A stretch of DNA of 64,000 nucleotides from Candidatus Sulfotelmatobacter sp. (GTDB lineage Bacteria > Acidobacteriota > Terriglobia > Terriglobales > Acidobacteriaceae): assembly GCA_036500765.1 (NCBI GenBank), contig DASYBM010000004.1, positions 1,240,001 through 1,304,000 on the forward strand, written 5' to 3'. The notes under the pieces were generated by a model that had not been told where the DNA came from, made no database searches, and saw only the letters and a program-made list of their open reading frames with translations. Positions 1 through 64,000 of this stretch are shown piece by piece. Position numbers and translations under genes: made by a program. The first letter of the stretch is position 1, and each line of letters begins with the position of its first letter.

Positions 1-1
1 C

Positions 2-1261
2 ACGGGAGCATCGAAGGGCGCGATGCTGACGCACGGCAACATCTCGTCCAATATTCAATGCTCGCTGCTGGGCTTCGACATGCGGCCGGGGCTCGTGAGC
101 ATCTCGTTTCTGCCGCTCTGCCACATCACCGCGCGCCACCTGGATTTCGCGCTCATCTCGCACGGGGTCACGCTGGCCTATTGCCCATTTCTGGACCAAC
201 TCGCGACGAGCCTGCTTGAGGTGCAGCCGACGATTTTTGTGGCCGTGCCGCGAGTGTATGAAAAGATTTATGCGCAGGCGGAGTTGAAAGCCAAAGGCCT
301 GCCCAAGCGAGCGATCTACGACTGGGCGCTCGGCGTCGGAAAAGACCACAAGCCCGAAATTCTCGAGGGACGCACTCCCGCCTCGCGCAGTTGGAAACTG
401 GCCAACCGGATTGTGTTTTCTAAAATTCGCGAAGGCATGGGCGGGCGCGTCGAGACTTTTATTTCCGGCGGCGCGCCGCTGGGCCGCGAACTCGCTGAGT
501 GGTATGCGAACGTCGGCATTCGCATTCACGAAGGCTACGGCCTTACCGAGACTTCACCCGTCATCGCGCTGAACACGCCAACCCATCACCGCCTCGGCAC
601 CGTGGGAAAAACCATGCCGAATCTCGAAGTGCGTATCGCCGAGGACGGCGAAATCCTGGTGCGTGGCCCGTCGATTTTCAAAGGCTATTGGAATCGTCCG
701 GAAGAATCGAAAGCCGCTTTCGTTGATGGCCAGGTAAACGATGGGCAAGTAAATGATGGCTGGTTCAAGACCGGCGACATCGGCAACATCGATGCCGATG
801 GATATCTTTCTGTGACCGATCGCAAGAAAGACCTGATCAAAACCTCCGGCGGAAAATTTATCGCGCCGCAGCCAATCGAGAATTCCCTGAAGCTGAATCC
901 TCTGGTGGGGGTGGCGGCGATTCTCGGCGACCGGCGAAAATTTCCCGCGGTGATGGTGTCTCCTAACTTCGCCGCGCTGGAAGAGTGGGCGCGGGAAAAT
1001 AATATTTCGTTCACGTCACGCCCCGACCTGATTGCCAAGCCGCAGGTGCAGGCGCTCTACGAAGGCATCGTCGAGAGCATTAACGGGAATCTGGCGCGCT
1101 TCGAAAAGCTGAAGCGCGTACTGTTGGTGGCGGACGAATTCACCGTTGACAACGGCGTGCTGACACCCACCATGAAACTAAAACGACGGGTAATCGAAGA
1201 GCGCTACAAGCGGCAGATCGACGAGATGTATACGGAGGCGGAGGCCAGTGCCGTCCGCTAG
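2..1261 (+). CDS. Long-chain fatty-acid--CoA ligase (AMP-forming), 5' truncated by window edge
   Basis: The frame is open from base 2, so the N-terminus lies outside the window and the ATG at 23 is internal. The first residues, TGASKGAMLTH, are the second half of the phosphate-binding motif of ANL adenylating enzymes. GYGLTETSP (A5), WFKTGDIG and DRKKDLIKTSGGKF (hinge and A8) follow, and TPTMKLKRR marks the end of the C-terminal domain. The family converts fatty acid, ATP and CoA to acyl-CoA through an acyl-adenylate. About 419 residues are visible of a usual 600 or so. A short in-frame duplication (VNDGQVNDGW, near bases 724-768) sits just before the A7 motif. Substrate length cannot be read from sequence. 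Confidence 0.9.
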   Translation, partial: TGASKGAMLTHGNISSNIQCSLLGFDMRPGLVSISFLPLCHITARHLDFALISHGVTLAYCPFLDQLATSLLEVQPTIFVAVPRVYEKIYAQAELKAKGLPKRAIYDWALGVGKDHKPEILEGRTPASRSWKLANRIVFSKIREGMGGRVETFISGGAPLGRELAEWYANVGIRIHEGYGLTETSPVIALNTPTHHRLGTVGKTMPNLEVRIAEDGEILVRGPSIFKGYWNRPEESKAAFVDGQVNDGQVNDGWFKTGDIGNIDADGYLSVTDRKKDLIKTSGGKFIAPQPIENSLKLNPLVGVAAILGDRRKFPAVMVSPNFAALEEWARENNISFTSRPDLIAKPQVQALYEGIVESINGNLARFEKLKRVLLVADEFTVDNGVLTPTMKLKRRVIEERYKRQIDEMYTEAEASAVR

Positions 1262-1340
1262 TCTCTGGAAACAACGCGTATGCATATCTTTCGAAGTCGC
1301 GCGCGAAGACGCTCCCCTATAGCCGAGAGGCTGCCGGCGC

Positions 1341-1346
1341 TACAAT
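1341..1346 (+). promoter_or_regulatory. -10 box of a probably leaderless thiG promoter
   Basis: TACAAT lies with only six bases between it and the thiG ATG at 1353, and no Shine-Dalgarno sequence is seen. This spacing fits transcription starting at or next to the start codon. No good -35 hexamer is visible. Confidence 0.4.
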
Positions 1347-1352
1347 ATACAC

Positions 1353-2126
1353 ATGTCGGACTCACTGATAATTGCCGGACGCGCTTTCCGCTCCCGTCTC
1401 ATCGTAGGCACGGGAAAGTACAAATCGTTTCAGGAAACGGCGCGAGCGCTCGACGCCAGCGGCGCGGAGATGGTGACCGTCGCGGTGCGCCGCGTGAATC
1501 TGGACCGTAACAAGGAATCGCTGCTCGACTACATCGACGCCAAGAAATATTTTCTGCTGCCGAACACCGCCGGATGCTACACGGCCGACGAGGCGATTCG
1601 TGCGGCTCGCCTCGGTCGCGAAGTTGGACTGTCGGATTGGGTGAAGCTGGAAGTCATTGGCGATCAGTCGACGCTCTATCCCGACGTACAGGCCACTCTC
1701 GAAGCTACGCGCGTGCTGGTAAAAGAAGGGTTCACGGTACTCCCTTACACTTCCGACGATATCGTTTTCGCCAAACGTCTGATCGACGCCGGGGCTGCGA
1801 CCATCATGCCGCTGGGCGCGCCCATCGGCAGCGGCATGGGCATTCAGAACCAGGCCCACATCCGCATCTTGCGGGAGATGATCACAGGCGTCCCGCTGAT
1901 TGTCGATGCTGGAGTCGGGACGGCATCAGATGCGGCGATCGCGATGGAACTTGGCGCTGACGCCGTGCTGATGAACACCGGCATAGCGAATGCTCAGGAT
2001 CCAGTGATGATGGCGGGCGCCATGCATCATGCGGTGATCGCCGGGCGGCAAGCCTATCTTTCCGGCCGCATGCCGAGGAAGTTATACGCTACGGCGAGTT
2101 CGCCGCTGGAAGGAGTGGTGCGGTAA
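1353..2126 (+). CDS. thiG: Thiazole synthase ThiG
   Basis: This 257-residue protein has the normal ThiG length. ThiG condenses 1-deoxy-D-xylulose 5-phosphate, dehydroglycine and the ThiS thiocarboxylate to form the thiazole phosphate of thiamin. Diagnostic stretches are LIVGTGKY near the start, [27 protein letters not shown], a [10 protein letters not shown] phosphate-binding loop and [11 protein letters not shown]. The Schiff-base lysine is expected at VKLEVIGD. No thiS, thiF or thiH is next to it and no TPP riboswitch pattern is visible upstream, so thiG appears to be isolated from the other thiazole genes here. It is followed by an inverted-repeat spacer. Confidence 0.95.
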
Positions 2127-2213
2127 ATTTGGTAATTGAGGAATTTTGTAATTGGGAAATTGACCTTTCAAAATCTATGCGGTTTCGATTACGCAATTAC
2201 CAAATTTCCCAAT
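2125..2213. repeat. Nested inverted repeat in AT-rich spacer after thiG
   Basis: A 14-bp arm at 2125-2138 is perfectly inverted at 2194-2207, and an 11-bp arm at 2151-2161 is inverted at 2203-2213. The left half also repeats an AATTGRGGAAATT-like unit. The segment is much richer in AT than the flanking genes and overlaps the thiG stop codon. Confidence 0.6.
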
Positions 2214-2235
2214 CACTCAATCCTCACAAAATAAA

Positions 2236-2255
2236 AGGGCGGCTCGCGCCGCCCT
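2236..2255 (-). terminator. Rho-independent terminator of the 2276-2605 gene
   Basis: A perfect 8-bp GC-rich stem (2236-2243 with 2248-2255) encloses a 4-base loop. On the minus strand it is followed by a T-rich tail (TTTATTTT). It lies 20 bases past the stop codon of the minus-strand gene. Confidence 0.8.
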
Positions 2256-2275
2256 AAAATTCATCGGCGCACAAA

Positions 2276-2605
2276 TCACATCATTTTAACGCTGGCCACA
2301 TGCATGGAATCTTTTCCCATGGTGCCGCTCACGGTGACGTGATGGCCTTCATGACCCTTCAGCGCGTCCTGATTGTCGACGGCGATCACTTTGTTATCGC
2401 CATCGGTGACGATGACCATCTTTTCGCCCGCGGCCACGCATTTCTTGGTGCAGGCTTCGGCGCCCGCGTTGGCGCCCTTGGCGCCGCATTTCGCATCGCT
2501 CACCCAACCGTTGACGGTTGCGCTCTTGCCCATGTCATCGAACGCCAGAGCCGACAAGGCAAATACGAAACATACCGCAAGCAAAATTAGCAGAACTTTT
2601 TTCAT
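2276..2605 (-). CDS. Small secreted protein with conserved cysteines, unknown function
   Basis: I chose the ATG at 2605 because AGGAG lies 10 bases upstream and the protein then starts with a clean signal peptide (MKKVLLILLAVCFVFALSALA). The mature part of about 88 residues holds the pattern AKCGAKG...ACTKKCVAAGEKMV and then GHEGHHVTVSG near the C-terminus. Similar small exported proteins are common in acidobacteria, and the fold resembles DUF5818-type domains, but I cannot assign a function. The Cys/His content would allow metal binding. It is monocistronic, with its own terminator. Confidence 0.75.
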   Translation of the reverse strand: MKKVLLILLAVCFVFALSALAFDDMGKSATVNGWVSDAKCGAKGANAGAEACTKKCVAAGEKMVIVTDGDNKVIAVDNQDALKGHEGHHVTVSGTMGKDSMHVASVKMM

Positions 2606-2830
2606 GGCGGGTTTTCTCCTTTGTGAAGTTTCAGATTGCGACCCCAAACCGCAATAGCCCGAAGCATGTCAGACCCTGCCATCCTTTCCGAAGTATTCAG
2701 CAGGACCAGCCAATCCCCAACCGATTGAGAAATGAGGCAGTGGAAATATACCACACGGGCACGCCGGATTTGTCAGCGCGCCAACGCGCGTTACCACCCA
2801 CAAGTTGAACGAAAGGGAAAACTGCGCAGC

Positions 2831-3316
2831 CTATTTCTTCGCGGAGTGAGTGGCCGGCGGCGCAGGTTTCGGCGGAGTCGGCGGCACGTACACATACTCT
2901 CCCGGCTTGGCATAGCCAAGCTGCTCGCGCGCCTCTTTTTCAATCGCCTTCTGGTCGCTCTTCAGGCCCTGGATCTGCTGCGTATAGCGGTCATTCTCCT
3001 GCTGCGCCTGCACGATTTGCTTCTGCAAAGCTTCGTATTCCGAACGCTTTTGTTTATAGACGACCATCCCATTGGCGCCGAACATCACATGAACAAACAA
3101 AAACGCAGCCAGTACGACGACCGCGATGGTCGCGAGGCGGCGTCGCAACCCGTAGACGTGGACCGCCAAGGGGCGAACGCGCTCAATCCACGAAGCAGCC
3201 AAAGCCTCCGCCTGCGGAGCCCGGTCTACCACAGCCCGGTCCACCATAGCCCGCAGACCGTCTTGCCCCCCAGCAAAGGGTCCCGGCATCTTCGCGATTT
3301 TAGAAAATGGCTTCAC
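2831..3316 (-). CDS. FtsB/DivIC-family septum formation initiator-like protein
   Basis: The 161-residue protein has an N-terminal cytoplasmic stretch of about 60 residues, one membrane segment (TIAVVVLAAFLFVHVMFG, about 62-80), and a periplasmic coiled coil (QKRSEYEALQKQIVQAQQEN onward). It ends with the family signature REQLGYAKPGEYVYV and a proline-rich tail. FtsB/DivIC proteins bridge FtsL and FtsQ in the divisome. The start is a GTG at 3316 with a weak ribosome site; an in-frame ATG nine codons later is an alternative. The cytoplasmic part is longer than in Proteobacteria. Confidence 0.8.
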   Translation of the reverse strand: MKPFSKIAKMPGPFAGGQDGLRAMVDRAVVDRAPQAEALAASWIERVRPLAVHVYGLRRRLATIAVVVLAAFLFVHVMFGANGMVVYKQKRSEYEALQKQIVQAQQENDRYTQQIQGLKSDQKAIEKEAREQLGYAKPGEYVYVPPTPPKPAPPATHSAKK

Positions 3317-3369
3317 TCTAGATCGACCAAAAAATCATCCCGTAGAAATCTGCAAGTGCTCAAAGGTAA

Positions 3370-3447
3370 TTGTCATTCCGAGCGTAGCCGCATTTCAGGC
3401 GGGACGAGAGCACGTCCGGAACGGACTCGACGGGGATCTCAAGCTTA
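3370..3447. repeat. Interspersed short repeat of the 'cattccgagcg...ggatctc' type
   Basis: The spacer contains the string CATTCCGAGCGTAGCCGC, an internal GAGCACGTCC-like dyad, and then GGGGATCTC. Related strings recur at 8093-8150 and 55573-55645 in this window, which points to an interspersed non-coding repeat family. Confidence 0.45.
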
Positions 3448-3488
3448 ACTGGCCAACGCGTAAGCCAAATCCGTCGACCAAAATCCGC

Positions 3489-4901
3489 CTATTCGAAAAT
3501 CCAATTCTTCGCCGCCGTGCTCAACTTCTCCAATCCCTTCTCGCTGCGCGCTTCGGTGTAAACGCGCACCACCGGCTCAGTTCCCGATAGTCGGTAACAA
3601 ACCCACGACCCGTCGCTGAACAGCAGCTTCAATCCGTCGGTGCGCACAACCTCGCCGACCTCGCGGCCGCAGAAATCCCGCGGATCGGACTTCAACTTCT
3701 CAGTGAACTTGGCTTTCACCTCGGGCGTCAAGCGGAAGTTCTGCCGTTCCGGATAATAGGAACCAACCTGGTTACTGATCGCCTTTAACTGTTCGCCCAG
3801 CGACTGCCCGCGGCGCGCTACGGCTTCGCAGCACAACAGGCCGGCCAGAACGCCGTCCTTCTCGGGAACGTGATGGCGGATCGACAGGCCCGCGCTCTCT
3901 TCGCCGCCAATCGCAATCTTGTCCTGCATGATGAGTTCGCCGATGTACTTGAAGCCCACCGGAGTCTCGTACAATTCCACGCTATGGCGCTCGGCCAGCG
4001 CGTTGATGAGATTCGTCGTCGCCACCGACTTGGCGACGCCGTTTTTCCAGCCCCGGCTTTCGACCAGATAATCGAAGAGCAGCGCGATGATGTAGTTGGG
4101 CTGAAGAAAGGTCCCGTCGGCGTCGACAATGCCGAAACGGTCGGCATCGCCGTCAGTGGCAATGCCGATCTGGGCGCTGGTCTCGCGCATCTTTTTTCGC
4201 AGATCTTCCAGCAGATGATCGTCCGGCTCCGGCGCGTGTCCGCCGAACAGGACGTCGCGATAATCGTGCACGGTCGCAACCTGCAAGCCTGCCGTGCGCA
4301 GCAATTCGTCGGAGTATCCGCGAGCCGCGCCCCACATGGGATCGAAGGCCACGCGCAGATTTGCCTTGCGAATCGCTTCCAGATCGACGATCTCTCCCAG
4401 GCGTTTCAAGTATGCCGGCTTGGGATCGAGCGAGGCGTGAGTGATAGAGACTGGTGAAGAAGCTTCGGCTTTGGCCGAGCTGTTGTCTCCTGCAACAATT
4501 TCAGCTTCGATTTTCTTTGTGACTTCCGGCAGGGCCGGGCAGCCATCGGGCGTGGAAAACTTGATGCCGTTGTATTCGGGGGGATTATGTGAAGCGGTGA
4601 AATTGATGACGCCGTCTGCCTGGTTGTGAACCACAGCATGGGCAAAAGCCGGAGTCGGGGCGGGATCGGCGGCTACCAGCGGCGTGATGCCGTGAGCCGC
4701 GAGGATCTCCGCCGCCGTCGAGCAGAATGTTTCGCCAAGAAAACGCGGATCGCGGCCCACGATCACCCGTGCGCCCCGGGGCTTCTGCGCCGCCACATAG
4801 CGGGCAATCCCAACTACCGCGCGCCGCACATTGAGGAACGTAAACTCCTCGGCCATCACCGCCCGCCATCCCGATGTGCCAAACTTGATTTGCGTTAGCA
4901 T
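3489..4901 (-). CDS. Phosphoglucomutase/phosphomannomutase family protein
   Basis: This is an alpha-D-phosphohexomutase of about 470 residues. It moves phosphate between C1 and C6 of hexose phosphates and feeds nucleotide-sugar and glycogen metabolism. All four signature loops are present: the phosphoserine loop TASHNPPEYNG (Ser about 104), the metal loop DGDADRFG, the sugar loop GGEESAG and the C-terminal phosphate loop SGTEPVVRVY. I chose the ATG at 4901 because GAGGG lies 7 bases upstream; an ATG six codons earlier lacks a site. Glucose versus mannose or glucosamine specificity cannot be decided. It lies divergent to cutA. Confidence 0.9.
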   Translation of the reverse strand: MLTQIKFGTSGWRAVMAEEFTFLNVRRAVVGIARYVAAQKPRGARVIVGRDPRFLGETFCSTAAEILAAHGITPLVAADPAPTPAFAHAVVHNQADGVINFTASHNPPEYNGIKFSTPDGCPALPEVTKKIEAEIVAGDNSSAKAEASSPVSITHASLDPKPAYLKRLGEIVDLEAIRKANLRVAFDPMWGAARGYSDELLRTAGLQVATVHDYRDVLFGGHAPEPDDHLLEDLRKKMRETSAQIGIATDGDADRFGIVDADGTFLQPNYIIALLFDYLVESRGWKNGVAKSVATTNLINALAERHSVELYETPVGFKYIGELIMQDKIAIGGEESAGLSIRHHVPEKDGVLAGLLCCEAVARRGQSLGEQLKAISNQVGSYYPERQNFRLTPEVKAKFTEKLKSDPRDFCGREVGEVVRTDGLKLLFSDGSWVCYRLSGTEPVVRVYTEARSEKGLEKLSTAAKNWIFE

Positions 4902-4989
4902 ACTTCGGCCCTCGTTCATCGCACAAAAATGCTACTCTCTCGGCACCCAAACTGAAAGCTTCGGGCTGAGAGCTGAGGGCTGATTTTAT

Positions 4990-5306
4990 ATGACCGACAA
5001 ACGAATCGTCCTGTCCACTGCGGGATCCGAAGACGAAGCCCGCAAGATCGCACGGCACCTCGTCGAGCACCGGCTCGCCGCCTGCGTCAACATCATCCCA
5101 CGCATTGAATCGGTCTACCGGTGGCAAGGGAAGGTCGAGTCGAGCGGCGAATGGCTGCTGCTGATCAAGACAACGGCGGAACGATTTCCGCCGTCCGTGA
5201 CGCGGTGCGGCAACTTCACTCCTACGAACTGCCGGAGTGCGTCGCGATTAGCATCGACGACGGCAGCGCGGAGTATTTGGAATGGATTCATAGTTCGCTG
5301 AAATAA
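4990..5306 (+). CDS. cutA: Divalent-cation tolerance protein CutA, frameshifted
   Basis: The first frame (from ATG 4990) encodes a typical CutA start: VLSTAGSEDEARKIARHLVE, AACVNIIPRIESVYRW and EWLLLIKTTAERF. It then loses similarity and runs out of frame to a stop at 5301. The rest of the family pattern, AVRDAVRQLHSYELPECVAI...YLEWIHSSLK, continues in another frame from about 5187 and ends at the TAA at 5304-5306. Adding one base near 5185-5190 (TTTCC) would restore a protein of about 105 residues, the normal CutA length. CutA is a trimeric cytoplasmic protein linked to copper tolerance. The break may be a real mutation or a sequence error. Confidence 0.8.
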
Positions 5307-5394
5307 GCTCGATGAAATAAGTTCGATGAAATAAGTTCGATGAAATAAGCTCGAGGAAATAAGCTCGATGGAAATAAGCTCGGTGAAATATAAG
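5294..5394. repeat. Seven-copy 14-bp tandem repeat starting in the 3' end of cutA
   Basis: Units of the form YTCGATGAAATAAG repeat seven times. The first five are exactly 14 bp; the last two are 15 and 16 bp. The first unit encodes the last CutA codons and its stop, so the array looks like amplification of the gene's own 3' end. Confidence 0.9.
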
Positions 5395-5471
5395 ATGGGG
5401 CAGCGAGAACAAGTCCCGCCGCCCCATCGCTTCGCCAACAATTGAGTATCTGTGCCGCTTATTACTCAGTT

Positions 5472-5852
5472 TTACCGATGTCCGCCGCCTCGGGGGCCGG
5501 CTGCCCGCGCATTCATTTTCATCTGGCGCATCTGCTGACGCGTTTGCATCTCGCTCTGGTGGGCCTTTGCCGTTTCTTTACTTAGCTGTTGCTTGTCCTT
5601 CTGCAGATCTTTACTTTCCTGCGACGCCGCTGCCTTGTCGCCGCTCTTTATGTCGTTCTTTAGACCAGCTTGAGCCTGCTCGGTTTTCTTCGTCTGGTCG
5701 GCGACTTCCTGCTTATCTTGCTGAGTCTGTTTGATGTCTTGTTTCAGATCTTGTTTGGCATTCTGTCCCGCGTCGCCAGAATTTGCCGCCTGGCCGAACG
5801 CCACCATCGACGCCATCACGAAAAGGAGCCCACAAACAATATTTCGTCTCAT
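5472..5852 (-). CDS. Small secreted, Gln/Lys/Asp-rich helical protein, unknown function
   Basis: The ATG at 5852 is preceded by AGGAG at 8 bases and gives a signal peptide (MRRNIVCGLLFVMASMVAFGQA). The mature region is about 100 residues of low-complexity charged sequence (KQDLKQDIKQTQQDKQEVADQTKK...) with strong helix and coiled-coil tendency, and a Gly/Arg tail ending GGGHR. No enzyme motif is visible. Such repeats are typical of exported structural or stress proteins, but no function can be named. The gene is monocistronic. Confidence 0.65.
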   Translation of the reverse strand: MRRNIVCGLLFVMASMVAFGQAANSGDAGQNAKQDLKQDIKQTQQDKQEVADQTKKTEQAQAGLKNDIKSGDKAAASQESKDLQKDKQQLSKETAKAHQSEMQTRQQMRQMKMNARAAGPRGGGHR

Positions 5853-6011
5853 CTTTATCTCCTTTGGGTTTACGAAATTATTGACGAAGTGCCGATGCAT
5901 TGACGCACGATTACTAAAACACCGGCCCTCGCCACAAGTCTTTACAATTCGGCATCGGCGATACCGTAGACTCACCGATTTCGCTACAGAAATCACCTTA
6001 AGGAGATAGCC

Positions 6012-6896
6012 TTAGCGGGCGCGGGCACGCAGATTCAACCGCCAGTAGTCAAGAAAGAATGGGGGATCATCGGCCGCTGCCTGATCCGTAAGGATGGCCA
6101 TGAATTCCGCGCGAAGGTCTTCGTTGGGAAGATTTTCCAGATGGCGGCGCAGAATAATGTTGCGCACAAACTCGCGATACTGATCGGCATTATCAAGCAC
6201 GGTGGGAGCGGCTTCAGCGGAAGTCTCGATCTCAATGAATCCTGCCCGTCGCATCGCCGCCGCCGCGCCTTCCGCATGCTGAAAGAGCCAGGGCTCGCGG
6301 AAGCCGCCAAAGAACTGGGCAAATCTCTCGGCCGCCATCAGTGTGTTCGCGCGGTTACGCAGCGCCACCAGATTCGGACCGCCTCCGCATTGCGCCTCGA
6401 GCCATCCGCCGGGAGCCAGTGCCTGACGCAGATTCCGAAACAATTGATCGTGGTCGAGCACCCAATGAAATGCGGCCGTGCTGACTATCGCATCGAACGC
6501 GTGTTCGAACGGCAACTGCAAAAGATCGCAAGCTATACAGCTCACACGCGGAATGTATGAGGCAAGATGCTCTCGTGCAGAGCGCAACATATTTTGTGAA
6601 AGATCAACGGCTACAACGCGCCCGTCGGGCAGAACTTCGAGGAGATCGGCAGTCAGGCGACCGGTTCCGCATCCGGCATCGAGCACCCGCTCCCCCCCGC
6701 TGAGGCGCAAGCGCGAAAGAACTTTCTTGCCCCAGCTCACTTGCGGCGCAGAAAGCCGATGATAAACGGCAGAATTCCATTCGCGAGAACGAGATTGTGA
6801 TTGGTCAATCAAAGATTGTGCACTCACTGATTGATGAGTCAAGCTTTTGATAGGCCCCGGCGTTATCCCCGAGAATCCGTGGCGATCCGTGGCCAA
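6012..6896 (-). CDS. Class I SAM-dependent methyltransferase (trans-aconitate methyltransferase-like)
   Basis: The Rossmann methyltransferase motif I is clear (VLDAGCGTGRLT), followed by the acidic residue of motif II (VVAVDLSQNML) and FDAIVSTAAFHWVLDH (motif IV). The overall pattern resembles Tam-type small-molecule methyltransferases. The substrate is unknown. The upstream limit at 6896 is a TTG; the first 30 or so residues look non-coding, and true similarity begins near EWNSAVYHRLSAPQVSWG, so the real start is probably between 6780 and 6830. It follows the cystathionine enzyme gene closely on the same strand. Confidence 0.8.
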   Translation of the reverse strand: MATDRHGFSGITPGPIKSLTHQSVSAQSLIDQSQSRSREWNSAVYHRLSAPQVSWGKKVLSRLRLSGGERVLDAGCGTGRLTADLLEVLPDGRVVAVDLSQNMLRSAREHLASYIPRVSCIACDLLQLPFEHAFDAIVSTAAFHWVLDHDQLFRNLRQALAPGGWLEAQCGGGPNLVALRNRANTLMAAERFAQFFGGFREPWLFQHAEGAAAAMRRAGFIEIETSAEAAPTVLDNADQYREFVRNIILRRHLENLPNEDLRAEFMAILTDQAAADDPPFFLDYWRLNLRARAR

Positions 6897-6900
6897 GGTT

Positions 6901-8058
6901 TCAAATCGCGTTCAGGGCTTGATCCAGATCGTCGAGAATGTCGTCCACATCTTCAATGCCCACCGAAATTCGAACCAGCCCGTCCGTGATGCCGATGGCC
7001 TTGCGGCCTTTCACGCCCAGCGCCGCGTGCGTCATCGTCGCGGGATGAGAGATGAGTGTCTCGACGCCGCCGAGCGATTCGCCTAATGAACACACGCGCA
7101 CTTTCTTGAGCATTTTGTTGGCGTTCTTGAGCGATCCCGTTTCGAACGTAATCATCGCTCCGAAGCCGCTCATCTGGCGTCGCGCCAGCGCATGCTGCTG
7201 ATGATCGGGCAAACCAGGATAGAACACCGCCTTCACCTTCTTATGTTTAGAGAGAAAGTCGGCCACGATGCGGCCGCTGCGATCGTGTATCTCCATACGG
7301 GCAGCCAGAGTTTTTACACCGCGCAGCACCAGCCAGCATTCAAACGGAGACAGAATCGCACCCGAAGCCTTTTGCAGGAAGGCCAGTTTGTCGGCGTCCT
7401 CCTGTTTCGCGCACACGACGACTCCGCCCAGCCCGTCGCTGTGGCCGTTCAAAAACTTCGTGGTCGAGTGCACCACCATGTCGGCGCCGAGCGCAAGCGG
7501 TTGCTGCAAATACGGAGACATGAACGTGTTATCGACGACGAGGGTAACTTTCTTGCGACGGCAAATCTGGCTGATGGCGGCCAGATCGCTCAATCGCATC
7601 AGCGGATTGGTCGGGGTTTCCACGTAGACCATCCTCGTATTCTTTTGGATCGCGCTCTCGACGTTCTGCCCATCGGAGGTATCGACGTAAGAAAACTCTA
7701 GTCCGAAATTCGTCATGACCTGATTGAACAGGCGCGGCGTTCCCCCGTACAGATCGTTGCCGCACACCACATGATCCCCAGCTTTCAGCATGCTGACGAT
7801 CGCATGGATAGCTGCCATGCCGCTGCCAAACACACGGGCCGCTATCCCACCTTCGAGCGCAGCGAGATTCTGTTCCAAGCGTGCCCGCGTAGGATTGGAG
7901 ACGCGCGAGTATTCATACCCTTTATGTTCACCAATGCCTTGCTGCACATAAGTCGAGGTCGCATAGATGGGGACCGTGACGGAGCCGGTCAAAGGATCGG
8001 GCTCCTGCCCGGAATGAATGGCGCGCGTGGCAAAACCCGGTTCTTTAGTTTTCTTCAT
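6901..8058 (-). CDS. Cystathionine gamma-synthase/gamma-lyase family PLP enzyme
   Basis: This 385-residue protein belongs to the Cys/Met metabolism PLP family. SRVSNPTRARLE, GSGMAAIHA, DNTFMSPYLQQPLALGAD and the PLP lysine in HSTTKFLNGHSD (about Lys201) are all present, as is the late SLGGVETLISHPA loop. Members either make cystathionine from activated homoserine and cysteine or cleave it to cysteine. Sequence alone does not separate the two roles. A cysteine synthase/CBS-like gene lies directly upstream on the same strand (130 bp gap), which suggests sulfur transfer between Met and Cys. Confidence 0.9.
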   Translation of the reverse strand: MKKTKEPGFATRAIHSGQEPDPLTGSVTVPIYATSTYVQQGIGEHKGYEYSRVSNPTRARLEQNLAALEGGIAARVFGSGMAAIHAIVSMLKAGDHVVCGNDLYGGTPRLFNQVMTNFGLEFSYVDTSDGQNVESAIQKNTRMVYVETPTNPLMRLSDLAAISQICRRKKVTLVVDNTFMSPYLQQPLALGADMVVHSTTKFLNGHSDGLGGVVVCAKQEDADKLAFLQKASGAILSPFECWLVLRGVKTLAARMEIHDRSGRIVADFLSKHKKVKAVFYPGLPDHQQHALARRQMSGFGAMITFETGSLKNANKMLKKVRVCSLGESLGGVETLISHPATMTHAALGVKGRKAIGITDGLVRISVGIEDVDDILDDLDQALNAI

Positions 8059-8108
8059 GATTACTTTTCGAGTCTGCCCTGCCCTGCAAACCTGTCATTT
8101 CGAGCGAA

Positions 8109-8137
8109 GCAACGTGGCGCGTTTTGCGCCATGTTGC
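8109..8137. repeat. Palindromic intergenic element (12-bp arms)
   Basis: Arms at 8109-8120 and 8126-8137 pair with one mismatch (a G-U in RNA) around a 5-base loop. The arms are embedded in a CATTTCGAGCGAAGC-type interspersed repeat between the two sulfur genes. Confidence 0.6.
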
Positions 8138-8188
8138 GAAATCGAGAAAGCTGCTGTTCCTGCCCGGAAGACCAGTTAAGCGCTAGCC

Positions 8189-9121
8189 CTAAACCCCGCC
8201 CTCAAATATCTTCTTCGACAAATAACGCTCCGCCGAATCGGGGATGATGGTCACAACTCTCTTCTCCGGACCAAGTTTCTTCGCAACTTTCAGCGCGCCG
8301 AATACCGCCGCCCCGCCGCTCGATCCGGCCAGCACGCCTTCCTGCGCGGCCAGCGATTTCACCATGCCAAACGCTTCCTCATCCGTCACCATCATCACTT
8401 CATCGCACACTGACCGGTCAAACGTTGCGGGCGTAAAGCTGGTTCCAATTCCTTCCACCTTGTGCGGACCCGGCTTTCCGCCGCCCAGCGTCGACCCTTG
8501 GGTCTCTACGGCATAGGCCAATACGCGCGGCGACTTCTCCTTGAGATACCGCGCGACTCCCGAAAACGTTCCGCAAGTTCCGCAGCCGAGCACGACCGCA
8601 TCCACTTTGCCATCCATTTGTTCGAAGATTTCCTGCGCGGTGGTCTCGTAGTGATAATCCGGGTTCGCGAGATTCTCGAATTGCCCGGCCATAAAAGCCG
8701 TAGGGTCGATAGCCACCAGTTGCTTCGCCTGTCGAATCGCCCCCTGCATACCTTCGGCGTCGGGGGTGCGGGAGACTTCGGCGCCGAGCGCGCGCATGAT
8801 CGTCACTTTCTCCTCGGAAAAACGCTCGGGCACAAACAATCTCACTCTGTAACCGCGGTTCACTCCGATCAGCGCGAGGCCGATGCCGGTGTTGCCGGCA
8901 GTCGCTTCAACAATCGTCCCGCCGGGAGCAAGCCTCCCTTCCTCCTCGGCGCGTCGAATGATGCCGATGGCGGCGCGGTCCTTCACGCTGCCCCCCGGAT
9001 TCAGGTATTCCAGCTTGGCAAACACATCCGCCGACCCGGCCGGAACCAGCCGCTTCAACTGCAACATGGGAGTTTCGCCGACCAGTTGAGTGATGTCGTC
9101 GGCAACGCGCAGGCGGGACAT
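8189..9121 (-). CDS. cysK: Cysteine synthase / cystathionine beta-synthase family PLP enzyme
   Basis: I chose the ATG at 9121 because the protein then begins at the family's normal place (ITQLVGETPMLQL), giving about 310 residues. The PLP lysine lies in NPGGSVKDRA (about Lys47), the substrate loop is EATAGNTGIGLAL, and the phosphate-binding GCGTCGTFSG and SSGGAA follow. The family forms cysteine from O-acetylserine and sulfide, or cystathionine from serine and homocysteine; there is no CBS regulatory domain. Its pairing with the downstream cystathionine enzyme fits either assimilation or reverse transsulfuration. No clear ribosome site is visible. Confidence 0.9.
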   Translation of the reverse strand: MSRLRVADDITQLVGETPMLQLKRLVPAGSADVFAKLEYLNPGGSVKDRAAIGIIRRAEEEGRLAPGGTIVEATAGNTGIGLALIGVNRGYRVRLFVPERFSEEKVTIMRALGAEVSRTPDAEGMQGAIRQAKQLVAIDPTAFMAGQFENLANPDYHYETTAQEIFEQMDGKVDAVVLGCGTCGTFSGVARYLKEKSPRVLAYAVETQGSTLGGGKPGPHKVEGIGTSFTPATFDRSVCDEVMMVTDEEAFGMVKSLAAQEGVLAGSSGGAAVFGALKVAKKLGPEKRVVTIIPDSAERYLSKKIFEGGV

Positions 9122-9231
9122 TTCAGAAATTTTCGAAGTCACATTACAGGGTACGGGGGAGCGAGCAGAATCGTCAATTACCGAAAGGCCAAGCACATGC
9201 TTCCAGAAATGAAGATACGAAATGGAGGAAG

Positions 9232-10800
9232 TTATGGCGCTATCCGCTGCCGATTCTTCGGAATCATCAGTCCGGCGATCGCAGCACTTGCCATCGACAA
9301 ACCTGCGCAAATCAGCATGACGAATCGAAATCCAAATATGAAAGCTTCCCCAACCGATTTCTTGATGGCGGCACCGGTGACTGGATCAAGCCCCGCCGGT
9401 ACCTGTAGGCCCGCAACCCTAGTCTCTTGTGCCCGTACCTCTCGCAGTATCGACGGGTCTAGCGACAAGTCCGCCAGTGCGCGCTCCAAATGAGCGCGGA
9501 AGGCCGCGACAAGCACAATGCCCAGGACTGCGATGGCCAACACACTCGCGACTCGGCTTACGGCATTGTTGATTCCAGAAGCCGTGCCAACTCGGTCCTG
9601 GTCCACCGAATTCATCACTACTGTGGTGAGAGGCGCCACGGTAATCGCCATCCCAAACCCAAGTACCATCATCGCGGGAAAAAATGCCGTCCAGTAACTA
9701 ACGGCTAGGGAAGACATAGCAAACAAAATGAAACCCAGCGCGACAATGACCGGGCCCACGATCAACGGACCTCGTGCACCGTACCGCGCGACCAGTCCGC
9801 CGGACCAGCGCGACAGAAGAAACATCAGCATGATGAGAGGGAGGATGGCAGCTCCGGTTGCGGTTGAGCTGTATCCCTGGACCTGAATGAGGTTGAGCGG
9901 GAACAGGAAAAAGAAGATGCCGATCGCCGCATATAAGAACAAAGTGAGCAGATTTGCGCCGGCGAAACCCGAAGCCTTAAACAGCCCAGGCGGGACCATC
10001 GGAAAAGTTATGCGGTCTTCAACCACCACGAATGCTGTGAGACAGGCGAAGCCAACGATCACACATCCGAGTACCAAAGGGCTTCTCCAACTCAGGTTCA
10101 CAGACTCCAGGAACCCGGCGACAGCGCCGCCCAGCCCAAGGGTAACCAGCATTGCGCCAACCCAGTCCACGCGGCCCGCGGAGGCGCTTCGGTTCTCGGG
10201 GATTTTCGACAGCGAAATCGCGATTACAGCCGCGGCAAGAGGGAGATTGATAAAAAACACCCAACGCCACGAAGCGTGCTCGACCAACCAGCCGCCCAGA
10301 ACCGGCCCTAGGGCTGTGGTGATTGCGGTAAAGCCGGACCAGGTTCCAATGGCCGTACCGCGGCTCTTCTCGTCGAAGGACGTGCTGATGATGGCGAGAC
10401 TGCCAGGCACCAGAAGGGCGGCGCCCGTTCCCTGGATGCTGCGGGCGACGATCAGCGCTGGAATATTCCATGCCATTCCACAGAGCCCGGAAGCCAGCGC
10501 GAATATCGCTACACCTATCACGAAGATCAGGCGACGGCCAAACAAGTCGCCGAGCGAACCACCCACCAGAATCAAGGCGCCGAGAATCAACCCGTACGCC
10601 TCAACCACCCATTGCACGCCCACCACAGAAGTGTGAAAGTTCGCTTGCAGCGCGGGCAACGCAACATTGACCACTGTACCGTCGATGAACGCCATGCTGG
10701 AACCTAGAATTGTTGCTGCGAGGATCCATGATTTCGCTTCTGCTCTAGCGGGACCGCCGTCCGCGACTGATGGGTGCATGGCTTCGGAGGGCGTTCTCAT
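9232..10800 (-). CDS. MFS drug exporter, DHA2 (EmrB/QacA) family
   Basis: The 522-residue protein shows about 14 hydrophobic segments. It has the DHA2 marks: AFIDGTVVNVALP in helix 1, motif A GGSLGDLFGRR, RSIQGTGAALLVPGSLAII and motif C-like TALGPVLGGWLVEHASWRWVFFINLP. Such proteins export drugs or other small molecules using the proton gradient, in the inner membrane. No membrane-fusion or outer-membrane partner lies beside it, so it probably works alone. The ATG at 10779 is an alternative start. The substrate is unknown. Confidence 0.9.
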   Translation of the reverse strand: MRTPSEAMHPSVADGGPARAEAKSWILAATILGSSMAFIDGTVVNVALPALQANFHTSVVGVQWVVEAYGLILGALILVGGSLGDLFGRRLIFVIGVAIFALASGLCGMAWNIPALIVARSIQGTGAALLVPGSLAIISTSFDEKSRGTAIGTWSGFTAITTALGPVLGGWLVEHASWRWVFFINLPLAAAVIAISLSKIPENRSASAGRVDWVGAMLVTLGLGGAVAGFLESVNLSWRSPLVLGCVIVGFACLTAFVVVEDRITFPMVPPGLFKASGFAGANLLTLFLYAAIGIFFFLFPLNLIQVQGYSSTATGAAILPLIMLMFLLSRWSGGLVARYGARGPLIVGPVIVALGFILFAMSSLAVSYWTAFFPAMMVLGFGMAITVAPLTTVVMNSVDQDRVGTASGINNAVSRVASVLAIAVLGIVLVAAFRAHLERALADLSLDPSILREVRAQETRVAGLQVPAGLDPVTGAAIKKSVGEAFIFGFRFVMLICAGLSMASAAIAGLMIPKNRQRIAP

Positions 10801-10892
10801 CGACGCTATGGATGCCGTTCAGCGGGTTTGAGGTTCTCAAGAACTGCGCGCGCGTGAGCTACAACGCGCTACTTTGCCCGCCAGCCAATGAA

Positions 10893-12014
10893 TTACTTAC
10901 TGCCGGCCGCCGCCTGCGCCCCGGCATAGTAGCCGCTCTTGGTGCGCACCATCAGCTTGCCGTGGCCTTTGGCCTTGGCCTCGACGCGAATCTGGCGAAA
11001 GCCGCCATTCGATCGGGGATTGCTCGGCTTGTAGCCGATGGCATATTGATTCCGGATGTCATGCGCCACCGTCCGGCTGATCTCGTCGACCTCGTCGAGC
11101 GTCTTGGGAAAGAACGCAATGCCGCCCGTATGCTGCGCGATAATCTCCAGCGCTTTCCGGGCACGCTTAGGATGCTCTTCATCTCCGAGAATTCCAATCG
11201 CGTACACGGAAGGCCCGTTTTCTTCCTGCAAGTGCTTCACCGCCTGCTCCAACGTTTCGTTGCTGGCGTTATCCTCGCCGTCGGTCACGACGAACAGGAC
11301 CTTTTTCTCCAGGCGCGCAAAGCGCTTCAAATGCTCGGCCGAGGCGACAATGGCGTCATACAGGGCCGTGCCTCCGCGAGCGTCAATTTTTTCCAGCGCG
11401 TCTTTCAGTTTCAACAGATCGTTGGTGAAATCCTGATCGAGATAGTATTCGTCGTTAAAATTGACGATGAAGACTTCATCCTTGGGATTGCTGGCGCGCA
11501 CCAGGTTGAGCACCGCCTGGTTGACCTTGGCCCGCTTCTCCCGCATCGATCCGGAATTATCAATCAGGATGCCCATTGATACGGGAACGTCCAGTTGATG
11601 GAACGAGATAATGTTTTGCGGCTTTCCATCTTCGTAGACAGTGAACGCACCGCGATCGAGCGTGGTAACGATGTGCTGCTTATCGTCAATCACTGAGGCA
11701 TGCAGCATGACTTCGTCCACATCCTTGCGGAAGACGAACACGCCCTGGTCGTTGAGATTCTTGTCCTGATCGGGCTTCTGAGATTGATCTTTCTGAGTTT
11801 GATCTTTCTGAGTTTGATCGTTCTGGTTTTGCGTGTGCGCAGGGTTCGGGGGCGCGGTAGCAGATGGCGCCGGAGCCTTGGAATCGGTCTGGGATGACGC
11901 ATCCTGCGACCAAGCCGGCGCCGCCATCGGCGGGCCGATCCAGATCACGAGCGTAAAGAGAAACAAAACCCTCGCGGCCCTATTCCGCAGGCGCGTAATA
12001 TCCCGTCCTGGCAT
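10893..12014 (-). CDS. VWFA-related acidobacterial secreted protein (paralogue 1)
   Basis: A signal peptide (VLFLFTLVIWIGPPMAAPAWSQ) is followed by a low-complexity Gln/Asp/Lys linker containing DQTQK repeats (about residues 60-85). A von Willebrand A domain then has an intact MIDAS start, LIDNSGSM, and later GGTALYDAI and VTDGEDNAS. The C-terminus, YAIGYKPSNPRSNGGFRQIRVE...GYYAG, is typical of the acidobacterial VWFA-related family. VWA domains bind partners through a metal ion; the partner here is unknown. The gene overlaps the end of its upstream paralogue by 35 bp, so the two are probably co-transcribed. Confidence 0.85.
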   Translation of the reverse strand: MPGRDITRLRNRAARVLFLFTLVIWIGPPMAAPAWSQDASSQTDSKAPAPSATAPPNPAHTQNQNDQTQKDQTQKDQSQKPDQDKNLNDQGVFVFRKDVDEVMLHASVIDDKQHIVTTLDRGAFTVYEDGKPQNIISFHQLDVPVSMGILIDNSGSMREKRAKVNQAVLNLVRASNPKDEVFIVNFNDEYYLDQDFTNDLLKLKDALEKIDARGGTALYDAIVASAEHLKRFARLEKKVLFVVTDGEDNASNETLEQAVKHLQEENGPSVYAIGILGDEEHPKRARKALEIIAQHTGGIAFFPKTLDEVDEISRTVAHDIRNQYAIGYKPSNPRSNGGFRQIRVEAKAKGHGKLMVRTKSGYYAGAQAAAGSK

Positions 12015-13116
12015 ACACCCGTAGAGGCGGCAATCCTTTCGGTGGCAGCAGCTTCACTTTTATCTTACGCCATTTGCCGTCACGGACGACTTTGGTGGGA
12101 CGGTAACCCAGGACATATTGATTGCGCAGCTCGACGCCGATCTTGGTGGCGACGTCGCCCAGATCGTTGGGATTATCGATGGTAAACGCTCGCCCCCCGG
12201 TCAACTCCGTAATGTCGCTCAACAATTGCGGGCCCAATCGCTCTTCCATCGCCGACGCATAACGATCGTAGATGCCGATCGCATAGATCATCACGTCAGC
12301 TTCCTTTACCAGCGACTTGATTTCGCCCTCGGTGTAGCGGCTGTGATTGTCGCCGCCGTCGGAAATGATGAGCAGCGCCTTCTTCGCATACTTCGCCTGC
12401 CGCATCTTGCTCACCCCCATATAAATGGCGTCGAGCAGCGCGGTGCGATGCCGGGGCACGGCGAATACCAGCTTGTTCTGAATTTCATCGACAGAGCTGG
12501 TGAAGTCGCTGACCGTCTCCGGCTCATCGGAGAAGGTGATCATGAAAAATTCGTCCTGCGGATTGGCGGTCTTGAAGAACTCGATCACCGCATCTTTCGC
12601 GCGATCCATCTTACTGCTCATGCTGCCGCTGGAATCGAAGATCACGCCCAGCGACACGGGAGCATCCTCGCTGGAAAATGTTCGAATCTCCTGGTTGGCA
12701 TTGCCTTCGAAAAGTTGGAAGTTTTCCTTGTCGAGCCCGGTCACCAGCCGGTTCATGGGATCGGTAATCGTGACCGGAACCAGCACCAGATCTACATCAA
12801 CCTTTAGCGGACGGATGTGGGCGCTCAGGCCCGTGGTGGACGCCACCAGAGCGGGTTTGGGAGGTTCCGGTGGCTTTTCCACTTCCCGTGGCGTGATATG
12901 CACATCATTCACATCCGTTTGCGCAGACGCGGGGATGCTAAGGACGGCCAGCACCCCTACCAAGACGACGAGAAGAATCCGCAAGAAGTTAAAGGAGCCG
13001 AAATTTTCGCGCAGCCACGCTTGAGTCGGGTCCCAGGGGAGAACCAGACAGCCACTTCGAACTAGGGCCATCGGGTGAGATGACCGGCGCCTTTCATCTC
13101 TCAGCAGGCGGGCCAT
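11980..13116 (-). CDS. VWFA-related acidobacterial protein (paralogue 2)
   Basis: The ATG at 13116 has GAGG about 6 bases upstream, giving about 378 residues. An N-terminal hydrophobic segment (LRILLVVLVGVLAVLSIPASAQ) suggests export or membrane anchoring. A VWA domain follows, with MIDAS FDSSGSMSSKMD, RTALLDAIYMG and ISDGGDNHSRY. It ends like its neighbour in NQYVLGYRPTK...RKIKVKL...YARTGYYAP. The two genes are clear paralogues in tandem and differ mainly in the N-terminal linker. An extended reading frame to 13257 exists but looks non-coding. Confidence 0.85.
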   Translation of the reverse strand: MARLLRDERRRSSHPMALVRSGCLVLPWDPTQAWLRENFGSFNFLRILLVVLVGVLAVLSIPASAQTDVNDVHITPREVEKPPEPPKPALVASTTGLSAHIRPLKVDVDLVLVPVTITDPMNRLVTGLDKENFQLFEGNANQEIRTFSSEDAPVSLGVIFDSSGSMSSKMDRAKDAVIEFFKTANPQDEFFMITFSDEPETVSDFTSSVDEIQNKLVFAVPRHRTALLDAIYMGVSKMRQAKYAKKALLIISDGGDNHSRYTEGEIKSLVKEADVMIYAIGIYDRYASAMEERLGPQLLSDITELTGGRAFTIDNPNDLGDVATKIGVELRNQYVLGYRPTKVVRDGKWRKIKVKLLPPKGLPPLRVYARTGYYAPAE

Positions 13117-13404
13117 AAATACCTCAATGGGGCGGATGTTAGCACAGCTTTCGCCCCGCAGAGCAGGGTTTTTGTCAAAAATCGGAGACAAGGCCCAAAA
13201 CTGTACTTTTGGTTGTAGTTTTCCCAAGGGAGGTTGCCCAGCGCCTGCGTTTCCCAAGTAGCAGTAGTGTGGTTTAGCTCGATCGGGTTGTCATCGAACG
13301 GAGCCGTGCTTCAAGCCAAGCGAGAATCTTCTGCTTAATCGGCCCTTCAAGTAAGCCCAACCGCAATCCTATCCTCCGCCAACTTGTTACAATCAACAGT
13401 TTCC

Positions 13405-14712
13405 ATGGCAGACATCCGACCCTTTCGTGCCCTCCGCTATGACTTGCAGCGAATCTCCGCTGCCCAGGTCGTCACCCAGCCCTACGACAAGATTACTCCC
13501 GCCATGCAGGAACGTTACTACGCTGCCAACCCCTTTAACCTGGTCCGCATCATCCTCGGCCAGCGCGAGCCGGACCTGCCTGACAACAACGTCTACACCC
13601 GCGCCGCCGGCTTTGGACGTCAGTGGAGGGCGCAGGGCATCCTGCGCCCGGATTCCGCGCCCTCCATCTACGCTTACTCCCAAGCCTTCGCGGCACCGTC
13701 GGGAGCAAAATTCGAGCGCCGCGGATTCATTGCTCTCGGCCGCGTCGAAGACTATTCCGCAAAAGTTGTCTTCCGCCACGAACAAACGCTGTCGAAGCCC
13801 AAAGCCGACCGCCTCGATCTGCTGCGCGCCACCCGCGCGCACTACGAGCAGTTGTTTCTTCTCTACGAAGATTCCGGAGAGATCGAATCCGCGATCGCTT
13901 CCGGCGCACCCGCAACTCCCACAATCGACGTAACCGACGAATATGGGGTCGTACACCGCGTCTGGCAGATCTCCGACGCCGCGGTCATTGCCTCTGTTCA
14001 ACAGCGCATGCGCGACAAAAAGCTGGTCATCGCCGACGGCCATCACCGCTACGAAACCGCCCTCAATTTTCGCAATGAAAGTCGAGCGGCAGCAGCACGA
14101 AAGATAGACGCTAACGCTCCCTACGAATTCGTCATGATGACTTTCGTGAACATGAACGACCCGGGACTGCTCGTGCTGCCCACCCACCGCATGGTGCATT
14201 CCCTCGCTTCGTTCTCAGTCGACAAGTTCGTAAACGACAGCGCCGCCTTTTTTCAGATCGACGAGATTCACCCCGCCATCGACGCAACTCACGCCACTTC
14301 TCTGCTTGCCGAGCGCGGCCGTGCAGGCACAGCATTGCTGGCAGTCGCGGCCAGCCGCGTATTCCTTTTGCATTCCCCGAAAGCCGCGGCAGCGAAATTT
14401 CTTTCCGAACTGTCCGATCGTCAGCGCGCGCTCGATGTCGTGCAACTTCACAAATGCCTGTTAGAAGGAGTGCTTCAGCTGTCCGAAGAATCCATCCGCA
14501 ACCAGGAGAACATCTCCTACCTGCGCGACGCCGCAGAAGCCTTGGCGCAAGTTCGATCGCATACTTCCGCAGCCAACATCGTATTCCTGATGAATGCCTG
14601 CCCCGTCCCCCAAGTGCGCGATGTGGCCTTCGCGGGCGAAGTGATGCCGCAGAAATCCACCGACTTCTATCCCAAGCTCCTGAGTGGGCTGACCGCCTAT
14701 GCGCTGGACTAG
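13405..14712 (+). CDS. DUF1015 family protein
   Basis: The protein starts MADIRPFRALRYD and continues VTQPYDKITPAMQERYYAANPFNLVRIILG, both hallmarks of DUF1015 (COG4198). IADGHHRYETALNF and HRMVHSL follow in the central part, for about 435 residues. The function of the family is not established. The ATG at 13405 is chosen over one seven codons earlier because family similarity begins there. A TACAAT box ends 11 bases upstream and no ribosome site is seen, so the mRNA leader may be very short. Its 3' end overlaps the next gene's start by 14 bases. Confidence 0.85.
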   Translation: MADIRPFRALRYDLQRISAAQVVTQPYDKITPAMQERYYAANPFNLVRIILGQREPDLPDNNVYTRAAGFGRQWRAQGILRPDSAPSIYAYSQAFAAPSGAKFERRGFIALGRVEDYSAKVVFRHEQTLSKPKADRLDLLRATRAHYEQLFLLYEDSGEIESAIASGAPATPTIDVTDEYGVVHRVWQISDAAVIASVQQRMRDKKLVIADGHHRYETALNFRNESRAAAARKIDANAPYEFVMMTFVNMNDPGLLVLPTHRMVHSLASFSVDKFVNDSAAFFQIDEIHPAIDATHATSLLAERGRAGTALLAVAASRVFLLHSPKAAAAKFLSELSDRQRALDVVQLHKCLLEGVLQLSEESIRNQENISYLRDAAEALAQVRSHTSAANIVFLMNACPVPQVRDVAFAGEVMPQKSTDFYPKLLSGLTAYALD

Positions 14713-16237
14713 CACGGTCGTTCGCAGCACCGCTTCCCCTAGCGCCGCCTTACGTAGCGCCGGCGTCCCGCCTGCTGTCCGGCAAGCGTCCCGCCCGCTG
14801 CGCCAACCTCTCCGGATTCTCAACGTTTTCAGGCTGACCTCTCTCAGCGCGATCCTCCTGTCCGCCCTCGCCCTCTCCGGCGCCCCTCCCGAAAAACGTC
14901 TGACGGTGTATTCCGTAGCCGCCAACTATTCGCTTCCTCTGGTGCACAAAGACAGCCGCGAATACGTCGGCCTGCTCGAACTCCTCGAACCTCTCGGCGC
15001 GGTCAGCGCGAAGTCAGAGGGGACACGCTGGCGCATCCATTACAACAACGTCGAGGGCGACTTCCAGGTGGGCAAGTCCCGCGCTCGCGTGCAAGGCCGC
15101 GACGCCGATCTCGGCGCCAAATTTCTGGTAGAAAATAATCGCGGACTCGTCCCCGTGAGTTCGCTCGCTTCCCTTCTGCCACGCTTTCTGGGTGGTCCAG
15201 TCACATTGCACGAGGACTCTGATCGCCTGTTCATCGGCAGCGTGGCCACTCATTTCACGGCCACTCTCTCCGCCGCCAATCCTCCCCGCCTCGTCTTCCA
15301 TTTCAGCAGCCCGGTCAACCCCACCGTAGCCGCCGAACCGGGCGCGCTGCGCATGACCTTCTCTCGGGAACCGTTAGTGTCGCCTGCCTCGCCGACTCTC
15401 ACCTTCGGCAACAAGGTGATCCCCTCGGCCATTTACAGCGAAAGCAGCGGCACGGCGGTGGTCACAGTCAATGCCACCATTCCGGTGATGGCCACTTTCA
15501 GCGGCGACGGACGCACAATTACGATTTCTTCCCCCTCCGCGCCGGCGGCGCAAAATGCGACTTCGCCCGCTCCCGGAAGCACGCCCGCAACCCAGGCCGC
15601 CGCGGCCCCCGCCTCAACCGCGCAGCCCGCCGCGGTCCCATCCACGCGCCGTTATTTTGCCGTTGTCGATGCCAGCCACGGCGGCGACGACCACGGCGAA
15701 ACTCTCAGCAACACTCTCCTGGAAAAAGACGTCACCGTCGCCCTCGCCCGCAGTTTGCGCCAGGAACTGGAGAGCCGCGGCATTCCCACTCTCGTCCTGC
15801 GCGACTCCGATGCCAACTTATCCCTCGATCAACGCGCCATCTCCACCAATGCCGATCACGCAGCTATCTACATCGCTGTTCACGCCGCATCGAACGGCCA
15901 CGGCGTCCGCATCTACACCGCCATGCTTCCCTATGGTGGCGACGATCGCGGACCGTTTCGCTCCTGGACCAACGCCCAGCACGCTTCCTTGCCGCTGAGC
16001 CAGAGCGCCGCCACCTCGGTCGCTGCCGAATTGCAGCGCCGCCAGATCCCGGTTCGCAATCTCACTGCCGCCCTGCGCCCGCTGAATAACATCATCGGAG
16101 CCGCCATCGCCGTCGAGGTTGCCCCCCAGGGTTCGGACGTATCGCAACTCACCGCCCCCGACTACCAGCAACTTGTCACCAGCGCCGTAGCCACCGCCAT
16201 CGCCGCCACAAGAGATCAGCTAGGGACACAGCCATGA
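14699..16237 (+). CDS. N-acetylmuramoyl-L-alanine amidase (Amidase_3 type), exported
   Basis: The C-terminal 190 residues form an Amidase_3 domain that cuts the amide between MurNAc and L-Ala in peptidoglycan. The first zinc histidine lies in VVDASHGGDDHGE, the zinc glutamate in LLEKDVTVALARSL, the second zinc histidine in AIYIAVHAAS and the catalytic glutamate in AIAVEVAP. A hydrophobic export signal (LTSLSAILLSALALSG, about 45-60) precedes an AMIN-like beta region and an Ala/Pro-rich linker (about 275-315). The first 40 residues read through a repeat-like segment, so the annotated start is uncertain. It overlaps DUF1015 by 14 bases. Confidence 0.85.
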   Translation: MRWTSTVVRSTASPSAALRSAGVPPAVRQASRPLRQPLRILNVFRLTSLSAILLSALALSGAPPEKRLTVYSVAANYSLPLVHKDSREYVGLLELLEPLGAVSAKSEGTRWRIHYNNVEGDFQVGKSRARVQGRDADLGAKFLVENNRGLVPVSSLASLLPRFLGGPVTLHEDSDRLFIGSVATHFTATLSAANPPRLVFHFSSPVNPTVAAEPGALRMTFSREPLVSPASPTLTFGNKVIPSAIYSESSGTAVVTVNATIPVMATFSGDGRTITISSPSAPAAQNATSPAPGSTPATQAAAAPASTAQPAAVPSTRRYFAVVDASHGGDDHGETLSNTLLEKDVTVALARSLRQELESRGIPTLVLRDSDANLSLDQRAISTNADHAAIYIAVHAASNGHGVRIYTAMLPYGGDDRGPFRSWTNAQHASLPLSQSAATSVAAELQRRQIPVRNLTAALRPLNNIIGAAIAVEVAPQGSDVSQLTAPDYQQLVTSAVATAIAATRDQLGTQP

Positions 16238-16334
16238 GGTGCGAAATCCCAAGTCCGAGAGCCTGTCTTGAGTTTGTCGAAGGGTCTGACGCCCGACGCC
16301 CAACGCCCAACGCCCTTCTCCCAGGGTGCACCCC

Positions 16335-16925
16335 ATGATCCCCCGTCACTTCGTCATCGCGATCGCCGTGCTGCTCATGGCGGCCCTTGCCTTGAGTGGA
16401 TACGTCTGGCACATGCGCAAAATTGCTACCGCGCCCCCAGCCACGACGACAGATACGCGCGCCCTCACGCCACCAGTGGCCGGTCCCACCGAGCGCGTCA
16501 CGCTCTACGTCGCTCACGATGAAGACGGCACCCTGCGCGCGGAATCCGCCCAGATTCCACTGCCCTCTGGACGCCAGCAGCGCGCCGAAGAGCTTCTGCG
16601 GGCCCTGCTCTCGCTCTACCTCGACAAATCCTCGCCCCACGTTCTCGGCCCAGGATCAGAAATCCGCAGCATATTCCTGGTCGATCCCGGCGTCGCCGTC
16701 ATCGACCTGAACGAAGCCTTCGCCGACACGCACCGCTCCGGCGTTCTCGTCGAAGAGTTGACGTTAGCCTCCTTAATCCATACCGTCTCGGCCAACACTC
16801 CCGGCATTCTGAAAGTGAAAATCCTGGTGGACGGCAAAGAACGCGAAACTTTGGCCGGCCACGCCGATCTCTCACCCTTCTACGACGTCACCTCAGTCAA
16901 TCAGCTAGCCACGCAACTGCAATAA
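16335..16925 (+). CDS. GerMN domain protein, membrane-anchored
   Basis: The protein has about 196 residues from the ATG at 16335 (AGGG lies 8 bases upstream; a GTG three codons earlier is possible). One N-terminal membrane segment (FVIAIAVLLMAALALSGYVW) is followed by a GerMN fold. That fold begins RVTLYVAHDEDGTL, then has GSEIRSIFLVDPGVAVIDLNEAF and TVSANTPGILKVKILVDGKE. GerMN domains occur in spore-germination and cell-envelope proteins. Here, next to an amidase in a non-sporulating lineage, an envelope role is the better guess. The gap to the amidase holds short GACGCCCAACGCCC-type repeats. Confidence 0.8.
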   Translation: MIPRHFVIAIAVLLMAALALSGYVWHMRKIATAPPATTTDTRALTPPVAGPTERVTLYVAHDEDGTLRAESAQIPLPSGRQQRAEELLRALLSLYLDKSSPHVLGPGSEIRSIFLVDPGVAVIDLNEAFADTHRSGVLVEELTLASLIHTVSANTPGILKVKILVDGKERETLAGHADLSPFYDVTSVNQLATQLQ

Positions 16926-17125
16926 GGCCGGCGGCCGGCGCTTGGCTTTCGGCTCTTTCAGTTCCCGGCCGTTAGCTCGAACGCAATTCTCTTATCAGAT
17001 CCATACCGATCTCCTTAGCGTCCTCTGCGGCCTTTTCTTTGCGAACTTTGCATTCAAAGAGTTTGTCCTGGCAACAGCCTAAACATCCCACGTCGCGACG
17101 CTTCCGAGAGCCGGAAGCCCTGATT

Positions 17126-17131
17126 TACAAT
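17126..17131 (+). promoter_or_regulatory. -10 box of a probably leaderless rph promoter
   Basis: TACAAT ends six bases before the rph ATG at 17138, the same arrangement as upstream of thiG. No ribosome-binding sequence is present between them. Confidence 0.35.
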
Positions 17132-17137
17132 CCCCGA

Positions 17138-17875
<738 letters not shown>

Positions 17876-17935
17876 TACGACCACGCAGGGACGATGTATT
17901 CTCGTGCGCCGTCCTGAAACGTCTATTCTCTGGGT

Positions 17936-18076
17936 TCATTTCAATCGTCCCACGGGCACCTGGCTGCGCCCGGGGATGTTTCCGATCAAGCCCGAACTGT
18001 TGGGCACGATATAAATTTCCGAGGCCTTGCGCGCGGTGGTAGGATTGTCGCGCTTTGTCGCCATGATTGCGATGTA
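17936..18076 (-). pseudogene. Possible 3' fragment of a lost gene
   Basis: On the minus strand this gap reads HYIAIMATKRDNPTTARKAS and then SEIYIVPNSSGLIGN...PVGRLK before a stop. It has ordinary protein composition and is unlike the spacer. There is no upstream partner, because the MFS gene starts at 18077 on the other strand. It may be the tail of a deleted gene; I do not recognise the family, and chance coding cannot be excluded. Confidence 0.2.
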
Positions 18077-19399
18077 ATGACCGCCTCGACGACTGCTCCC
18101 ACGATGATTGCTTCGACCGCCCACGCAGAGCCCAGCCGCGACCGGATGAACGGCGTGCTGTTTCTGTTAAGCGTGTCGGTACTGATCAACTACATCGACC
18201 GAAGCAATCTCTCGATTGCGGCGGAGTTGATCAAGGGCGAGCTGCACATTACGGATTTACAACTGGGCGCGCTGCTGTCGGCGTTTTTTTGGGTGTATGG
18301 GCTGATGCAGATTCCAGCCGGGTGGCTGGCAGACCACTTCGACGTGAAGTGGGTGTTCGGGGTGGGCTTCTTTGTGTGGTCGGCGGCGACTGCTGCTACG
18401 GGGTTGATGCATGGATTTGCCGCTCTGATTGTGATCCGCGTGATTCTGGGGCTGGGGGAGTCGGTGGCGTTTCCGTCGTATTCGAAGATTTTGGGAACGC
18501 ATTTCAACGAGGCTCGGCGGGGCGGCGCGAACGGGGCTCTCATTACGGGACTGGCCTTAGGGCCAGCGCTTGGAATGCTGCTGGGAGGAACGGCGGTCGG
18601 ACGTTTTGGATGGCGTCCGTTCTTTCTGGCATTGGGGCTGGCGAGCCTGCTGTGGCTGATACCCTGGCTGGCCTGGATGCCGCGGCGAGCCAGGGTGGTT
18701 GCATCGACATCGGAGGCCGCGATCACGATTCTCGATATTCTGCGGCAGCGGTCGGCGTGGGGCACGATGCTGGGGCAGTTCTCGGTAAACTATTGTCTCT
18801 ATTTTTTGGTGACGTGGTTGCCATCGTATTTGCTGCGGGTGCGGCATTTTTCGATGGAGCGGATGGGGAAAGTGGGCGGGCTGATTTTTTTGATCTACGC
18901 GATATCGGCGATGACCGCCGGAAAAATATCAGACCGATGGATTGCGGCTGGAGCTTCAGCGACACGAGTGCGTAAGACTCTGCTGGGCGTAGGATCGGTG
19001 GGATTAGGAATTTGTTTGGCCGTGGCTGCGGTTACGCCCGATCCTATATTTGTTTGGGTGCTGGTATTGGCGGGTATTTTCATGGGTGGAGGACCGAGCG
19101 GAAGTTGCTGGACGGTGACGCAAACTTTGGGTGGACCGCGAGCCGCGGGGAGATGGGCCGGCGTCCAGAACTTCGTTGGAAACTTTGCCGGTGGAATGGG
19201 GCCGATGCTGACGGGATATCTGGTGGGGCTGACCGGGCAATTCTACTGGCCATTTTTCATCGCGGCAGTGTTCGCGTGGATTGGAGCGCTGGCGTGGGTG
19301 TTTGCCGTGGGGCCGATTGAGCCAGTGAATTGGGAAAAGGAAATCGGAGCACGCAGTTTTGGCATTGCCGCGCAGTCGGCGGGCGCGGCGCATCTGTAA
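18077..19399 (+). CDS. MFS transporter, anion:cation symporter (ACS)-like
   Basis: The 440-residue, 12-helix protein begins NGVLFLLSVSVLINYIDRSNLSIAA, the usual ACS-family first helix. LGALLSAFFWVYGLMQIPAGWLADHFDVKW (motif A region), RVILGLGESVAFPSYSKI and GPALGMLLGG follow. ACS members take up organic anions such as hexuronates, glucarate or phthalate with protons or Na+. The substrate cannot be read from sequence. The start at 18077 lacks a clear ribosome site. It precedes, but need not be linked to, the CYTH gene. Confidence 0.85.
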   Translation: MTASTTAPTMIASTAHAEPSRDRMNGVLFLLSVSVLINYIDRSNLSIAAELIKGELHITDLQLGALLSAFFWVYGLMQIPAGWLADHFDVKWVFGVGFFVWSAATAATGLMHGFAALIVIRVILGLGESVAFPSYSKILGTHFNEARRGGANGALITGLALGPALGMLLGGTAVGRFGWRPFFLALGLASLLWLIPWLAWMPRRARVVASTSEAAITILDILRQRSAWGTMLGQFSVNYCLYFLVTWLPSYLLRVRHFSMERMGKVGGLIFLIYAISAMTAGKISDRWIAAGASATRVRKTLLGVGSVGLGICLAVAAVTPDPIFVWVLVLAGIFMGGGPSGSCWTVTQTLGGPRAAGRWAGVQNFVGNFAGGMGPMLTGYLVGLTGQFYWPFFIAAVFAWIGALAWVFAVGPIEPVNWEKEIGARSFGIAAQSAGAAHL

Positions 19400-19455
19400 T
19401 CGACTTCTCTATTATGCTTCTGTGAAGGCTTCCCTTCTCTATTACACTTTTCTTC

Positions 19456-20022
19456 ATGCGGCGCGAAATCGAAATCAAATTTGAAGTGAAAGATTTGCGA
19501 GGGCTGCGGAGGACCTTACTGGCAGCAGGATTCCGGCTGGTCACGCGGCGGACCCATGAAATGAACACGCTGTATGACTTGCCGGGCGGAGTGTTGCGGA
19601 GGCGGAAAGAATTGTTGCGGCTGCGGAAGTATGGAACCGAATGGACGCTGACGCACAAGAGCGGCGGGAAACGAGCGCGTCACAGCAGCCGAGTTGAATT
19701 GGAGACGGGCGTGGCGGACGGAAAAACGATGGATGCGATTTTGCGCGCGCTGGGTTATGCGCCGTCATTTCGCTATGAGAAATTTCGGGCCGAGTGGCGT
19801 GATGGCAAAGGTGCAGTGGTCGTGGATGAGACTCCGATTGGGAATTTTTGCGAGATTGAAGGGGCTCCGCGGTGGATCGATGCGACTGCGAAAAAGTTAG
19901 GGGTGAGCGCGGGGGACTACATTACTAAGAATTATGCGACGCTGTTTAAGGAATGGAAAGATGCGACGAAGAGCGCGGCGGTGGAGATGACGTTTGGGGC
20001 TGTGGGAGGCCGGCGAAACTAA
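19456..20022 (+). CDS. CYTH-domain protein (class IV adenylate cyclase/triphosphatase fold)
   Basis: The N-terminus has the diagnostic EIEIKF motif (ExExK) of the CYTH triphosphate tunnel. Alternating charged strands follow (LLRLRKYGTEWTLTHKS, SRVELETGV, YEKFRAEW, VVVDETPIGNFCEIEG). It has 188 residues, the usual CyaB/ThTPase size. Members hydrolyse inorganic or thiamine triphosphate or make cAMP; which applies here is not decidable. The GxFxEIE-like strand and a terminal YxTLF are intact, so an active enzyme is likely. Confidence 0.85.
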   Translation: MRREIEIKFEVKDLRGLRRTLLAAGFRLVTRRTHEMNTLYDLPGGVLRRRKELLRLRKYGTEWTLTHKSGGKRARHSSRVELETGVADGKTMDAILRALGYAPSFRYEKFRAEWRDGKGAVVVDETPIGNFCEIEGAPRWIDATAKKLGVSAGDYITKNYATLFKEWKDATKSAAVEMTFGAVGGRRN

Positions 20023-20023
20023 C

Positions 20024-20329
20024 ATGCCGATTTCGGTTGCACTTCAGACAATTCAGGGGAGAAAGATAAAAGAGCTTGTACCGACGATGGGATTACTGAA
20101 TCGGTTGCTCCCGTTGGAGAACCCGGAGTTCCCCCTGCTTCGATACATCGACCCCTACGGGAGTACGATCTTCAACGGGCCGCAGATGTATCCACTGCTG
20201 GAAGAACTGGATCGACTCGCTAAGGGAATCTCCAGCGAGGGAGGCCGAGAGCTTTTTGAGCGGCTTCGTGAACTTGCGATCCACTGCCGGGACCACCCTC
20301 AGACATATCTAAGGTTTATCGGGGATTAA
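20024..20329 (+). CDS. Conserved hypothetical protein, about 101 residues
   Basis: Reading starts at the ATG at 20024 (MPISVALQTIQG). The protein is soluble and helix-rich with NPEFPLLRYIDPYGSTIFNGPQM in the middle and ELFERLRELAIHCRDHPQTYLRF near the end. No signal peptide, membrane segment or catalytic motif is visible. It follows the CYTH gene by one base, so the two may share a transcript. Its stop lies 12 bases from the convergent secA stop, with no hairpin between. I do not recognise a family. Confidence 0.6.
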   Translation: MPISVALQTIQGRKIKELVPTMGLLNRLLPLENPEFPLLRYIDPYGSTIFNGPQMYPLLEELDRLAKGISSEGGRELFERLRELAIHCRDHPQTYLRFIGD

Positions 20330-20341
20330 GCTCGGAGAAAT

Positions 20342-23395
<3,054 letters not shown>

Positions 23396-23541
23396 ACCAG
23401 GGAATCCTTCAGAGGGCTACACGCCCCAACAGTACATTAAAAGCCTAGCACATTCGATGCGTGCCTAGTTTACGAAGACGCAGCGGCGGAACACTGAGCA
23501 CTGCGGCTACCGACCATTTTCGTGTATATTCGCCACGACCC

Positions 23542-26289
23542 ATGCCCACTTTCTACGATCGCTTTGTCGAATGCGCCGAGCGCTGGCCAGATAATGTCGC
23601 GCTGGAATTGCAGCGGCACGACCACATCGAAAGCTGCACCTACGCCGAATTGCGGCGCATGGCCGAATCGGTGGGGCGATGGATAACGGAGCGGGGATTC
23701 GCGCGGGGATCGAGACTAGCTATTCTGGCGGACAACCATCCGCGATGGGTGGCCGCTTACTTGGGAATTATTGCGTCGGGTTGCGCGGCGGTTCCGCTCG
23801 ACACGGCACTCCATAATGAGCAACTCACCAAGCTTCTGAAAGACAGCGGCACGTCGGCGGTTTTCTGCGACATAAAACATGTTGCGGAGGTACGGCCCGG
23901 CGCTGCCGAACTGAAGCTGGGTTTGATTCTGATGGACCCGGACCGTATGGCGAATCACTCGATTAGAAACGAGTGGCTCGCGAATCTTCCGGCCATCTTC
24001 GACGCTGGACCGGGGAAGTTCAAACCCGCGGTTGCAAACAACGACGACCTCGCTTCCCTGCTTTACACCTCCGGTACGACCGCCGATCCGAAGGGCGTGA
24101 TGCTTACGCACGCAAACTTTTTAGGTGAAGTGGAGGCGGTTTTCAACTGGATCGACCTTGGGCCGACGGACGCACTGCTGGGCGTGCTGCCTCTGTTTCA
24201 TGTGCTGGCGCAAATGGCGAATCTGTTATTGCCGCTGGTCAAAGGGTCGCGCGTTGTCTATCTGGAGACGCTGAACACCACGGAATTGCTACGCGCCTTG
24301 AGCGAGCGGAATATCACAGCGTTCGCCGTGGTGCCGCAGTTTTTTTACCTGATTCATGAACGGATATTTCAGGAAATCAAGAAACGCGGGGCGCTGACGC
24401 AGAAAGTCTTTGCGGGGCTGGTTGCTTTCAATCACATTCTGCGGAAAGTCGGAATCAACGCGGGGCGCGTCTTCTTCCGTAAAGTGCACGATACGCTTGG
24501 CCCGAAGATGCGGTACCTGGCGACGGGAGGATCGCGCTTCGATCCTGAAATCGCGCAGAGTTTCTACGATCTGGGCATCGATGTGTTACAGGCTCTGGGA
24601 CTGACCGAAACGACCGCCGCCATTTATGTGAACGCTCCCGACGACAACGTGATTGGGTCGTGCGGCAAGGCGATGAAAGGGGTGGAGGGAAAAATTGTCG
24701 ATCCACAGCCTCAGGAAGAAGGCCCACCGGTTGGCGAATTGGCGGTGCGTGGCGCCGTGGTGATGAAGGGATATTGGAACCGTCCTGACGCGACAGCGGC
24801 GGTGATGCGGGATGGATGGTTTCTCACCGGCGATCTCGGATACCTCGACGCGCACGGCAACCTGTTTCTGACCGGGCGAAAAAAAGAAGTGATTGTGCTG
24901 AGCAATGGGAAGAATGTTTATCCCGAAGAGATTGAAGCGCACTATTTGAAGTCGCCATTGATCAAAGAAATCGCGGTGATGGGGCTGGAAGGTAAAGGCG
25001 GCGAGGGCGACCGGCTGCACGCGGTGATTGTCCCGAACTTCGACGTGCTGCGGCAGCGCAAGATCGTGAATGCGAAGGAGGCGATCCGATTCGATATTGA
25101 AGGGCTGTCGCCGCAGATCGCTACGACGAAACGCATCGGGAGCTATGAAATCTGGCAGGAGGATCTGCCGCGGACCACCACGCGGAAGATCAAGCGCTTC
25201 GAAGTGGAAAAGCGGGTAAAGGCGAACCAGGCGAGAAAACTTGCCGACGATTCTTCCGAAAATCTTCCAGCGGAGAAGCCGCTCACGGCGGAAGAGGCCG
25301 CATGGATGGAGAAGCCGGAGGTACAGCGCGGGCTGAAGATTGTGCGCGAGGCGGCGCGCGCCGGTTCCCCGAACCTGCGGCCGACACTGAGCCTGGATCT
25401 AGACCTCGGGCTCGACTCGATGCAGCGCGTGGAGCTATTGAGCCGCCTGGAAGACGAACTGGGCGGAGACCTTGAAGAATCGCAGCTGACTGAAATTTAT
25501 TCGGTGCGCGATCTGGTCGATGCCGTGCTGGCGAGCGCCGCCAGCGGGGCGGGTGGCGCAGGAACGCGGGTTACATTCGCGGGCTGGAAATCGATTTTGG
25601 CGGAGGAGCCGGATAATCCTGACGTCCGCGCGCTGGCGCATCCCAATCGAGTCAGCGACATGCTCTGGTATGTCGTGTCGCGCGTGATACAGATGATCGC
25701 GCTGGACCGTTTCGATCTGAAGGTGAGTGGCCTCGAGAATCTTCCCGCGCGCGGACCTTACATTATTTCGTCGAACCATCAGAGCTATCTCGATCCTCTG
25801 ATTCTGGCGAGCGTGCTGCCGCAGGAAATATTTATGCAAACGTTTGCCGTGGGCACCAGCGACATTTTTGGCCAGGGCTTCATGCGCAAACTGGCGCGTT
25901 CGCTCAAAGTGGTTGTGCTCGATCCCGATGCAAATCTGGTTCCTGCGATGCGGGCGGGCGCCTTCGGTTTGCGGCAGGGACTGGCGCTCGTTCTTTATCC
26001 TGAGGGCGAACGGTCGATTGACGGCACGCCCCGAATTTTCAAGAAGGGCGCGGCGATTCTTTCCATTCACCTGCAAGTGCCGATTGTTCCGGTGGCGATT
26101 GAAGGTTTTTACGAGGCATGGCCGCGCAACCAGAAATTTCGCGGATTTACGCCACTGAAGATGGTGTTTGGACAGGCGATCGTGCCCCCGCCGGAAGTGG
26201 AGGCTTCGGAAGCGGCTTATGAAAAACTTACGGCCGATTTGAAGGCTCGGATTGTCGAGATGTGGGAAGAACTGCGCGGGTCGGAGTAG
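23542..26289 (+). CDS. Acyl-activating enzyme / carrier protein / PlsC acyltransferase fusion
   Basis: Three domains lie in one chain of about 915 residues. Residues 1-560 are an AMP-binding acyl ligase (LLYTSGTTADPKGVMLTH at about 173, LGLTETTAAIY, FLTGDLGYLDAHGNLFLTGRKKE). Around 600-690 is a phosphopantetheine carrier domain with the attachment serine in GLDSMQRVELL (about 625). The last 220 residues are a PlsC acyltransferase with NHQSYLDP (H-x4-D, about 745) and YPEGERS (EGxR). This order suggests activation of a fatty acid, loading on the carrier and transfer to a lysophospholipid or glycolipid, much like Aas with a built-in ACP. It is divergent from secA. Confidence 0.9.
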   Translation: MPTFYDRFVECAERWPDNVALELQRHDHIESCTYAELRRMAESVGRWITERGFARGSRLAILADNHPRWVAAYLGIIASGCAAVPLDTALHNEQLTKLLKDSGTSAVFCDIKHVAEVRPGAAELKLGLILMDPDRMANHSIRNEWLANLPAIFDAGPGKFKPAVANNDDLASLLYTSGTTADPKGVMLTHANFLGEVEAVFNWIDLGPTDALLGVLPLFHVLAQMANLLLPLVKGSRVVYLETLNTTELLRALSERNITAFAVVPQFFYLIHERIFQEIKKRGALTQKVFAGLVAFNHILRKVGINAGRVFFRKVHDTLGPKMRYLATGGSRFDPEIAQSFYDLGIDVLQALGLTETTAAIYVNAPDDNVIGSCGKAMKGVEGKIVDPQPQEEGPPVGELAVRGAVVMKGYWNRPDATAAVMRDGWFLTGDLGYLDAHGNLFLTGRKKEVIVLSNGKNVYPEEIEAHYLKSPLIKEIAVMGLEGKGGEGDRLHAVIVPNFDVLRQRKIVNAKEAIRFDIEGLSPQIATTKRIGSYEIWQEDLPRTTTRKIKRFEVEKRVKANQARKLADDSSENLPAEKPLTAEEAAWMEKPEVQRGLKIVREAARAGSPNLRPTLSLDLDLGLDSMQRVELLSRLEDELGGDLEESQLTEIYSVRDLVDAVLASAASGAGGAGTRVTFAGWKSILAEEPDNPDVRALAHPNRVSDMLWYVVSRVIQMIALDRFDLKVSGLENLPARGPYIISSNHQSYLDPLILASVLPQEIFMQTFAVGTSDIFGQGFMRKLARSLKVVVLDPDANLVPAMRAGAFGLRQGLALVLYPEGERSIDGTPRIFKKGAAILSIHLQVPIVPVAIEGFYEAWPRNQKFRGFTPLKMVFGQAIVPPPEVEASEAAYEKLTADLKARIVEMWEELRGSE

Positions 26290-26295
26290 AGCGGG

Positions 26296-27237
26296 TTATT
26301 TTGCGCGGGGATGAGTCTGGTCGTAGACGTGCAACACGTGTTTCATCGAAAGCTGCGTGTAACGTTGCGTCGTGGCCAGGCGCTCATGACCCAGCAATTC
26401 CTGAATAGCACGCAGGTCAGCGCCTTCTTCGAGCATGTGAGTGCCGAAGGCGTGGCGCAGAGTGTGAGGATGCACATCGGGCGAAAGACCTTTGGCGACG
26501 GCAATTTTCTTGATGATGCGGCCCACGCTGCGGGTGGTGAGGCGGCCACCGCGCTGGTTGATGAGCAGCGCGGATGAGTGTTTGCGCTTTTCGGCCAGCA
26601 TGGCGTGGCGGGCGGGAAGATATTTTTGCAGCGCGATCAGCGCGGAGCCGCCGAAGGGAACGTAGCGTTCTTTCTTGCCCTTGCCGCGAATGAGAATCGC
26701 TCCGGCGCTGAGGCGAATGTCGTCGAGGTTGATTCCCGTTAATTCTGAGTTGCGGATGCCGCAGCCATAGAGCAGTTCGAGCATGAGCAGGTCGCGCTCG
26801 GGGAAGGCGGCGGCCTCGGGCATTTGGCCGTCAAGAACGGAGTTCATCTCTTCGATGGTGGGAACGCGGGGTAACTTTTTGGGCAGCTTCGGCGTGGCTA
26901 CGAGCTTGGCTGGGTTCTGCTCGACCATGCCCTCGCGGGCCAGCCATCGATATAACGAGCGCACCGCTGCCAGCGAACGCGCGACGGAAGTTTTGCTCAA
27001 TCCTTTTTCGTAGAGCTGCGAGAGGAATCCGCGAATCGCGATGTGGTCGAGGGATTTCCATCCGCGCGATCCGGCGTAGGCGGCGAAGTTGGCCAGATCG
27101 CCGCTGTAGGCCTTGATGGTGTGCGGCGAGGCGTTGCGCTCGCGCAGGTGGCGGAGGAAATCGGCGACGGCGCGGGCGACGGTTGTACGATTCTGAAGCG
27201 ATCGCCCCTTCCCAGCGCTGGCATCGGGCAGATTCAC
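26296..27237 (-). CDS. xerC: Tyrosine recombinase XerC-like
   Basis: The 313-residue protein has a SAM-like N-terminal core-binding domain ([22 protein letters not shown]) and a full catalytic set: Arg162 in GIRNSEL, Lys186 in RGKGKKER, His258 and Arg261 in HPHTLRH, His284 in LLGHE and nucleophile Tyr293 in QRYTQ. Xer enzymes resolve chromosome dimers at dif near the terminus with FtsK. It overlaps the upstream small gene by four bases and lies in one operon with a second Xer gene. Assignment as C rather than D is by overall similarity only. Confidence 0.88.
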
Positions 27238-27461
27238 GAGAATATCTCCACGCCGACCAGTGCCTCATGCTCATCTAGATAGATATGTACTGTTTCGTTG
27301 CCACTTGCGGTTCGGTACTCGATTGTCTTGTGCGTTCTTTGTGCACTAAATTTGATCCACAGCGCGGTCCCAGGGTAGCAGCCTTGGTCGGGAGCGCCCT
27401 TCAAACGCGCGACCAACTCATCCAGAGATAGCATCGTGGTTTCAATTCCTCCGTGTCTCAT
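27234..27461 (-). CDS. Small protein between the two Xer genes, DUF2283-like C-terminus
   Basis: It has 75 residues, or 66 if translation begins at the second methionine (MLSLDEL). The C-terminal [15 protein letters not shown] resembles the end of DUF2283 domains, which are small beta folds seen beside toxin and DNA-handling genes. The stop overlaps the xerC start by four bases, and the start is 12 bases after the xerD stop, so all three genes are translated from one message. No function is known. Confidence 0.6.
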
Positions 27462-27473
27462 GCCTCGGGCAAA

Positions 27474-28493
27474 TCATCTCGCCTTCGCTCTCGGGTGATG
27501 CTTCTGATACACCGTGCGCAAACGATCGAGAGCTAGATGCGTGTACACCTGCGTGGTCGAAATGTCGGAATGGCCAAGGATGGTTTGCACCGTGCGAAGG
27601 TCGGCGCCGTTTTCGACCATGTGCGTGGCGCAGGAGTGGCGCAGCATGTGCGGCGAGGCGTGGCGTCCCGAGGCTGCGGAAGATGCGCCAACCATCTGCC
27701 AGATGCGTTGGCGGGTTAATCTGCGGCCGCCGCGGGCGATGAATAAGAAATTCTTGGTCGAGATTACAAACGCGCGCACGGAATTCTTGTTTGGGTGCCC
27801 CATGTCTCGCGTCTTTTGCGAGGCGTGGGATAGTTTCGATGCTCTCGGCTCCGCGAGTGCGGGACGAGCTTGCGTCAGATACTCCGAGAGTGCGTCTTGC
27901 GCGGGCTTGCCTAGCGGCACGATACGTTCTTTGTCGCCTTTGCCGCGGACCAGCATGTATCCCGACTCCAGTTTCAAGTCTTCCAGCGTGGCATTGACCA
28001 GTTCCGAAACGCGCAGAGCGCCCGCGTACAGAAGTTCGAGCATGGCGCGATCGCGCGCGGCCAGGGCGGGCGCATCTTTCTTATTGCGATGCGCACTCGC
28101 GAGTAGCGTCTGCGGCGACGCCAGCGTAGCTTCAACTTCATCGCGGGCCAGCGATTTGGGCAGGACTTTCCACTGGCGGGGCGATTCGATATTTAGCGTG
28201 GGATCGTGATCGATTTTCTTATCGAGAAGCAGATAGCGGTAGAGATGACGCAGAGCGGAGAGCTTGCGACCTACGCTGCGGCCGTCGACTTGATGAGAAA
28301 AAAGCTGCTGTAGAAATTCGCGGACGTCGTTGCGGCGCGCGGTGAGGAGCAGGCGCTTCGATTTTTCGAGGAACTCGGCGAACTGGAGGATGTCGGTAGT
28401 GTAGGCGCTGATAGAAAGCGGAGCGAGTCCCTTCTCAATGCGGAGGTAATCGAGAAAACCGGAGAGGACGCGCGACTTGGATTGCGCAGGCAT
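27474..28493 (-). CDS. xerD: Tyrosine recombinase XerD-like with repeat-derived insertion
   Basis: From the ATG at 28493 the protein has 339 residues. The catalytic residues are Arg161 (GALRVSEL), Lys185 (RGKGDKER), His282 and Arg285 (SPHMLRHS), His308 (LGHSD) and Tyr317 (QVYTH). Between the Lys and His motifs is an insertion of about 30 residues (about 217-248) not expected in Xer proteins. Its core, SHASQKTRDMGHP, is encoded by a palindromic element. The insertion is in frame and lies where a surface loop is likely, so activity may be kept. It is the first gene of the operon with the DUF2283-like gene and xerC. Confidence 0.88.
   Translation of the reverse strand: MPAQSKSRVLSGFLDYLRIEKGLAPLSISAYTTDILQFAEFLEKSKRLLLTARRNDVREFLQQLFSHQVDGRSVGRKLSALRHLYRYLLLDKKIDHDPTLNIESPRQWKVLPKSLARDEVEATLASPQTLLASAHRNKKDAPALAARDRAMLELLYAGALRVSELVNATLEDLKLESGYMLVRGKGDKERIVPLGKPAQDALSEYLTQARPALAEPRASKLSHASQKTRDMGHPNKNSVRAFVISTKNFLFIARGGRRLTRQRIWQMVGASSAASGRHASPHMLRHSCATHMVENGADLRTVQTILGHSDISTTQVYTHLALDRLRTVYQKHHPRAKAR
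27799..27829. repeat. REP-like palindrome inside xerD
   Basis: Arms at 27799-27810 and 27818-27829 are 12 bp with two mismatches, both G-U compatible, around a 7-base loop. It lies inside the xerD coding sequence and accounts for much of the extra loop seen in the protein. Confidence 0.7.
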
Positions 28494-28541
28494 GACGCAG
28501 AGATTCAGTATGAACGTTATCGGACGCGGGGGAAAGTGATG

Positions 28542-28675
28542 ATGTGGGGACAGCCGCGCTCGGCTGTCCATCGGGCCGAAGGCCCGCATTTTACCACTTC
28601 GTAATCTAGTCTCGTGCGTCAAAAAAGCAGTCGAGCTTCGCTCGACCGGGCAGCCGAGGGCGGCTGTCCCCACAT
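28542..28675. mobile_element. Non-coding element with 25-bp terminal inverted repeats (MITE-like)
   Basis: Arms at 28542-28566 and 28651-28675 match in 24 of 25 positions, and each arm also contains its own small GC hairpin. The 84-bp centre carries two more short hairpins and no coding sequence. It fills the gap between xerD and the DUF72 gene. I could not define target-site duplications. Confidence 0.6.
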
Positions 28676-28700
28676 GAGTCTCAACGTTTTCGGCGAATCG

Positions 28701-29435
28701 TCAGTGATTCCCGGCACTTACTTCGCGGAGAAGATCTACGGCGTAAAGCGCGCCTTCGGGCGTTTCTTCGTGCTTGAAATAGGCGAAGACATCGCGGCCT
28801 GCGGCAACGTGCGCCTGAATGCGCTCGACCATCGAGCAGCGTTCGTCGCCGGTGTAGCTGGGTTTGCGGAATCGGTAATAGACGAAGGCGCCCGTGGCGA
28901 TGTCCGGCGTGGTCAAAGTTTCCGTTTCTGCCACGCACAGCGCAACGTTGCTCGCCTTCAACACATCCCAGGTTGCGTCGGAGAACCAGGAATCGTGGCG
29001 AAATTCGAGGGCTGCGGGCACGGTGCGCGGCAGAATGGCAAGAAAATCTTTGAGCAACGCGGGATCCGCCTTGAGATTCGGTGGGAGTTGAAACAGGACC
29101 GGTCCCAGCTTGCCTGCGGCGGCCAAGGGCTCGATGGTCGCGAGGAATCGCGGCACAAAGTCTTGCGTTGCCTTAAGGCGCTTGATGTGTGTAATCACTT
29201 GATGCGCCTTTACGCCGAAACGAAAATGAGCCGGCGTCTCTTGCAGCCAGTTCTGGATGATAGTTTCTTTCACCAGTTGACGGAAGGTGAAGTTTACTTC
29301 GACGGTGTTGAGTTGCGCGGAGTAGTGCGTGAGGAATTTCTTCTGGGCGAGTTTGGCGGGGTAGAAATCGGGCTTCCAGGTTTTGTAAGCCCATCCGGAG
29401 GTGCCGGCGAAGAGTTGTGGCATTGCGTTGCTCAT
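28701..29435 (-). CDS. DUF72 family protein
   Basis: The protein starts at the ATG at 29435 and reads LFAGTSGWAYKTWKPDFYPAKL, a typical DUF72 (COG1801) opening. NTVEVNFTFRQL, LGPVLFQLPPNLK, AALEFRHDSWF and YYRFRKPSYTGDE follow, for about 244 residues. DUF72 proteins have a TIM-barrel fold and an unknown activity. Reading frame continues upstream through repeat-like sequence and should not be included. The polymerase-domain gene lies 101 bp upstream on the same strand. Confidence 0.85.
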   Translation of the reverse strand: MSNAMPQLFAGTSGWAYKTWKPDFYPAKLAQKKFLTHYSAQLNTVEVNFTFRQLVKETIIQNWLQETPAHFRFGVKAHQVITHIKRLKATQDFVPRFLATIEPLAAAGKLGPVLFQLPPNLKADPALLKDFLAILPRTVPAALEFRHDSWFSDATWDVLKASNVALCVAETETLTTPDIATGAFVYYRFRKPSYTGDERCSMVERIQAHVAAGRDVFAYFKHEETPEGALYAVDLLREVSAGNH

Positions 29436-29536
29436 GGTTGGCGCAGTGGCGCTGCCTAGCGGGCAGAGCTTGCCCTCAGCATGTCGAAGGGAGTGCCCGC
29501 TCCACACAGGCATTCCCACGGCCCTGCCAAACAAGA

Positions 29537-30568
29537 CTATACATTGCGGGACTTTTTCTTTGCAGCGGGCTTCTTTTTTCCTGAATTCTTTCTTGGTTTG
29601 GGATAATCTTCGTCGGCCTGGGCCGCGATCTCGATGCTCTCAGGTTCTTTTGCCATCGCTGCTTTCAAATCCGGCAGGCGCTGCTTCAGTTCGAGAACCG
29701 GCTCAAATAGGTCGCCTCGTTTCTCGAAGCGCGAAACTGTCTGGGGGGCTTCAAACACCAGTAGACTGGCATCCTTCTTCTTGAACGTCTTCTCCACTTC
29801 GTCCCAGGTGACCGGCGTGGACACCGTGGGATGTTCGCGGGCACGCAGCGAATAGACTGCCACCGTTGTTTTATGTTCGTCGTTCTGGCTCCAGTCGACG
29901 AAGACTTTGCCGGTGCGAGCCTGCTTGCTCATCTCGGAGAGCACCAAGTCGTGATGGTCGTGCGCGAGCAGTTGCGCCAAAGCGTGCGAAAACGTCTTGG
30001 TGGCATCGTAGGTCACGGGCGTATTCAGCGGGACATAAATCTGGAGTCCCTTCGAGCCCGAAGTTTTGGGAAAACTCTGCAAGCCGAAGTGTTCGAAAAT
30101 CTCGCGCAGCCACAGTGCGACCTGGCAGCACTGCACGATGTTGGCGGGAGGGCCAGGATCGAGGTCGAAGACCATCTCTGTCGGACACTCAATATCTTTG
30201 GCCAGAGCGAGTGAAGGATGAAGTTCGAGCGCCGCCAGATTCGCCAACCAGATCAGAGTGGGAAGATCGTCGGCCACGACGTAATGAATGGTGCGGCGAT
30301 TGCGGCCGCTCCAGATCGGCGCGGTCTTCACCCACTCGGGGCGATATTGCGGAGCGTTCTTCTCGAAAAAAGGTTCGCCTTCAACGCCGTCGGGATAGCG
30401 CTTGCGCGTCAGTGCGCGGCCGGCGAGGTGCGGAATAATCGCGGGCGCGATGCGGGCGTAATAATCGATGACATCTTTCTTGGTGAATCCCGTGGCGGGG
30501 TAGAGAACTTTCTCGAGATTGGAGAGCTTGAGATGTCTGCCTTGAATGTCGACGGTGGAGTCGGTCAC
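29537..30568 (-). CDS. Stand-alone LigD-type polymerase (primase-polymerase) domain protein
   Basis: The start is a GTG at 30568 with GGAG 8 bases upstream; a longer frame to 30664 has no such support. The protein of about 343 residues matches the polymerase module of bacterial NHEJ ligase LigD. It has NLEKVLYPATGFTKKDVIDYY, the catalytic pair in FDLDPGPPAN, TSGSKGLQIYVPL, and VFVDWSQN with SLRAREHPTVSTPVTW. The position after SKGL, often His in this family, is Gln here. A Lys-rich tail (KKKPAAKKKSRN) could aid DNA binding. No ligase or nuclease domain is fused and no ku gene is in the window. Confidence 0.85.
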   Translation of the reverse strand: MTDSTVDIQGRHLKLSNLEKVLYPATGFTKKDVIDYYARIAPAIIPHLAGRALTRKRYPDGVEGEPFFEKNAPQYRPEWVKTAPIWSGRNRRTIHYVVADDLPTLIWLANLAALELHPSLALAKDIECPTEMVFDLDPGPPANIVQCCQVALWLREIFEHFGLQSFPKTSGSKGLQIYVPLNTPVTYDATKTFSHALAQLLAHDHHDLVLSEMSKQARTGKVFVDWSQNDEHKTTVAVYSLRAREHPTVSTPVTWDEVEKTFKKKDASLLVFEAPQTVSRFEKRGDLFEPVLELKQRLPDLKAAMAKEPESIEIAAQADEDYPKPRKNSGKKKPAAKKKSRNV

Positions 30569-30890
30569 GTGAAATCTCCGACTGCCATTGTGCAACAAGA
30601 TCAGCGATTGCGTCAGCAGGCTCCTGGCGCGGATGAGTAGTGGGTCAGTCTGCGAAAGCCACAACCACGAAGGGAACGAAGGTCCACGATGGAAACCAGG
30701 AAACTCGCAGCCTTCCTGTTACGTCGTGTGCTCCGGTCTATTCTCTTCGTTCTTGGGTGATACTGAACGACTACTATGGGCTTTGCGGTTTGACAACTTC
30801 CCTGCCCGCCACGTACTTTCAAACTTCTGCCCTGTTGGTTCGTCCAATCGTGTGTATTGCGCAGACGCTGGTGAATGCGTTGGAGGTCCG
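30569..30890. other. Divergent intergenic region, 322 bp
   Basis: It separates the polymerase-domain gene (minus) and the M16 operon (plus). It contains ACCACGAAGG-type short repeats around 30665-30700 and the promoter listed at 30790-30819. No further gene is evident. Confidence 0.5.
30790..30819 (+). promoter_or_regulatory. Sigma-70-type promoter for the M16 operon
   Basis: TTGACA at 30790-30795 is followed after 18 bases by TACTTT at 30814-30819, about 70 bases before the ATG at 30891. Confidence 0.4.
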
Positions 30891-32492
30891 ATGAGAAACT
30901 TCCCGATGAAATCTTTTCTGACGAAAACTTTTGTGATGAAACGCAGTGCGACAACAATCGTTCTTTTCTTCTTTGTTTTCTCAGCGTTCAGCGCCGCGCA
31001 GGATGTGGCGTCGTTCGAGAAGCGCATCACGGTCAAGAAGTTGCCCAACGGACTTACACTCGTGATCTGCGAACGCCCGGAGGCTCCGGTTTTCGCTTTT
31101 GACACGCTGGTCGACGTGGGATCGGTGCAGGATCCGATGGGCGAGACCGGGCTGGCGCACATGTTCGAGCACATGGCATTCAAGGGCACCGACAAAATCG
31201 GCACCACGGATTATGCCGCTGAAAAACCGGCCCTGGAGAAAGTGGAGGTAGCGTACGCGGCCTACATTCGCGAGCGCGATAAGACCGTGGGCCGCGATGA
31301 AGCGAAATTGCAAGAGCTGGAAAAAGCCTGGAAAGATGCCATTGCCGCCGCGGACAAATTTGTAGTCGGCAACGCCTTCGGCAAGCTGGTAGAGCAGAAT
31401 GGCGGCGAGGACATGAACGCCAACACCAGCTATGACGAAACCGCCTACCACTATTCGTTGCCGGAAAATCGGCTGGAGTTGTGGGCGTACCTGGAGAGCG
31501 AGCGCTTTCTGCACCCGGTGATGCGGGAGTTCTACAAAGAGCGCAACGTGGTCATCGAGGAGCGCCGGCTGCGCACTGACAGCAATCCCATCGGGCGGCT
31601 GATTGAGCAGTTCACAGAGGAAGCTTTTGCGGCGAATCCCTATCATCGCCCGACGATCGGATGGATGTCAGACCTGAACACTTTTTCCGCCACCGATGCG
31701 AAGAATTTTTTCGACAAATATTATGTGCCCGCGAATATGGTGGTCGCGGTTGCGGGAGATGTGAAGGCGGCTGACGCCATGCCGGTCCTCGAAAAATATT
31801 TCGGCCGCTTGCCGGCGCGTCCGCAACCCGACGAACGCACGACCACTGAGCCGCCGCAAAACTCCGAACGCAGAGTTGTCCTGAAAGAACGCGCGCAACC
31901 CCTTTATCTTGAGGGTTATCACCGGCCTGACTACCGCAGCAAAGACGATGCGGTGTTTGACGCCATCACCGATTTGATGTCGGAAGGGCGAACCTCGCGG
32001 CTGTATCGCTCGCTGGTGCGGGACAAGAAAATCGCATCGTTCTCGGCGGGATTCACGGGCTTGCCCGGCACGAAGTATCCGCACCTGTTTGCGTTCTATG
32101 CGTTCCCGCTCCCTGGTCACACCACCAAAGAAGTTGCGGATGCGATCCATGAAGAGATCGAGAAGCTCAAAAAAGAAGACATCAGCGACGACGAGTTGAA
32201 GATGATTAAAACGCGCAGCAAAGCCAACCTGATTCGCGGACTCGCCGAGAACGAGGGCCTCGCCACGCAACTTGCGACCTACCAGACGCGCTATGGCGAT
32301 TGGCGCGAGTTGTTTCGATCGGTGGATCGCATTGACAAGGTGAGCAAGGCGGACATTCGGCGCATCGCGAACGAGATTTTTGTCGATACCAACCGGACGG
32401 TGGGCGTGATCGAGACTGGCGGGGGTGGTGCTCCGGGCGGCGCGGAGCCTGCGAGCGATGCGAGCAGCGGCAGCCAGGGAGGTGCGCAATGA
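30891..32492 (+). CDS. Secreted M16 zinc peptidase, catalytic subunit-like
   Basis: I chose the ATG at 30891 because GGAGG is 5 bases upstream. The signal peptide follows a short pentad-repeat N-terminus (MRNFP-MKSFL-TKTFV-MKRSA). The inverted zinc motif HMFEH (HxxEH) is present in GETGLAHMFEHMAFKGT. An insertion of about 55 residues (KVEVAYAAYIRERDKT...KLVEQNGGED) separates it from the region with the third zinc ligand (LELWAYLESERF). The second M16 domain begins near SERRVVLKERAQPLYLEGYHRPD. The 533-residue protein ends in a Gly/Ser-rich tail. Its stop overlaps the next M16 gene by four bases, which suggests a heterodimer. Confidence 0.9.
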   Translation: MRNFPMKSFLTKTFVMKRSATTIVLFFFVFSAFSAAQDVASFEKRITVKKLPNGLTLVICERPEAPVFAFDTLVDVGSVQDPMGETGLAHMFEHMAFKGTDKIGTTDYAAEKPALEKVEVAYAAYIRERDKTVGRDEAKLQELEKAWKDAIAAADKFVVGNAFGKLVEQNGGEDMNANTSYDETAYHYSLPENRLELWAYLESERFLHPVMREFYKERNVVIEERRLRTDSNPIGRLIEQFTEEAFAANPYHRPTIGWMSDLNTFSATDAKNFFDKYYVPANMVVAVAGDVKAADAMPVLEKYFGRLPARPQPDERTTTEPPQNSERRVVLKERAQPLYLEGYHRPDYRSKDDAVFDAITDLMSEGRTSRLYRSLVRDKKIASFSAGFTGLPGTKYPHLFAFYAFPLPGHTTKEVADAIHEEIEKLKKEDISDDELKMIKTRSKANLIRGLAENEGLATQLATYQTRYGDWRELFRSVDRIDKVSKADIRRIANEIFVDTNRTVGVIETGGGGAPGGAEPASDASSGSQGGAQ

Positions 32493-34630
32493 ACCGGACT
32501 TCGTTTCTGATCATGCTGATCGCCGCGGCGCTCTTCACTATTCCGCATGCAGCGGCGCAGGCGGACAACTGGAAGCAAATCCCCATTCCGCCATTGCCCG
32601 CGTTCAAGCCGCAGCAGCCGAAACGCATTCAGCTGCCGAATGGCATGGTGATCTTCCTCCAGGAAGATCACGAACTGCCGCTCATTGACGGCACGGCACG
32701 CATTCGCGGCGGTTCGGTGAATGAGCCGGCCGGCAAAAGCGGACTGATGGACATTTACGGTGAGGTCTGGCGCACCGGCGGCACCAAGACGCAGACCGGC
32801 GATCAACTCGACGACTTTCTCGAAGTGCGGGCCGCGAAAGTGGAAACTGGCGGCAGTTCGGATTCGACAACCATCGGTTTTTCATGCTTAAAGGGCGATC
32901 TCGACGACGTTTTCAAGGCGTTCCTGGACGTGCTGCGCAATCCGGAGTTCCGCGCCGACAAGATCGATATCGCGCAGAAGGAAGAGGACGACGGCATCTC
33001 GCGGCGCAACGATCAGGTTGGCGAAATCGCGCAGCGCGAAACGGTGAAGCTGGCTTACGGTCCCGACAATCCTTATGCCCGCGTGCCGGAGTACGCGACC
33101 GTCGCCGCCATCACGCGGCAGGACCTGATCGACTGGCATGCCAAGTATGTTCATCCCAACAACATCATTCTAGGCATCAGCGGCGACTTCGATTCAGCGG
33201 CGATGGAAGCCCGGTTGCGGGCCGCGTTCGAATCGTGGCCCAAGGGACCGGTGGCGCCGAAGAACAACTTCAAGTACACGCCCGCCGCCCCCGGAAACTA
33301 CCTGGTCGAAAAAGATGATGTGAACCAGAGCACGATTCACATGATTGGCCTGGGAACCACGCGCGACAATCCTGACTATTACGCGATCAGTGTTTTTAAC
33401 GAAGCCTTTGGCGGCGGTTTTTCGTCGCGGCTGTTCAACGACATTCGCACCAGGCGTGGGCTGGCTTACGGCGTGGGCGGAGGCATTGGAACGAATTTTG
33501 GGCATCCCGGCATTCTGCAAGTTTCGATCGGCACCAAGAGCCAGAGTACGATCGAAGCGATTCAGGCCACGAGGGAAGACATCGCCGATCTCGCCACGCA
33601 GCCCATCACCGACGACGAGATTCAGCACGCTAAAGACGCCATCCTCAACGCATTCATCTTCCGTCTCGATTCACCCGACAAGATTCTCGGCGAGCGGATG
33701 ACGTACGAATATTACGGATATCCGCCCGATTGGCTGGACAAGTATCAGGCGGAGATCAAGAAGGTCACTGCCGCCGACGTGAACCGCGTGGCCGCGAAGT
33801 ATATGCACAAGGATCAATTGGCGGTGCTCGTCGTCGGCAACACGAAGGAGTTCGATAAGCCGCTGTCGACGCTCGGCTCGGTGAAGAACATCGACATTAC
33901 GATTCCGCCGCCGCCGGCAGAAAAGGGCGACACCGCGAAGCCGGCAGCTTCGAATCCTGAAGGCAAGGCGCTGGCGGCAAAAGTTGTGGCCGCCATGGGA
34001 GGGCTGCCGAAACTGAAGTCGATTAAGACCGTACACGTCGACATCGCCGAGAGCGACAATGGCGCCCCTCCCAGCCCGGTCGATGTGATGATCGAATTCC
34101 CCGATCGCATGCACGTCGACGTACAGACGCCGCAGGGTGCGCTGACGATTGTCGCTGCGCCCGAGGGCGCGTTCATGAGCATGGCCGGGATGGGCACGCG
34201 CAGCATGCCTCCGGCGCAAACCAACGAAATGCTCTCGCAACTGCATCACGATTTGATTTATGTGGCGCAGCACGCCGACGATCCGGCATTTACGTTCACC
34301 GCAGCGGGCACAGAAAAGATTGGCGATGTGGACGCTGCCATTCTCGATATCGGCGGCGCCATTCCCTGGCTGCGCTGGTACATCGATCCGAAGAGCGGCT
34401 ACATTCTCCGCGAAAAATATAAGGCGATGGGGCAGGCGGGACCGTTCGACGGCGAGACCGAACTCGCCGACTGGCGTACCGTCGACGGCCTGACCATGCC
34501 CTACAAACACGAGAATAAACAGAATGGCGAGCAGACGAGCAGCGCGGAGTTCAAGAAGATCGAACTGAATCCCACGCTGGATGCGAAGATTTTCGAGAAG
34601 CCCGCGGAGAAACCGGCCGAAAAACAATAA
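32489..34630 (+). CDS. Secreted M16-like non-catalytic partner with C-terminal LolA-like domain
   Basis: A signal peptide (TSFLIMLIAAALFTIPHAAAQ) precedes two M16 domains. At the place of HxxEH the sequence reads GLMDIYGEVW, so the zinc site is missing. The substrate-binding R/Y motif is kept (RTRRGLAYGVGG). This matches the inactive partner in M16 pairs. Residues from about 490 onward form an extra domain of about 210 residues (VVAAMGGLPKLKSIKTVHVD ... YIDPKSGYILREKY ... MPYKHE) that resembles LolA/outer-membrane lipoprotein-sorting folds. The last 25 residues repeat KPAEKPAE. Translation is coupled to the first gene through ATGA. Confidence 0.88.
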   Translation: MNRTSFLIMLIAAALFTIPHAAAQADNWKQIPIPPLPAFKPQQPKRIQLPNGMVIFLQEDHELPLIDGTARIRGGSVNEPAGKSGLMDIYGEVWRTGGTKTQTGDQLDDFLEVRAAKVETGGSSDSTTIGFSCLKGDLDDVFKAFLDVLRNPEFRADKIDIAQKEEDDGISRRNDQVGEIAQRETVKLAYGPDNPYARVPEYATVAAITRQDLIDWHAKYVHPNNIILGISGDFDSAAMEARLRAAFESWPKGPVAPKNNFKYTPAAPGNYLVEKDDVNQSTIHMIGLGTTRDNPDYYAISVFNEAFGGGFSSRLFNDIRTRRGLAYGVGGGIGTNFGHPGILQVSIGTKSQSTIEAIQATREDIADLATQPITDDEIQHAKDAILNAFIFRLDSPDKILGERMTYEYYGYPPDWLDKYQAEIKKVTAADVNRVAAKYMHKDQLAVLVVGNTKEFDKPLSTLGSVKNIDITIPPPPAEKGDTAKPAASNPEGKALAAKVVAAMGGLPKLKSIKTVHVDIAESDNGAPPSPVDVMIEFPDRMHVDVQTPQGALTIVAAPEGAFMSMAGMGTRSMPPAQTNEMLSQLHHDLIYVAQHADDPAFTFTAAGTEKIGDVDAAILDIGGAIPWLRWYIDPKSGYILREKYKAMGQAGPFDGETELADWRTVDGLTMPYKHENKQNGEQTSSAEFKKIELNPTLDAKIFEKPAEKPAEKQ

Positions 34631-34758
34631 AAGGAAACGCGAAGCCGTCGGCCGTCACTATGCTCTTGATGAGCCGGCCCGGTGTTAAGAATCGGGCCGC
34701 TGGAATGCAGAATCTCGTTCACTTTTCTTGAACCTCTCTTGAATTTAGGAGACCCTCC

Positions 34759-35283
34759 ATGCCTCAGATTACTGTCACGGTGGTGGATCACACCAATTCG
34801 CCGCATCTCATGCCTCTGATCCAGAACCATCTGGCGGATATCTTCAACGATCTCCTCTCTTCATCGTCTGAGTCGGGGGTAGTCAATATACGAACCATAA
34901 CCATGCCGCCCAAGGCCGAGGACCAGAATCTGGTTCTCCATTTCGTGGAGAATATCGCCAATTCTTATGTGGCCGCGAATATGCCCGGTCCACCGATTAG
35001 TGCGGTAGACGGAGGCGTGACGCGCCCCAGGTCGGACAAGACGGGCTCGGAGTTTTACAAATTTCCAACCGATGAAAAGGGCAATTCCCGGGGGCAGTTC
35101 CGAGCCATCGGCTATGCCAAGCTCGCGGCCCATGAGGCCATGCACAACGTGAGCCGATTGAATAATGACACCCTGCATCCCCAGGGAGGTATCGGTGGGA
35201 AACCACCGACTCTTCCCGTGAACGACGCGAACCGAAAGGCCTTTCAAGCCGGCATGGGAAATATTCCTAAACAGTTGTTGTGA
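34759..35283 (+). CDS. Uncharacterised small protein with an HEXXH zinc-peptidase motif
   Basis: AGGAG lies 7 bases upstream of the ATG. The 174-residue protein starts with a beta-like segment (ITVTVVDHTN). In the C-terminal half it carries AAHEAMHNVSRL: His125-Glu126-x-x-His129, with a further His140 in DTLHPQGG, which could complete a zinc site. There is no signal peptide or membrane segment. The Gly-rich tail (GGIGGKPPTLPV) has no known match to me. I assign only a putative metallopeptidase-like fold. It follows the M16 pair by 128 bp and may be independent. Confidence 0.55.
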   Translation: MPQITVTVVDHTNSPHLMPLIQNHLADIFNDLLSSSSESGVVNIRTITMPPKAEDQNLVLHFVENIANSYVAANMPGPPISAVDGGVTRPRSDKTGSEFYKFPTDEKGNSRGQFRAIGYAKLAAHEAMHNVSRLNNDTLHPQGGIGGKPPTLPVNDANRKAFQAGMGNIPKQLL

Positions 35284-35368
35284 CCGCGCCGGCTTTTGCC
35301 AAGACAATTCGGCGACTTCCGACCGCTATCACGCCCGCGTCGCTTTGTTCCCTTTCCGAAGTGTCTGC

Positions 35369-37114
35369 TCAAGGAACAGAGCGAATGCAGTAGGCGGTTC
35401 CGGGTATCCCTTGCCAACTGTCGGGGATCGCTGGCGGATTGCCTGGGCAGGCTGCAATTACTTTCGTGGCGTGGGCGCTTGCGAAGGCCTTGTACGCATT
35501 CTCTTTTATCTCTGGCGGCGAGTTCCAAAATTCCTCGGAACCGTGGTTCATCGCCATGATCTCGGCGACGACCTTCAACTTCGCCAGGCGAGCCCAGTAA
35601 GCGCCAGTTCCGTCGCCGATGACCGCGACTTTATCTCCAGGGCGCAGGCCGAGGCGCTGGAGTTGCTGGGCGGCAATTACGTCTTCCCATGTGGAGTTCG
35701 GGGCAACCCCGGGAATCGCGTAATGATGGGTGAGCACCCGCAGGGTATAGTCGATGGTGTTCAGCGACATGGTGACGAAGACGGCCAGCGATAGGCATAC
35801 TACCGTACGTTTTTGCTCGGCAAGGAATTGACCGGCCCAGAACAACGAGAGGAAAATCACCAGAACGAAGCCACCAAAGAAGCGATCGTTATCGACCAGC
35901 GGAAGATAGATTGCCATGCCGGTGAAGGCGAGCGCGAGCACGGGCCATAATCTCGCCACGTTCGCCCACCATGCGAGACCGCCGATCAGGGCAAAAACAA
36001 GAACCCCCACGACCAATGCGGGCTGGTCGCGAGTGAGAAGACGGAATTCACCCGGAATTGTAATTCGAAGGACGTCGAGCTCCGGCTTCACACGGAAGTG
36101 GCCTTGTATTCCTTCATTCCAATAGGAAGGATCTGTCCACGGCGGGTAGGTGCCACTCACCGGACCATCGAACTCAAAAACGGGGGGATGATCGAGAAGT
36201 TGTCGCGTTGTATGCGCCGGAGTCCCGGTGTAGGGGCTCCCCTGCCAATTTCGGTGTGGCGGGCGCGGAGTAGGGCAAACGTACCACGCGAAGTTCACTC
36301 GTCCTGAATCGCCAAAAGTAAATCTTCCCTTCTGCTTCGAGAGCAGGAATATCAGTGGCGAAGACACACCGAGAAATACTAAGGCAGCCACCACCACACC
36401 GGTTCGCCAATTCGCGTCGGAGCGATTCCAGAAGTAGGCAAGGGCCAGGGCCACAAAACCGAGCGGGAACAGCACCGCCTTCGTCCAATATCCGATGCCG
36501 AGAATAAGACCAAGAAGCGCGAAGTTTCCGAGCGAGTTGATTCTTCCCAGTGAGCGGACTCGTTGGAGACGGACAAGCTTGCCGGCAATCGCGAGAAGAC
36601 AGGCGACGACGGCGAGGTCGGGGGTGATCTCGTAAATGGGATCTACCTGTAGGGCAACCCACCAAAACAGCGGGTAGGCGAGCAAAACCAGAGGCCAATC
36701 GGGAATGCTCTCGATCGAGTTCGCGATGGTGGCGCGCAGTGCAATCAAGCCGTGAAGTAGAAAGCGAAACGTCGCCAGAGCGATTGCGTAGACTCCGAAA
36801 TTGACCGCATGAACCAGCGGAAACTCCCACGCCGGCGAAGGCTTGAATATTCCCAGCACCGTGCCGATGGTCCACGCATACAGAGGACTCCACCAGGCGT
36901 TGATGGCATTCGCCCAATCGTGCCGGAAGAAGGAGCTACCGACATCCAGATAGGACATGCCGTCGGGGTTCATCGCATAACGTCCGGTCCAGGTGTGAAG
37001 CAGACCAAGTAACAGCGTAACCACGGCGAGAAGATGTTCGAGCCGACGGTAAGAAGACGACCGGCCTGGAGCGTTCTGGACTTTGAGCATTTCGAGAAGG
37101 GATTGGGCCACCAC
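35369..37114 (-). CDS. Multi-pass membrane protein, GT-C glycosyltransferase-like
   Basis: It has 581 residues with about 10 hydrophobic helices. The first extracytoplasmic loop has NPDGMSYLDVG, with an acidic residue placed as in GT-C (ArnT/PMT-type) enzymes that use polyprenyl-phosphate sugars. The loop after helix 8 is large and soluble (RVNFAWYVCPTPRPPH...FRVKPELDVLRI), and a soluble C-terminal part ends CIRSVP. Family assignment rests on topology and the DG...YLD motif, so it remains tentative. No sugar-transfer genes adjoin. The ATG at 37090 is an alternative start. Confidence 0.55.
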   Translation of the reverse strand: MVAQSLLEMLKVQNAPGRSSSYRRLEHLLAVVTLLLGLLHTWTGRYAMNPDGMSYLDVGSSFFRHDWANAINAWWSPLYAWTIGTVLGIFKPSPAWEFPLVHAVNFGVYAIALATFRFLLHGLIALRATIANSIESIPDWPLVLLAYPLFWWVALQVDPIYEITPDLAVVACLLAIAGKLVRLQRVRSLGRINSLGNFALLGLILGIGYWTKAVLFPLGFVALALAYFWNRSDANWRTGVVVAALVFLGVSSPLIFLLSKQKGRFTFGDSGRVNFAWYVCPTPRPPHRNWQGSPYTGTPAHTTRQLLDHPPVFEFDGPVSGTYPPWTDPSYWNEGIQGHFRVKPELDVLRITIPGEFRLLTRDQPALVVGVLVFALIGGLAWWANVARLWPVLALAFTGMAIYLPLVDNDRFFGGFVLVIFLSLFWAGQFLAEQKRTVVCLSLAVFVTMSLNTIDYTLRVLTHHYAIPGVAPNSTWEDVIAAQQLQRLGLRPGDKVAVIGDGTGAYWARLAKLKVVAEIMAMNHGSEEFWNSPPEIKENAYKAFASAHATKVIAACPGNPPAIPDSWQGIPGTAYCIRSVP

Positions 37115-37152
37115 TATACCAAAGGCCGTGACAAACTTTTTGCCTTACAGTC

Positions 37153-37181
37153 TTGACACCAGCTTTCTGAAAGACTATTTT
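37153..37181 (+). promoter_or_regulatory. Sigma-70-type promoter of the radical SAM gene
   Basis: A consensus TTGACA (37153-37158) is followed after 17 bases by TATTTT (37176-37181). It lies 24 bases before the ATG at 37206. Confidence 0.6.
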
Positions 37182-37205
37182 AGGCGAATAAAAGGCGAAC
37201 ACGAT

Positions 37206-38222
37206 ATGCCCTCCCTGCCGCTGATGCCGTTTCCCGACAAACCTCGCCTGATCGGCATTGCCCGGCTCGCCGCCGAGGGGGAAACGCTGCGCGAAAGCCA
37301 CAACGTCGAGTATTTCACGCTGCCCTCGAAGTCGTTGCTGAACCGCTGCGTCAGCAATCGGTCCATGCCATTCACGTGGACCATCAATCCTTATCGCGGC
37401 TGCGAATTCGGATGCCGCTACTGCTATGCCCGCTACACCCACGAATTCATGGAGATGCGCGACGGCATGGAGTTCGAGCGAAAGATCTACGTGAAGCAGA
37501 ACGCCGCAGCGTTGCTGCGGCACGATCTGCGCCGGGTGAAAGACGGCGAATCGATCGCGCTTGGGACGGCAACCGATCCTTACCAGCCTGCCGAACGCCG
37601 CTACGAAATCACACGCGGGATTCTGGAAGAGTTCGTCCGGCATCGCGGGTATGAACTCGGCATCGTGACCAAGTCGAACCTGATTGTGCGCGACCTGGAA
37701 CTTCTGCAAGAAGTGGCAAAGACGAATCGCCTTTCAGTGCACATGACGATTACAACTCTCGATACCGCGCTGGCGCGCATTCTCGAACCTCGGGCTCCCC
37801 GTCCTGATCTTCGCATCGACGCAGTGCGCGCTCTGAGCCAGGCAGGCGTGCGCGTGGGCGTGAGTTGTTCTCCGGTGGTGCCGGGAATCACCGACGCGTC
37901 GAAAGATTTGGAAAACGTAATTCGCGCCGCGGCCGAAGCTGGAGCCGAGTATGTTTTCGCGAATCCACTTTTTCTGAAGCCCTGCTCGGCGGCGGTATTT
38001 ATTCCGTTTCTGGAGCAGAATTTTCCGCATCTCGCGGAGAGTTACCGGCAACGATATCAAGATCGCGTGTTTCTTCCGGCGGCATATGGCAAGCGGCTGT
38101 CGCAACTGGTCGCGCGGTTGCGCGAGAAATATAAGGTCACGCGCAGTGATCGTGTTGAGCGCAGCGCTTTCGCGACCAAGTGGCCGGCGCAGGGCTTTGA
38201 TGAGCAATTGAATTTGTTTTGA
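37206..38222 (+). CDS. Radical SAM protein (SplB-like/Rv2578c-type)
   Basis: It has about 338 residues from the ATG at 37206. The iron-sulfur motif is CEFGCRYCYAR (C-x3-C-x2-C), in the context FTWTINPYRGCEFGCRYCYARYTHEF that is typical of this SPL-related group. GTATDPYQPAERRYEITR and LGIVTKSNLIVRDLELL follow, with a barrel end at VSCSPVVPGITDA. The family cleaves SAM to a 5'-deoxyadenosyl radical; the substrate is unknown and photoproduct-lyase activity is only an analogy. A consensus promoter lies directly upstream. Confidence 0.85.
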   Translation: MPSLPLMPFPDKPRLIGIARLAAEGETLRESHNVEYFTLPSKSLLNRCVSNRSMPFTWTINPYRGCEFGCRYCYARYTHEFMEMRDGMEFERKIYVKQNAAALLRHDLRRVKDGESIALGTATDPYQPAERRYEITRGILEEFVRHRGYELGIVTKSNLIVRDLELLQEVAKTNRLSVHMTITTLDTALARILEPRAPRPDLRIDAVRALSQAGVRVGVSCSPVVPGITDASKDLENVIRAAAEAGAEYVFANPLFLKPCSAAVFIPFLEQNFPHLAESYRQRYQDRVFLPAAYGKRLSQLVARLREKYKVTRSDRVERSAFATKWPAQGFDEQLNLF

Positions 38223-38244
38223 TTTCTGCAGAGTCAAAATCATT

Positions 38245-38312
38245 ACCACAGGGGACACAGAGAGACACAGAGGAATCCCCGACTCTCTGTGTTTCTTCGT
38301 GCCCTCTGTGGT
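38245..38312. repeat. Imperfect inverted repeat of the 'ACACAGAG...CTCTGTG' type
   Basis: ACCACAGGGGACACAGAGAG at 38245-38264 is mirrored by CTCTCTGTGT at 38283 and CCCTCTGTGGT at 38302-38312, with an 10-base interruption. It lies between two plus-strand genes. Confidence 0.6.
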
Positions 38313-38378
38313 TAAAGATTTCGTTTTTGATCGATCATTCCCAGCATTCCTCGATCCTCTATAATTCGGTTGAACGTC

Positions 38379-39551
38379 ATGGCTACCGCCTCCCCGTCCG
38401 CAGCGCCCTCCACTCAACCCGCCACTTTCGGGGAGAAGCTGCATCGTTTCTGGCGACGCGTGACCGACGGTCTGGAGGTCAGTCAACTCTGGTCGCAGTT
38501 CGAGAGCGAGGCTCGCACCAGCTACCGGTTGTACTCCAAAGATGTCGAAGCCAAGACTCCGGAAGGACTTACCACTCGCGGCCGCCATGTGCATGTGGTC
38601 AAGGAATTTTTCTGGGCAGTGTTTGAAAAGCTCTCGCCGGCGCGCCGCGTGCTGCTGCTGCTGGCGCTGATTCTGTTGGTGATCCCGCACGCCGGCCTCG
38701 ACTACAGCGGGCACGACGGCAAGGGCTTCGCGGTGGAAATCGATTTGCACTTCTGGGCGGCCCTGGTGTTGCTGCTGCTGCTGATGCTGGAGATCGCCGA
38801 CCGGGTGGTGATGAAGCGCGATTTGCAGATCGCGCGTGAGATTCAGACCTGGCTCTTGCCAGGCGTGCCGCCGCAGATTCCAGGACTCACCATCGCCTAC
38901 GCGACCCGGCCCGCCAACACCGTGGCCGGCGATTATTACGATGTGTTTCCGCGGCCCGGCCGCACCCTGGAAGAAAATCGCGTGGTGCTGGCCGTCGCCG
39001 ATGTGGCCGGCAAGAGTATTCCCGCGGCCATGCTGATGGCAACATTTCAGGCCAGCCTCAAAACGCTTTCCACGGCGCAGGTCGCGCTGCCGGAGCTGGC
39101 CGTGAATATGAATCGCTATGCCTGCTCGAACAGCCAGGGCGGGTTGCGTTTCACGACCGCCTTCCTCGCGGAATACGATCCCGTGCGCCGCACAGTCGAT
39201 TACATCAACGCGGGCCACAACAATCCCATCCTGCGCCGCGTCAGCGGACAAGTGGAACGCCTGGATGTGGGCGGCCTGCCCTTCGGGATTTTGCCGACGG
39301 CGACCTACGAATCGGCGACGGTCACGCTCGCTCCCGGCGATTGGCTGATCATTTTCACTGACGGCCTGCCCGAAGCCGAGAACACCAGCCAGAGCGAATA
39401 CGGAGAAGGCCGCCTGCTGAACGCGATCGCAGCCTCGGCCTCGGTCGATCCCGCTGAAATGCTGAAGCGGCTGATGGCTGAAGTCGATCTTTTTGTCGGC
39501 AACACGCCGCAGCACGATGACGTGACCTGCATGCTGTTGAAGGCGGTTTGA
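38379..39551 (+). CDS. Membrane-anchored PP2C/SpoIIE-type serine phosphatase (RsbU-like)
   Basis: Two hydrophobic segments (RRVLLLLALILLVIPHAGL and FWAALVLLLLLMLEIA) anchor the protein, preceded by a cytoplasmic region of about 85 residues. The last 240 residues are a SpoIIE-type PPM phosphatase. They open QIAREIQTWLLPGVPPQIPG and carry the metal-binding aspartates GDYYDV, VADVAGKS, FTDGLPEAEN and HDDVTC. Such phosphatases act on anti-sigma-factor antagonists in partner-switch signalling. No partner gene is adjacent. TATAAT ends 13 bases before the ATG. Confidence 0.88.
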   Translation: MATASPSAAPSTQPATFGEKLHRFWRRVTDGLEVSQLWSQFESEARTSYRLYSKDVEAKTPEGLTTRGRHVHVVKEFFWAVFEKLSPARRVLLLLALILLVIPHAGLDYSGHDGKGFAVEIDLHFWAALVLLLLLMLEIADRVVMKRDLQIAREIQTWLLPGVPPQIPGLTIAYATRPANTVAGDYYDVFPRPGRTLEENRVVLAVADVAGKSIPAAMLMATFQASLKTLSTAQVALPELAVNMNRYACSNSQGGLRFTTAFLAEYDPVRRTVDYINAGHNNPILRRVSGQVERLDVGGLPFGILPTATYESATVTLAPGDWLIIFTDGLPEAENTSQSEYGEGRLLNAIAASASVDPAEMLKRLMAEVDLFVGNTPQHDDVTCMLLKAV

Positions 39552-39678
39552 TCCGCAATTCGCAAATTCCAGCCAGGCTGCAAATTCCTGCATCTTGACA
39601 CGCTCTCGCTGGAATGGGATGTTCGCTGCTTCTGTGCGGCTTGGGCCGCCAGACAAGCAATTCGGCAAGGAAACCAAT

Positions 39679-40965
39679 ATGTCACGGCACCAATTCTGCA
39701 TTGTTTGGAAAATAAGCGTCGCTCTGCTTGCGGCCCTCCTCTCAGGCGGCCCACTCGCTGTTGCGCAAACGGAAGGCACGTTGCACAACTTCGGCAGCGG
39801 CACGGATGGAAACACTCTTTACGGCGGCGTGACTTCCGACGCCTCGGGCAATCTTTACGGCACTACCTTCAACGGCGGAGCGCACGCCAACGGCGGAACT
39901 TACGGCGCGGGCACGGTGTTTGAGCTTTCGCCCCAAGCGAACGGGAGCTGGAGCGAGACCATCCTGCATAGTTTTGGCCAAACCGGAGACGGCACGGGCC
40001 CCGCCAGCGGCTTAGTGTTTGACGCCGCCGGCAATCTTTACGGCACGACCGAGTATGGCGGCGGAAGTACGGGTTGCCAGGGCGGATGCGGCATCGTCTA
40101 TCAATTGCGTCCTCCCGCGGTCAAAGGTGGCGCATGGACCGAGTCGGTGCTCTATCGCTTCGAGGAGCAATATCGCGGAGACAATCCGCTGGGCGGCGTC
40201 ATTCTCGATTCTGCCGGCAATGTCTATGGCACGACGGTTTTCGGTGGAGGCGACGACACTGGCACCGTCTTCGAACTCAGTCCGAAAAAGGGCGAGTGGA
40301 GTTTGAGGATTCTTTACAGTTTCGGTTCCGCGACCAGCGACGGGAAATATCCTTACACGTCTTTGACGATGGATTCCTCCGGCAACCTGTACAGCACGAC
40401 GTCGCAGGGCGGAGCCTATAACATGGGCACGGTGTTTGAGTTGTCGCTGCAACCCAGCGGTGCGTGGCAGGAAACGATTCTGCACAATTTCAATCCCAGC
40501 TCCGGCGACGGCTCGGATCCGATTGCGCCACTCGTCTTGGCGAATGGCAACCTGTATGGCGCGACGACTCAGGGAGGCGCGCATAATCTTGGCACCATCT
40601 TTGAGATGAAGCCCGCGCAAGCGGGAACATGGACTGAAAGTGTCCTCTATAGCTTCGGCGCGAGTAGCAGCGATGGTTCCGATCCCTGGGGTGGACTGGT
40701 CATCGATGCTGCGGGCGACATCTTCGGCCTGACGAACCTGGGTGGCGGCTACCAGGAGGGTACGGCATTTAAATTAAGCGCCAGCAACGGCGCCTGGAGC
40801 CAGCACGTGCTGCACAGCTTCGGCCACGGAACCGACGGAAAGTTTCCTGCGGGAGGATTGGTTCTGACTCCGGCGGGCAACATCTACGGCGCATGCATCC
40901 AGGGCGGCGTGTACTACACGGTCGAAGATAAGGGCGGCACGGTTTTCGAACTTCGTACGAAGTAG
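39679..40965 (+). CDS. Secreted seven-repeat GloVer-type protein 1
   Basis: AAGGA lies 8 bases before the ATG at 39679, and a signal peptide (ISVALLAALLSGGPLAVAQ) follows. The mature 400 residues contain exactly seven repeats of about 55 residues, each with a G(N/D)xYG(T/A)T...GG turn and a GTVFEL-like strand (FNGG, EYGG, VFGG, SQGG, TQGG, NLGG, IQGG). This matches the acidobacterial 'choice-of-anchor tandem repeat GloVer' type. Seven short four-strand-like repeats suggest a seven-bladed beta-propeller. No anchor or enzyme motif is seen. Its role is unknown; exported carbohydrate or surface binding is a guess. Confidence 0.85.
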   Translation: MSRHQFCIVWKISVALLAALLSGGPLAVAQTEGTLHNFGSGTDGNTLYGGVTSDASGNLYGTTFNGGAHANGGTYGAGTVFELSPQANGSWSETILHSFGQTGDGTGPASGLVFDAAGNLYGTTEYGGGSTGCQGGCGIVYQLRPPAVKGGAWTESVLYRFEEQYRGDNPLGGVILDSAGNVYGTTVFGGGDDTGTVFELSPKKGEWSLRILYSFGSATSDGKYPYTSLTMDSSGNLYSTTSQGGAYNMGTVFELSLQPSGAWQETILHNFNPSSGDGSDPIAPLVLANGNLYGATTQGGAHNLGTIFEMKPAQAGTWTESVLYSFGASSSDGSDPWGGLVIDAAGDIFGLTNLGGGYQEGTAFKLSASNGAWSQHVLHSFGHGTDGKFPAGGLVLTPAGNIYGACIQGGVYYTVEDKGGTVFELRTK

Positions 40966-41193
40966 ATTTCTCCTTTCCTGTGCGTCCTCGGCGTACTCCG
41001 CGGTTTTCCTGCATTCCGCGAGACATCCATTTGATTTGCCGATCGATGTGCCGATTGATGTGTCGACCTTCGTCGATAAATTCTACGCGGTCGCCTGCTA
41101 CGAAGCCCGCTGGTAGAGGCCAATAAGGAGTCCGTGCAAAGCGGAGCAGCGGCTGCGTGCCAAATATGGAAAAGGCGAATGGCGTTTCGGGAT

Positions 41194-41208
41194 TGACACG
41201 AAATGTCA
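41194..41208 (+). promoter_or_regulatory. Putative enhancer dyad upstream of pilin 1
   Basis: TGACA-N5-TGTCA forms a perfect dyad 139 bases upstream of the -24 element. Distance and sequence fit a site for a PilR/NtrC-type activator; P. aeruginosa PilR sites contain repeated (C/G)TGTC. Confidence 0.45.
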
Positions 41209-41334
41209 GCCAAATTGCCGAATTTTGCCAGCAGGCACGCAAATTGCCGAGCCTGAACTGGGCCGATAGTTACCCCTCGACTGAAACTAAAGCCCTTGTT
41301 GAAGTGGGACTTAGAACGAAGGTAACTAGCGAAT

Positions 41335-41352
41335 TTGGCGAAGCAAGTGCAA
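41335..41352 (+). promoter_or_regulatory. Sigma-54 promoter of pilin 1
   Basis: TTGGCGAAGCAAGTGCAA has GG (41337-41338), N10, GC (41349-41350), the invariant spacing of -24/-12 promoters. It lies 68 bases before the ATG. Confidence 0.6.
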
Positions 41353-41420
41353 ATATCGTAACGACTGCGTCATCCGTGACCAGCAGTTAAAAAAAGACCA
41401 ACGAGAGGAAAATAAAAGAG

Positions 41421-41942
41421 ATGCGGAAACAAAAGGGTTTCTCACTGATCGAGCTGCTGATCGTGGTGGCCATCATCCTGATCATTGCAGCTATCGCGAT
41501 TCCGAACTTACTGCGCGCCCGCATGGCGGCCAATGAGTCGTCTGCTGTCGCTTCCATTCGTACCGTCACCACCGGTGAAGTTACGTACCAGACCGCCTAT
41601 CCGACGGTCGGCTACGCTCCGGCTTTGACCAACCTGGGCGGCGCTTTGAACGCGGCTTGCACTCCGAGCTCGACCACCGCTTGCCTGATCGACTCCGTGT
41701 TGTCCAACAACGGTAACCCGGCGGCCAGCGGTAAGAGCGGATACTCGTTCACCACCGGTACGGGCACGGTTGTGGGTGGCGTCAACTCCGGTTACACCGT
41801 AGTTGCTGTGCCGCTCTCGATCAACCAGACCGGCATTCGCGCTTTCTGCGCTGAGGAAGATGCAGTGGTTCGCGTCGACCCGGCTGGCGTTTGCTCCAAC
41901 GCCGAAGCGGCCATCCTGGCCTTCAACCCCCTCAACCAGTAA
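41421..41942 (+). CDS. pilA: Type IV pilin 1 (PilA-like)
   Basis: The 173-residue prepilin has a short basic leader MRKQKG and the class III signal GFSLIELLIVVAIILIIAAIAIPNL, cleaved and N-methylated at Gly6/Phe7 with Glu at +5. The globular part has AYPTVGYAPALTNLGG, two Cys-flanked Thr/Ser loops (NAACTPSSTTACLID), a GTGTVVGGVN turn and a C-terminal Cys pair (AFCAEED ... AGVCSNAEA) that could form the D-loop disulfide. It is the first of three nearly identical copies. A UUCG hairpin terminator follows the stop. Confidence 0.93.
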   Translation: MRKQKGFSLIELLIVVAIILIIAAIAIPNLLRARMAANESSAVASIRTVTTGEVTYQTAYPTVGYAPALTNLGGALNAACTPSSTTACLIDSVLSNNGNPAASGKSGYSFTTGTGTVVGGVNSGYTVVAVPLSINQTGIRAFCAEEDAVVRVDPAGVCSNAEAAILAFNPLNQ

Positions 41943-41990
41943 TAGCGTTCGATCTGGCGAATATCCGGGGAGGGTATAAAGCCTGAGAGG

Positions 41991-42019
41991 GCAGCGAGCT
42001 TCGGCTCGCTGCCTTTTTG
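41991..42019 (+). terminator. Terminator of pilin 1
   Basis: A perfect 10-bp stem (41991-42000 with 42005-42014) has a TTCG tetraloop and is followed by five T's. Confidence 0.95.
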
Positions 42020-42076
42020 CTTTTGGGTCTGATCCGGGAGGTTCTGGCCAAGGATGAACGATCCCACGCTGCAATT

Positions 42077-42136
42077 CCAGGTTGGACAAGGCCAGGTTGA
42101 ACAAGGCCAGATTGAATGATCGGAGGTTGAACGATG
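42077..42136. repeat. Four-unit 15-bp tandem repeat between pilins 1 and 2
   Basis: The units are CCAGGTTGGACAAGG, CCAGGTTGAACAAGG, CCAGATTGAATGATC and GGAGGTTGAACGATG, decaying to the right. Confidence 0.8.
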
Positions 42137-42140
42137 AAAT

Positions 42141-42184
42141 TGTCAATATTTGTCACGCAGGCCCAATACAGCCACAAATTGACA
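42141..42184 (+). promoter_or_regulatory. Putative enhancer elements upstream of pilin 2
   Basis: TGTCA at 42141 and 42151 (N5 between) and TGACA at 42180 lie 110-150 bases upstream of the -24 element, as at pilin 1. Confidence 0.4.
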
Positions 42185-42291
42185 ACCAAGGAAGCCGGTG
42201 GCGAGGCCGCCGCCAGCCGAAATCTATCCAGTATCGCGACAAACAAAGGCTTTGGCACGCTTGGAGATGTTGATCGAGGGTAGGGTTCACT

Positions 42292-42309
42292 TTGGCATCG
42301 CGAATGCAA
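42292..42309 (+). promoter_or_regulatory. Sigma-54 promoter of pilin 2
   Basis: TTGGCATCGCGAATGCAA has GG (42294-42295), N10, GC (42306-42307). The following stretch ATCGTAACGACTG is shared with pilin 1, which suggests duplication together with the promoter. Confidence 0.6.
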
Positions 42310-42384
42310 TCATCGTAACGACTGGGTCATCCATAACCAGCAGACTTCAAAAATTAGAAAACAGAAACGAGAGGAAAATTAGAG

Positions 42385-42906
42385 ATGCGTAAACAAAAGG
42401 GTTTCTCACTGATCGAGCTGCTGATCGTGGTGGCCATCATCCTGATCATCGCTGCGATCGCGATTCCGAACTTACTGCGCGCCCGCATGGCGGCGAATGA
42501 GTCGTCTGCTGTCGCTTCGATTCGTACCGTCACCACCGGTGAAGTTACATATCAGACCGCCTATCCGACAGTTGGATATGCTCCGGCTCTGACGAACCTG
42601 GGCGGCGCTTTGAACGCGGCTTGCACTCCGAGCTCGACCACGGCTTGCCTCATTGACTCCGTGCTCTCCAACGACGGAAACCCGGCCGCCAGCGGCAAGA
42701 GCGGGTACAAGTTCACCACTGGTACGGGTACCGTTGTGGGTGGCGTAAACGTAGGCTACACCGTTGTCGCCGTGCCGCTGTCGATCAACCAGACCGGCAT
42801 TCGCGCCTTCTGCGCTGAGGAAGATGCAGTGATTCGCGTCGATCCGGCGGGCGTTTGCTCCAACACCGAAGCGGGCATCCTGCCCTTCAACCCGCTCAAC
42901 CAGTAA
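42385..42906 (+). CDS. pilA: Type IV pilin 2 (PilA-like)
   Basis: It has 173 residues and is almost identical to pilin 1. The differences I can see are few: LSNDGNP for LSNNGNP, GYKFTT for GYSFTT, VNVGYT for VNSGYT, VIRVD for VVRVD and NTEAGILPF for NAEAAILAF. The prepilin signal MRKQKG/FSLIE, the long N-terminal helix and both Cys pairs are unchanged. The substitutions fall in the globular, probably exposed part. It has its own sigma-54 site and terminator, so the two genes can be expressed independently. Confidence 0.93.
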   Translation: MRKQKGFSLIELLIVVAIILIIAAIAIPNLLRARMAANESSAVASIRTVTTGEVTYQTAYPTVGYAPALTNLGGALNAACTPSSTTACLIDSVLSNDGNPAASGKSGYKFTTGTGTVVGGVNVGYTVVAVPLSINQTGIRAFCAEEDAVIRVDPAGVCSNTEAGILPFNPLNQ

Positions 42907-42950
42907 TGCCGTTCGATCTGGCGAATGCCCGGGGAGGGTATAAGCCAAAA

Positions 42951-42988
42951 AGGGGCAGCGAGCTTGAGCTCGCTGCCCCTTTTTATTT
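42951..42988 (+). terminator. Terminator of pilin 2
   Basis: A 13-bp perfect stem (42951-42963 with 42968-42980) has a four-base loop and is followed by TTTTATTT. Confidence 0.95.
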
Positions 42989-43062
42989 GCTTGCCGCGAT
43001 CAAAAGCCAAAAACGGGACGCAAGCGGCGCGCATAGCTGCGTTCTATTACAGCGACATGAAT

Positions 43063-43088
43063 TGTCAAAGCAGTACCCTCATTTGTCA
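43063..43088 (+). promoter_or_regulatory. Putative enhancer elements upstream of pilin 3
   Basis: Two TGTCA elements, at 43063 and 43084, lie 106-131 bases before the TTTGGC box at 43191. Confidence 0.3.
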
Positions 43089-43190
43089 CCATGCCGCTTC
43101 CGAAAGGAATAGAATCGACCGAAACTTCTTGTGCCGTGGTGCAAACCAGGCCTTGCATCGAATGACCCCAACTTGGCGTCAATCGCGGCC

Positions 43191-43210
43191 TTTGGCCACA
43201 CAAGGTGTAA
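43191..43210 (+). promoter_or_regulatory. Degenerate sigma-54-like site of pilin 3
   Basis: TTTGGCCACACAAGGTGTAA aligns with the pilin 1 and 2 promoters, but the spacer is one base longer and the -12 GC is GT. It is expected to be weak. Confidence 0.3.
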
Positions 43211-43233
43211 TATCATCACGACGGGGTCATACG

Positions 43234-43263
43234 AGATCTACATAAATTAGATCTACATAAATT
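43234..43263. repeat. 15-bp tandem duplication before pilin 3
   Basis: AGATCTACATAAATT occurs twice in direct succession, just upstream of the ribosome-binding region. Confidence 0.9.
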
Positions 43264-43288
43264 GAAGAAGCGCGGGGGAACAAACGAG

Positions 43289-43810
43289 ATGCGGAAACAA
43301 GAGGGCTTTTCACTGATCGAGCTTCTGATCGTGGTGGCAATCATCCTGATCATCGCAGCGATCGCCATTCCGAACCTTCTGCGCGCGCGCATGGCGGCCA
43401 ATGAGTCCTCGGCGGTCGCGTCGATTCGCACCATCACCACGGGCGAAATCACATACCAGACGGCTTATCCGACAGTAGGCTATGCTCCGGCGCTGACCAA
43501 CCTGGGCGGCGCCCTGAATGCGGCCTGCGTACCGAGTTCGACCACGGGTTGCCTGATCGACTCGGTGCTGTCGAACGATGGAAACCCAGCCGGCAGCGGC
43601 AAGAGCGGATACAAGTTCACGACTGGAACCGGCACCGTCGTCGGAGGCGTAAACGTGGGCTATGTTGCCGTTGGCGTGCCGCTCTCGATCAATCAGACCG
43701 GCATTCGCGGCTTCTGCGCGGAGGAAGATGCGGTGATTCGCGTCGATCCGGCAGGCGTTTGTTCCAATACCGAAGCGGGTGTGCTGGCCTTCAACCCGCT
43801 GAACCAATAA
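43289..43810 (+). CDS. pilA: Type IV pilin 3 (PilA-like)
   Basis: I chose the ATG at 43289 (MRKQEGFSLIELL) because it gives the same leader as the neighbouring copies; an ATG nine codons earlier would add an unlikely leader. The 173-residue protein follows pilins 1 and 2 closely, with changes such as TITTGEITYQT, NAACVPSSTTGCLID and GYVAVGVPL. Codon usage has drifted more than between copies 1 and 2, so this copy split off earlier. Its promoter is degenerate. Confidence 0.92.
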   Translation: MRKQEGFSLIELLIVVAIILIIAAIAIPNLLRARMAANESSAVASIRTITTGEITYQTAYPTVGYAPALTNLGGALNAACVPSSTTGCLIDSVLSNDGNPAGSGKSGYKFTTGTGTVVGGVNVGYVAVGVPLSINQTGIRGFCAEEDAVIRVDPAGVCSNTEAGVLAFNPLNQ

Positions 43811-43857
43811 CGACGACCGAGGCGTTTCGTTCGCGGAAGTAAACCAGGATACAAGCC

Positions 43858-43890
43858 AGGGGCAGCGACCATTCTCTGCCCCTTTGGTTT
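43858..43890 (+). terminator. Probable terminator of pilin 3
   Basis: An 8-bp stem (43858-43865 with 43876-43883) encloses a 10-base loop, followed by TTGGTTT. The T-tract is poor. Confidence 0.55.
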
Positions 43891-43930
43891 GACGCTCCAT
43901 TTTCGGGGATCATTTTTCGGCAGGCGAGGT

Positions 43931-43945
43931 TGACACTTTCTGTTA
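43931..43945 (+). promoter_or_regulatory. Putative enhancer dyad upstream of pilin 4
   Basis: TGACA-N5-TGTTA has the same half-site spacing as the pilin 1 dyad, 127 bases upstream of the -24 GG. Confidence 0.4.
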
Positions 43946-44055
43946 CAAGCGGTCGCCATCTGCCGACCGACGATTACCGTCGAGGCATCACCCGGCTAAG
44001 CTGTTGATTTCATCGGGGCAATGAGTTTACTAAGGTTACCGAAGAACGCGCCGGA

Positions 44056-44073
44056 GTGGTAACGAGATTGCAA
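44056..44073 (+). promoter_or_regulatory. Sigma-54 promoter of pilin 4
   Basis: GTGGTAACGAGATTGCAA has GG (44058-44059), N10, GC (44070-44071) and a consensus TTGCA -12 box. Confidence 0.6.
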
Positions 44074-44130
44074 CTTACCGGATGTGGATTGCCTCCCCGC
44101 GAGGGTTGGTGACGACAAAAGGGAAACCAG

Positions 44131-44652
44131 ATGCGTTCAACCAAGGGATTTTCACTCATCGAGTTGCTGATCGTAGTGGCCATCATATTGATCATCGCCG
44201 CCATTGCGATCCCCAACCTAATGCGAGCGCGGATGGCGGCCAACGAGGCATCCGCAGTCGGTTCGCTTGCCGCCATCAAGAGCTCTGAAGTTACCTATAC
44301 GACGGCGTATCCTACGGTTGGGTTTTCACCCGACATTGCTTCCCTGGGCGGCCCGCCGCCGTGCACGCCATCGTCCACGACCGCATGCCTGCTGGACAGT
44401 ATCTTGTCTGCGGCGGTTCCCGGCAGCGCCGGCAAGAGCGGCTACGTATTCCTGGCTACCGGCCTTGTGCCGGCCGGCTCAGTCAACAATTCAGCATTTG
44501 TAGCGGGAGCGGCGCCGGTTCTGGCCCATTCCACCGGCGACCACGATTACTGCTCCACCAACGATGGCGTTCTTCGCTCCCAGCTCGCGAGCCCCGGCGA
44601 CGTTCCGGTGACTACGCAGGCAGCCTGCTATGTCTTTCCGGTAGCGCAGTAG
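44131..44652 (+). CDS. Type IV pilin-like protein 4, divergent
   Basis: The leader MRSTKG and the segment FSLIELLIVVAIILIIAAIAIPNLMRARMAANEASAV match the other pilins, but the globular part differs (VGFSPDIASLGGPPPCTPSSTTACLLDSIL, SKSGYVFLATGLVPAG-like, HDYCSTNDGVLRSQL, ACYVFPVAQ). It also has 173 residues. It keeps four cysteines, so two disulfides are possible. It may be an alternative major subunit or a minor pilin. AAAGGGAAA precedes the ATG. No clear terminator follows. Confidence 0.9.
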   Translation: MRSTKGFSLIELLIVVAIILIIAAIAIPNLMRARMAANEASAVGSLAAIKSSEVTYTTAYPTVGFSPDIASLGGPPPCTPSSTTACLLDSILSAAVPGSAGKSGYVFLATGLVPAGSVNNSAFVAGAAPVLAHSTGDHDYCSTNDGVLRSQLASPGDVPVTTQAACYVFPVAQ

Positions 44653-44800
44653 CAGTCTTGTCCTCGTAGGCTGGTCTCATATCTTGGTCTCATATCAAGA
44701 TGAGAATGAATTGCCGCCCTTAGACTCGCCCGCGTCTCACGTCACCCCTTAGCCGATAACGCCGGTCACGCTTCGTGACCGTCGTAACCAGCGGAAGTGC

Positions 44801-44828
44801 TTTTCTACAGCCCTGTCTTGCATATAAT
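44801..44828 (+). promoter_or_regulatory. Possible promoter of the ABC operon
   Basis: A perfect TATAAT (44823-44828) lies 66 bases before the ATG at 44895. The matching -35 region (TTTTCT) is poor. Confidence 0.4.
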
Positions 44829-44845
44829 TATTTTGGAAAATAATT
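44826..44845. promoter_or_regulatory. AT-rich palindrome over the expected transcription start
   Basis: AATTATTTT and AAAATAATT flank a central GG. The site overlaps the TATAAT box and the expected +1, a usual place for a repressor operator. Confidence 0.4.
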
Positions 44846-44894
44846 TCAGGCAGATTCTGTTATTGGCACCAGCAGAACTGGCACATCAGGCGAT

Positions 44895-45878
44895 ATGTCC
44901 GCGATCGAAATCCTCGGTCTGGAAAAGACCTACCAAATAGGCTTCTGGCGCAAGCGCCCGAAACGGGCCTTGCAGCCGCTTCATCTCACCGTGGAAGCGG
45001 GCGAGATCTTCGGCTTCCTCGGGCCCAACGGCGCGGGCAAGACGACCACTCTGAAGATGCTGATGGGACTGGTCTTCCCGACAGCCGGGACAGCTCGCAT
45101 TCTCGGCCAGGAATGGACCGATCCCGCCATCAAGGCGCAAATCGGCTTCCTTCCCGAGCAGCCGTACTTCTACGATTATCTGACCGCCCATGAATTGCTC
45201 GACTACTACGGACAACTTTCGGGCGTTCCCGGAAAAGATCGCAAACGGCGGGTTGACGAAGTTCTGCTGCGCGTCGGCCTGACCGACGTGAAGGGTGTGC
45301 AGTTGCGCAAATTTTCCAAAGGCATGTTGCAGCGCGCGGGAATCGCGCAGGCCATTCTGCACAATCCAAAGCTGGTGTTCTTCGATGAACCGATGTCGGG
45401 CCTGGATCCGCTGGGCCGCCGCGAAGTCCGCGATCTGATGGAACAGCTCAAGCAGGAAGGCAAGACCGTATTTTTTTCGACGCACATTCTGTCGGATGCA
45501 GAGGCCCTCTGCGATCGCGTGGCCATCATTCATAAAGGCGAATTGCGCGGCGTGGGCGCCATCGAAGACCTCACCCGGACCGTGCAGGGCAAAGTGGAGG
45601 TCATTTGGCAGGGCACGCAGATTCCGGCTTCGCTCAAAGCTCTGGGCGCAGACTGCCACGTTACGGGTGACACTGTCCGCGCCGTTCTGCCCGAGTCGCA
45701 GCAGGATGCCGCCATCGACAGCCTGCGCCGTGAGCGTATCCGTCTGATCGCGATTACGCCGCTGCGCACCTCTCTCGAAGCCTACTTCGTGGAGAAGTTG
45801 CAGGCCTCGCGGGAGAACATGGAGAACACTGACGTCGATAAGACCAGCGCGGAGAAGACGCAGGGGACCGCCGTATGA
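44895..45878 (+). CDS. ABC transporter ATP-binding protein (ABC-2 type)
   Basis: The 327-residue protein has Walker [10 protein letters not shown] (43-51), signature [15 protein letters not shown] and Walker [15 protein letters not shown], then an H-loop in [12 protein letters not shown]. The C-terminal 110 residues form the extension typical of ABC-2 exporters. The permease start overlaps its stop by four bases. The placement directly after pilin genes and before a TPR gene resembles the Myxococcus pilH-pilI arrangement, in which an ABC transporter is needed for pilus assembly. That role is inferred from layout only. Confidence 0.9.
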
Positions 45879-46651
45879 TCTCGCGCCTCGGCTACATTGC
45901 GTCGAACACTTTCCGCGAAGCCGTCCGCGATCGCGTGCTCTACAACTTGATTGCGTTTGCGTTACTGCTTTCGGGAGCCGCGATTTTTGTCGGGCAGATT
46001 TCCATCGAGATCGAACGGCTGGTCGTGGTCAATCTCGGCCTTACAGCGGTCTCGCTTTTTGGCGTGGTCATCGCCATCTTCATTGGGATTGGGCTGGTAT
46101 CAAAAGAGATCGAGAAGCGCACGCTTTACACCGTGCTCTCGCGCCCAGTTCGCCGCTGGGAATTCATTGTCGGCAAGTTCCTGGGCCTGGCCGGAACGTT
46201 GGTAGTGAACACATTCTTCATGGCCGTCGGAGTATTCGGCGCGCTGCTTTATGTGGCGCACAAATTTTCCAGACCGGACGCCCTGATCCTGGTGGCGCTC
46301 TATTTCATCGTGCTGGAATTTCTGATTATCTGTTCGCTGGCCTTGCTGTTTTCGTCGTTCTCGTCGCCACTGCTCTCGGCGGTGTTCGCATTTTCCTTGT
46401 TCGTGATTGGCTGCTTTGCCGACGACCTGCGCGGATTCGCCGCGCTCACCCACGGCATGACGCGTTGGATCGCCACGGGCGCGGCTTATCTGGTGCCGAA
46501 TTTTTCGGCGCTCAATGTGATCAGCACCGTGGCGCACCAAGAATCGGTGAGCGGACAACTCATATTGCAGAACTCGCTCTATGCCCTGTTCTATGCGGGG
46601 ATGGCTCTGAGCGGCGCAGTGCTGATCTTCGAGCGCAGGAATTTGAAATGA
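45875..46651 (+). CDS. ABC-2 type permease
   Basis: The 258-residue protein has six hydrophobic segments (LIAFALLLSGAAIFVG, LGLTAVSLFGVVIAIFIGIGL, GLAGTLVVNTFFMAVGVFGALL, ALYFIVLEFLIICSLALLFSS, LLSAVFAFSLFVIGCF and a last one near LYALFYAGMALSGAVLIFE). KEIEKRTLYTVLSRPVRRWEFIVGKF is the usual cytoplasmic motif of ABC-2 exporters. It forms a transporter with the preceding ATPase. Its stop overlaps the next gene's ATG by four bases, so the three genes are translationally coupled. Confidence 0.88.
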   Translation: MISRLGYIASNTFREAVRDRVLYNLIAFALLLSGAAIFVGQISIEIERLVVVNLGLTAVSLFGVVIAIFIGIGLVSKEIEKRTLYTVLSRPVRRWEFIVGKFLGLAGTLVVNTFFMAVGVFGALLYVAHKFSRPDALILVALYFIVLEFLIICSLALLFSSFSSPLLSAVFAFSLFVIGCFADDLRGFAALTHGMTRWIATGAAYLVPNFSALNVISTVAHQESVSGQLILQNSLYALFYAGMALSGAVLIFERRNLK

Positions 46652-47574
46652 CTTCTGCGGGGCGCACCACTGTGATCGCGGCCACCTGCCTGGCCGTGTC
46701 GATGAGCGCCAGCGTTCTGCTGCTCCACAACATCGACCGCATCCGACCGCAAGCCACCTTAGAGGACACGCTCTATATCGACTCGCCCAAGATGATCAAA
46801 CACGCCAGCCTGGGCTTCGACGGCCTGATGGCTTGCATCTACTGGACGCGCACCGTGCAATACTTCGGGCACCGCCACTTCACACGCGCGAAAAGTTATA
46901 ACCAGCTTGCGCCCCTGCTCGAGATCACCACCACGCTCGATCCGCACCTGATTCCGGCCTACGAGTTTGGCGCGAGTTTTCTGGCGCCCCGGCCTCCCGA
47001 CGGCGCGGGCGAACCGGCGCGCGCCATTCAGTTAATGGAATATGGCATCGAGCACAATCCCGACAACTGGCGGCTCTACTACGATCTCGGCTTCGTCTAC
47101 TACACCGAACTTCAGGACTACGCCAAGGCCGCCGCGACCTTCGAGCGCGGCTCGAAGGTTCCCAACGCGCATCCCTTCATGAAGATCATGGCCGCGCAGA
47201 TGGCTACGCACGCCGGCGATTTCTCCACCGCCCGCATGCTGTGGACCGCGACCTACGAATCCAGCAGCGAAGCCAACATCAAGCAAAATGCCGTCGAACA
47301 TCTGCGCGCCATCAAGGTGGACGAAGACGTCACCAACCTGCAAGCCGCCGTGACGCGCTACACGCAGCGCACCGGCGTGGTTCCCTTCAGCATGGCAGAA
47401 CTGGCCGCGTCCGAACACATCCCCGGCGTCCCCGTCGATCCCGACGGACATCCCTACGTCCTGACCTGGGACGGCCAAGTGCAGGTTCAGAATCCAGACG
47501 ACTTCCCTTTCATCACCCAGGGCCTGCCGCCGGGGTATGTGGCGGGGACGCCGAAATTTCATAGCAAGAATTAG
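46648..47574 (+). CDS. Membrane-anchored TPR-like protein of the ABC operon
   Basis: The ATG at 46648 overlaps the permease stop. The 308-residue protein has one N-terminal membrane helix (TTVIAATCLAVSMSASVLLLH), then helix-turn-helix repeats (LYYDLGFVYYTELQDYAKAAATFERGSKVPNAHPF, MAAQMATHAGDFSTARMLW) of the TPR type. A C-terminal segment, VVPFSMAELAASEHIPGVPVDPDGHPYVLTWDGQV, resembles the pseudopilin-like tail seen in some pilus-related proteins. Position and topology fit an accessory factor for the ABC exporter, perhaps PilG-like. I am not sure of the homology. Confidence 0.75.
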   Translation: MTSAGRTTVIAATCLAVSMSASVLLLHNIDRIRPQATLEDTLYIDSPKMIKHASLGFDGLMACIYWTRTVQYFGHRHFTRAKSYNQLAPLLEITTTLDPHLIPAYEFGASFLAPRPPDGAGEPARAIQLMEYGIEHNPDNWRLYYDLGFVYYTELQDYAKAAATFERGSKVPNAHPFMKIMAAQMATHAGDFSTARMLWTATYESSSEANIKQNAVEHLRAIKVDEDVTNLQAAVTRYTQRTGVVPFSMAELAASEHIPGVPVDPDGHPYVLTWDGQVQVQNPDDFPFITQGLPPGYVAGTPKFHSKN

Positions 47575-47738
47575 ACGCCGCAAGTTCTTGCATCTTGACA
47601 GCCTCGGCTCCCCAGAAGCAAAATCCAGAATCTCTCGGTCGGCTCCTGCGAATCCCCTTCGCCAGTCGTCTTTGAATGTTCGATCGTGGAATTTTCAATC
47701 GTGACCGAAAGGATATTCCCGTCAGTGGAGATTTTCGG

Positions 47739-49061
47739 ATGAAAAACGCCAGCGGTTCCTTTCAGCCAAGCCAACCTGCTATCGCCACCAGAGCCATTCC
47801 CGCCAGAATTATCCGGTATGCGCTCAGTCTGATTTTTCTTCTGGTCGGACCCGCAGCCTTTTCGCAACGTGCCTACGAAGTGGTTCACCAATTCGGGGTC
47901 GCTGATGGATCCACGCCGGTCGGCAACATGGTGATCGACTCATCAGGCAACTTGTACGGAGTAACCATGGCGGGCGGCACGAATAGTTTTTGTGATTATC
48001 GTACCGGATGCGGCACGGTGTTTAAGCTTTCTAAAACTTCGACCGGCGCCTGGCAGGAAACGGTCCTCCACCGCTTCACCGACGGAAGCGACGGCGGCCA
48101 ACCGCAAGATGGACTCGCCATTGATGGAGCTGGGAATCTTTTCGGTACCACGTCTGCTGGCGGCTCGGGTGCCGGTACCGTGTTCGAGGTGAGCCCCACG
48201 GCCACTAGTGAATGGAAAGAAACGGTGATCTATGCCTTCCAGAATCAGGCGGACGGCGGAGAACCATACGGCAAGGTGACGCTGGATGCCGCCGGAAATC
48301 TCTACGGTACAACTCCTAACTTCGGAGCGTACGGATATGGGAACGTCTTCCGGCTCTCGCCCGCCCCGGGCGGCGGTTGGACCTTCACCGTGCTATACAG
48401 CTTCACTGGCCCCAGCGACGGCGGTTCCCTCGGCGGCCTAATTCTGGATGCTGCGGGCAATTTATATGGCGCCGGGGGAAGCGCCGTGTACGAGCTCTCG
48501 CCAACCGCTTCCGGCGAATGGACGGAGATTATTCTTCACACCTTCAACCAGACAGATGGGGCCTTCCCCGTTGGCGCTCTGCTTTTTGACGCGGCGGGCA
48601 ATCTCTACGGCACGACTCAGCGCGGTGGCGACTTGACCGGCTGCGGAAGTTGGGGCTGCGGTGTGGTCTACCGGCTGTCCCCGAACTCCTCGGGCGGATG
48701 GACGGAAACTGTGCTCATCACCTTCCCGCCCGGCGCCAGCGGTAACGGCGGCGCTGCCGGAGCGAATCCCGTTGCTGGTCTTATTTTGCATGGGGCTTTG
48801 CACGGCGCTCTGCACGGCGGCGATCTTTATGGCACGACTTATGCCGGCGGGCGGTGGTCTCACGGGGTGGTGTTCAAACTCGCACCCGACTCCAGCGGCG
48901 CCTGGCACGAAACTATCGTGCATACGTTCGATGCTGATGTTGCCCATGGCCTCGGCCCCTGGGCCCCGGTGATTTTTGACGCCTCGGGCGACCTGCTCGG
49001 AACGACAGCGGGCGGCGGCAACCTGACTGGTTCCGGAGTCGTGTTTGAGTTGACTCCGTAG
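47739..49061 (+). CDS. Secreted seven-repeat GloVer-type protein 2
   Basis: GGAGA lies upstream of the ATG at 47739. A long leader with an export signal (YALSLIFLLVGPAAFSQ) precedes seven repeats, with turns MAGG, SAGG, PNFG, GAGG, QRGG, YAGG and AGGG, each followed by a GTVFKL/GVVFEL strand. It is about 440 residues long. Repeat 6 carries a 12-bp triplication (HGALHGALHGG, near 48786-48825). Repeat number equals that of proteins 1 and 3, which supports a closed propeller. A long hairpin follows. The 16 bases around TGCATCTTGACA at 47585-47600 also occur upstream of protein 1 (39585-39600). Confidence 0.85.
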   Translation: MKNASGSFQPSQPAIATRAIPARIIRYALSLIFLLVGPAAFSQRAYEVVHQFGVADGSTPVGNMVIDSSGNLYGVTMAGGTNSFCDYRTGCGTVFKLSKTSTGAWQETVLHRFTDGSDGGQPQDGLAIDGAGNLFGTTSAGGSGAGTVFEVSPTATSEWKETVIYAFQNQADGGEPYGKVTLDAAGNLYGTTPNFGAYGYGNVFRLSPAPGGGWTFTVLYSFTGPSDGGSLGGLILDAAGNLYGAGGSAVYELSPTASGEWTEIILHTFNQTDGAFPVGALLFDAAGNLYGTTQRGGDLTGCGSWGCGVVYRLSPNSSGGWTETVLITFPPGASGNGGAAGANPVAGLILHGALHGALHGGDLYGTTYAGGRWSHGVVFKLAPDSSGAWHETIVHTFDADVAHGLGPWAPVIFDASGDLLGTTAGGGNLTGSGVVFELTP

Positions 49062-49102
49062 ATCAGCAGCGGGGCGCTCCGGCGCCCGACCTGAAGCAAT
49101 CT

Positions 49103-49154
49103 ATTAAAGATCCGCAGAGACGTAGCTTGCTACGTCTCTGCGGATTCCTTTAAT
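49103..49154. terminator. Long perfect hairpin after GloVer protein 2
   Basis: Arms 49111-49126 and 49129-49144 pair over 16 bp without mismatch. ATTAAAGA (49103) and CTTTAAT (49148) extend the stem with small bulges. It could end transcription from the left or be a repeat element. Confidence 0.6.
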
Positions 49155-49321
49155 GGGCCGATGAGCGACGACTAACGGCCAACCACGATTTCCCCGTTTG
49201 ACGCTGCTCTCCCTGAGTCTTTACACTCAGCATTAACGTTGTGTGAAAACGGTCCGTTCTCTCTTGTTCGAGGAGCGCGGACAGGTTCCAGCCAGAGCAC
49301 CGGAACGTCGAAAGGGAAAAC

Positions 49322-50782
49322 GTGAGTCCCACAGAAACAGTCGGCGCGAAGAAAGACGCCGCGAATGAATCAGGTGTGAATGAAGCCGCCGTGAAAAAAG
49401 CAGGAAAATCCGACGAATCCAGGAAAGACGACGCGAAGGACGAGGCCAAGGACCGAGTGAAGAGCGACCCCAAGAACGAGGCCAAGAAAGAGGCCCCCCA
49501 AGATGCCAAGCAAGACGGCGTCAAGCGCGAGATTTCGGTTGAAATCCCGGCCGACGAAGTCGCTCGCGAACTTGGAGTGATTATCCAGAAGTATCAGAAA
49601 GTGGCGCGGCTGCCGGGGTTTCGGGCTGGGCACGTGCCCGCGTCGATCATCAAACAGCGCTTCAAGGAAGACCTGAACAGCGATGTGGTCGAGGCGCTGG
49701 TCCCGAAATATTTCCGTAGAGAGGCCGAGAAGCAGGGCTTGATTCCCGTCTCGCAGCCGCAGGTCACCGACTTGCACATTCATGACGGGGAACCGCTGCG
49801 CTTCAAGGCGAAATTCGAAATCCTGCCGGAGATCCCGGTCGAAGGCTACAAAGAACTGCGGGCCGACCATCCTGAGATTGTCGTAACCGACGAAGAAGTC
49901 GAAGCGGCGCTGAACAACGTGCGCGAGCAGCACGCGACTTTCACTTCCATCGAAGGCCGTCCGCTGGCCGACGGCGACTTCGCGCAGGCGTCGATGGATG
50001 GCAAGCCGAAGTTGGATGTTGGCAGTCCCCAGCCCGGCGACGCTAACCCCGTACACATGGACGAAGTCCTGATCGAAATCGGCGGCAAGAACACCGTGCC
50101 GGAGTTCACAGAAAATCTGCGCGGTGCCAATGCCGGAGATGAACGTCAATTCGAAGTCGTCTATGCCGAAGATGTCAGCGATAAGCGCCTCGCGGGCAAG
50201 ACTTTCGTCTACACGGTAAAGATTCAGGCCATCAAGCAGAAGAACTTGCCCGGACTCAACGACGACTTCGCCAAAGAGCTGGGAGAATTTACCAGCCTCG
50301 ATCAGGTGCGCGAACAGATTCGCCAGAACATGCAGCACGAACGCCAGCACGACGCCGAGCGCGAAGCCAAAGACAAGCTGGTTGCCGAACTGGTGAAGCG
50401 CAACGATTTCGAAGTGCCGGAGTCGCTGGTCGACCGGCAGATCGATCTTCGCCTAGAGCGCGGCCTGCGCGCCCTGGCGGCGCAAGGGATGAAGATGGAG
50501 GACTTGAAAAAGATGGACCTGCCGCGCCTGCGTGTAGGCCAGCGCGATCAGGCGGTGCAGGATGTGAAGTCGTCGTTGTTGCTGGAACGGGTCGCGGATC
50601 TGGAAAAAATCGAAGTCGGCGAGGACGAAGTGAATCGCGAAATTCAAGCTCTCGCGCAGCAGTCGAAACAGACTCCGGAAGCGGTTCGCGCTCGTTTGAC
50701 ACAAGAGGGTGGCCTCGATAGAATCCGAAACAGAATCCGCAGCGAAAAGACCCTCGATTTTCTATATCGCCAGTCCGCGTAA
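49322..50782 (+). CDS. tig: Trigger factor with Lys/Asp-rich N-terminal extension
   Basis: Trigger factor binds the ribosome exit tunnel and has peptidyl-prolyl isomerase and chaperone activity. The GTG start at 49322 follows AAAGGGA. Residues 1-67 are a highly charged, low-complexity extension (KDDAKDEAKDRVKSDPKNEAKKE...) not found in most homologues. The ribosome-binding domain follows, with the signature RLPGFRAGHVPASIIKQRF (GFRxGxxP), then an FKBP-like domain (LADGDFAQASMDG ... VLIEIGG) and a long helical C-terminal domain. It is the first gene of tig-clpP-clpX-lon, a common bacterial order. Confidence 0.93.
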   Translation: MSPTETVGAKKDAANESGVNEAAVKKAGKSDESRKDDAKDEAKDRVKSDPKNEAKKEAPQDAKQDGVKREISVEIPADEVARELGVIIQKYQKVARLPGFRAGHVPASIIKQRFKEDLNSDVVEALVPKYFRREAEKQGLIPVSQPQVTDLHIHDGEPLRFKAKFEILPEIPVEGYKELRADHPEIVVTDEEVEAALNNVREQHATFTSIEGRPLADGDFAQASMDGKPKLDVGSPQPGDANPVHMDEVLIEIGGKNTVPEFTENLRGANAGDERQFEVVYAEDVSDKRLAGKTFVYTVKIQAIKQKNLPGLNDDFAKELGEFTSLDQVREQIRQNMQHERQHDAEREAKDKLVAELVKRNDFEVPESLVDRQIDLRLERGLRALAAQGMKMEDLKKMDLPRLRVGQRDQAVQDVKSSLLLERVADLEKIEVGEDEVNREIQALAQQSKQTPEAVRARLTQEGGLDRIRNRIRSEKTLDFLYRQSA

Positions 50783-50878
50783 CACCAGAAAAAGACGCGG
50801 ACCACTTTCGATCCTCCCCATGCGAGACAGGCGTTAGGTTGGGGCGGAGTGTGGCAGGATGAGCGTAACAAGGGGAAT

Positions 50879-51496
50879 ATGAAGCCAAACGATCCACACA
50901 TGATGCTGGTACCGATGGTCATCGAGCAGACTGGGCGGGGCGAACGCGCCTACGATATTTATTCCCGGCTGCTGCGCGACAACATTATCTTCATCGGCAC
51001 GCCGATTGACGACAACATCGCCAACCTGGTGATCGCTCAAATGTTGTTTCTGGCTCAGGAGGATCCGGAGAAAGACATCCAGCTTTACATCAACTCTCCG
51101 GGCGGCTCCATTACGGCCGGCATGGCGATTTATGACACCATGCAATACGTAAAGAACGACGTGATGACGCTGTGTGTGGGGCAGGCGGCCTCGATGGCGG
51201 CGTTACTTTTGGCATCAGGGGAAGCGAAAAAAAGGCTGGCGCTGCCGAATTCGAGGATATTAATACATCAGCCCTCGATGGGAGGTTTGTCGGGACAAGC
51301 CACCGACATTGACATCCACGCCCGGGAAATCCTGCGTATGCGCGAGATAACGAACCAGTTACTCTCCAAGCACAGCGGGCAAAAACTGGACAAGGTGGAA
51401 AAGGATGTCGAGCGCGACTTCATCATGAACGCGCAGCAGGCTAAGGAATATGGAATCATAGACGATATCATCTACAAGACAGTAAAAGCTGTATGA
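50879..51496 (+). CDS. clpP: ATP-dependent Clp protease proteolytic subunit
   Basis: The 205-residue protein has the complete catalytic triad: Ser105 in [10 protein letters not shown], His130 in ILIHQPS and Asp180 in [22 protein letters not shown] and the [17 protein letters not shown] handle region are typical. It forms the tetradecameric barrel that degrades substrates fed by ClpX. I chose the ATG at 50879 (AAGGGG just upstream); a GTG at 50849 and an ATG seven codons later are possible. It lies between tig and clpX. Confidence 0.96.
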
Positions 51497-51648
51497 TCTG
51501 CCTTCGCGCCTGACCCTAGCTGCTCAGTGGTCGGCAGCGAAAAAAGCGGGAAGGCGGGACGGACCAAAAGTAACAGAGTTGGGTCCGGACATACCCGGTC
51601 AAACCGCCGATGGATGGTACCGGACGGACGACCAAGGAGTAGAGCCGA

Positions 51649-52929
51649 GTGAAAACCAAGTCGGGCTCCGACGAGATTCTTCGCTGTTCGTTCTGCCACA
51701 AGTCGCAGGACGCCGTTGCCAAACTAATCTCGTCGCCCAGCGATTATCCCCGCGCCTATATTTGCGATGAGTGCGTTGCGGTCTGCAATTCCATTCTGGA
51801 AGACGATCGCACTGCCACTCCCGCCAGCAGCACGCCCAACCAGTTGCCCAAACCGCAGGAAGTGAAGACCTTCCTCGACGAATATGTCATCGGGCAGGAG
51901 CAGACGAAGAAAAAACTGGCGGTCGCGGTTTACAACCACTACAAGCGCATCTTCATGAACCGCCAGAAGACCGGCGACGGCATCGAACTTTCGAAGTCGA
52001 ACATCATGCTGATCGGCCCGACCGGCACCGGTAAGACTTTGCTGGCGCAGACTTTGGCTCGCATGCTCGATGTGCCCTTTGCCATCGTCGACGCCACTAC
52101 GCTCACCGAGGCTGGTTACGTGGGCGAAGACGTCGAAAATATTATTTTGAAGCTGCTCCAAGCCGCCGACGGCGACGTCAGCCGCACCCAGACCGGCATC
52201 ATCTACATCGATGAAGTCGACAAGATCGGCCGCAAGGACGAGAATCCCTCCATCACCCGCGACGTTTCCGGCGAGGGCGTCCAGCAGGCTTTGTTGAAGA
52301 TTCTGGAAGGCACGATCGCTAACGTTCCGCCGCAGGGCGGACGTAAGCATCCGCACCAGGAATTCACGCCTGTCGATACTACGAACATTCTTTTCATCTG
52401 CGGCGGAGCCTTCGTCGGCCTCGACAAGATCATTTCCCGCAGAATCGGCAAGAAATCGCTCGGCTTCCGCAGTGGCGAAGATGCCGACAAAGACGATTCG
52501 ATCAACTCGAAAAAGCGTACCCAAGAACTGCTGACTGAGATTCAGCCCGAAGACCTGATCAAGTTCGGCCTGATTCCTGAATTTGTCGGCCGCCTGCCCG
52601 TCGTCGGCATGCTGGAAGATCTCGACGAATTCGCGCTGATCGAAATCCTGACCCGGCCGAAGAATGCCATCGTGAAGCAATATCAGCGGCTGTTCGAGTT
52701 CGAGAACGTCCGCCTGAAATTTAACGACGAAGCCCTGCGGGCGATCGCCCGCCAGGCGATGGCGCGCAAGGTAGGAGCGCGGGGGCTGCGCATGATTCTC
52801 GAAGAACTCATGCTCGACCTGATGTTTAACCTGCCTAGCCAGAAGAAGTTAAAGGAATTTGAAGTCACGCGGGAAATGGTGGAAAAGCGCAGTGCTTCCT
52901 TCACTCCGGTAATGGAAAAGGCAGGGTAG
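51649..52929 (+). CDS. clpX: ATP-dependent Clp protease ATP-binding subunit ClpX
   Basis: The start is a GTG with AAGGAG 9 bases upstream. The N-terminal zinc finger has four cysteines (CSFCHKS ... CDECVAVC). AAA+ motifs are Walker [13 protein letters not shown] (about 123), [13 protein letters not shown], Walker [11 protein letters not shown], the sensor region [10 protein letters not shown] and the IGF-like loop for ClpP ([12 protein letters not shown] is nearby). It unfolds tagged proteins for ClpP. Its 426-residue length is normal. It is 152 bp downstream of clpP. Confidence 0.97.
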
Positions 52930-53112
52930 GAACCGTCGGTGGTCGTTCGTCATTGGTCATTGGCCCTCCCGATTCCATGGCCGATGATAGAGGCCGAACG
53001 GCCTAAGGAAAACGACTAGCGACGAACGACCCGATTCCGGCGTAGAATCGGGCATGTAGGCTTGCATCGCTCTTTTAGCATTTAGCAGTTCTCTTTCACC
53101 CAGGGAGACTCA

Positions 53113-55521
53113 GTGACCACATCCAAGGAAAAGTTCGAATCCAGAAAGCTGCCCATGATGCCCATCCGGGACGTGGTCATCTTTCCCTTTATGATGACGC
53201 CGTTCGTGGTGGGCCGCGAATCGAGCGTACGAGCCCTGGAAGAGGCGCTGGCCGCCGACAAGAAAATTTTCCTCGCCACCCAGCATGACGCCTCCATCGA
53301 CGAACCCAAGGCCACTGAGATTTACCAGGTTGGCACCATCGTCAACATCGTGCAGAGCCTGAAGCTGCCCGACGGCAACATTAAAGTTCTGGTCGAGGGC
53401 GTGGAGCGCGGCAAGATTTTGCAAGTGGTTGATAACGAAGGCTTCATGCAGGCGACGGTGCGCGTGGCGCGCTACGCCACCGAGGCCAACCCCACGCTCG
53501 AAGCCAGCATGCAGCGCGTGACTTCGCTGTTCGAGCAATACGTGAAGTTATGCCAGGCGCTGAACTACGAGACCATGATTTCCGCCGTGCGCATGGAAGA
53601 TCCGGCCAAGCTCACCGACGTCATCTCCGCCAACCTGCAACTGTCGATTGAAGAAAAGCAGGAACTGCTCGAGATTTTCGATCCGGGCGAGCGCCTCACC
53701 CGCATCGCCGATGTGCTCGACATCGAAATCGAAAAGCTCAACGTCGACCGCACCATCCAGTCGCGCGTGAAGCGCCAGATGGAGAAGGCGCAAAAAGAGT
53801 ACTACCTCAACGAGAAAATCAAGGCCATCCAGAAAGAACTCGGCCGCGGCGAAAAGAGCGAGTTCGACGAACTGAAGAAGAAGATCGAAGCCGCAGGCAT
53901 GCCGAAAGATGTCAAAGACAAGGCTCTTCAAGAACTAAAAAAGCTGGAAGCCATGCCGCCCATGTCGGCGGAGTCGACGGTGTCACGAAACTATCTTGAC
54001 TGGCTGCTGGCCGTGCCGTGGAAGAAGCGCTCCAAAGAAATCCGCAACATTTCCCGTGCGGAAAAAGTCCTCAACGAAGATCATTACGGCCTCGAAAAGA
54101 TTAAAGAGCGCATCCTGGAATTTCTCGCCGTGCGGCAGTTGGTGAAAAATCCCAAGGGGTCTATCCTTTGTTTCGTCGGACCTCCGGGCGTCGGAAAAAC
54201 TTCTCTGGGAATGTCGATTGCCAAGGCCACCGGCCGCAAGTTCGTCCGCATGTCGCTGGGCGGCGTGCGTGACGAAGCCGAAATTCGTGGCCATCGCCGC
54301 ACCTACATCGGCGCTCTGCCCGGCCAGATCATTCAGATGATGAAGAAGGCCGGCACCAAGAACCCGGTCTTCATGCTCGATGAAGTAGACAAGATGTCGA
54401 TGGACTTCCGCGGCGATCCATCCGCGGCGCTGCTCGAAGTGCTCGACCCGGAACAGAATTTCATGTTCGTCGATCACTACCTCGACGTGGAATACGATCT
54501 GTCGCAGGTCTTCTTCGTGGCCACCGCCAACGTGATGCATACCATTCCCCCCGCCTTACAGGACCGCATGGAAGTTCTGCGCCTGCATGGCTACACCGAA
54601 CAGGAAAAAGTTGAGATCGCCAAGCAGTTCCTGGTCAAGAAACAAATGCTCGCCGCCGGACTATCGGAGAAGAACATCAAGTTCACCGACGAAGCCATCA
54701 CCGGACTCATCCGGTCTTACACGCGCGAAGCGGGCGTACGCAATCTGGAGCGCGAAATCGGCAACGTCTGCCGCAAGGTCGCGCGTAAAGTGGTCAAAGA
54801 GGGCGAGGACTACACCATCGTCATCACCGGCGAAAACGTCAATGACTTCCTGGGCGTAATCAAATTCCGCGACACGCTGGCTCACGAAAAATCCGAAATC
54901 GGCCTGGTCACCGGGCTGGCCTGGACCGAAGTCGGCGGCTCGATTCTCAGCACCGAGGCCAGCGTGGTCGACGGCAAAGGCAAACTCACGCTGACCGGAA
55001 AACTGGGCGACGTGATGCAGGAATCGGCGCAGGCCGCGATGTCGTACGTCCGTTCGCGCGCCCAGCGGCTCGGGCTGAACCGCGACTTCTACCGAAACCT
55101 CGATCTGCACGTACACGTCCCCGAAGGCGCGATTCCCAAAGACGGGCCATCGGCAGGCATCACCATCGCAACCGCAATTTCGAGCGCGCTCAGCAAAATT
55201 CCCGTACGCCGCGACTTGGCTATGACCGGGGAAATTACGCTGCGCGGCAAAGTCCTGCCCATCGGCGGCCTTAAAGAAAAACTACTCGCCGCTCACCGCG
55301 CCGGATTATTCGAAGTCATCCTTCCCAAGGACAACGAGAAAGATGTAGCCGAGGTCCCGGAAAATCTTCGTACCGCTATGAAGCTGCATTTCGTCGACAC
55401 CATGGACCAGGTGCTCCAGATTGCTCTGGAATCTCCGTTGCCGAAACTGGACGAGGACACCACGCAGCCTATTGCTCCTTTGACTACCGAAACTGTTGAG
55501 AGCCCCGCGGCGCATCAGTGA
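53113..55521 (+). CDS. lon: Lon protease
   Basis: The GTG start follows GGGAG at 6 bases. The 802-residue LonA-type enzyme has an N-terminal substrate domain ([23 protein letters not shown]), a coiled coil, an AAA+ module with Walker [12 protein letters not shown] (about 356) and [11 protein letters not shown], and a Ser-Lys protease domain. The catalytic serine is in [10 protein letters not shown] and the lysine in [13 protein letters not shown]. It degrades damaged and regulatory proteins. It ends the proteostasis block. A short hairpin (53030-53052) and a GTCGTTCGTC inverted repeat lie between clpX and lon. Confidence 0.97.
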
Positions 55522-55572
55522 GCCAATATCTGGTAGTGGTAGGGTTTGGCTTTCGCGCCGGGCCGGTTGAGC

Positions 55573-55645
55573 GGGAGATCCCTTCGACTTCGCTCAGGGC
55601 AGGCTCTTCGCACCGCCTGAAGTACGGCTTCGCTCAGGATGTCAC
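55573..55645. repeat. Interspersed repeat of the 'GATCCCTTCGACTTCGCTCAGG' class
   Basis: GAGATCCCTTCGACTTCGCT followed by CAGGGCAGGC and later CGGCTTCGCTCAGGATG gives two related half-units in one gap, after lon and before dcd. Confidence 0.55.
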
Positions 55646-55725
55646 CACGATTTATTACAATTTGCCCACGATTCGCGGAACTTTGCTAACATTCTGAGCA
55701 CGCGAAAGCACAGGGAATTCTTAAG

Positions 55726-56898
55726 ATGTCCAGCCCCAATCAAAGTCAGATTACGTTTGAAAATGGCCCCGAACTGCCCACGGAATCGGGCCAAGCCCGG
55801 ACCACAGGGATCCTTCCTTCGCAGGAAATCAGCGGCCTGATCGCTGCGGGTAACGTGATCGCCACTCCGGCAATCAACCCGGAGCACGTCCAGCCGGCAA
55901 GTCTGGATTTGCGGCTCGGAAACATGGCGCACCGCGTCCGCGCGAGCTTTCTTCCCGGACCGAATAGCACGGTCGAGGCCAAGATCAAAGAACTGCGCAT
56001 GACGCGAGTTGACCTCACAGGCGCGCCGGTTTTCGAAAAGGATTGCGTTTATATCGTTCCTCTCGTCGAAGAGCTGAATCTGCCTGAAAACATTTCGGGC
56101 AAGGCCAATCCCAAGAGCACCACCGGCCGCCTCGACATTTTCACGCGCCTCATCACCGACTACGGCACTGAATTTGACTCCGTGCCGCCGGGATATAAAG
56201 GAAAGCTGTACGCCGAAGTGGTGTCGCGCACATTCACCGTTGCGGTTCGAGCCGGGATGCGACTGAGCCAGTTGCGATTTGTGAAAGGCAGTCCGGTCGC
56301 CGGCGACCGTACCATCAGAGAACTGGACCACGAAGAACCGCTGGTCTACATGAATGAAGAAAATCCGGCCAAAGTGCGGCTGCACCGCGGCCTGAGAATC
56401 ACGGTCAATCTGGAAGCCGCAGAAGCTGGCGAAATCATTGCCTACAAGGCGAAGCGGTATGCTCCCGTGATTGAACTGGACCGCATTAACCACTATTCGA
56501 CGGAAGAGTTTTGGGAAGTGCGACATCAGAACAGCAGCAAAAATCTGATTCTCGAGCCCGGCGACTTCTACATTCTCGCTTCCCGCGAAAGAGTACGAGT
56601 TCCGCCGGAATTCGCGGCCGAGATGGTTCCCTTCGATCCGTCCGATGGCGAATTTCGCATTCACTATGCCGGATTCTTCGATCCCGGCTTCGGCTACGGT
56701 TCCAGTGACATCAAGGGAACCCGCGCTGTGCTTGAGGTTCGGGCTCACGAAGTTCCCTTCCTCATGGAGCATGGCCAGCTGGTCGGACGGCTGAACTACA
56801 TGCCCCTGCTGAAACGGCCAGACAAAATCTATGGCACGAATATCGGATCGTCGTATCAACAGCAGGCGCTCACGCTAAGCAAACAATTCCGCCGTTAG
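55726..56898 (+). CDS. dcd: dCTP deaminase, double-domain form
   Basis: At 390 residues the protein is about twice the E. coli Dcd length and has two Dcd-like halves. The first contains HVQPASLDLRLGNMAHRV, NISGKANPKSTTGRLDIFTRLI and VPPGYKGKLYAEVVSRTF. The second contains LEPGDFYILASRERVRVP, AEMVPFDPSDGEFRIHYAGFFDPGFGYG and a VGRLNY end. The family deaminates dCTP to dUTP as the source of dTMP. Related double-length forms occur in other bacteria. It is convergent with the ArsR gene, 25 bp apart. Confidence 0.88.
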   Translation: MSSPNQSQITFENGPELPTESGQARTTGILPSQEISGLIAAGNVIATPAINPEHVQPASLDLRLGNMAHRVRASFLPGPNSTVEAKIKELRMTRVDLTGAPVFEKDCVYIVPLVEELNLPENISGKANPKSTTGRLDIFTRLITDYGTEFDSVPPGYKGKLYAEVVSRTFTVAVRAGMRLSQLRFVKGSPVAGDRTIRELDHEEPLVYMNEENPAKVRLHRGLRITVNLEAAEAGEIIAYKAKRYAPVIELDRINHYSTEEFWEVRHQNSSKNLILEPGDFYILASRERVRVPPEFAAEMVPFDPSDGEFRIHYAGFFDPGFGYGSSDIKGTRAVLEVRAHEVPFLMEHGQLVGRLNYMPLLKRPDKIYGTNIGSSYQQQALTLSKQFRR

Positions 56899-56923
56899 GA
56901 CGGGCACTTTCGCAACTCAGGAT

Positions 56924-57250
56924 TCAGCGGCGGAGTGCTTTCTTCTTATCAAGTCCGATCTTCCCACGCCCGATCTTCCCATGACCAATCTTCAAGACGG
57001 CAAGCGTATACTCCGCGATCGTTTCCGGGATAGCCTCGCTATAGACGAACTGCCCGCTCCGGCGGCAGGAAATCAACTGGGCTTCGCTCAGAATCTTCAG
57101 GTGATGCGAAACCGTTGCCGGAGTTACCCCGTGCATCGAGACGATCTGGCCGCAAGTCATCTCTGGGGACGCGGAAATGGCCTCCAGTATCCTGAGCCGC
57201 GTCGCATCGGACAAGGCCTTCGATATTTTCTCAACGTCCGAACGGTCCAT
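56924..57250 (-). CDS. ArsR-family helix-turn-helix regulator
   Basis: The 108-residue protein has a winged helix: ISKALSDATRLRILEAI, the recognition helix VTPATVSHHLKIL and the wing ISCRRSGQFVYSEA. No metal-binding cysteine pair of the ArsR/SmtB type (CVC in helix 3) is present, so a non-metal signal is likely. The C-terminus carries KIGHGKIGRGKIGL from a 15-bp triplication (56955-56999). It is divergent from the SDR gene across 171 bp, which suggests that it controls that gene. Confidence 0.85.
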   Translation of the reverse strand: MDRSDVEKISKALSDATRLRILEAISASPEMTCGQIVSMHGVTPATVSHHLKILSEAQLISCRRSGQFVYSEAIPETIAEYTLAVLKIGHGKIGRGKIGLDKKKALRR

Positions 57251-57421
57251 GATTACCTATGACTAGTTTAACGTAACGAACCCTCAGCCCTGTCGCCAGC
57301 AACGCATTACTCCTGTGCAAAAGAACTCCTGAAAAGCTTGCGACTTATTATTTCGATGGTCATCTAACTGTCTAATTGCCGGGACACAGGCAGTTAAATT
57401 CATCGAATAAGGAGGCCGGAC

Positions 57422-58171
57422 ATGGCCAGACTTACGGGCAAGGTAGCGGTAGTGACGGGCGGAAACAGCGGCATCGGACTGGCAACGGCCAAGCGTCTTC
57501 AGGAAGAAGGCGCCAGGGTAGCCATCTCTGGCCGAAGCCGCAAAACTCTGGATGAAGCGGTGAAAACAATCGGAAACGGCGTGCTCGCGGTGCAGGCAGA
57601 TGTCTCCAACCTGGCCGACGTGCAGACCCTCTTCGCCGAGGTTTCGCAAAAGCTCGGCAGAATTGACGTGTTATTTGTGAACGCGGGAGTGGCAAAGTTC
57701 GCTCCTTTTGCCGAAACTTCTGAAGGCACATACGACGAGCAGTTCGACATCAACATCAAGGGAGCGTACTTCACCATTCAGAAAGCGCTGCCTCTGCTGA
57801 ATGATGGCGCGTCCATCATTCTCAATACCAGCGTGGCCGATCAAAAAGGCACCGAGGGTGCGAGCGCCTATGCGGCCACCAAGGCGGCACTGCGCTCTCT
57901 GGCGCGGACGGCGGCGGCCGAGCTGGCCGGACGTGGCATTCGCGTCAATGCCGTGGCTCCCGGGCCGATCGTCACGCCCATCTTCGACAAAACCGGCCTT
58001 CCGAAAGAAGCGATCGAAGCATTCGCCAAGGACATGATTGCCAAGGTTCCCATGAAACGCTTTGGACAGCCCGAGGAAGTGGCAGGCGCTGTGGCGTTCC
58101 TGGCATCCCAGGACGCGTCGTACATCACCGGCGTCGAGATCAACGTCGACGGAGGCCTCGGTCAAATCTGA
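57422..58171 (+). CDS. SDR-family oxidoreductase
   Basis: The 249-residue classical SDR has the cofactor motif TGGNSGIG (12-19), NAGV (about 87-90), the catalytic Ser137 in NTSVAD, Tyr150 and Lys154 in SAYAATKAAL, and the PGPIVTPIF segment. The end, ITGVEINVDGGLGQI, is typical. An arginine pair after the second strand (SGRSRKT) suggests NADP(H). GGAGG is close to the ATG. It is divergent from the ArsR regulator. The substrate is unknown. Confidence 0.9.
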   Translation: MARLTGKVAVVTGGNSGIGLATAKRLQEEGARVAISGRSRKTLDEAVKTIGNGVLAVQADVSNLADVQTLFAEVSQKLGRIDVLFVNAGVAKFAPFAETSEGTYDEQFDINIKGAYFTIQKALPLLNDGASIILNTSVADQKGTEGASAYAATKAALRSLARTAAAELAGRGIRVNAVAPGPIVTPIFDKTGLPKEAIEAFAKDMIAKVPMKRFGQPEEVAGAVAFLASQDASYITGVEINVDGGLGQI

Positions 58172-58293
58172 ACCGCCCGAACTATGCTATAGAAGGCTGA
58201 TGATGGAGGCGGGCGGACGCCTCGTCCGCCCCCGGGCGAAGCCCGGCCGTTTGCGCCCTTGCCAATTTCTCTCCCCGTATTGCAAACTTGAGC

Positions 58294-58908
58294 ATGAGGA
58301 TTCTCTCCCGCTTCCTGGCGGCGGCCACCGATGCCGCGCACTTCCCTGCTCCCACCCTGCCGGAAGTCGCTTTCCTCGGCCGTTCCAACGTCGGCAAGTC
58401 CAGTGTCATCAATTCGCTCGTCGGCGCTAAGCTGGCCCGCACCAGTTCCACTCCGGGGCGCACGCGCAGCATTAATTTTTTTGAGATTCGCTGGCCCGGA
58501 AAGCCACATCCTGAACTGATCTTCGCCGATCTCCCCGGTTACGGCTACGCCAAGATTTCCCGCGAAATTTCTCAGGAGTGGCCGAAGTTTATAGAGCCCT
58601 ATCTTAACGATCGGCCTACGCTCAGCCTGTGCATCGTGCTGGTGGATGCCAACATTCCTCCCCAGCAAAGCGATCGCCAACTACTGGATTTCCTCTCCGC
58701 CTCCAATCGCGAATTTCTGATCGTGGCCACCAAGAGCGACCGCCTCTCGAATAATCAACTGCGCAATGCCCTACGCACGTTAACCCAGGAATATCCCGCA
58801 GCCCGCCCGCTTCCCTACTCCGCCAAGACCGGCGCCGGACGCGACGAACTTTGGAAACAGATTCGGCAGGTCGCCCAGCAGTTAGCGGCTACGGAAGCGT
58901 CGTGCTGA
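58294..58908 (+). CDS. engB: Ribosome-biogenesis GTPase EngB (YsxC)
   Basis: It has about 204 residues. G1 is GRSNVGKSS, preceded by LPEVAFL, then TPGRTRSINFF, G3 DLPGYGYAK, G4 TKSD and G5 SAKTGAG. This order and size define EngB, which helps assemble the large ribosomal subunit. The ATG at 58294 is chosen; a TTG two codons earlier is possible. The C-terminus ends in CWK-less TEASC. Confidence 0.93.
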   Translation: MRILSRFLAAATDAAHFPAPTLPEVAFLGRSNVGKSSVINSLVGAKLARTSSTPGRTRSINFFEIRWPGKPHPELIFADLPGYGYAKISREISQEWPKFIEPYLNDRPTLSLCIVLVDANIPPQQSDRQLLDFLSASNREFLIVATKSDRLSNNQLRNALRTLTQEYPAARPLPYSAKTGAGRDELWKQIRQVAQQLAATEASC

Positions 58909-59097
58909 CACCCCACCACGTTAGAAAAGTCTCAACCAACAAATGCTCCTGCGTCGAATCGTAGCCCTAATCTTTGCAGCGCCTTTTCCCGATAGATGCA
59001 GCAGACTTCCCGGCAGGCTTTTTCAGTCCGCGGCCCATCTGGGGATGACTTTCAAGCATCGCGCAGTCCACGCCTCCGCATCGGAGCGCTATTTTTT

Positions 59098-59736
59098 ATG
59101 GCTGAAGAAATCGATGGAAGCGTTTCGTATCTCAAAGCTCTGAAACAATCCTCCGGCTCCGGCGAAGCGACCGGGGCTGCGCCGGCCCGGGAACGCACTT
59201 CCGAGACCAAGGTGACGCCGCGACGGTTCCCAGGCACGGAGAAACGCCGCAGCGTGCGCTACAAGTGCGAGGGCGGCGCGGGAGTGCGCGAGGAGGGCGC
59301 CGATGTGCAAACTTGGGCCCGTTTCACCGACATCAGTCTGCACGGATATTACATCGAAGCGCAGTCCACCTATCCTGTTGGCGCAGTGCTTTACTTGCGG
59401 CTGGAAGCGAACGGCGTGCGCGTCGAAAGCAAAGGAATGGTGAGGGTGAGTTATCCGTGTCTTGGAATGGGGATCGCATTCATCGATCCCTCGGAAGAAA
59501 CGCGTCAACGACTGAAGGAGATGCTCGGCGGCATAACTCGTCCTACCGGACCGATAGGCCCCGGAATCGCTTCTTCACCGCCCGCTGGCGGCGCAATCGG
59601 CGCTTTGCCCGAAGTTCACGATCCTAAAGCCGCGTTGCGCGCGCTCATCGAGTTCTTCGAAAACCGCCAGCTGTTGATGCGCGACGATTTCCTTAAAATC
59701 CTGCGTACCAGCCGGGGTCCGGCCCTGAAGCCGTAA
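59098..59736 (+). CDS. PilZ-domain protein
   Basis: The ATG at 59098 starts a protein of about 212 residues. Residues 40-145 form a PilZ domain, with the c-di-GMP-type motif KRRSVRYKCEGG (RxxxR-like) followed by DISLHGYYIEA (D/NxSxxG). SYPCLGMGIAFID is the last strand. A Gly/Pro-rich linker leads to a helical C-terminal stretch (KAALRALIEFFENRQLLMRDDFLKIL). It could be a c-di-GMP receptor for pilus or polysaccharide control. A longer upstream frame to 58996 has no support. Confidence 0.8.
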   Translation: MAEEIDGSVSYLKALKQSSGSGEATGAAPARERTSETKVTPRRFPGTEKRRSVRYKCEGGAGVREEGADVQTWARFTDISLHGYYIEAQSTYPVGAVLYLRLEANGVRVESKGMVRVSYPCLGMGIAFIDPSEETRQRLKEMLGGITRPTGPIGPGIASSPPAGGAIGALPEVHDPKAALRALIEFFENRQLLMRDDFLKILRTSRGPALKP

Positions 59737-59863
59737 GGCACTTGTTGCCTATCCTGCCACTTTCGCCGGTTGACTCCTGCCGATTTGTCATCTTGAGGCG
59801 CAAGTCAGAGTAGGACCGCCTGTTGAAATCCCGTCCGTTTCTCGCAAAGTTTGTGCATTTATC

Positions 59864-60814
59864 ATGAGCTCCATGGCTCTCTACCTCATCACTGGCATCG
59901 GCGGCTTCATCGGATCGTCTCTGGCGCGCGAGCTCCTTTCGCGCGGCGAACTAGTGCGCGGCGTCGATAATTTTTCTACGGGCAAGCGGGACAATCTCAC
60001 TGACATTCTGGATCGCATCGACTTCCGCGAAGCCGATATCACCGACTTGAACGCCATGCATGCCGCCTGCGCCGGCGTGGACTTCGTGCTGCACCAGGCC
60101 GCGATCCCTTCGGTACCCAAATCGGTTCTCGATCCGCTCGGCAGCAACCAGGCCAACGTCGATGGCACCGTCAACGTGCTCATCGCTGCGCGCGATGCCA
60201 AGGTCAAGCGCGTGATCTATGCCGCGTCATCCTCGGCCTATGGCGATACTCCAACGCTTCCCAAGCATGAAGCAATGAAGCCCGATCCGATTTCTCCCTA
60301 CGCCGTGGCCAAGCTGGCCAGCGAACACTACCTGATTTCTTTTTACCGATGTTATGGCCTCGAGACCGTCGCCCTGCGCTACTTCAACATCTTCGGCCCG
60401 CGGCAGGATCCCTCGTCGCCCTATTCCGGCGTGTTGGCGAAATTCATCGCCGTAATGCTGCGCGGCGAGCAACCCATGATTTTCGGTGACGGCGAGCAAA
60501 GCCGCGACTTCACTTACATTGACAACGCCGTCGAAGCAAATCTGCTGGCCTGCAAAGCACCCGCAGCGCAAGCCGCCGGACAAGTCTTCAACGTCGCCAC
60601 CGGCCGCCGCTGCACGCTCAATGAAACCTTCAAGCTCTTGCAGCCTCTGACCTCGTATTCCGGACAGCCCCTGTACGGTCCCGAGCGCGGCGGCGACATC
60701 AAACACTCGCTGGCTGACATCTCCAAAGCCGAAGCCGCTCTCGGCTACAAACCCAAAGTAGATTTCGAAGAAGGCCTGCGGCGTACAGTGGAGTGGTATC
60801 GGCGAAGAGATTAG
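59864..60814 (+). CDS. NAD-dependent epimerase (extended SDR, UDP-sugar type)
   Basis: The 316-residue protein has the extended-SDR cofactor motif TGIGGFIGS (10-18), DNFSTGKRDN, the AASSSAYGD segment and the catalytic Tyr146/Lys150 pair in SPYAVAK. RYFNIFGPRQDP and YGPERGGDIKHSLADISKAE are characteristic of UDP-N-acetylglucosamine/UDP-glucuronate C4-epimerases of the WbpP type. It probably makes UDP-sugars for surface polysaccharide. The ATG at 59873 is an alternative start. No other sugar gene adjoins. Confidence 0.9.
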   Translation: MSSMALYLITGIGGFIGSSLARELLSRGELVRGVDNFSTGKRDNLTDILDRIDFREADITDLNAMHAACAGVDFVLHQAAIPSVPKSVLDPLGSNQANVDGTVNVLIAARDAKVKRVIYAASSSAYGDTPTLPKHEAMKPDPISPYAVAKLASEHYLISFYRCYGLETVALRYFNIFGPRQDPSSPYSGVLAKFIAVMLRGEQPMIFGDGEQSRDFTYIDNAVEANLLACKAPAAQAAGQVFNVATGRRCTLNETFKLLQPLTSYSGQPLYGPERGGDIKHSLADISKAEAALGYKPKVDFEEGLRRTVEWYRRRD

Positions 60815-60964
60815 AGCCGCCAGAATAGAAATAGTACGAGGCAAGATTCCGCTAGCCGGCAACTCTCGTTCATAGAATGTTCACATAGTCGTAATGCAGG
60901 AGTAGTCGCTCTCGGCGTAACATTGTGCATTCGTTGACTCACGGTCGACGGAGGAGCATGAGTT

Positions 60965-62140
60965 ATGAAAAGGCTAGGTCTAGTTCGGACTGCGGGGATG
61001 CTGCTTGCTTTTTCCCTGGCCATAGCAGCTGCCTTGCCTGCTCAAACGCTGCAAACTGTGGTTTCATTCAACAGTTCCGGGGGCTATCACCCCTATCTCC
61101 CGCCATCACTGGCACCAGACGGTACCCTATACGGCACGACGTATTGGGGCGGAACCAACGATTATGGCACGGTGTTTAAGCTTACGCCATCCGGTACCCT
61201 TACGACGCTCGCCGATTTCTGCATTCAGGGGCCGCCCAATTGCGAACACGACGGGTTCGTGATCGTAGGCAGCGATGGGAACGTCTATGGCACGGACCCA
61301 GGAGGCGGGGACTCAAACGGTGGAACGTTCTTCGAAATCACGTCCGCAGGTGTCGTGAGCGTCCTTTATAACTTCTGCTCTCTGGCTAACTGCGCCGACG
61401 GCTCCGGCCCAGGAGTGGTGCTGCAGGGCAGCAACGGCAACTTCTATGGGGTGACCGCAGCAGGAGGCACCGGCCAGCACTCCTCGGGCACTGTCTTCCA
61501 AATCACGCCCTCAGGCGTCCTGACCACGATTTACAACTTCTGCTCTCTTACTAACTGTGCTGACGGCAGTGGCCCACTTACGTTGGTGGAGGGCAGCGAC
61601 GGAAACTTCTACGGTGCGACCGGCCAAGGCGCCACAAATTCCGATGGTACAGTTTTCCAAATCACGCCCTCAGGCACCCTAACCACTCTTTATAGGTTCT
61701 GCTCTCTTGCTAACTGCGTCGATGGCCAATATCCCGCGGGGTTGATACAGGCGACGAACGGCAACCTGTACGGCACAACGAACTCGGGCGGTACCCAGAA
61801 TCGCGGTACGGTCTTTCAGCTCACGCCATCCGGCACTCTTAAGACGCTCCACAATTTCTGTTCTAGTGCCAACTGCGCCGACGGTAACGGCTATGGTTCT
61901 TATCTGATACAGGGCCGCGATGGCAACTTCTATGGAACGACCCAGACGGGCGGAGCCCTAACGAGAAACTATTGTCCTGACGGCTGCGGAACATTGTTCC
62001 AACTCACGCCCGGCGGTGTGTTGAGCACGCTTTTCCATTTTTGCACGCAGAGCGCCTGCACGGACGGCAATGAGCCGGTGGGCATCGTGCAAGCCAGCGA
62101 CGGCTCATTTTATGGGACAACGTATTGGGGGGGGGACTAA
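60965..62140 (+). CDS. Secreted GloVer-type protein 3, 5' part (frameshifted at G9 tract)
   Basis: A signal peptide (GMLLAFSLAIAAALPAQ) is followed by six complete repeats and the start of a seventh (turns YWGG, PGGG, AAGG, QGAT, SGG, TGG, then YWGG). Between repeats sits a Cys-containing FCSLANCADG segment not found in the other two proteins. The frame stops at 62138-62140, right after a run of nine G's (62127-62135), in the middle of repeat 7. The missing half of that repeat continues in another frame. Without one G the protein would have about 616 residues and be complete. Confidence 0.8.
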   Translation: MKRLGLVRTAGMLLAFSLAIAAALPAQTLQTVVSFNSSGGYHPYLPPSLAPDGTLYGTTYWGGTNDYGTVFKLTPSGTLTTLADFCIQGPPNCEHDGFVIVGSDGNVYGTDPGGGDSNGGTFFEITSAGVVSVLYNFCSLANCADGSGPGVVLQGSNGNFYGVTAAGGTGQHSSGTVFQITPSGVLTTIYNFCSLTNCADGSGPLTLVEGSDGNFYGATGQGATNSDGTVFQITPSGTLTTLYRFCSLANCVDGQYPAGLIQATNGNLYGTTNSGGTQNRGTVFQLTPSGTLKTLHNFCSSANCADGNGYGSYLIQGRDGNFYGTTQTGGALTRNYCPDGCGTLFQLTPGGVLSTLFHFCTQSACTDGNEPVGIVQASDGSFYGTTYWGGD

Positions 62141-62816
62141 CTGCCCTGCGCAAGGCTGTGGCATAGTTTTCAACTGGTCGCCCAACGTTGCCGTGGCGCC
62201 CACGTTTACGCCGGCTTCACTGAGCTTCGGAAGTCAAGCGGTCGACACCACCTCTGCGGCGAAGTCAGTGACGATCAAAAACACCGCTACCGGCGACGTT
62301 GTTCTTGATTTCACCAATTTCGCGGTCAACCCGCCATTCGCGATTTCAGCCAACAACTGCGGCGCTACGTTGGGTTCGGGAGGTAAGAGTTGCAAGGTCA
62401 GCATCACATTCACACCCACGGCTTTGGGAGCCGTAAATGGCGCGTTCAGCGTTTCCGACAACGCTCCAGGTAGTCCTCAGACAGTGCCGCTTTCTGGCAC
62501 CGGCATCGTGCAGACGACTCTGACGCCCAGCAGCCTGACATTTGCAAAGCAAAAAGTCGGCACGACCAGCGCGGCCAAGAACGTGACGTTAAAAAACAAC
62601 CTGCCCACAACGTTGACGGGGATTTCGTATTCGGCAGCGGCACCATTCGCTGTCTCCACTTCGACCTGTGGCACGACGCTGGCGACCAAAGCAAGCTGCA
62701 CAATCAGCGTGACCTTCTCGCCGACGACAACCGGCATCGCAACCGGTACCCTGAGCGTGAACGACAGCGCTGACAATAGCCCGCAGACAGTAAGCCTCAC
62801 GGGCACCGGGGACTAG
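62070..62816 (+). CDS. GloVer protein 3, 3' part: end of repeat 7 plus two Ig-like 'choice-of-anchor D' domains
   Basis: This frame resumes the 3' half of repeat 7 (GGTNCPAQGCGIVFNWSP). Two beta-rich modules of about 100 residues follow: LSFGSQAVDTTSAAKSVTIKN ... PFAISANNCGATL ... SVSDNAPGSPQTVPLSGTG, and LTFAKQKVGTTSAAKNVTLKN ... SVNDSADNSPQTVSLTGTG. Such ASPM-SPD-2-Hydin-like Ig modules commonly end secreted acidobacterial proteins. The ATG at 62070 is probably not a natural start. It should be read as one gene with the frame ending at 62140. Confidence 0.75.
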   Translation: MSRWASCKPATAHFMGQRIGGGTNCPAQGCGIVFNWSPNVAVAPTFTPASLSFGSQAVDTTSAAKSVTIKNTATGDVVLDFTNFAVNPPFAISANNCGATLGSGGKSCKVSITFTPTALGAVNGAFSVSDNAPGSPQTVPLSGTGIVQTTLTPSSLTFAKQKVGTTSAAKNVTLKNNLPTTLTGISYSAAAPFAVSTSTCGTTLATKASCTISVTFSPTTTGIATGTLSVNDSADNSPQTVSLTGTGD

Positions 62817-62873
62817 CGCTCGGCGAGCGCCGGGAATTTACCTTGAAGAAATGAACACATTCCAAGGGAAATA

Positions 62874-62906
62874 AAAAGCCGCCTTTCACGAGGCGGCTTT
62901 TCTTTA
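62874..62906 (+). terminator. Terminator after GloVer protein 3
   Basis: An 11-bp perfect stem (62874-62884 with 62891-62901) has a 6-base loop and is followed by CTTTA. The A-stretch on the left makes it bidirectional. Confidence 0.85.
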
Positions 62907-62997
62907 ATTGACGTATCCGTCGCAAACCGAAGGGCCTTGCGCCCCGCATTACGTTGGTTATCTACGTCCCTACTACTCGCATCGCTACAGTGAGGGC

Positions 62998-63672
62998 ATG
63001 ACACTTTCCTCGATGGTGGTTTCGCGCGACTGGCAGGAAGTCAGTGTTCTGGAATGCATCCTCGGCGGCCTACAGATGGACGTCGCTGTCGAAAACGAAC
63101 CGCAGCAGGCTCTGGCCCGACTCGCCAAATCGAAGATCGACGCGCTCATCGTCGATTGCGATCTGAATGGAAGCTCCCAATTTCTACACGAACTGCAAAG
63201 TGCGGAGACTCTGAAGACTGTGCCGCTCGTCATCATGGGCGGCGCGCGCTGCAATCGGAACCTGGACTCGAGCGGCGCGCTGTTTGCCTTCGAGAAACCA
63301 ATTTCGGTGGAGCAGGCCGTGCGCACGCTTTCCGCCGCACGCAGCATGATCGTCGATGGCCGCTTACGCTATCATCGCGCCGGACTCGAGGTCCCAGTGT
63401 CGCTGAATTTTAAAGGCCAGAAGCCGGTGGACGCCTCTCTGGTCAATCTGAGTCAGGGCGGAATGCAGATTCATACCGACGATCGCGTCGAGGCCGCGAA
63501 GGCTCTCCACGTCTCGTTTGATCTGCCGGGCGCCCGCGCCGGATTGAAAGCCAAAGCAGAGGTCGCGTGGCAGGACAAGCGCGGCAACATGGGCATCCGC
63601 TTCGTCAAACTGGCGCCGCAACAACAGCGCACGTTGCAGTTGTGGCTGGCGCAGCAATATTTTGCGAACTAG
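62998..63672 (+). CDS. Receiver-like + PilZ domain protein
   Basis: From the ATG at 62998 (GAGGG just upstream) the protein has 224 residues. The first 115 form a REC-like fold with the phospho-acceptor position in ALIVDCDLNG, VPLVIMGG and the conserved lysine in AFEKPIS. The second half is a PilZ domain: RLRYHRAGLEVPVSLNFKG, NLSQGGMQIHTDD (the NxSxxG motif) and MGIRFVKL. The RxxxR arginines are only partly matched, so c-di-GMP binding is uncertain. It may link phospho-signalling to motility or pili. Confidence 0.75.
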   Translation: MTLSSMVVSRDWQEVSVLECILGGLQMDVAVENEPQQALARLAKSKIDALIVDCDLNGSSQFLHELQSAETLKTVPLVIMGGARCNRNLDSSGALFAFEKPISVEQAVRTLSAARSMIVDGRLRYHRAGLEVPVSLNFKGQKPVDASLVNLSQGGMQIHTDDRVEAAKALHVSFDLPGARAGLKAKAEVAWQDKRGNMGIRFVKLAPQQQRTLQLWLAQQYFAN

Positions 63673-63722
63673 CGGCTGTGGGTTCTTGGCCGTCATCTGT
63701 CCCCGCTCATCACGAAACCAGC

Positions 63723-64000
63723 TTAACGAAACCGCGCACCGTTTCCTTTTTCATCTTCTGAGGCGGTCACCAACCGCGCCAATCGTTTGCCGGGGCTCGA
63801 TCCTCCGAACAAGGTGAAGAATCCCCAATAAAACCCGGCCACAAATACGACGGCTCCGGCCGCCATCGCCAGCGGCCAAGGTGGAAACTCGCTGGTGACC
63901 GTGAGAAAAACCAGCGCGAATAGCAACAGGGCCGCCAGCACCACCAGTGTGTTTACCGTCCAGATCAGGCTGCGGCCGGAGAGCGGCTGCGAAAGCCAAT
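63723..64000 (-). CDS. Membrane protein, N-terminus beyond window edge
   Basis: The minus-strand frame is open to the last base of the window, so the true start lies outside. The visible 92 or so residues have two hydrophobic segments (LVVLAALLLFALVFLTV and PLAMAAGAVVFVAGFYWGFFTLF), a Pro-rich loop between them, and a C-terminal PGKRLARLVTASEDE tail. The pattern of a short two-helix protein resembles the end of RDD-like or small exporter proteins, but I cannot assign a family. Confidence 0.55.
   Translation of the reverse strand, partial: WLSQPLSGRSLIWTVNTLVVLAALLLFALVFLTVTSEFPPWPLAMAAGAVVFVAGFYWGFFTLFGGSSPGKRLARLVTASEDEKGNGARFR

Follow-up and report, generated by a model that had tools for sequence, protein, structure and literature searches.

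The analyzed window is a 64-kb stretch of DNA from a soil acidobacterium of the Terriglobales, which carries four tandem type IV pilin genes, each with its own control region. The genes and the hairpins that follow them are located as listed here.

41421–41942, + strand: pilin 1, 173 aa; type IV prepilin with N-terminal methylation motif; PF07963 38.9 bits (cut-off 21.2), TIGR02532
41984–42019, + strand: intrinsic terminator 3' of pilin 1, 16-pair stem and T run; strong
42385–42906, + strand: pilin 2, 173 aa; 96% identical to pilin 1
42947–42984, + strand: intrinsic terminator 3' of pilin 2, 17-pair stem and T run; strong
43289–43810, + strand: pilin 3, 173 aa; 90% identical to pilin 1; intact, under purifying selection
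43859–43882, + strand: terminator-like hairpin 3' of pilin 3 (GGGGCAG ... CTGCCCC, then TTT), read in the sequence
44131–44652, + strand: pilin 4, 173 aa; 58% identical to pilin 1; separate clade of terminal-copy pilins

The prepilin signal G/FxxxxE and a hydrophobic N-terminal helix are present, and all four pilins exceed the cut-offs of both PF07963 and TIGR02532. As for the named major-pilin families, typeIV_PilA_Myxo gives 38–40 bits against a cut-off of 400, and since no equivalog is reached by any pilin, the choice between major and minor pilin is not settled. Values of dN/dS between copies 1–3 (0.06–0.09) point to purifying selection. The loop of the hairpin behind pilin 3 exceeds the limit of the terminator scan, so that this hairpin was read by eye. 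Together with the terminators after pilins 1 and 2, it suggests that the genes are read as separate units.

Palindromes and sigma-54-like sites at the pilins

Upstream of every pilin lies a palindrome of the form TGACA-N5-TGTCA with at most one mismatch, followed by an intact or broken candidate sigma-54 promoter.

41194–41208, + strand: pilin 1 palindrome, TGACA-CGAAA-TGTCA, exact; centre 136 nt upstream of the -24 GG
41335–41351, + strand: pilin 1 putative sigma-54 promoter, TTGGCGAAGCAAGTGCA; GG at 41337–41338, GC at 41349–41350; aligned with positional counterparts in relatives
42141–42155, + strand: pilin 2 palindrome, TGTCA-ATATT-TGTCA, one mismatch; extra TGACA half-site at 42180
42292–42308, + strand: pilin 2 putative sigma-54 promoter, TTGGCATCGCGAATGCA; GG-N10-GC, -24 GG at 42294
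43053–43067, + strand: pilin 3 palindrome, CGACA-TGAAT-TGTCA, one mismatch; extra TGTCA half-site at 43084
43192–43209, + strand: pilin 3 broken sigma-54 promoter, TTGGCCACACAAGGTGTA; GG at 43194, GG-N11-GT in place of GG-N10-GC
43931–43945, + strand: pilin 4 palindrome, TGACA-CTTTC-TGTTA, one mismatch; centre 120 nt upstream of the -24 GG
44056–44072, + strand: pilin 4 putative sigma-54 promoter, GTGGTAACGAGATTGCA; GG-N10-GC, -24 GG at 44058

An earlier note on this DNA had placed the -24 GG at 41337, 42294, and 44058 and the half-sites at 41194, 42141, 43063, and 43931, all of which are correct, as is its reading of GG-N10-GC at pilins 1, 2, and 4 and of a degenerate form at pilin 3 (GG-N11-GT). 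It had also described the N5 spacing of half-sites as common to pilins 1 and 4; both indeed have it, but the restriction to these two does not hold, as N5 is found at 4/4 pilins.

According to a 13-position consensus drawn from general knowledge of sigma-54 promoters (YTGGCACG-N4-TTGCW), the sites of pilins 1, 2, and 4 have middling scores (9, 10, and 9, respectively), and their distances from the palindromes are 136, 146, and 120 nt. At pilin 3, no sigma-54 site scoring at least 8 is found from -130 to -30. A match at 41232 outscores the pilin 1 site (11/13); it lacks conservation in relatives and probably arose by chance. As for sigma-70 promoters, none is found at the pilins on the plus strand of the region, which is below the chance level.

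Each strand of the window has about 45 sites that score at least 9/13; GG-N10-GC alone is thus not significant, while its pairing with the palindrome at a set distance is. The palindrome with up to one mismatch occurs 4 times in the window, always upstream of pilins, and its combination with a sigma-54 site (at least 9/13) at 120–146 nt occurs 3 times, at pilins 1, 2, and 4 only. Thus, the question of whether the motif spacing is common elsewhere, raised in the earlier note, has two answers: GG-N10-GC by itself is common in the window, whereas the pairing is confined to the pilins. Within the 5.04-Mb genome, the exact palindrome is found at 5 sites, including pilin 1 and 3 places without a known pilus gene. 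Both numbers are near the chance expectation, and the genome count alone is therefore uninformative for defining a regulon. The longer form TTGACA-N5-TGTCA is found in two places only, pilin 1 and pilB; this number is within chance, but the locations are not.

The scan of other acidobacterial pilin promoters that the earlier note had proposed covered 80 acidobacterial loci and 20 further same-genus arrays, which together give 185 distinct pilin upstream regions. The pair of palindrome and sigma-54 site is present in 93 of them (0.04 expected from shuffles) and missing in full form from about half, and 49 regions have the exact palindrome (0.02 in shuffles); the upstream regions are mutually related, which means that the counts do not represent independent events. 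The distance from the palindrome centre to GG peaks at 134–138 nt. In the first 155 regions, the best sigma-54 match clearly outscores both shuffles and the reverse strand, with the peak located at -60 to -110 from ATG. An unbiased de novo k-mer count upstream of the -24 element ranks TGACA first (81/108 promoters vs 31 expected) and returns TGACA-N5-TGTCA as the dominant k-mer pair. The sequence around the conserved boxes diverges, which argues that the boxes are constrained. Spacer size provides an internal control: sigma-54 sites precede 59/76 first copies and 40/50 later array copies with a 200–700 bp spacer, but only 3/20 closely packed copies (spacer <200 bp).

These data also bear on whether the motifs merely arose by chance in spacers with more AT. 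The window does contain many GG-N10-GC sites of similar score; however, the 93 pairs, the positional peak, the de novo recovery, and the placement of all palindromes of the window at pilins leave this explanation virtually no probability, and the counts had in fact already refuted it. Judged from the sequence, the observed array of palindromes and sigma-54 sites is confirmed to be real and far above chance, and the predicted control module to generalize across acidobacteria.

Several minor observations concern the interval between palindrome and promoter. Small distance peaks near 113, 124, and 147 nt, next to the main one near 135 nt, are suggestive of helical phasing of the palindrome, with the p-value not being trusted since the null also blurs the main peak. 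A weak IHF-like enrichment at -60 to -40 (65/87 vs 43; 19 vs 6.6 under a stricter criterion) is likewise only suggestive, as is the presence of five HU/IHF-family genes in the genome.

Candidate regulators and the palindrome at pilB

The genome contains the components expected for sigma-54 control by PilR that had been named as a check, both rpoN and a PilS/PilR pair. The single rpoN gene is complete (619 aa) and has the AID, core-binding, and DNA-binding domains (PF00309, PF04963, and PF04552). PilB, PilT, PilC, PilS, and PilR are clustered on contig C16, remote from the pilin array. PilS combines PF25323 (6TM_PilS, 44.1 bits with a cut-off of 27) with PAS, HisKA, and HATPase_c domains, and PilR consists of a receiver (PF00072), an AAA+ domain with GAFTGA (PF00158), and a Fis-type HTH (PF02954). 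Among the 16 pil loci fetched, the order pilB-T-C-S-R is kept in 14/14 uninterrupted by a contig end, and each locus has exactly one palindrome (16/16). Within the family, TTGACA-N5-TGTCA stands upstream of pilB in 31/31 genomes (29 exact, 2 with one mismatch). The presence of rpoN, the PilS/PilR pair encoded in the operon, and this palindrome before pilB make PilR the likeliest, although predicted, binder of the palindrome at both the pilins and pilB.

A real module could in principle be bound by another activator, such as the NtrX-like regulator adjoining the pil operon or any of some 22 further ones. About 24 sigma-54 activators are encoded in the genome, any of which might bind the palindrome, and an NtrY/NtrX pair is divergent beside pilB here and in 10/16 relatives. 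However, the palindrome stays before pilB in 5 genomes lacking a flanking NtrX-like match, whereas each of the 14 untruncated loci has PilS/PilR within the operon. The absence of NtrY/NtrX beside pilB in several genomes favors PilR and disfavors NtrX, and binding by a different activator is considered unlikely.

As for pilB itself, none of the 31 family upstream regions has a sigma-54 site scoring at least 9. In most of them the palindrome contains TTGACA, which resembles a -35 element, and a weak -10-like hexamer follows 17–18 nt downstream in 11/29; no recognizable -10 is found after the pilB palindrome in this genome. Given the overlap with TTGACA and the lack of a sigma-54 site, PilR may reasonably be supposed to repress or tune the machinery operon. 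Its analog would be NtrC at enteric glnA, where one class of site serves as a sigma-54 enhancer and as an operator over sigma-70 promoters. NtrC, however, serves nitrogen control, and at pilB the operator reading comes from site position only.

The third copy and the evolution of the array

The loss of the promoter in one copy, claimed in the earlier note, is borne out: pilin 3 keeps its -24 element and has lost -12 by a 1-nt insertion and a C to T change. Its 4 positional relatives retain GTGC at -12 (two of these have a weakened -24), which indicates that the lesion arose as an insertion and a C-to-T change in the copy of this genome; among positional relatives, it is restricted to this lineage. 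Other arrays, too, contain copies without the module (L207 copy 4, L208 copy 3, L209, L216 copy 2, and L218 copy 3).

The note had further proposed that control was copied with each gene, a view that has to be modified in light of the trees. According to the coding tree, pilins 1–3 of this genome belong to a single clade (97/99.7), and a topology that unites the third copies of different species is rejected (AU p 0.007). The promoter tree does unite the third-copy promoters of different species (support 79/73), and here a topology that keeps the three promoters of this genome together is rejected (p 0.018); the groups were named after inspection, so that these p-values are indicative. Promoters thus follow array position and coding sequences follow genome, so the promoters are ancient, and no recent duplication carried them along with the genes. 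This pattern is explained most simply by gene conversion that homogenizes the coding parts, with distinct promoters probably persisting by position. The note had called the subunits "nearly identical"; the term suits pilins 1–3 (90–96% mutual identity), but not pilin 4, whose identity to pilin 1 is just 58%.

The same pattern might be expected if the array were a store of pilin variants, with copy 3 being a silent gene-conversion donor and only one or two copies expressed. Coding sequences that group by genome next to promoters that group by position are what gene conversion would give, and module-less copies are found in other arrays as well. Nevertheless, promoters are kept at copies 1, 2, and 4, copy 3 has its full length as well as a start and a hairpin of its own, and the low dN/dS of copies 1–3 fits a conserved protein rather than a diversified antigen, all of which makes a variant store quite improbable.

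An explanation by gene dosage, in which co-regulated copies simply yield more pilin and the promoter break in copy 3 is neutral decay, is possible, if on the doubtful side. It opposes only differential expression and is compatible with the preferred explanation of the promoters. One control logic common to all intact promoters, the 96% identity of copies 1 and 2, and the confinement of the -12 lesion to this lineage agree with it. In contrast, promoters that remain distinct by position in different species and the unequal palindrome-to-promoter distances fit different outputs better. Differential expression of the pilin copies, as suggested in the note, is plausible.

Proposed control scheme and known systems

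Each unit would consist of a palindrome, a spacer of 120–146 nt, a -24/-12 promoter, a short leader, the pilin, and, at least for copies 1–3, a terminator. In the proposed scheme, phosphorylated PilR, encoded together with PilS at the end of the pilB-T-C-S-R operon, would bind TGACA-N5-TGTCA and loop to RpoN-polymerase at -24/-12, so that copies 1, 2, and 4 would be turned on together. Copy 3, which retains a weakened activator site and lacks -12, is predicted to be expressed weakly or not at all in this way. At pilB, activation by PilR would be less likely than blocking or tuning of the sigma-70 transcription of its own operon. The scheme as a whole, with PilR-sigma-54 units at each pilin, a weakened copy 3, and an operator role at pilB, appears quite probable, and control of each copy by PilR and sigma-54, as the earlier note had supposed, is strongly supported by the comparative evidence. 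More tentatively, a single palindrome may coordinate the whole acidobacterial pilus, acting as the sigma-54 enhancer of every pilin and as the sigma-70 operator of pilB-T-C-S-R, such that PilR would activate the subunits but restrain the machinery; gene conversion would keep the subunits similar, and position-specific promoters, held distinct through speciation, would give each copy a different output.

A half-site of Pseudomonas PilR is (C/G)TGTC, and a literature search for a published PilR site sequence found none. Regarding known systems, control of pilins by PilR and sigma-54 is already established in other phyla: the start of pilA in Geobacter sulfurreducens was mapped to an RpoN promoter (PMC2725144), and pilA of Pseudomonas aeruginosa is regulated by PilSR (PMC6058289). 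The predicted acidobacterial system shares with the PilSR-RpoN systems of these species and of Myxococcus xanthus the sigma-54 pilin promoter with upstream activator sites, an NtrC-type PilR, and a PilS with six transmembrane helices. Unlike them, it has autonomous pilin units arranged in an array remote from pilSR, and its TGACA-N5-TGTCA palindrome also stands before pilB without a sigma-54 site.

Two other regulators are close in part. NmpR of M. xanthus is also an NtrC-type activator, and its sites upstream of sigma-54 promoters consist of two 5-nt half-sites with N5 between them (GCGCA-N5-TGCGC; PMC11841059); however, its half-site is different, and it targets pilR and oxygen genes rather than a pilin array. 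DVU2114 of Desulfovibrio vulgaris, a sigma-54-dependent response regulator of Flp pilins, likewise has sites upstream of pilin genes and of the pilus assembly operon (PMC3333781), but it is another regulator and belongs to Tad/Flp pili with no tandem type IVa array.

What is new here is the acidobacterial site and module, its autonomous copy-by-copy use in tandem, and its placement at pilB. A literature search on PilR, pilin, and sigma-54 in Acidobacteria returned nothing relevant, and regulation of type IV pili in Acidobacteriota, which are abundant and mostly uncultured soil bacteria, appears to be little studied. The module supplies an operator sequence that is precise and testable, a candidate regulator, and, for comparison, a natural copy with a broken promoter, as well as a clean case in which coding sequences evolve in concert and promoters remain distinct. 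It also offers a simple way of searching metagenome-assembled genomes for pilus-regulated genes. Elsewhere in the phylum, other families have the palindrome upstream of a pilB (L254) and of a pilin with a 12/13 sigma-54 site (L256), and in one small genome it lies upstream of non-pilin genes with sigma-54 sites (L237, L238, and L243).

Further elements of the pilin region

A-rich element TGAAAAYAAAG: window 41280-41297 and the regions aligned with it
Pair of ORFs from one repeat-rich beta-propeller-like family, either side of the region: window 39595-40965 and 47676-49061

The A-rich element lies ~50 nt upstream of the -24 box in many pilin promoters and weakly resembles an IHF site, and GGTAACTA is found immediately 5' of -24 in the window and aligned regions. 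The flanking ORFs carry repeats such as LYSFG...GG.LYGTT; the one searched against Pfam (39595-40965) gave no match.

Palindromes at pilB and a small ORF

L132:8006-8021 (source genome, contig C16:71005-71020): pilB upstream palindrome, TTGACAATTTGTGTCA
L133:6940-7202, site pair on the minus strand: TGACACATTGTGTCA, an exact palindrome, and a sigma-54 site

The pilB palindrome is nearly unchanged throughout the family and overlaps a TTGACA that resembles a -35 element, and it lacks an accompanying sigma-54 site. At locus L133, a sigma-54 site (10/13) follows the palindrome by 151 nt, and the pair adjoins a 97-aa ORF (6674-6967), possibly representing a further target or a chance match.

Sites in other acidobacterial families

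L256:2027-2160: two palindromes and a sigma-54 site at a pilin gene

These palindromes are separated by 24 bp, and the sigma-54 site (12/13) is closer to them than in Terriglobales. In G210, a genome from another family, three TTGACA-N5-TGTCA sites (L237, L238, and L243) precede strong sigma-54 sites and non-pilin genes, hinting at a wider regulon in that genome. TTGACA-N5-TGTCA sites are numerous in this 2.5-Mb genome.

What the first reader, a model, noticed from the sequence alone, without database searches (positions are those of the whole stretch)
60965..62816. GloVer protein 3 split by a G9 tract inside repeat 7
The seventh repeat is complete only if one G is removed. A homopolymer of nine G's in a secreted-protein gene is the classic setup for phase variation, though it is also a sequencing-error hotspot. 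The switch would drop the Ig-like C-terminal modules and leave an open propeller.
Basis: partly seen in the sequence, partly recalled or inferred. Interest (0 to 1): 0.6.

Follow-up and report, generated by a model that had tools for sequence, protein, structure and literature searches.

The report
Propeller gene broken in a G run
A soil acidobacterium's gene for a secreted, propeller-shaped protein is cut in two by one extra G in a run of nine; the run is an ordinary by-product of the protein's repeat motif, the break is a chance slip or an assembly error, and nothing found points to a purpose-built on/off switch.

Summary
A G9 tract (62127-62135, the longest homopolymer in the window) sits in the last GloVer repeat. 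The upstream frame stops at 62140; the next frame runs open to 62816. Read as G8, the two frames join into one secreted protein: seven GloVer repeats plus two ASH/choice_anch_D modules. The downstream frame supplies the final strand (CGIVF) that all 29 other GloVer ORFs examined in this genome have. A genus relative encodes the same layout in one intact ORF. The predicted fold is a beta-propeller, so the stated consequence of the break is plausible.

The phase-variation reading is not supported. The tract is what chance codon use at a Trp-Gly-Gly motif gives: synonymous shuffles of the GloVer genes expect 1.3 runs of G8 or more, 1 is seen, and runs of 6 or more are depleted. No orthologue keeps the tract, because relatives lack the gene at this site. 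GloVer frameshifts in relatives do not sit at long G runs, MutS and MutL are intact, and long G tracts are few. Coding G/C tracts of 7 or more elsewhere mostly keep frame, so the assembly is not generally bad at them, but one wrong tract cannot be excluded. Reads would decide.

The parts
60950..60956 (+). likely ribosome binding site GGAGGAG, 8 bases before the ATG at 60965
   Evidence: read directly from the sequence
60965..62140 (+). upstream frame: N-terminal signal-like stretch, six complete GloVer repeats and the first part of the seventh; stops right after the G9
   Evidence: ORF; TIGR03803 E 1.3e-96, 7 stretches; repeat positions
62090..62186 (+). seventh GloVer repeat, split between the two frames at the tract (QASDGSFYGTTYWGG / TNCPAQGCGIVFNWSPN)
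   Evidence: profile match ends at position 16; end of last repeat in 29 paralogues
62127..62135 (+). G9 tract, frame break; TGG GGG GGG would be Trp-Gly-Gly
62136..62816 (+). downstream frame: rest of repeat 7, short linker and two ASH/choice_anch_D Ig-like modules, stop at 62814-62816
   Evidence: NF012200 E 5.4e-37, PF15780 E 1.2e-18; 57% identical to the ASH part of L296
62874..62901 (+). terminator-like hairpin (12 pairs) after the second stop, consistent with one transcription unit
   Evidence: consensus scan

Best explanation
This is one gene for a secreted, probably seven-bladed beta-propeller (GloVer repeats) followed by two Ig-like ASH modules. The Trp-Gly-Gly motif of its last repeat happens to be written TGG GGG GGG, which makes a slippage-prone G8. 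In this assembly the tract reads G9, a +1 frameshift that ends translation before the last propeller strand and removes the ASH modules. The change is incidental: either a recent sporadic slip in the sequenced population or a single-tract sequencing/assembly slip, roughly equally likely. It is not a dedicated switch. Shown here: one gene by architecture, the frame break, the chance origin of the tract. Inferred: that full length is the working form, how the extra G arose, and the closed ring.
For: The downstream frame supplies exactly the strand that all 29 other GloVer ORFs examined have. A relative has the same architecture in one 810-aa ORF, and the alignment crosses the junction. A terminator-like hairpin lies only after the second stop, apart from weak matches. 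Codon shuffles of the GloVer genes expect 1.3 runs of G8 or more (1 seen) and 17.3 of G6 or more (8 seen). The same motif gives in-frame G7/G8 in relatives. The gene is absent at this site in relatives, so the tract is not an old conserved feature. MutS and MutL are intact. Breaks in GloVer genes of relatives are at no homopolymer (L034) or a C5 (L043).
Against: A second GloVer gene of the same genome is broken beside a G6 run (L184). G/C tracts of 9 or more are somewhat commoner genome-wide than extrapolated. Nothing else in either frame is disabled, as a switch would also require.
Confidence: 0.8

Rival explanations
1. Sequencing, PCR or assembly slip only: all cells carry G8 and make the full-length protein. 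This is a sub-branch of the best explanation, not additional to it.
For: G8-G11 tracts slip in PCR; a multiplex assay over-estimates phase variation 20-35-fold for this reason (PMC4965091). Both halves are otherwise intact.
Against: Nearly all G/C runs of 7 or more inside long ORFs of this assembly keep frame, including a G9 in a PEP-CTERM-type gene.
Confidence: 0.4
2. Evolved phase variation: the tract is kept because G8/G9 slippage turns the propeller-plus-ASH surface protein on and off.
For: Tract length is in the range used by known poly-G loci; secreted protein; both halves intact; another GloVer gene broken beside a G run.
Against: Tract number as expected by chance and G runs depleted in the family; no conservation; break lies after 388 codons; mismatch repair present; no length variation could be shown.
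Confidence: 0.1
3. Slippage of RNA polymerase or ribosome on the G9 makes both a short and a full-length protein from the same gene.
For: Homopolymers of this length can be slippery, and both frames are open.
Against: No stimulatory element was looked for or conserved context found; the relative with the same architecture uses one plain frame.
Confidence: 0.05
4. Two separate genes, or a stably shortened GloVer protein followed by an untranslated remnant.
For: An ATG at 62070 opens the second frame.
Against: That start lies upstream of the break and encodes no signal peptide; the second frame begins with the end of repeat 7; the short product lacks a strand that 29 of 29 paralogues have.
Confidence: 0.05

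Closest known systems
GloVer-repeat proteins (NCBIfam TIGR03803) with choice_anch_D/ASH tail (NF012200, PF15780), e.g. L296 in a genus relative
   Same: Signal-like N-terminus, seven GloVer repeats, then ASH modules; last half-repeat joined to ASH by a short linker
   Different: L296 is one open frame with three ASH stretches and no G tract at the junction; ours is split by a G9
Poly-G phase-variable loci of Campylobacter jejuni (PMC4965091)
   Same: Poly-G tract of 7 or more inside a reading frame, where a one-base change breaks the gene
   Different: There, length variation among colonies is measured and the tracts are an unexpected feature of an AT-rich genome. Here the tract is expected from codon use in a 58% G+C genome and no variation has been shown
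Homopolymer frameshifts such as inlA of Listeria monocytogenes (PMC2831843)
   Same: Single-base indel in a homopolymer truncates a surface protein
   Different: That study concerns poly-A/T tracts enriched near 5' ends; this is poly-G after 388 codons

Membership tests
GloVer-repeat protein (TIGR03803) | tandem matches above the curated cut-off | tested here: met
   316 bits against a cut-off of 44, 7 stretches
GloVer-repeat protein (TIGR03803) | complete last half-repeat ending in a VF-type strand | tested here: not met
   absent in the 391-aa ORF, present in the other frame; 29 of 29 paralogues have it
choice_anch_D / ASH module | match above the curated cut-off | tested here: met
   126.6 bits against 45 (NF012200), 67.5 against 27 (PF15780)
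beta-propeller | predicted fold matches solved propellers | tested here: met
   Foldseek hits to galactose oxidase, PLL lectins and others for the paralogue and the truncated product; predictions only
poly-G phase-variable contingency locus | in-frame homopolymer whose length change breaks the frame | tested here: met
poly-G phase-variable contingency locus | tract longer or more frequent than codon usage gives | tested here: not met
   1 run of G8 or more against 1.3 expected; runs of 6 or more depleted
poly-G phase-variable contingency locus | tract kept in orthologues, or many such tracts in surface genes | tested here: not met
   no orthologue at the site; only two runs of G7 or more in the coding part of 31 GloVer pieces
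poly-G phase-variable contingency locus | length varies among cells or strains | not testable with these tools
   no reads and one genome per species

The most novel reading that the evidence does not exclude
A soil acidobacterium phase-varies a secreted propeller-plus-Ig surface protein through a G8/G9 tract, perhaps together with other members of its family of about 31 GloVer genes.
Probability: 0.1. Interest if true: 0.5.

Novelty: new member of a known kind. Interest (0 to 1): 0.15.

Why it matters
If the tract really switched, it would be an example of contingency-locus surface variation in a free-living soil acidobacterium and a handle on the unknown role of GloVer proteins. As it stands it shows that a Gly-Gly repeat motif makes slippage-prone G runs that can look like switches, and that GloVer proteins are probably propellers whose last half-repeat is always completed.

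Tried and rejected
Four-letter-code read-through of the whole gene: the word recurs in frame elsewhere and garbles the protein; no fused protein was folded, an intact paralogue was used instead. Home-made coding HMM for frameshifts: first version faulty (only its homopolymer counts are used), later versions dominated by overlapping operon genes and insensitive to this very break. They were replaced by a direct test of open frames at homopolymers, whose other split signatures look mostly like gene borders and were not resolved one by one. Orthologue comparison by synteny: no orthologue exists. A search for GloVer in the paper library found nothing. Two of the tool calls on Orsi et al. failed on my search terms; only its abstract was read.

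Full report
Observation. The window lies in a 5.04-Mb, 17-contig genome at C4:1240001-1304000. Named relatives found by protein search are mostly Acidobacteriaceae, Terriglobia and Candidatus Sulfotelmatobacter. A run of nine Gs occupies 62127-62135 and is the longest homopolymer in the window. The ORF from 60965 stops at 62138-62140, directly after it; a second frame is open from the tract to 62816. The first ORF has seven stretches matching TIGR03803 (GloVer); the second frame has two choice_anch_D/ASH modules.

One gene, not two. The seventh repeat in the first frame ends at model position 16 (YWGGD*), and the second frame continues TNCPAQGCGIVFNWSP. In all 29 other GloVer ORFs examined from this genome the last half-repeat is finished with a strand of the CGTVF or GVVFEITP type. 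A genus relative (L296, genome G068) has the same layout, GloVer repeats then ASH modules, in one 810-aa ORF, and its junction aligns with ours. A 12-pair terminator-like hairpin follows the second stop; + strand matches inside the gene are weak.

Structure. Predictions for an intact paralogue (L185, pLDDT 87.6) and for the truncated product (pLDDT 84.0) both match solved beta-propellers such as galactose oxidase and PLL lectins. In the paralogue an N-terminal strand (33-39) and a strand after the last Gly-Gly (411-416) are assigned; in the truncated model the first strand begins only at residue 55 and the final strand is missing. This fits an unclosed ring, but it rests on secondary-structure assignments of models; no coordinates were inspected.

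Where the tract comes from. Trp-Gly-Gly is written TGG GGN GGN. The same motif in relatives gives G7 or G8 runs in intact frames, including TATTGGGGGGGGAGC in L223/L120. Shuffling synonymous codons among 31 GloVer coding pieces of this genome predicts 4.9 runs of at least 7 and 1.3 of at least 8; 2 and 1 are seen (our tract counted as G8), and runs of at least 6 are depleted, 8 against 17.3. No selection for G tracts is visible in this family.

Conservation. In genus relatives that keep the block, the epimerase and the RR-PilZ gene are neighbours without a GloVer gene between them; several carry other, unrelated genes there. The best match to the protein in other genomes searched is about 50% identical. 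So the gene is a lineage-specific presence and the tract has no orthologue. A repeat-motif-plus-G7 pattern was found in 4 of 45 genus genomes, and its stricter form in no other of 396 sampled phylum genomes, most of them distant.

Is the assembly to blame? Nearly all G/C runs of 7 or more in long ORFs, in about 1.15 Mb sampled plus the listed long tracts, are read through in one frame, including a G9 in a PEP-CTERM-type gene. The assembly is therefore not generally poor at G runs. One wrong tract is still quite possible, because G8-G11 tracts slip in PCR (PMC4965091). No reads are available to me.

Is it a switch? Against: chance origin, no conservation, MutS and MutL intact, and frame breaks in GloVer genes of relatives away from long G runs (L034 at no homopolymer, L043 at a C5). 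For: a second GloVer gene here (C16, L184) is broken beside a G6 run, and both halves of our gene are otherwise intact. I put an evolved switch at about 0.1.

Verdict. A correct observation with an ordinary explanation: a chance G8 in a repeat motif that reads G9 in this assembly, through a sporadic slip or an assembly error.

Noticed in passing
G000 C16:151858-151863 (L184:3359-3364, minus strand): A second GloVer gene is split in its first repeat beside a G6 run; the signal-peptide frame stops and the remaining repeats follow in another frame.
   Followed up: partly
window 60803-62946: The interval between the epimerase and the RR-PilZ gene holds different genes in different genus relatives (a hydrolase, a methyltransferase, a reductase-like ORF, or nothing), so it looks like a variable insertion slot (gene types judged by eye).
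   Followed up: partly
window about 62947-62997: A stretch CATTACGTTGGTTATCTACG... just before the RR-PilZ gene is conserved in nearly all relatives compared, also where the rest of the gap is not; perhaps its promoter or operator.
   Followed up: no
G000 C4:1597956-1597964 (L225, L083): A PEP-CTERM-type secreted protein carries a G9 tract in an intact frame, next to a close tandem paralogue without it.
   Followed up: no
G000 C4:472461, C4:565523, C4:635501, C11:334108: Four further G/C tracts of 9-10 bases lie in intergenic or 5'-end positions, possibly affecting promoters or starts.
   Followed up: no
whole genome G000: About 31 GloVer genes (154 repeats) in one 5-Mb genome, some with a TIG domain after the repeats; match numbers vary strongly among genus relatives.
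   Followed up: partly
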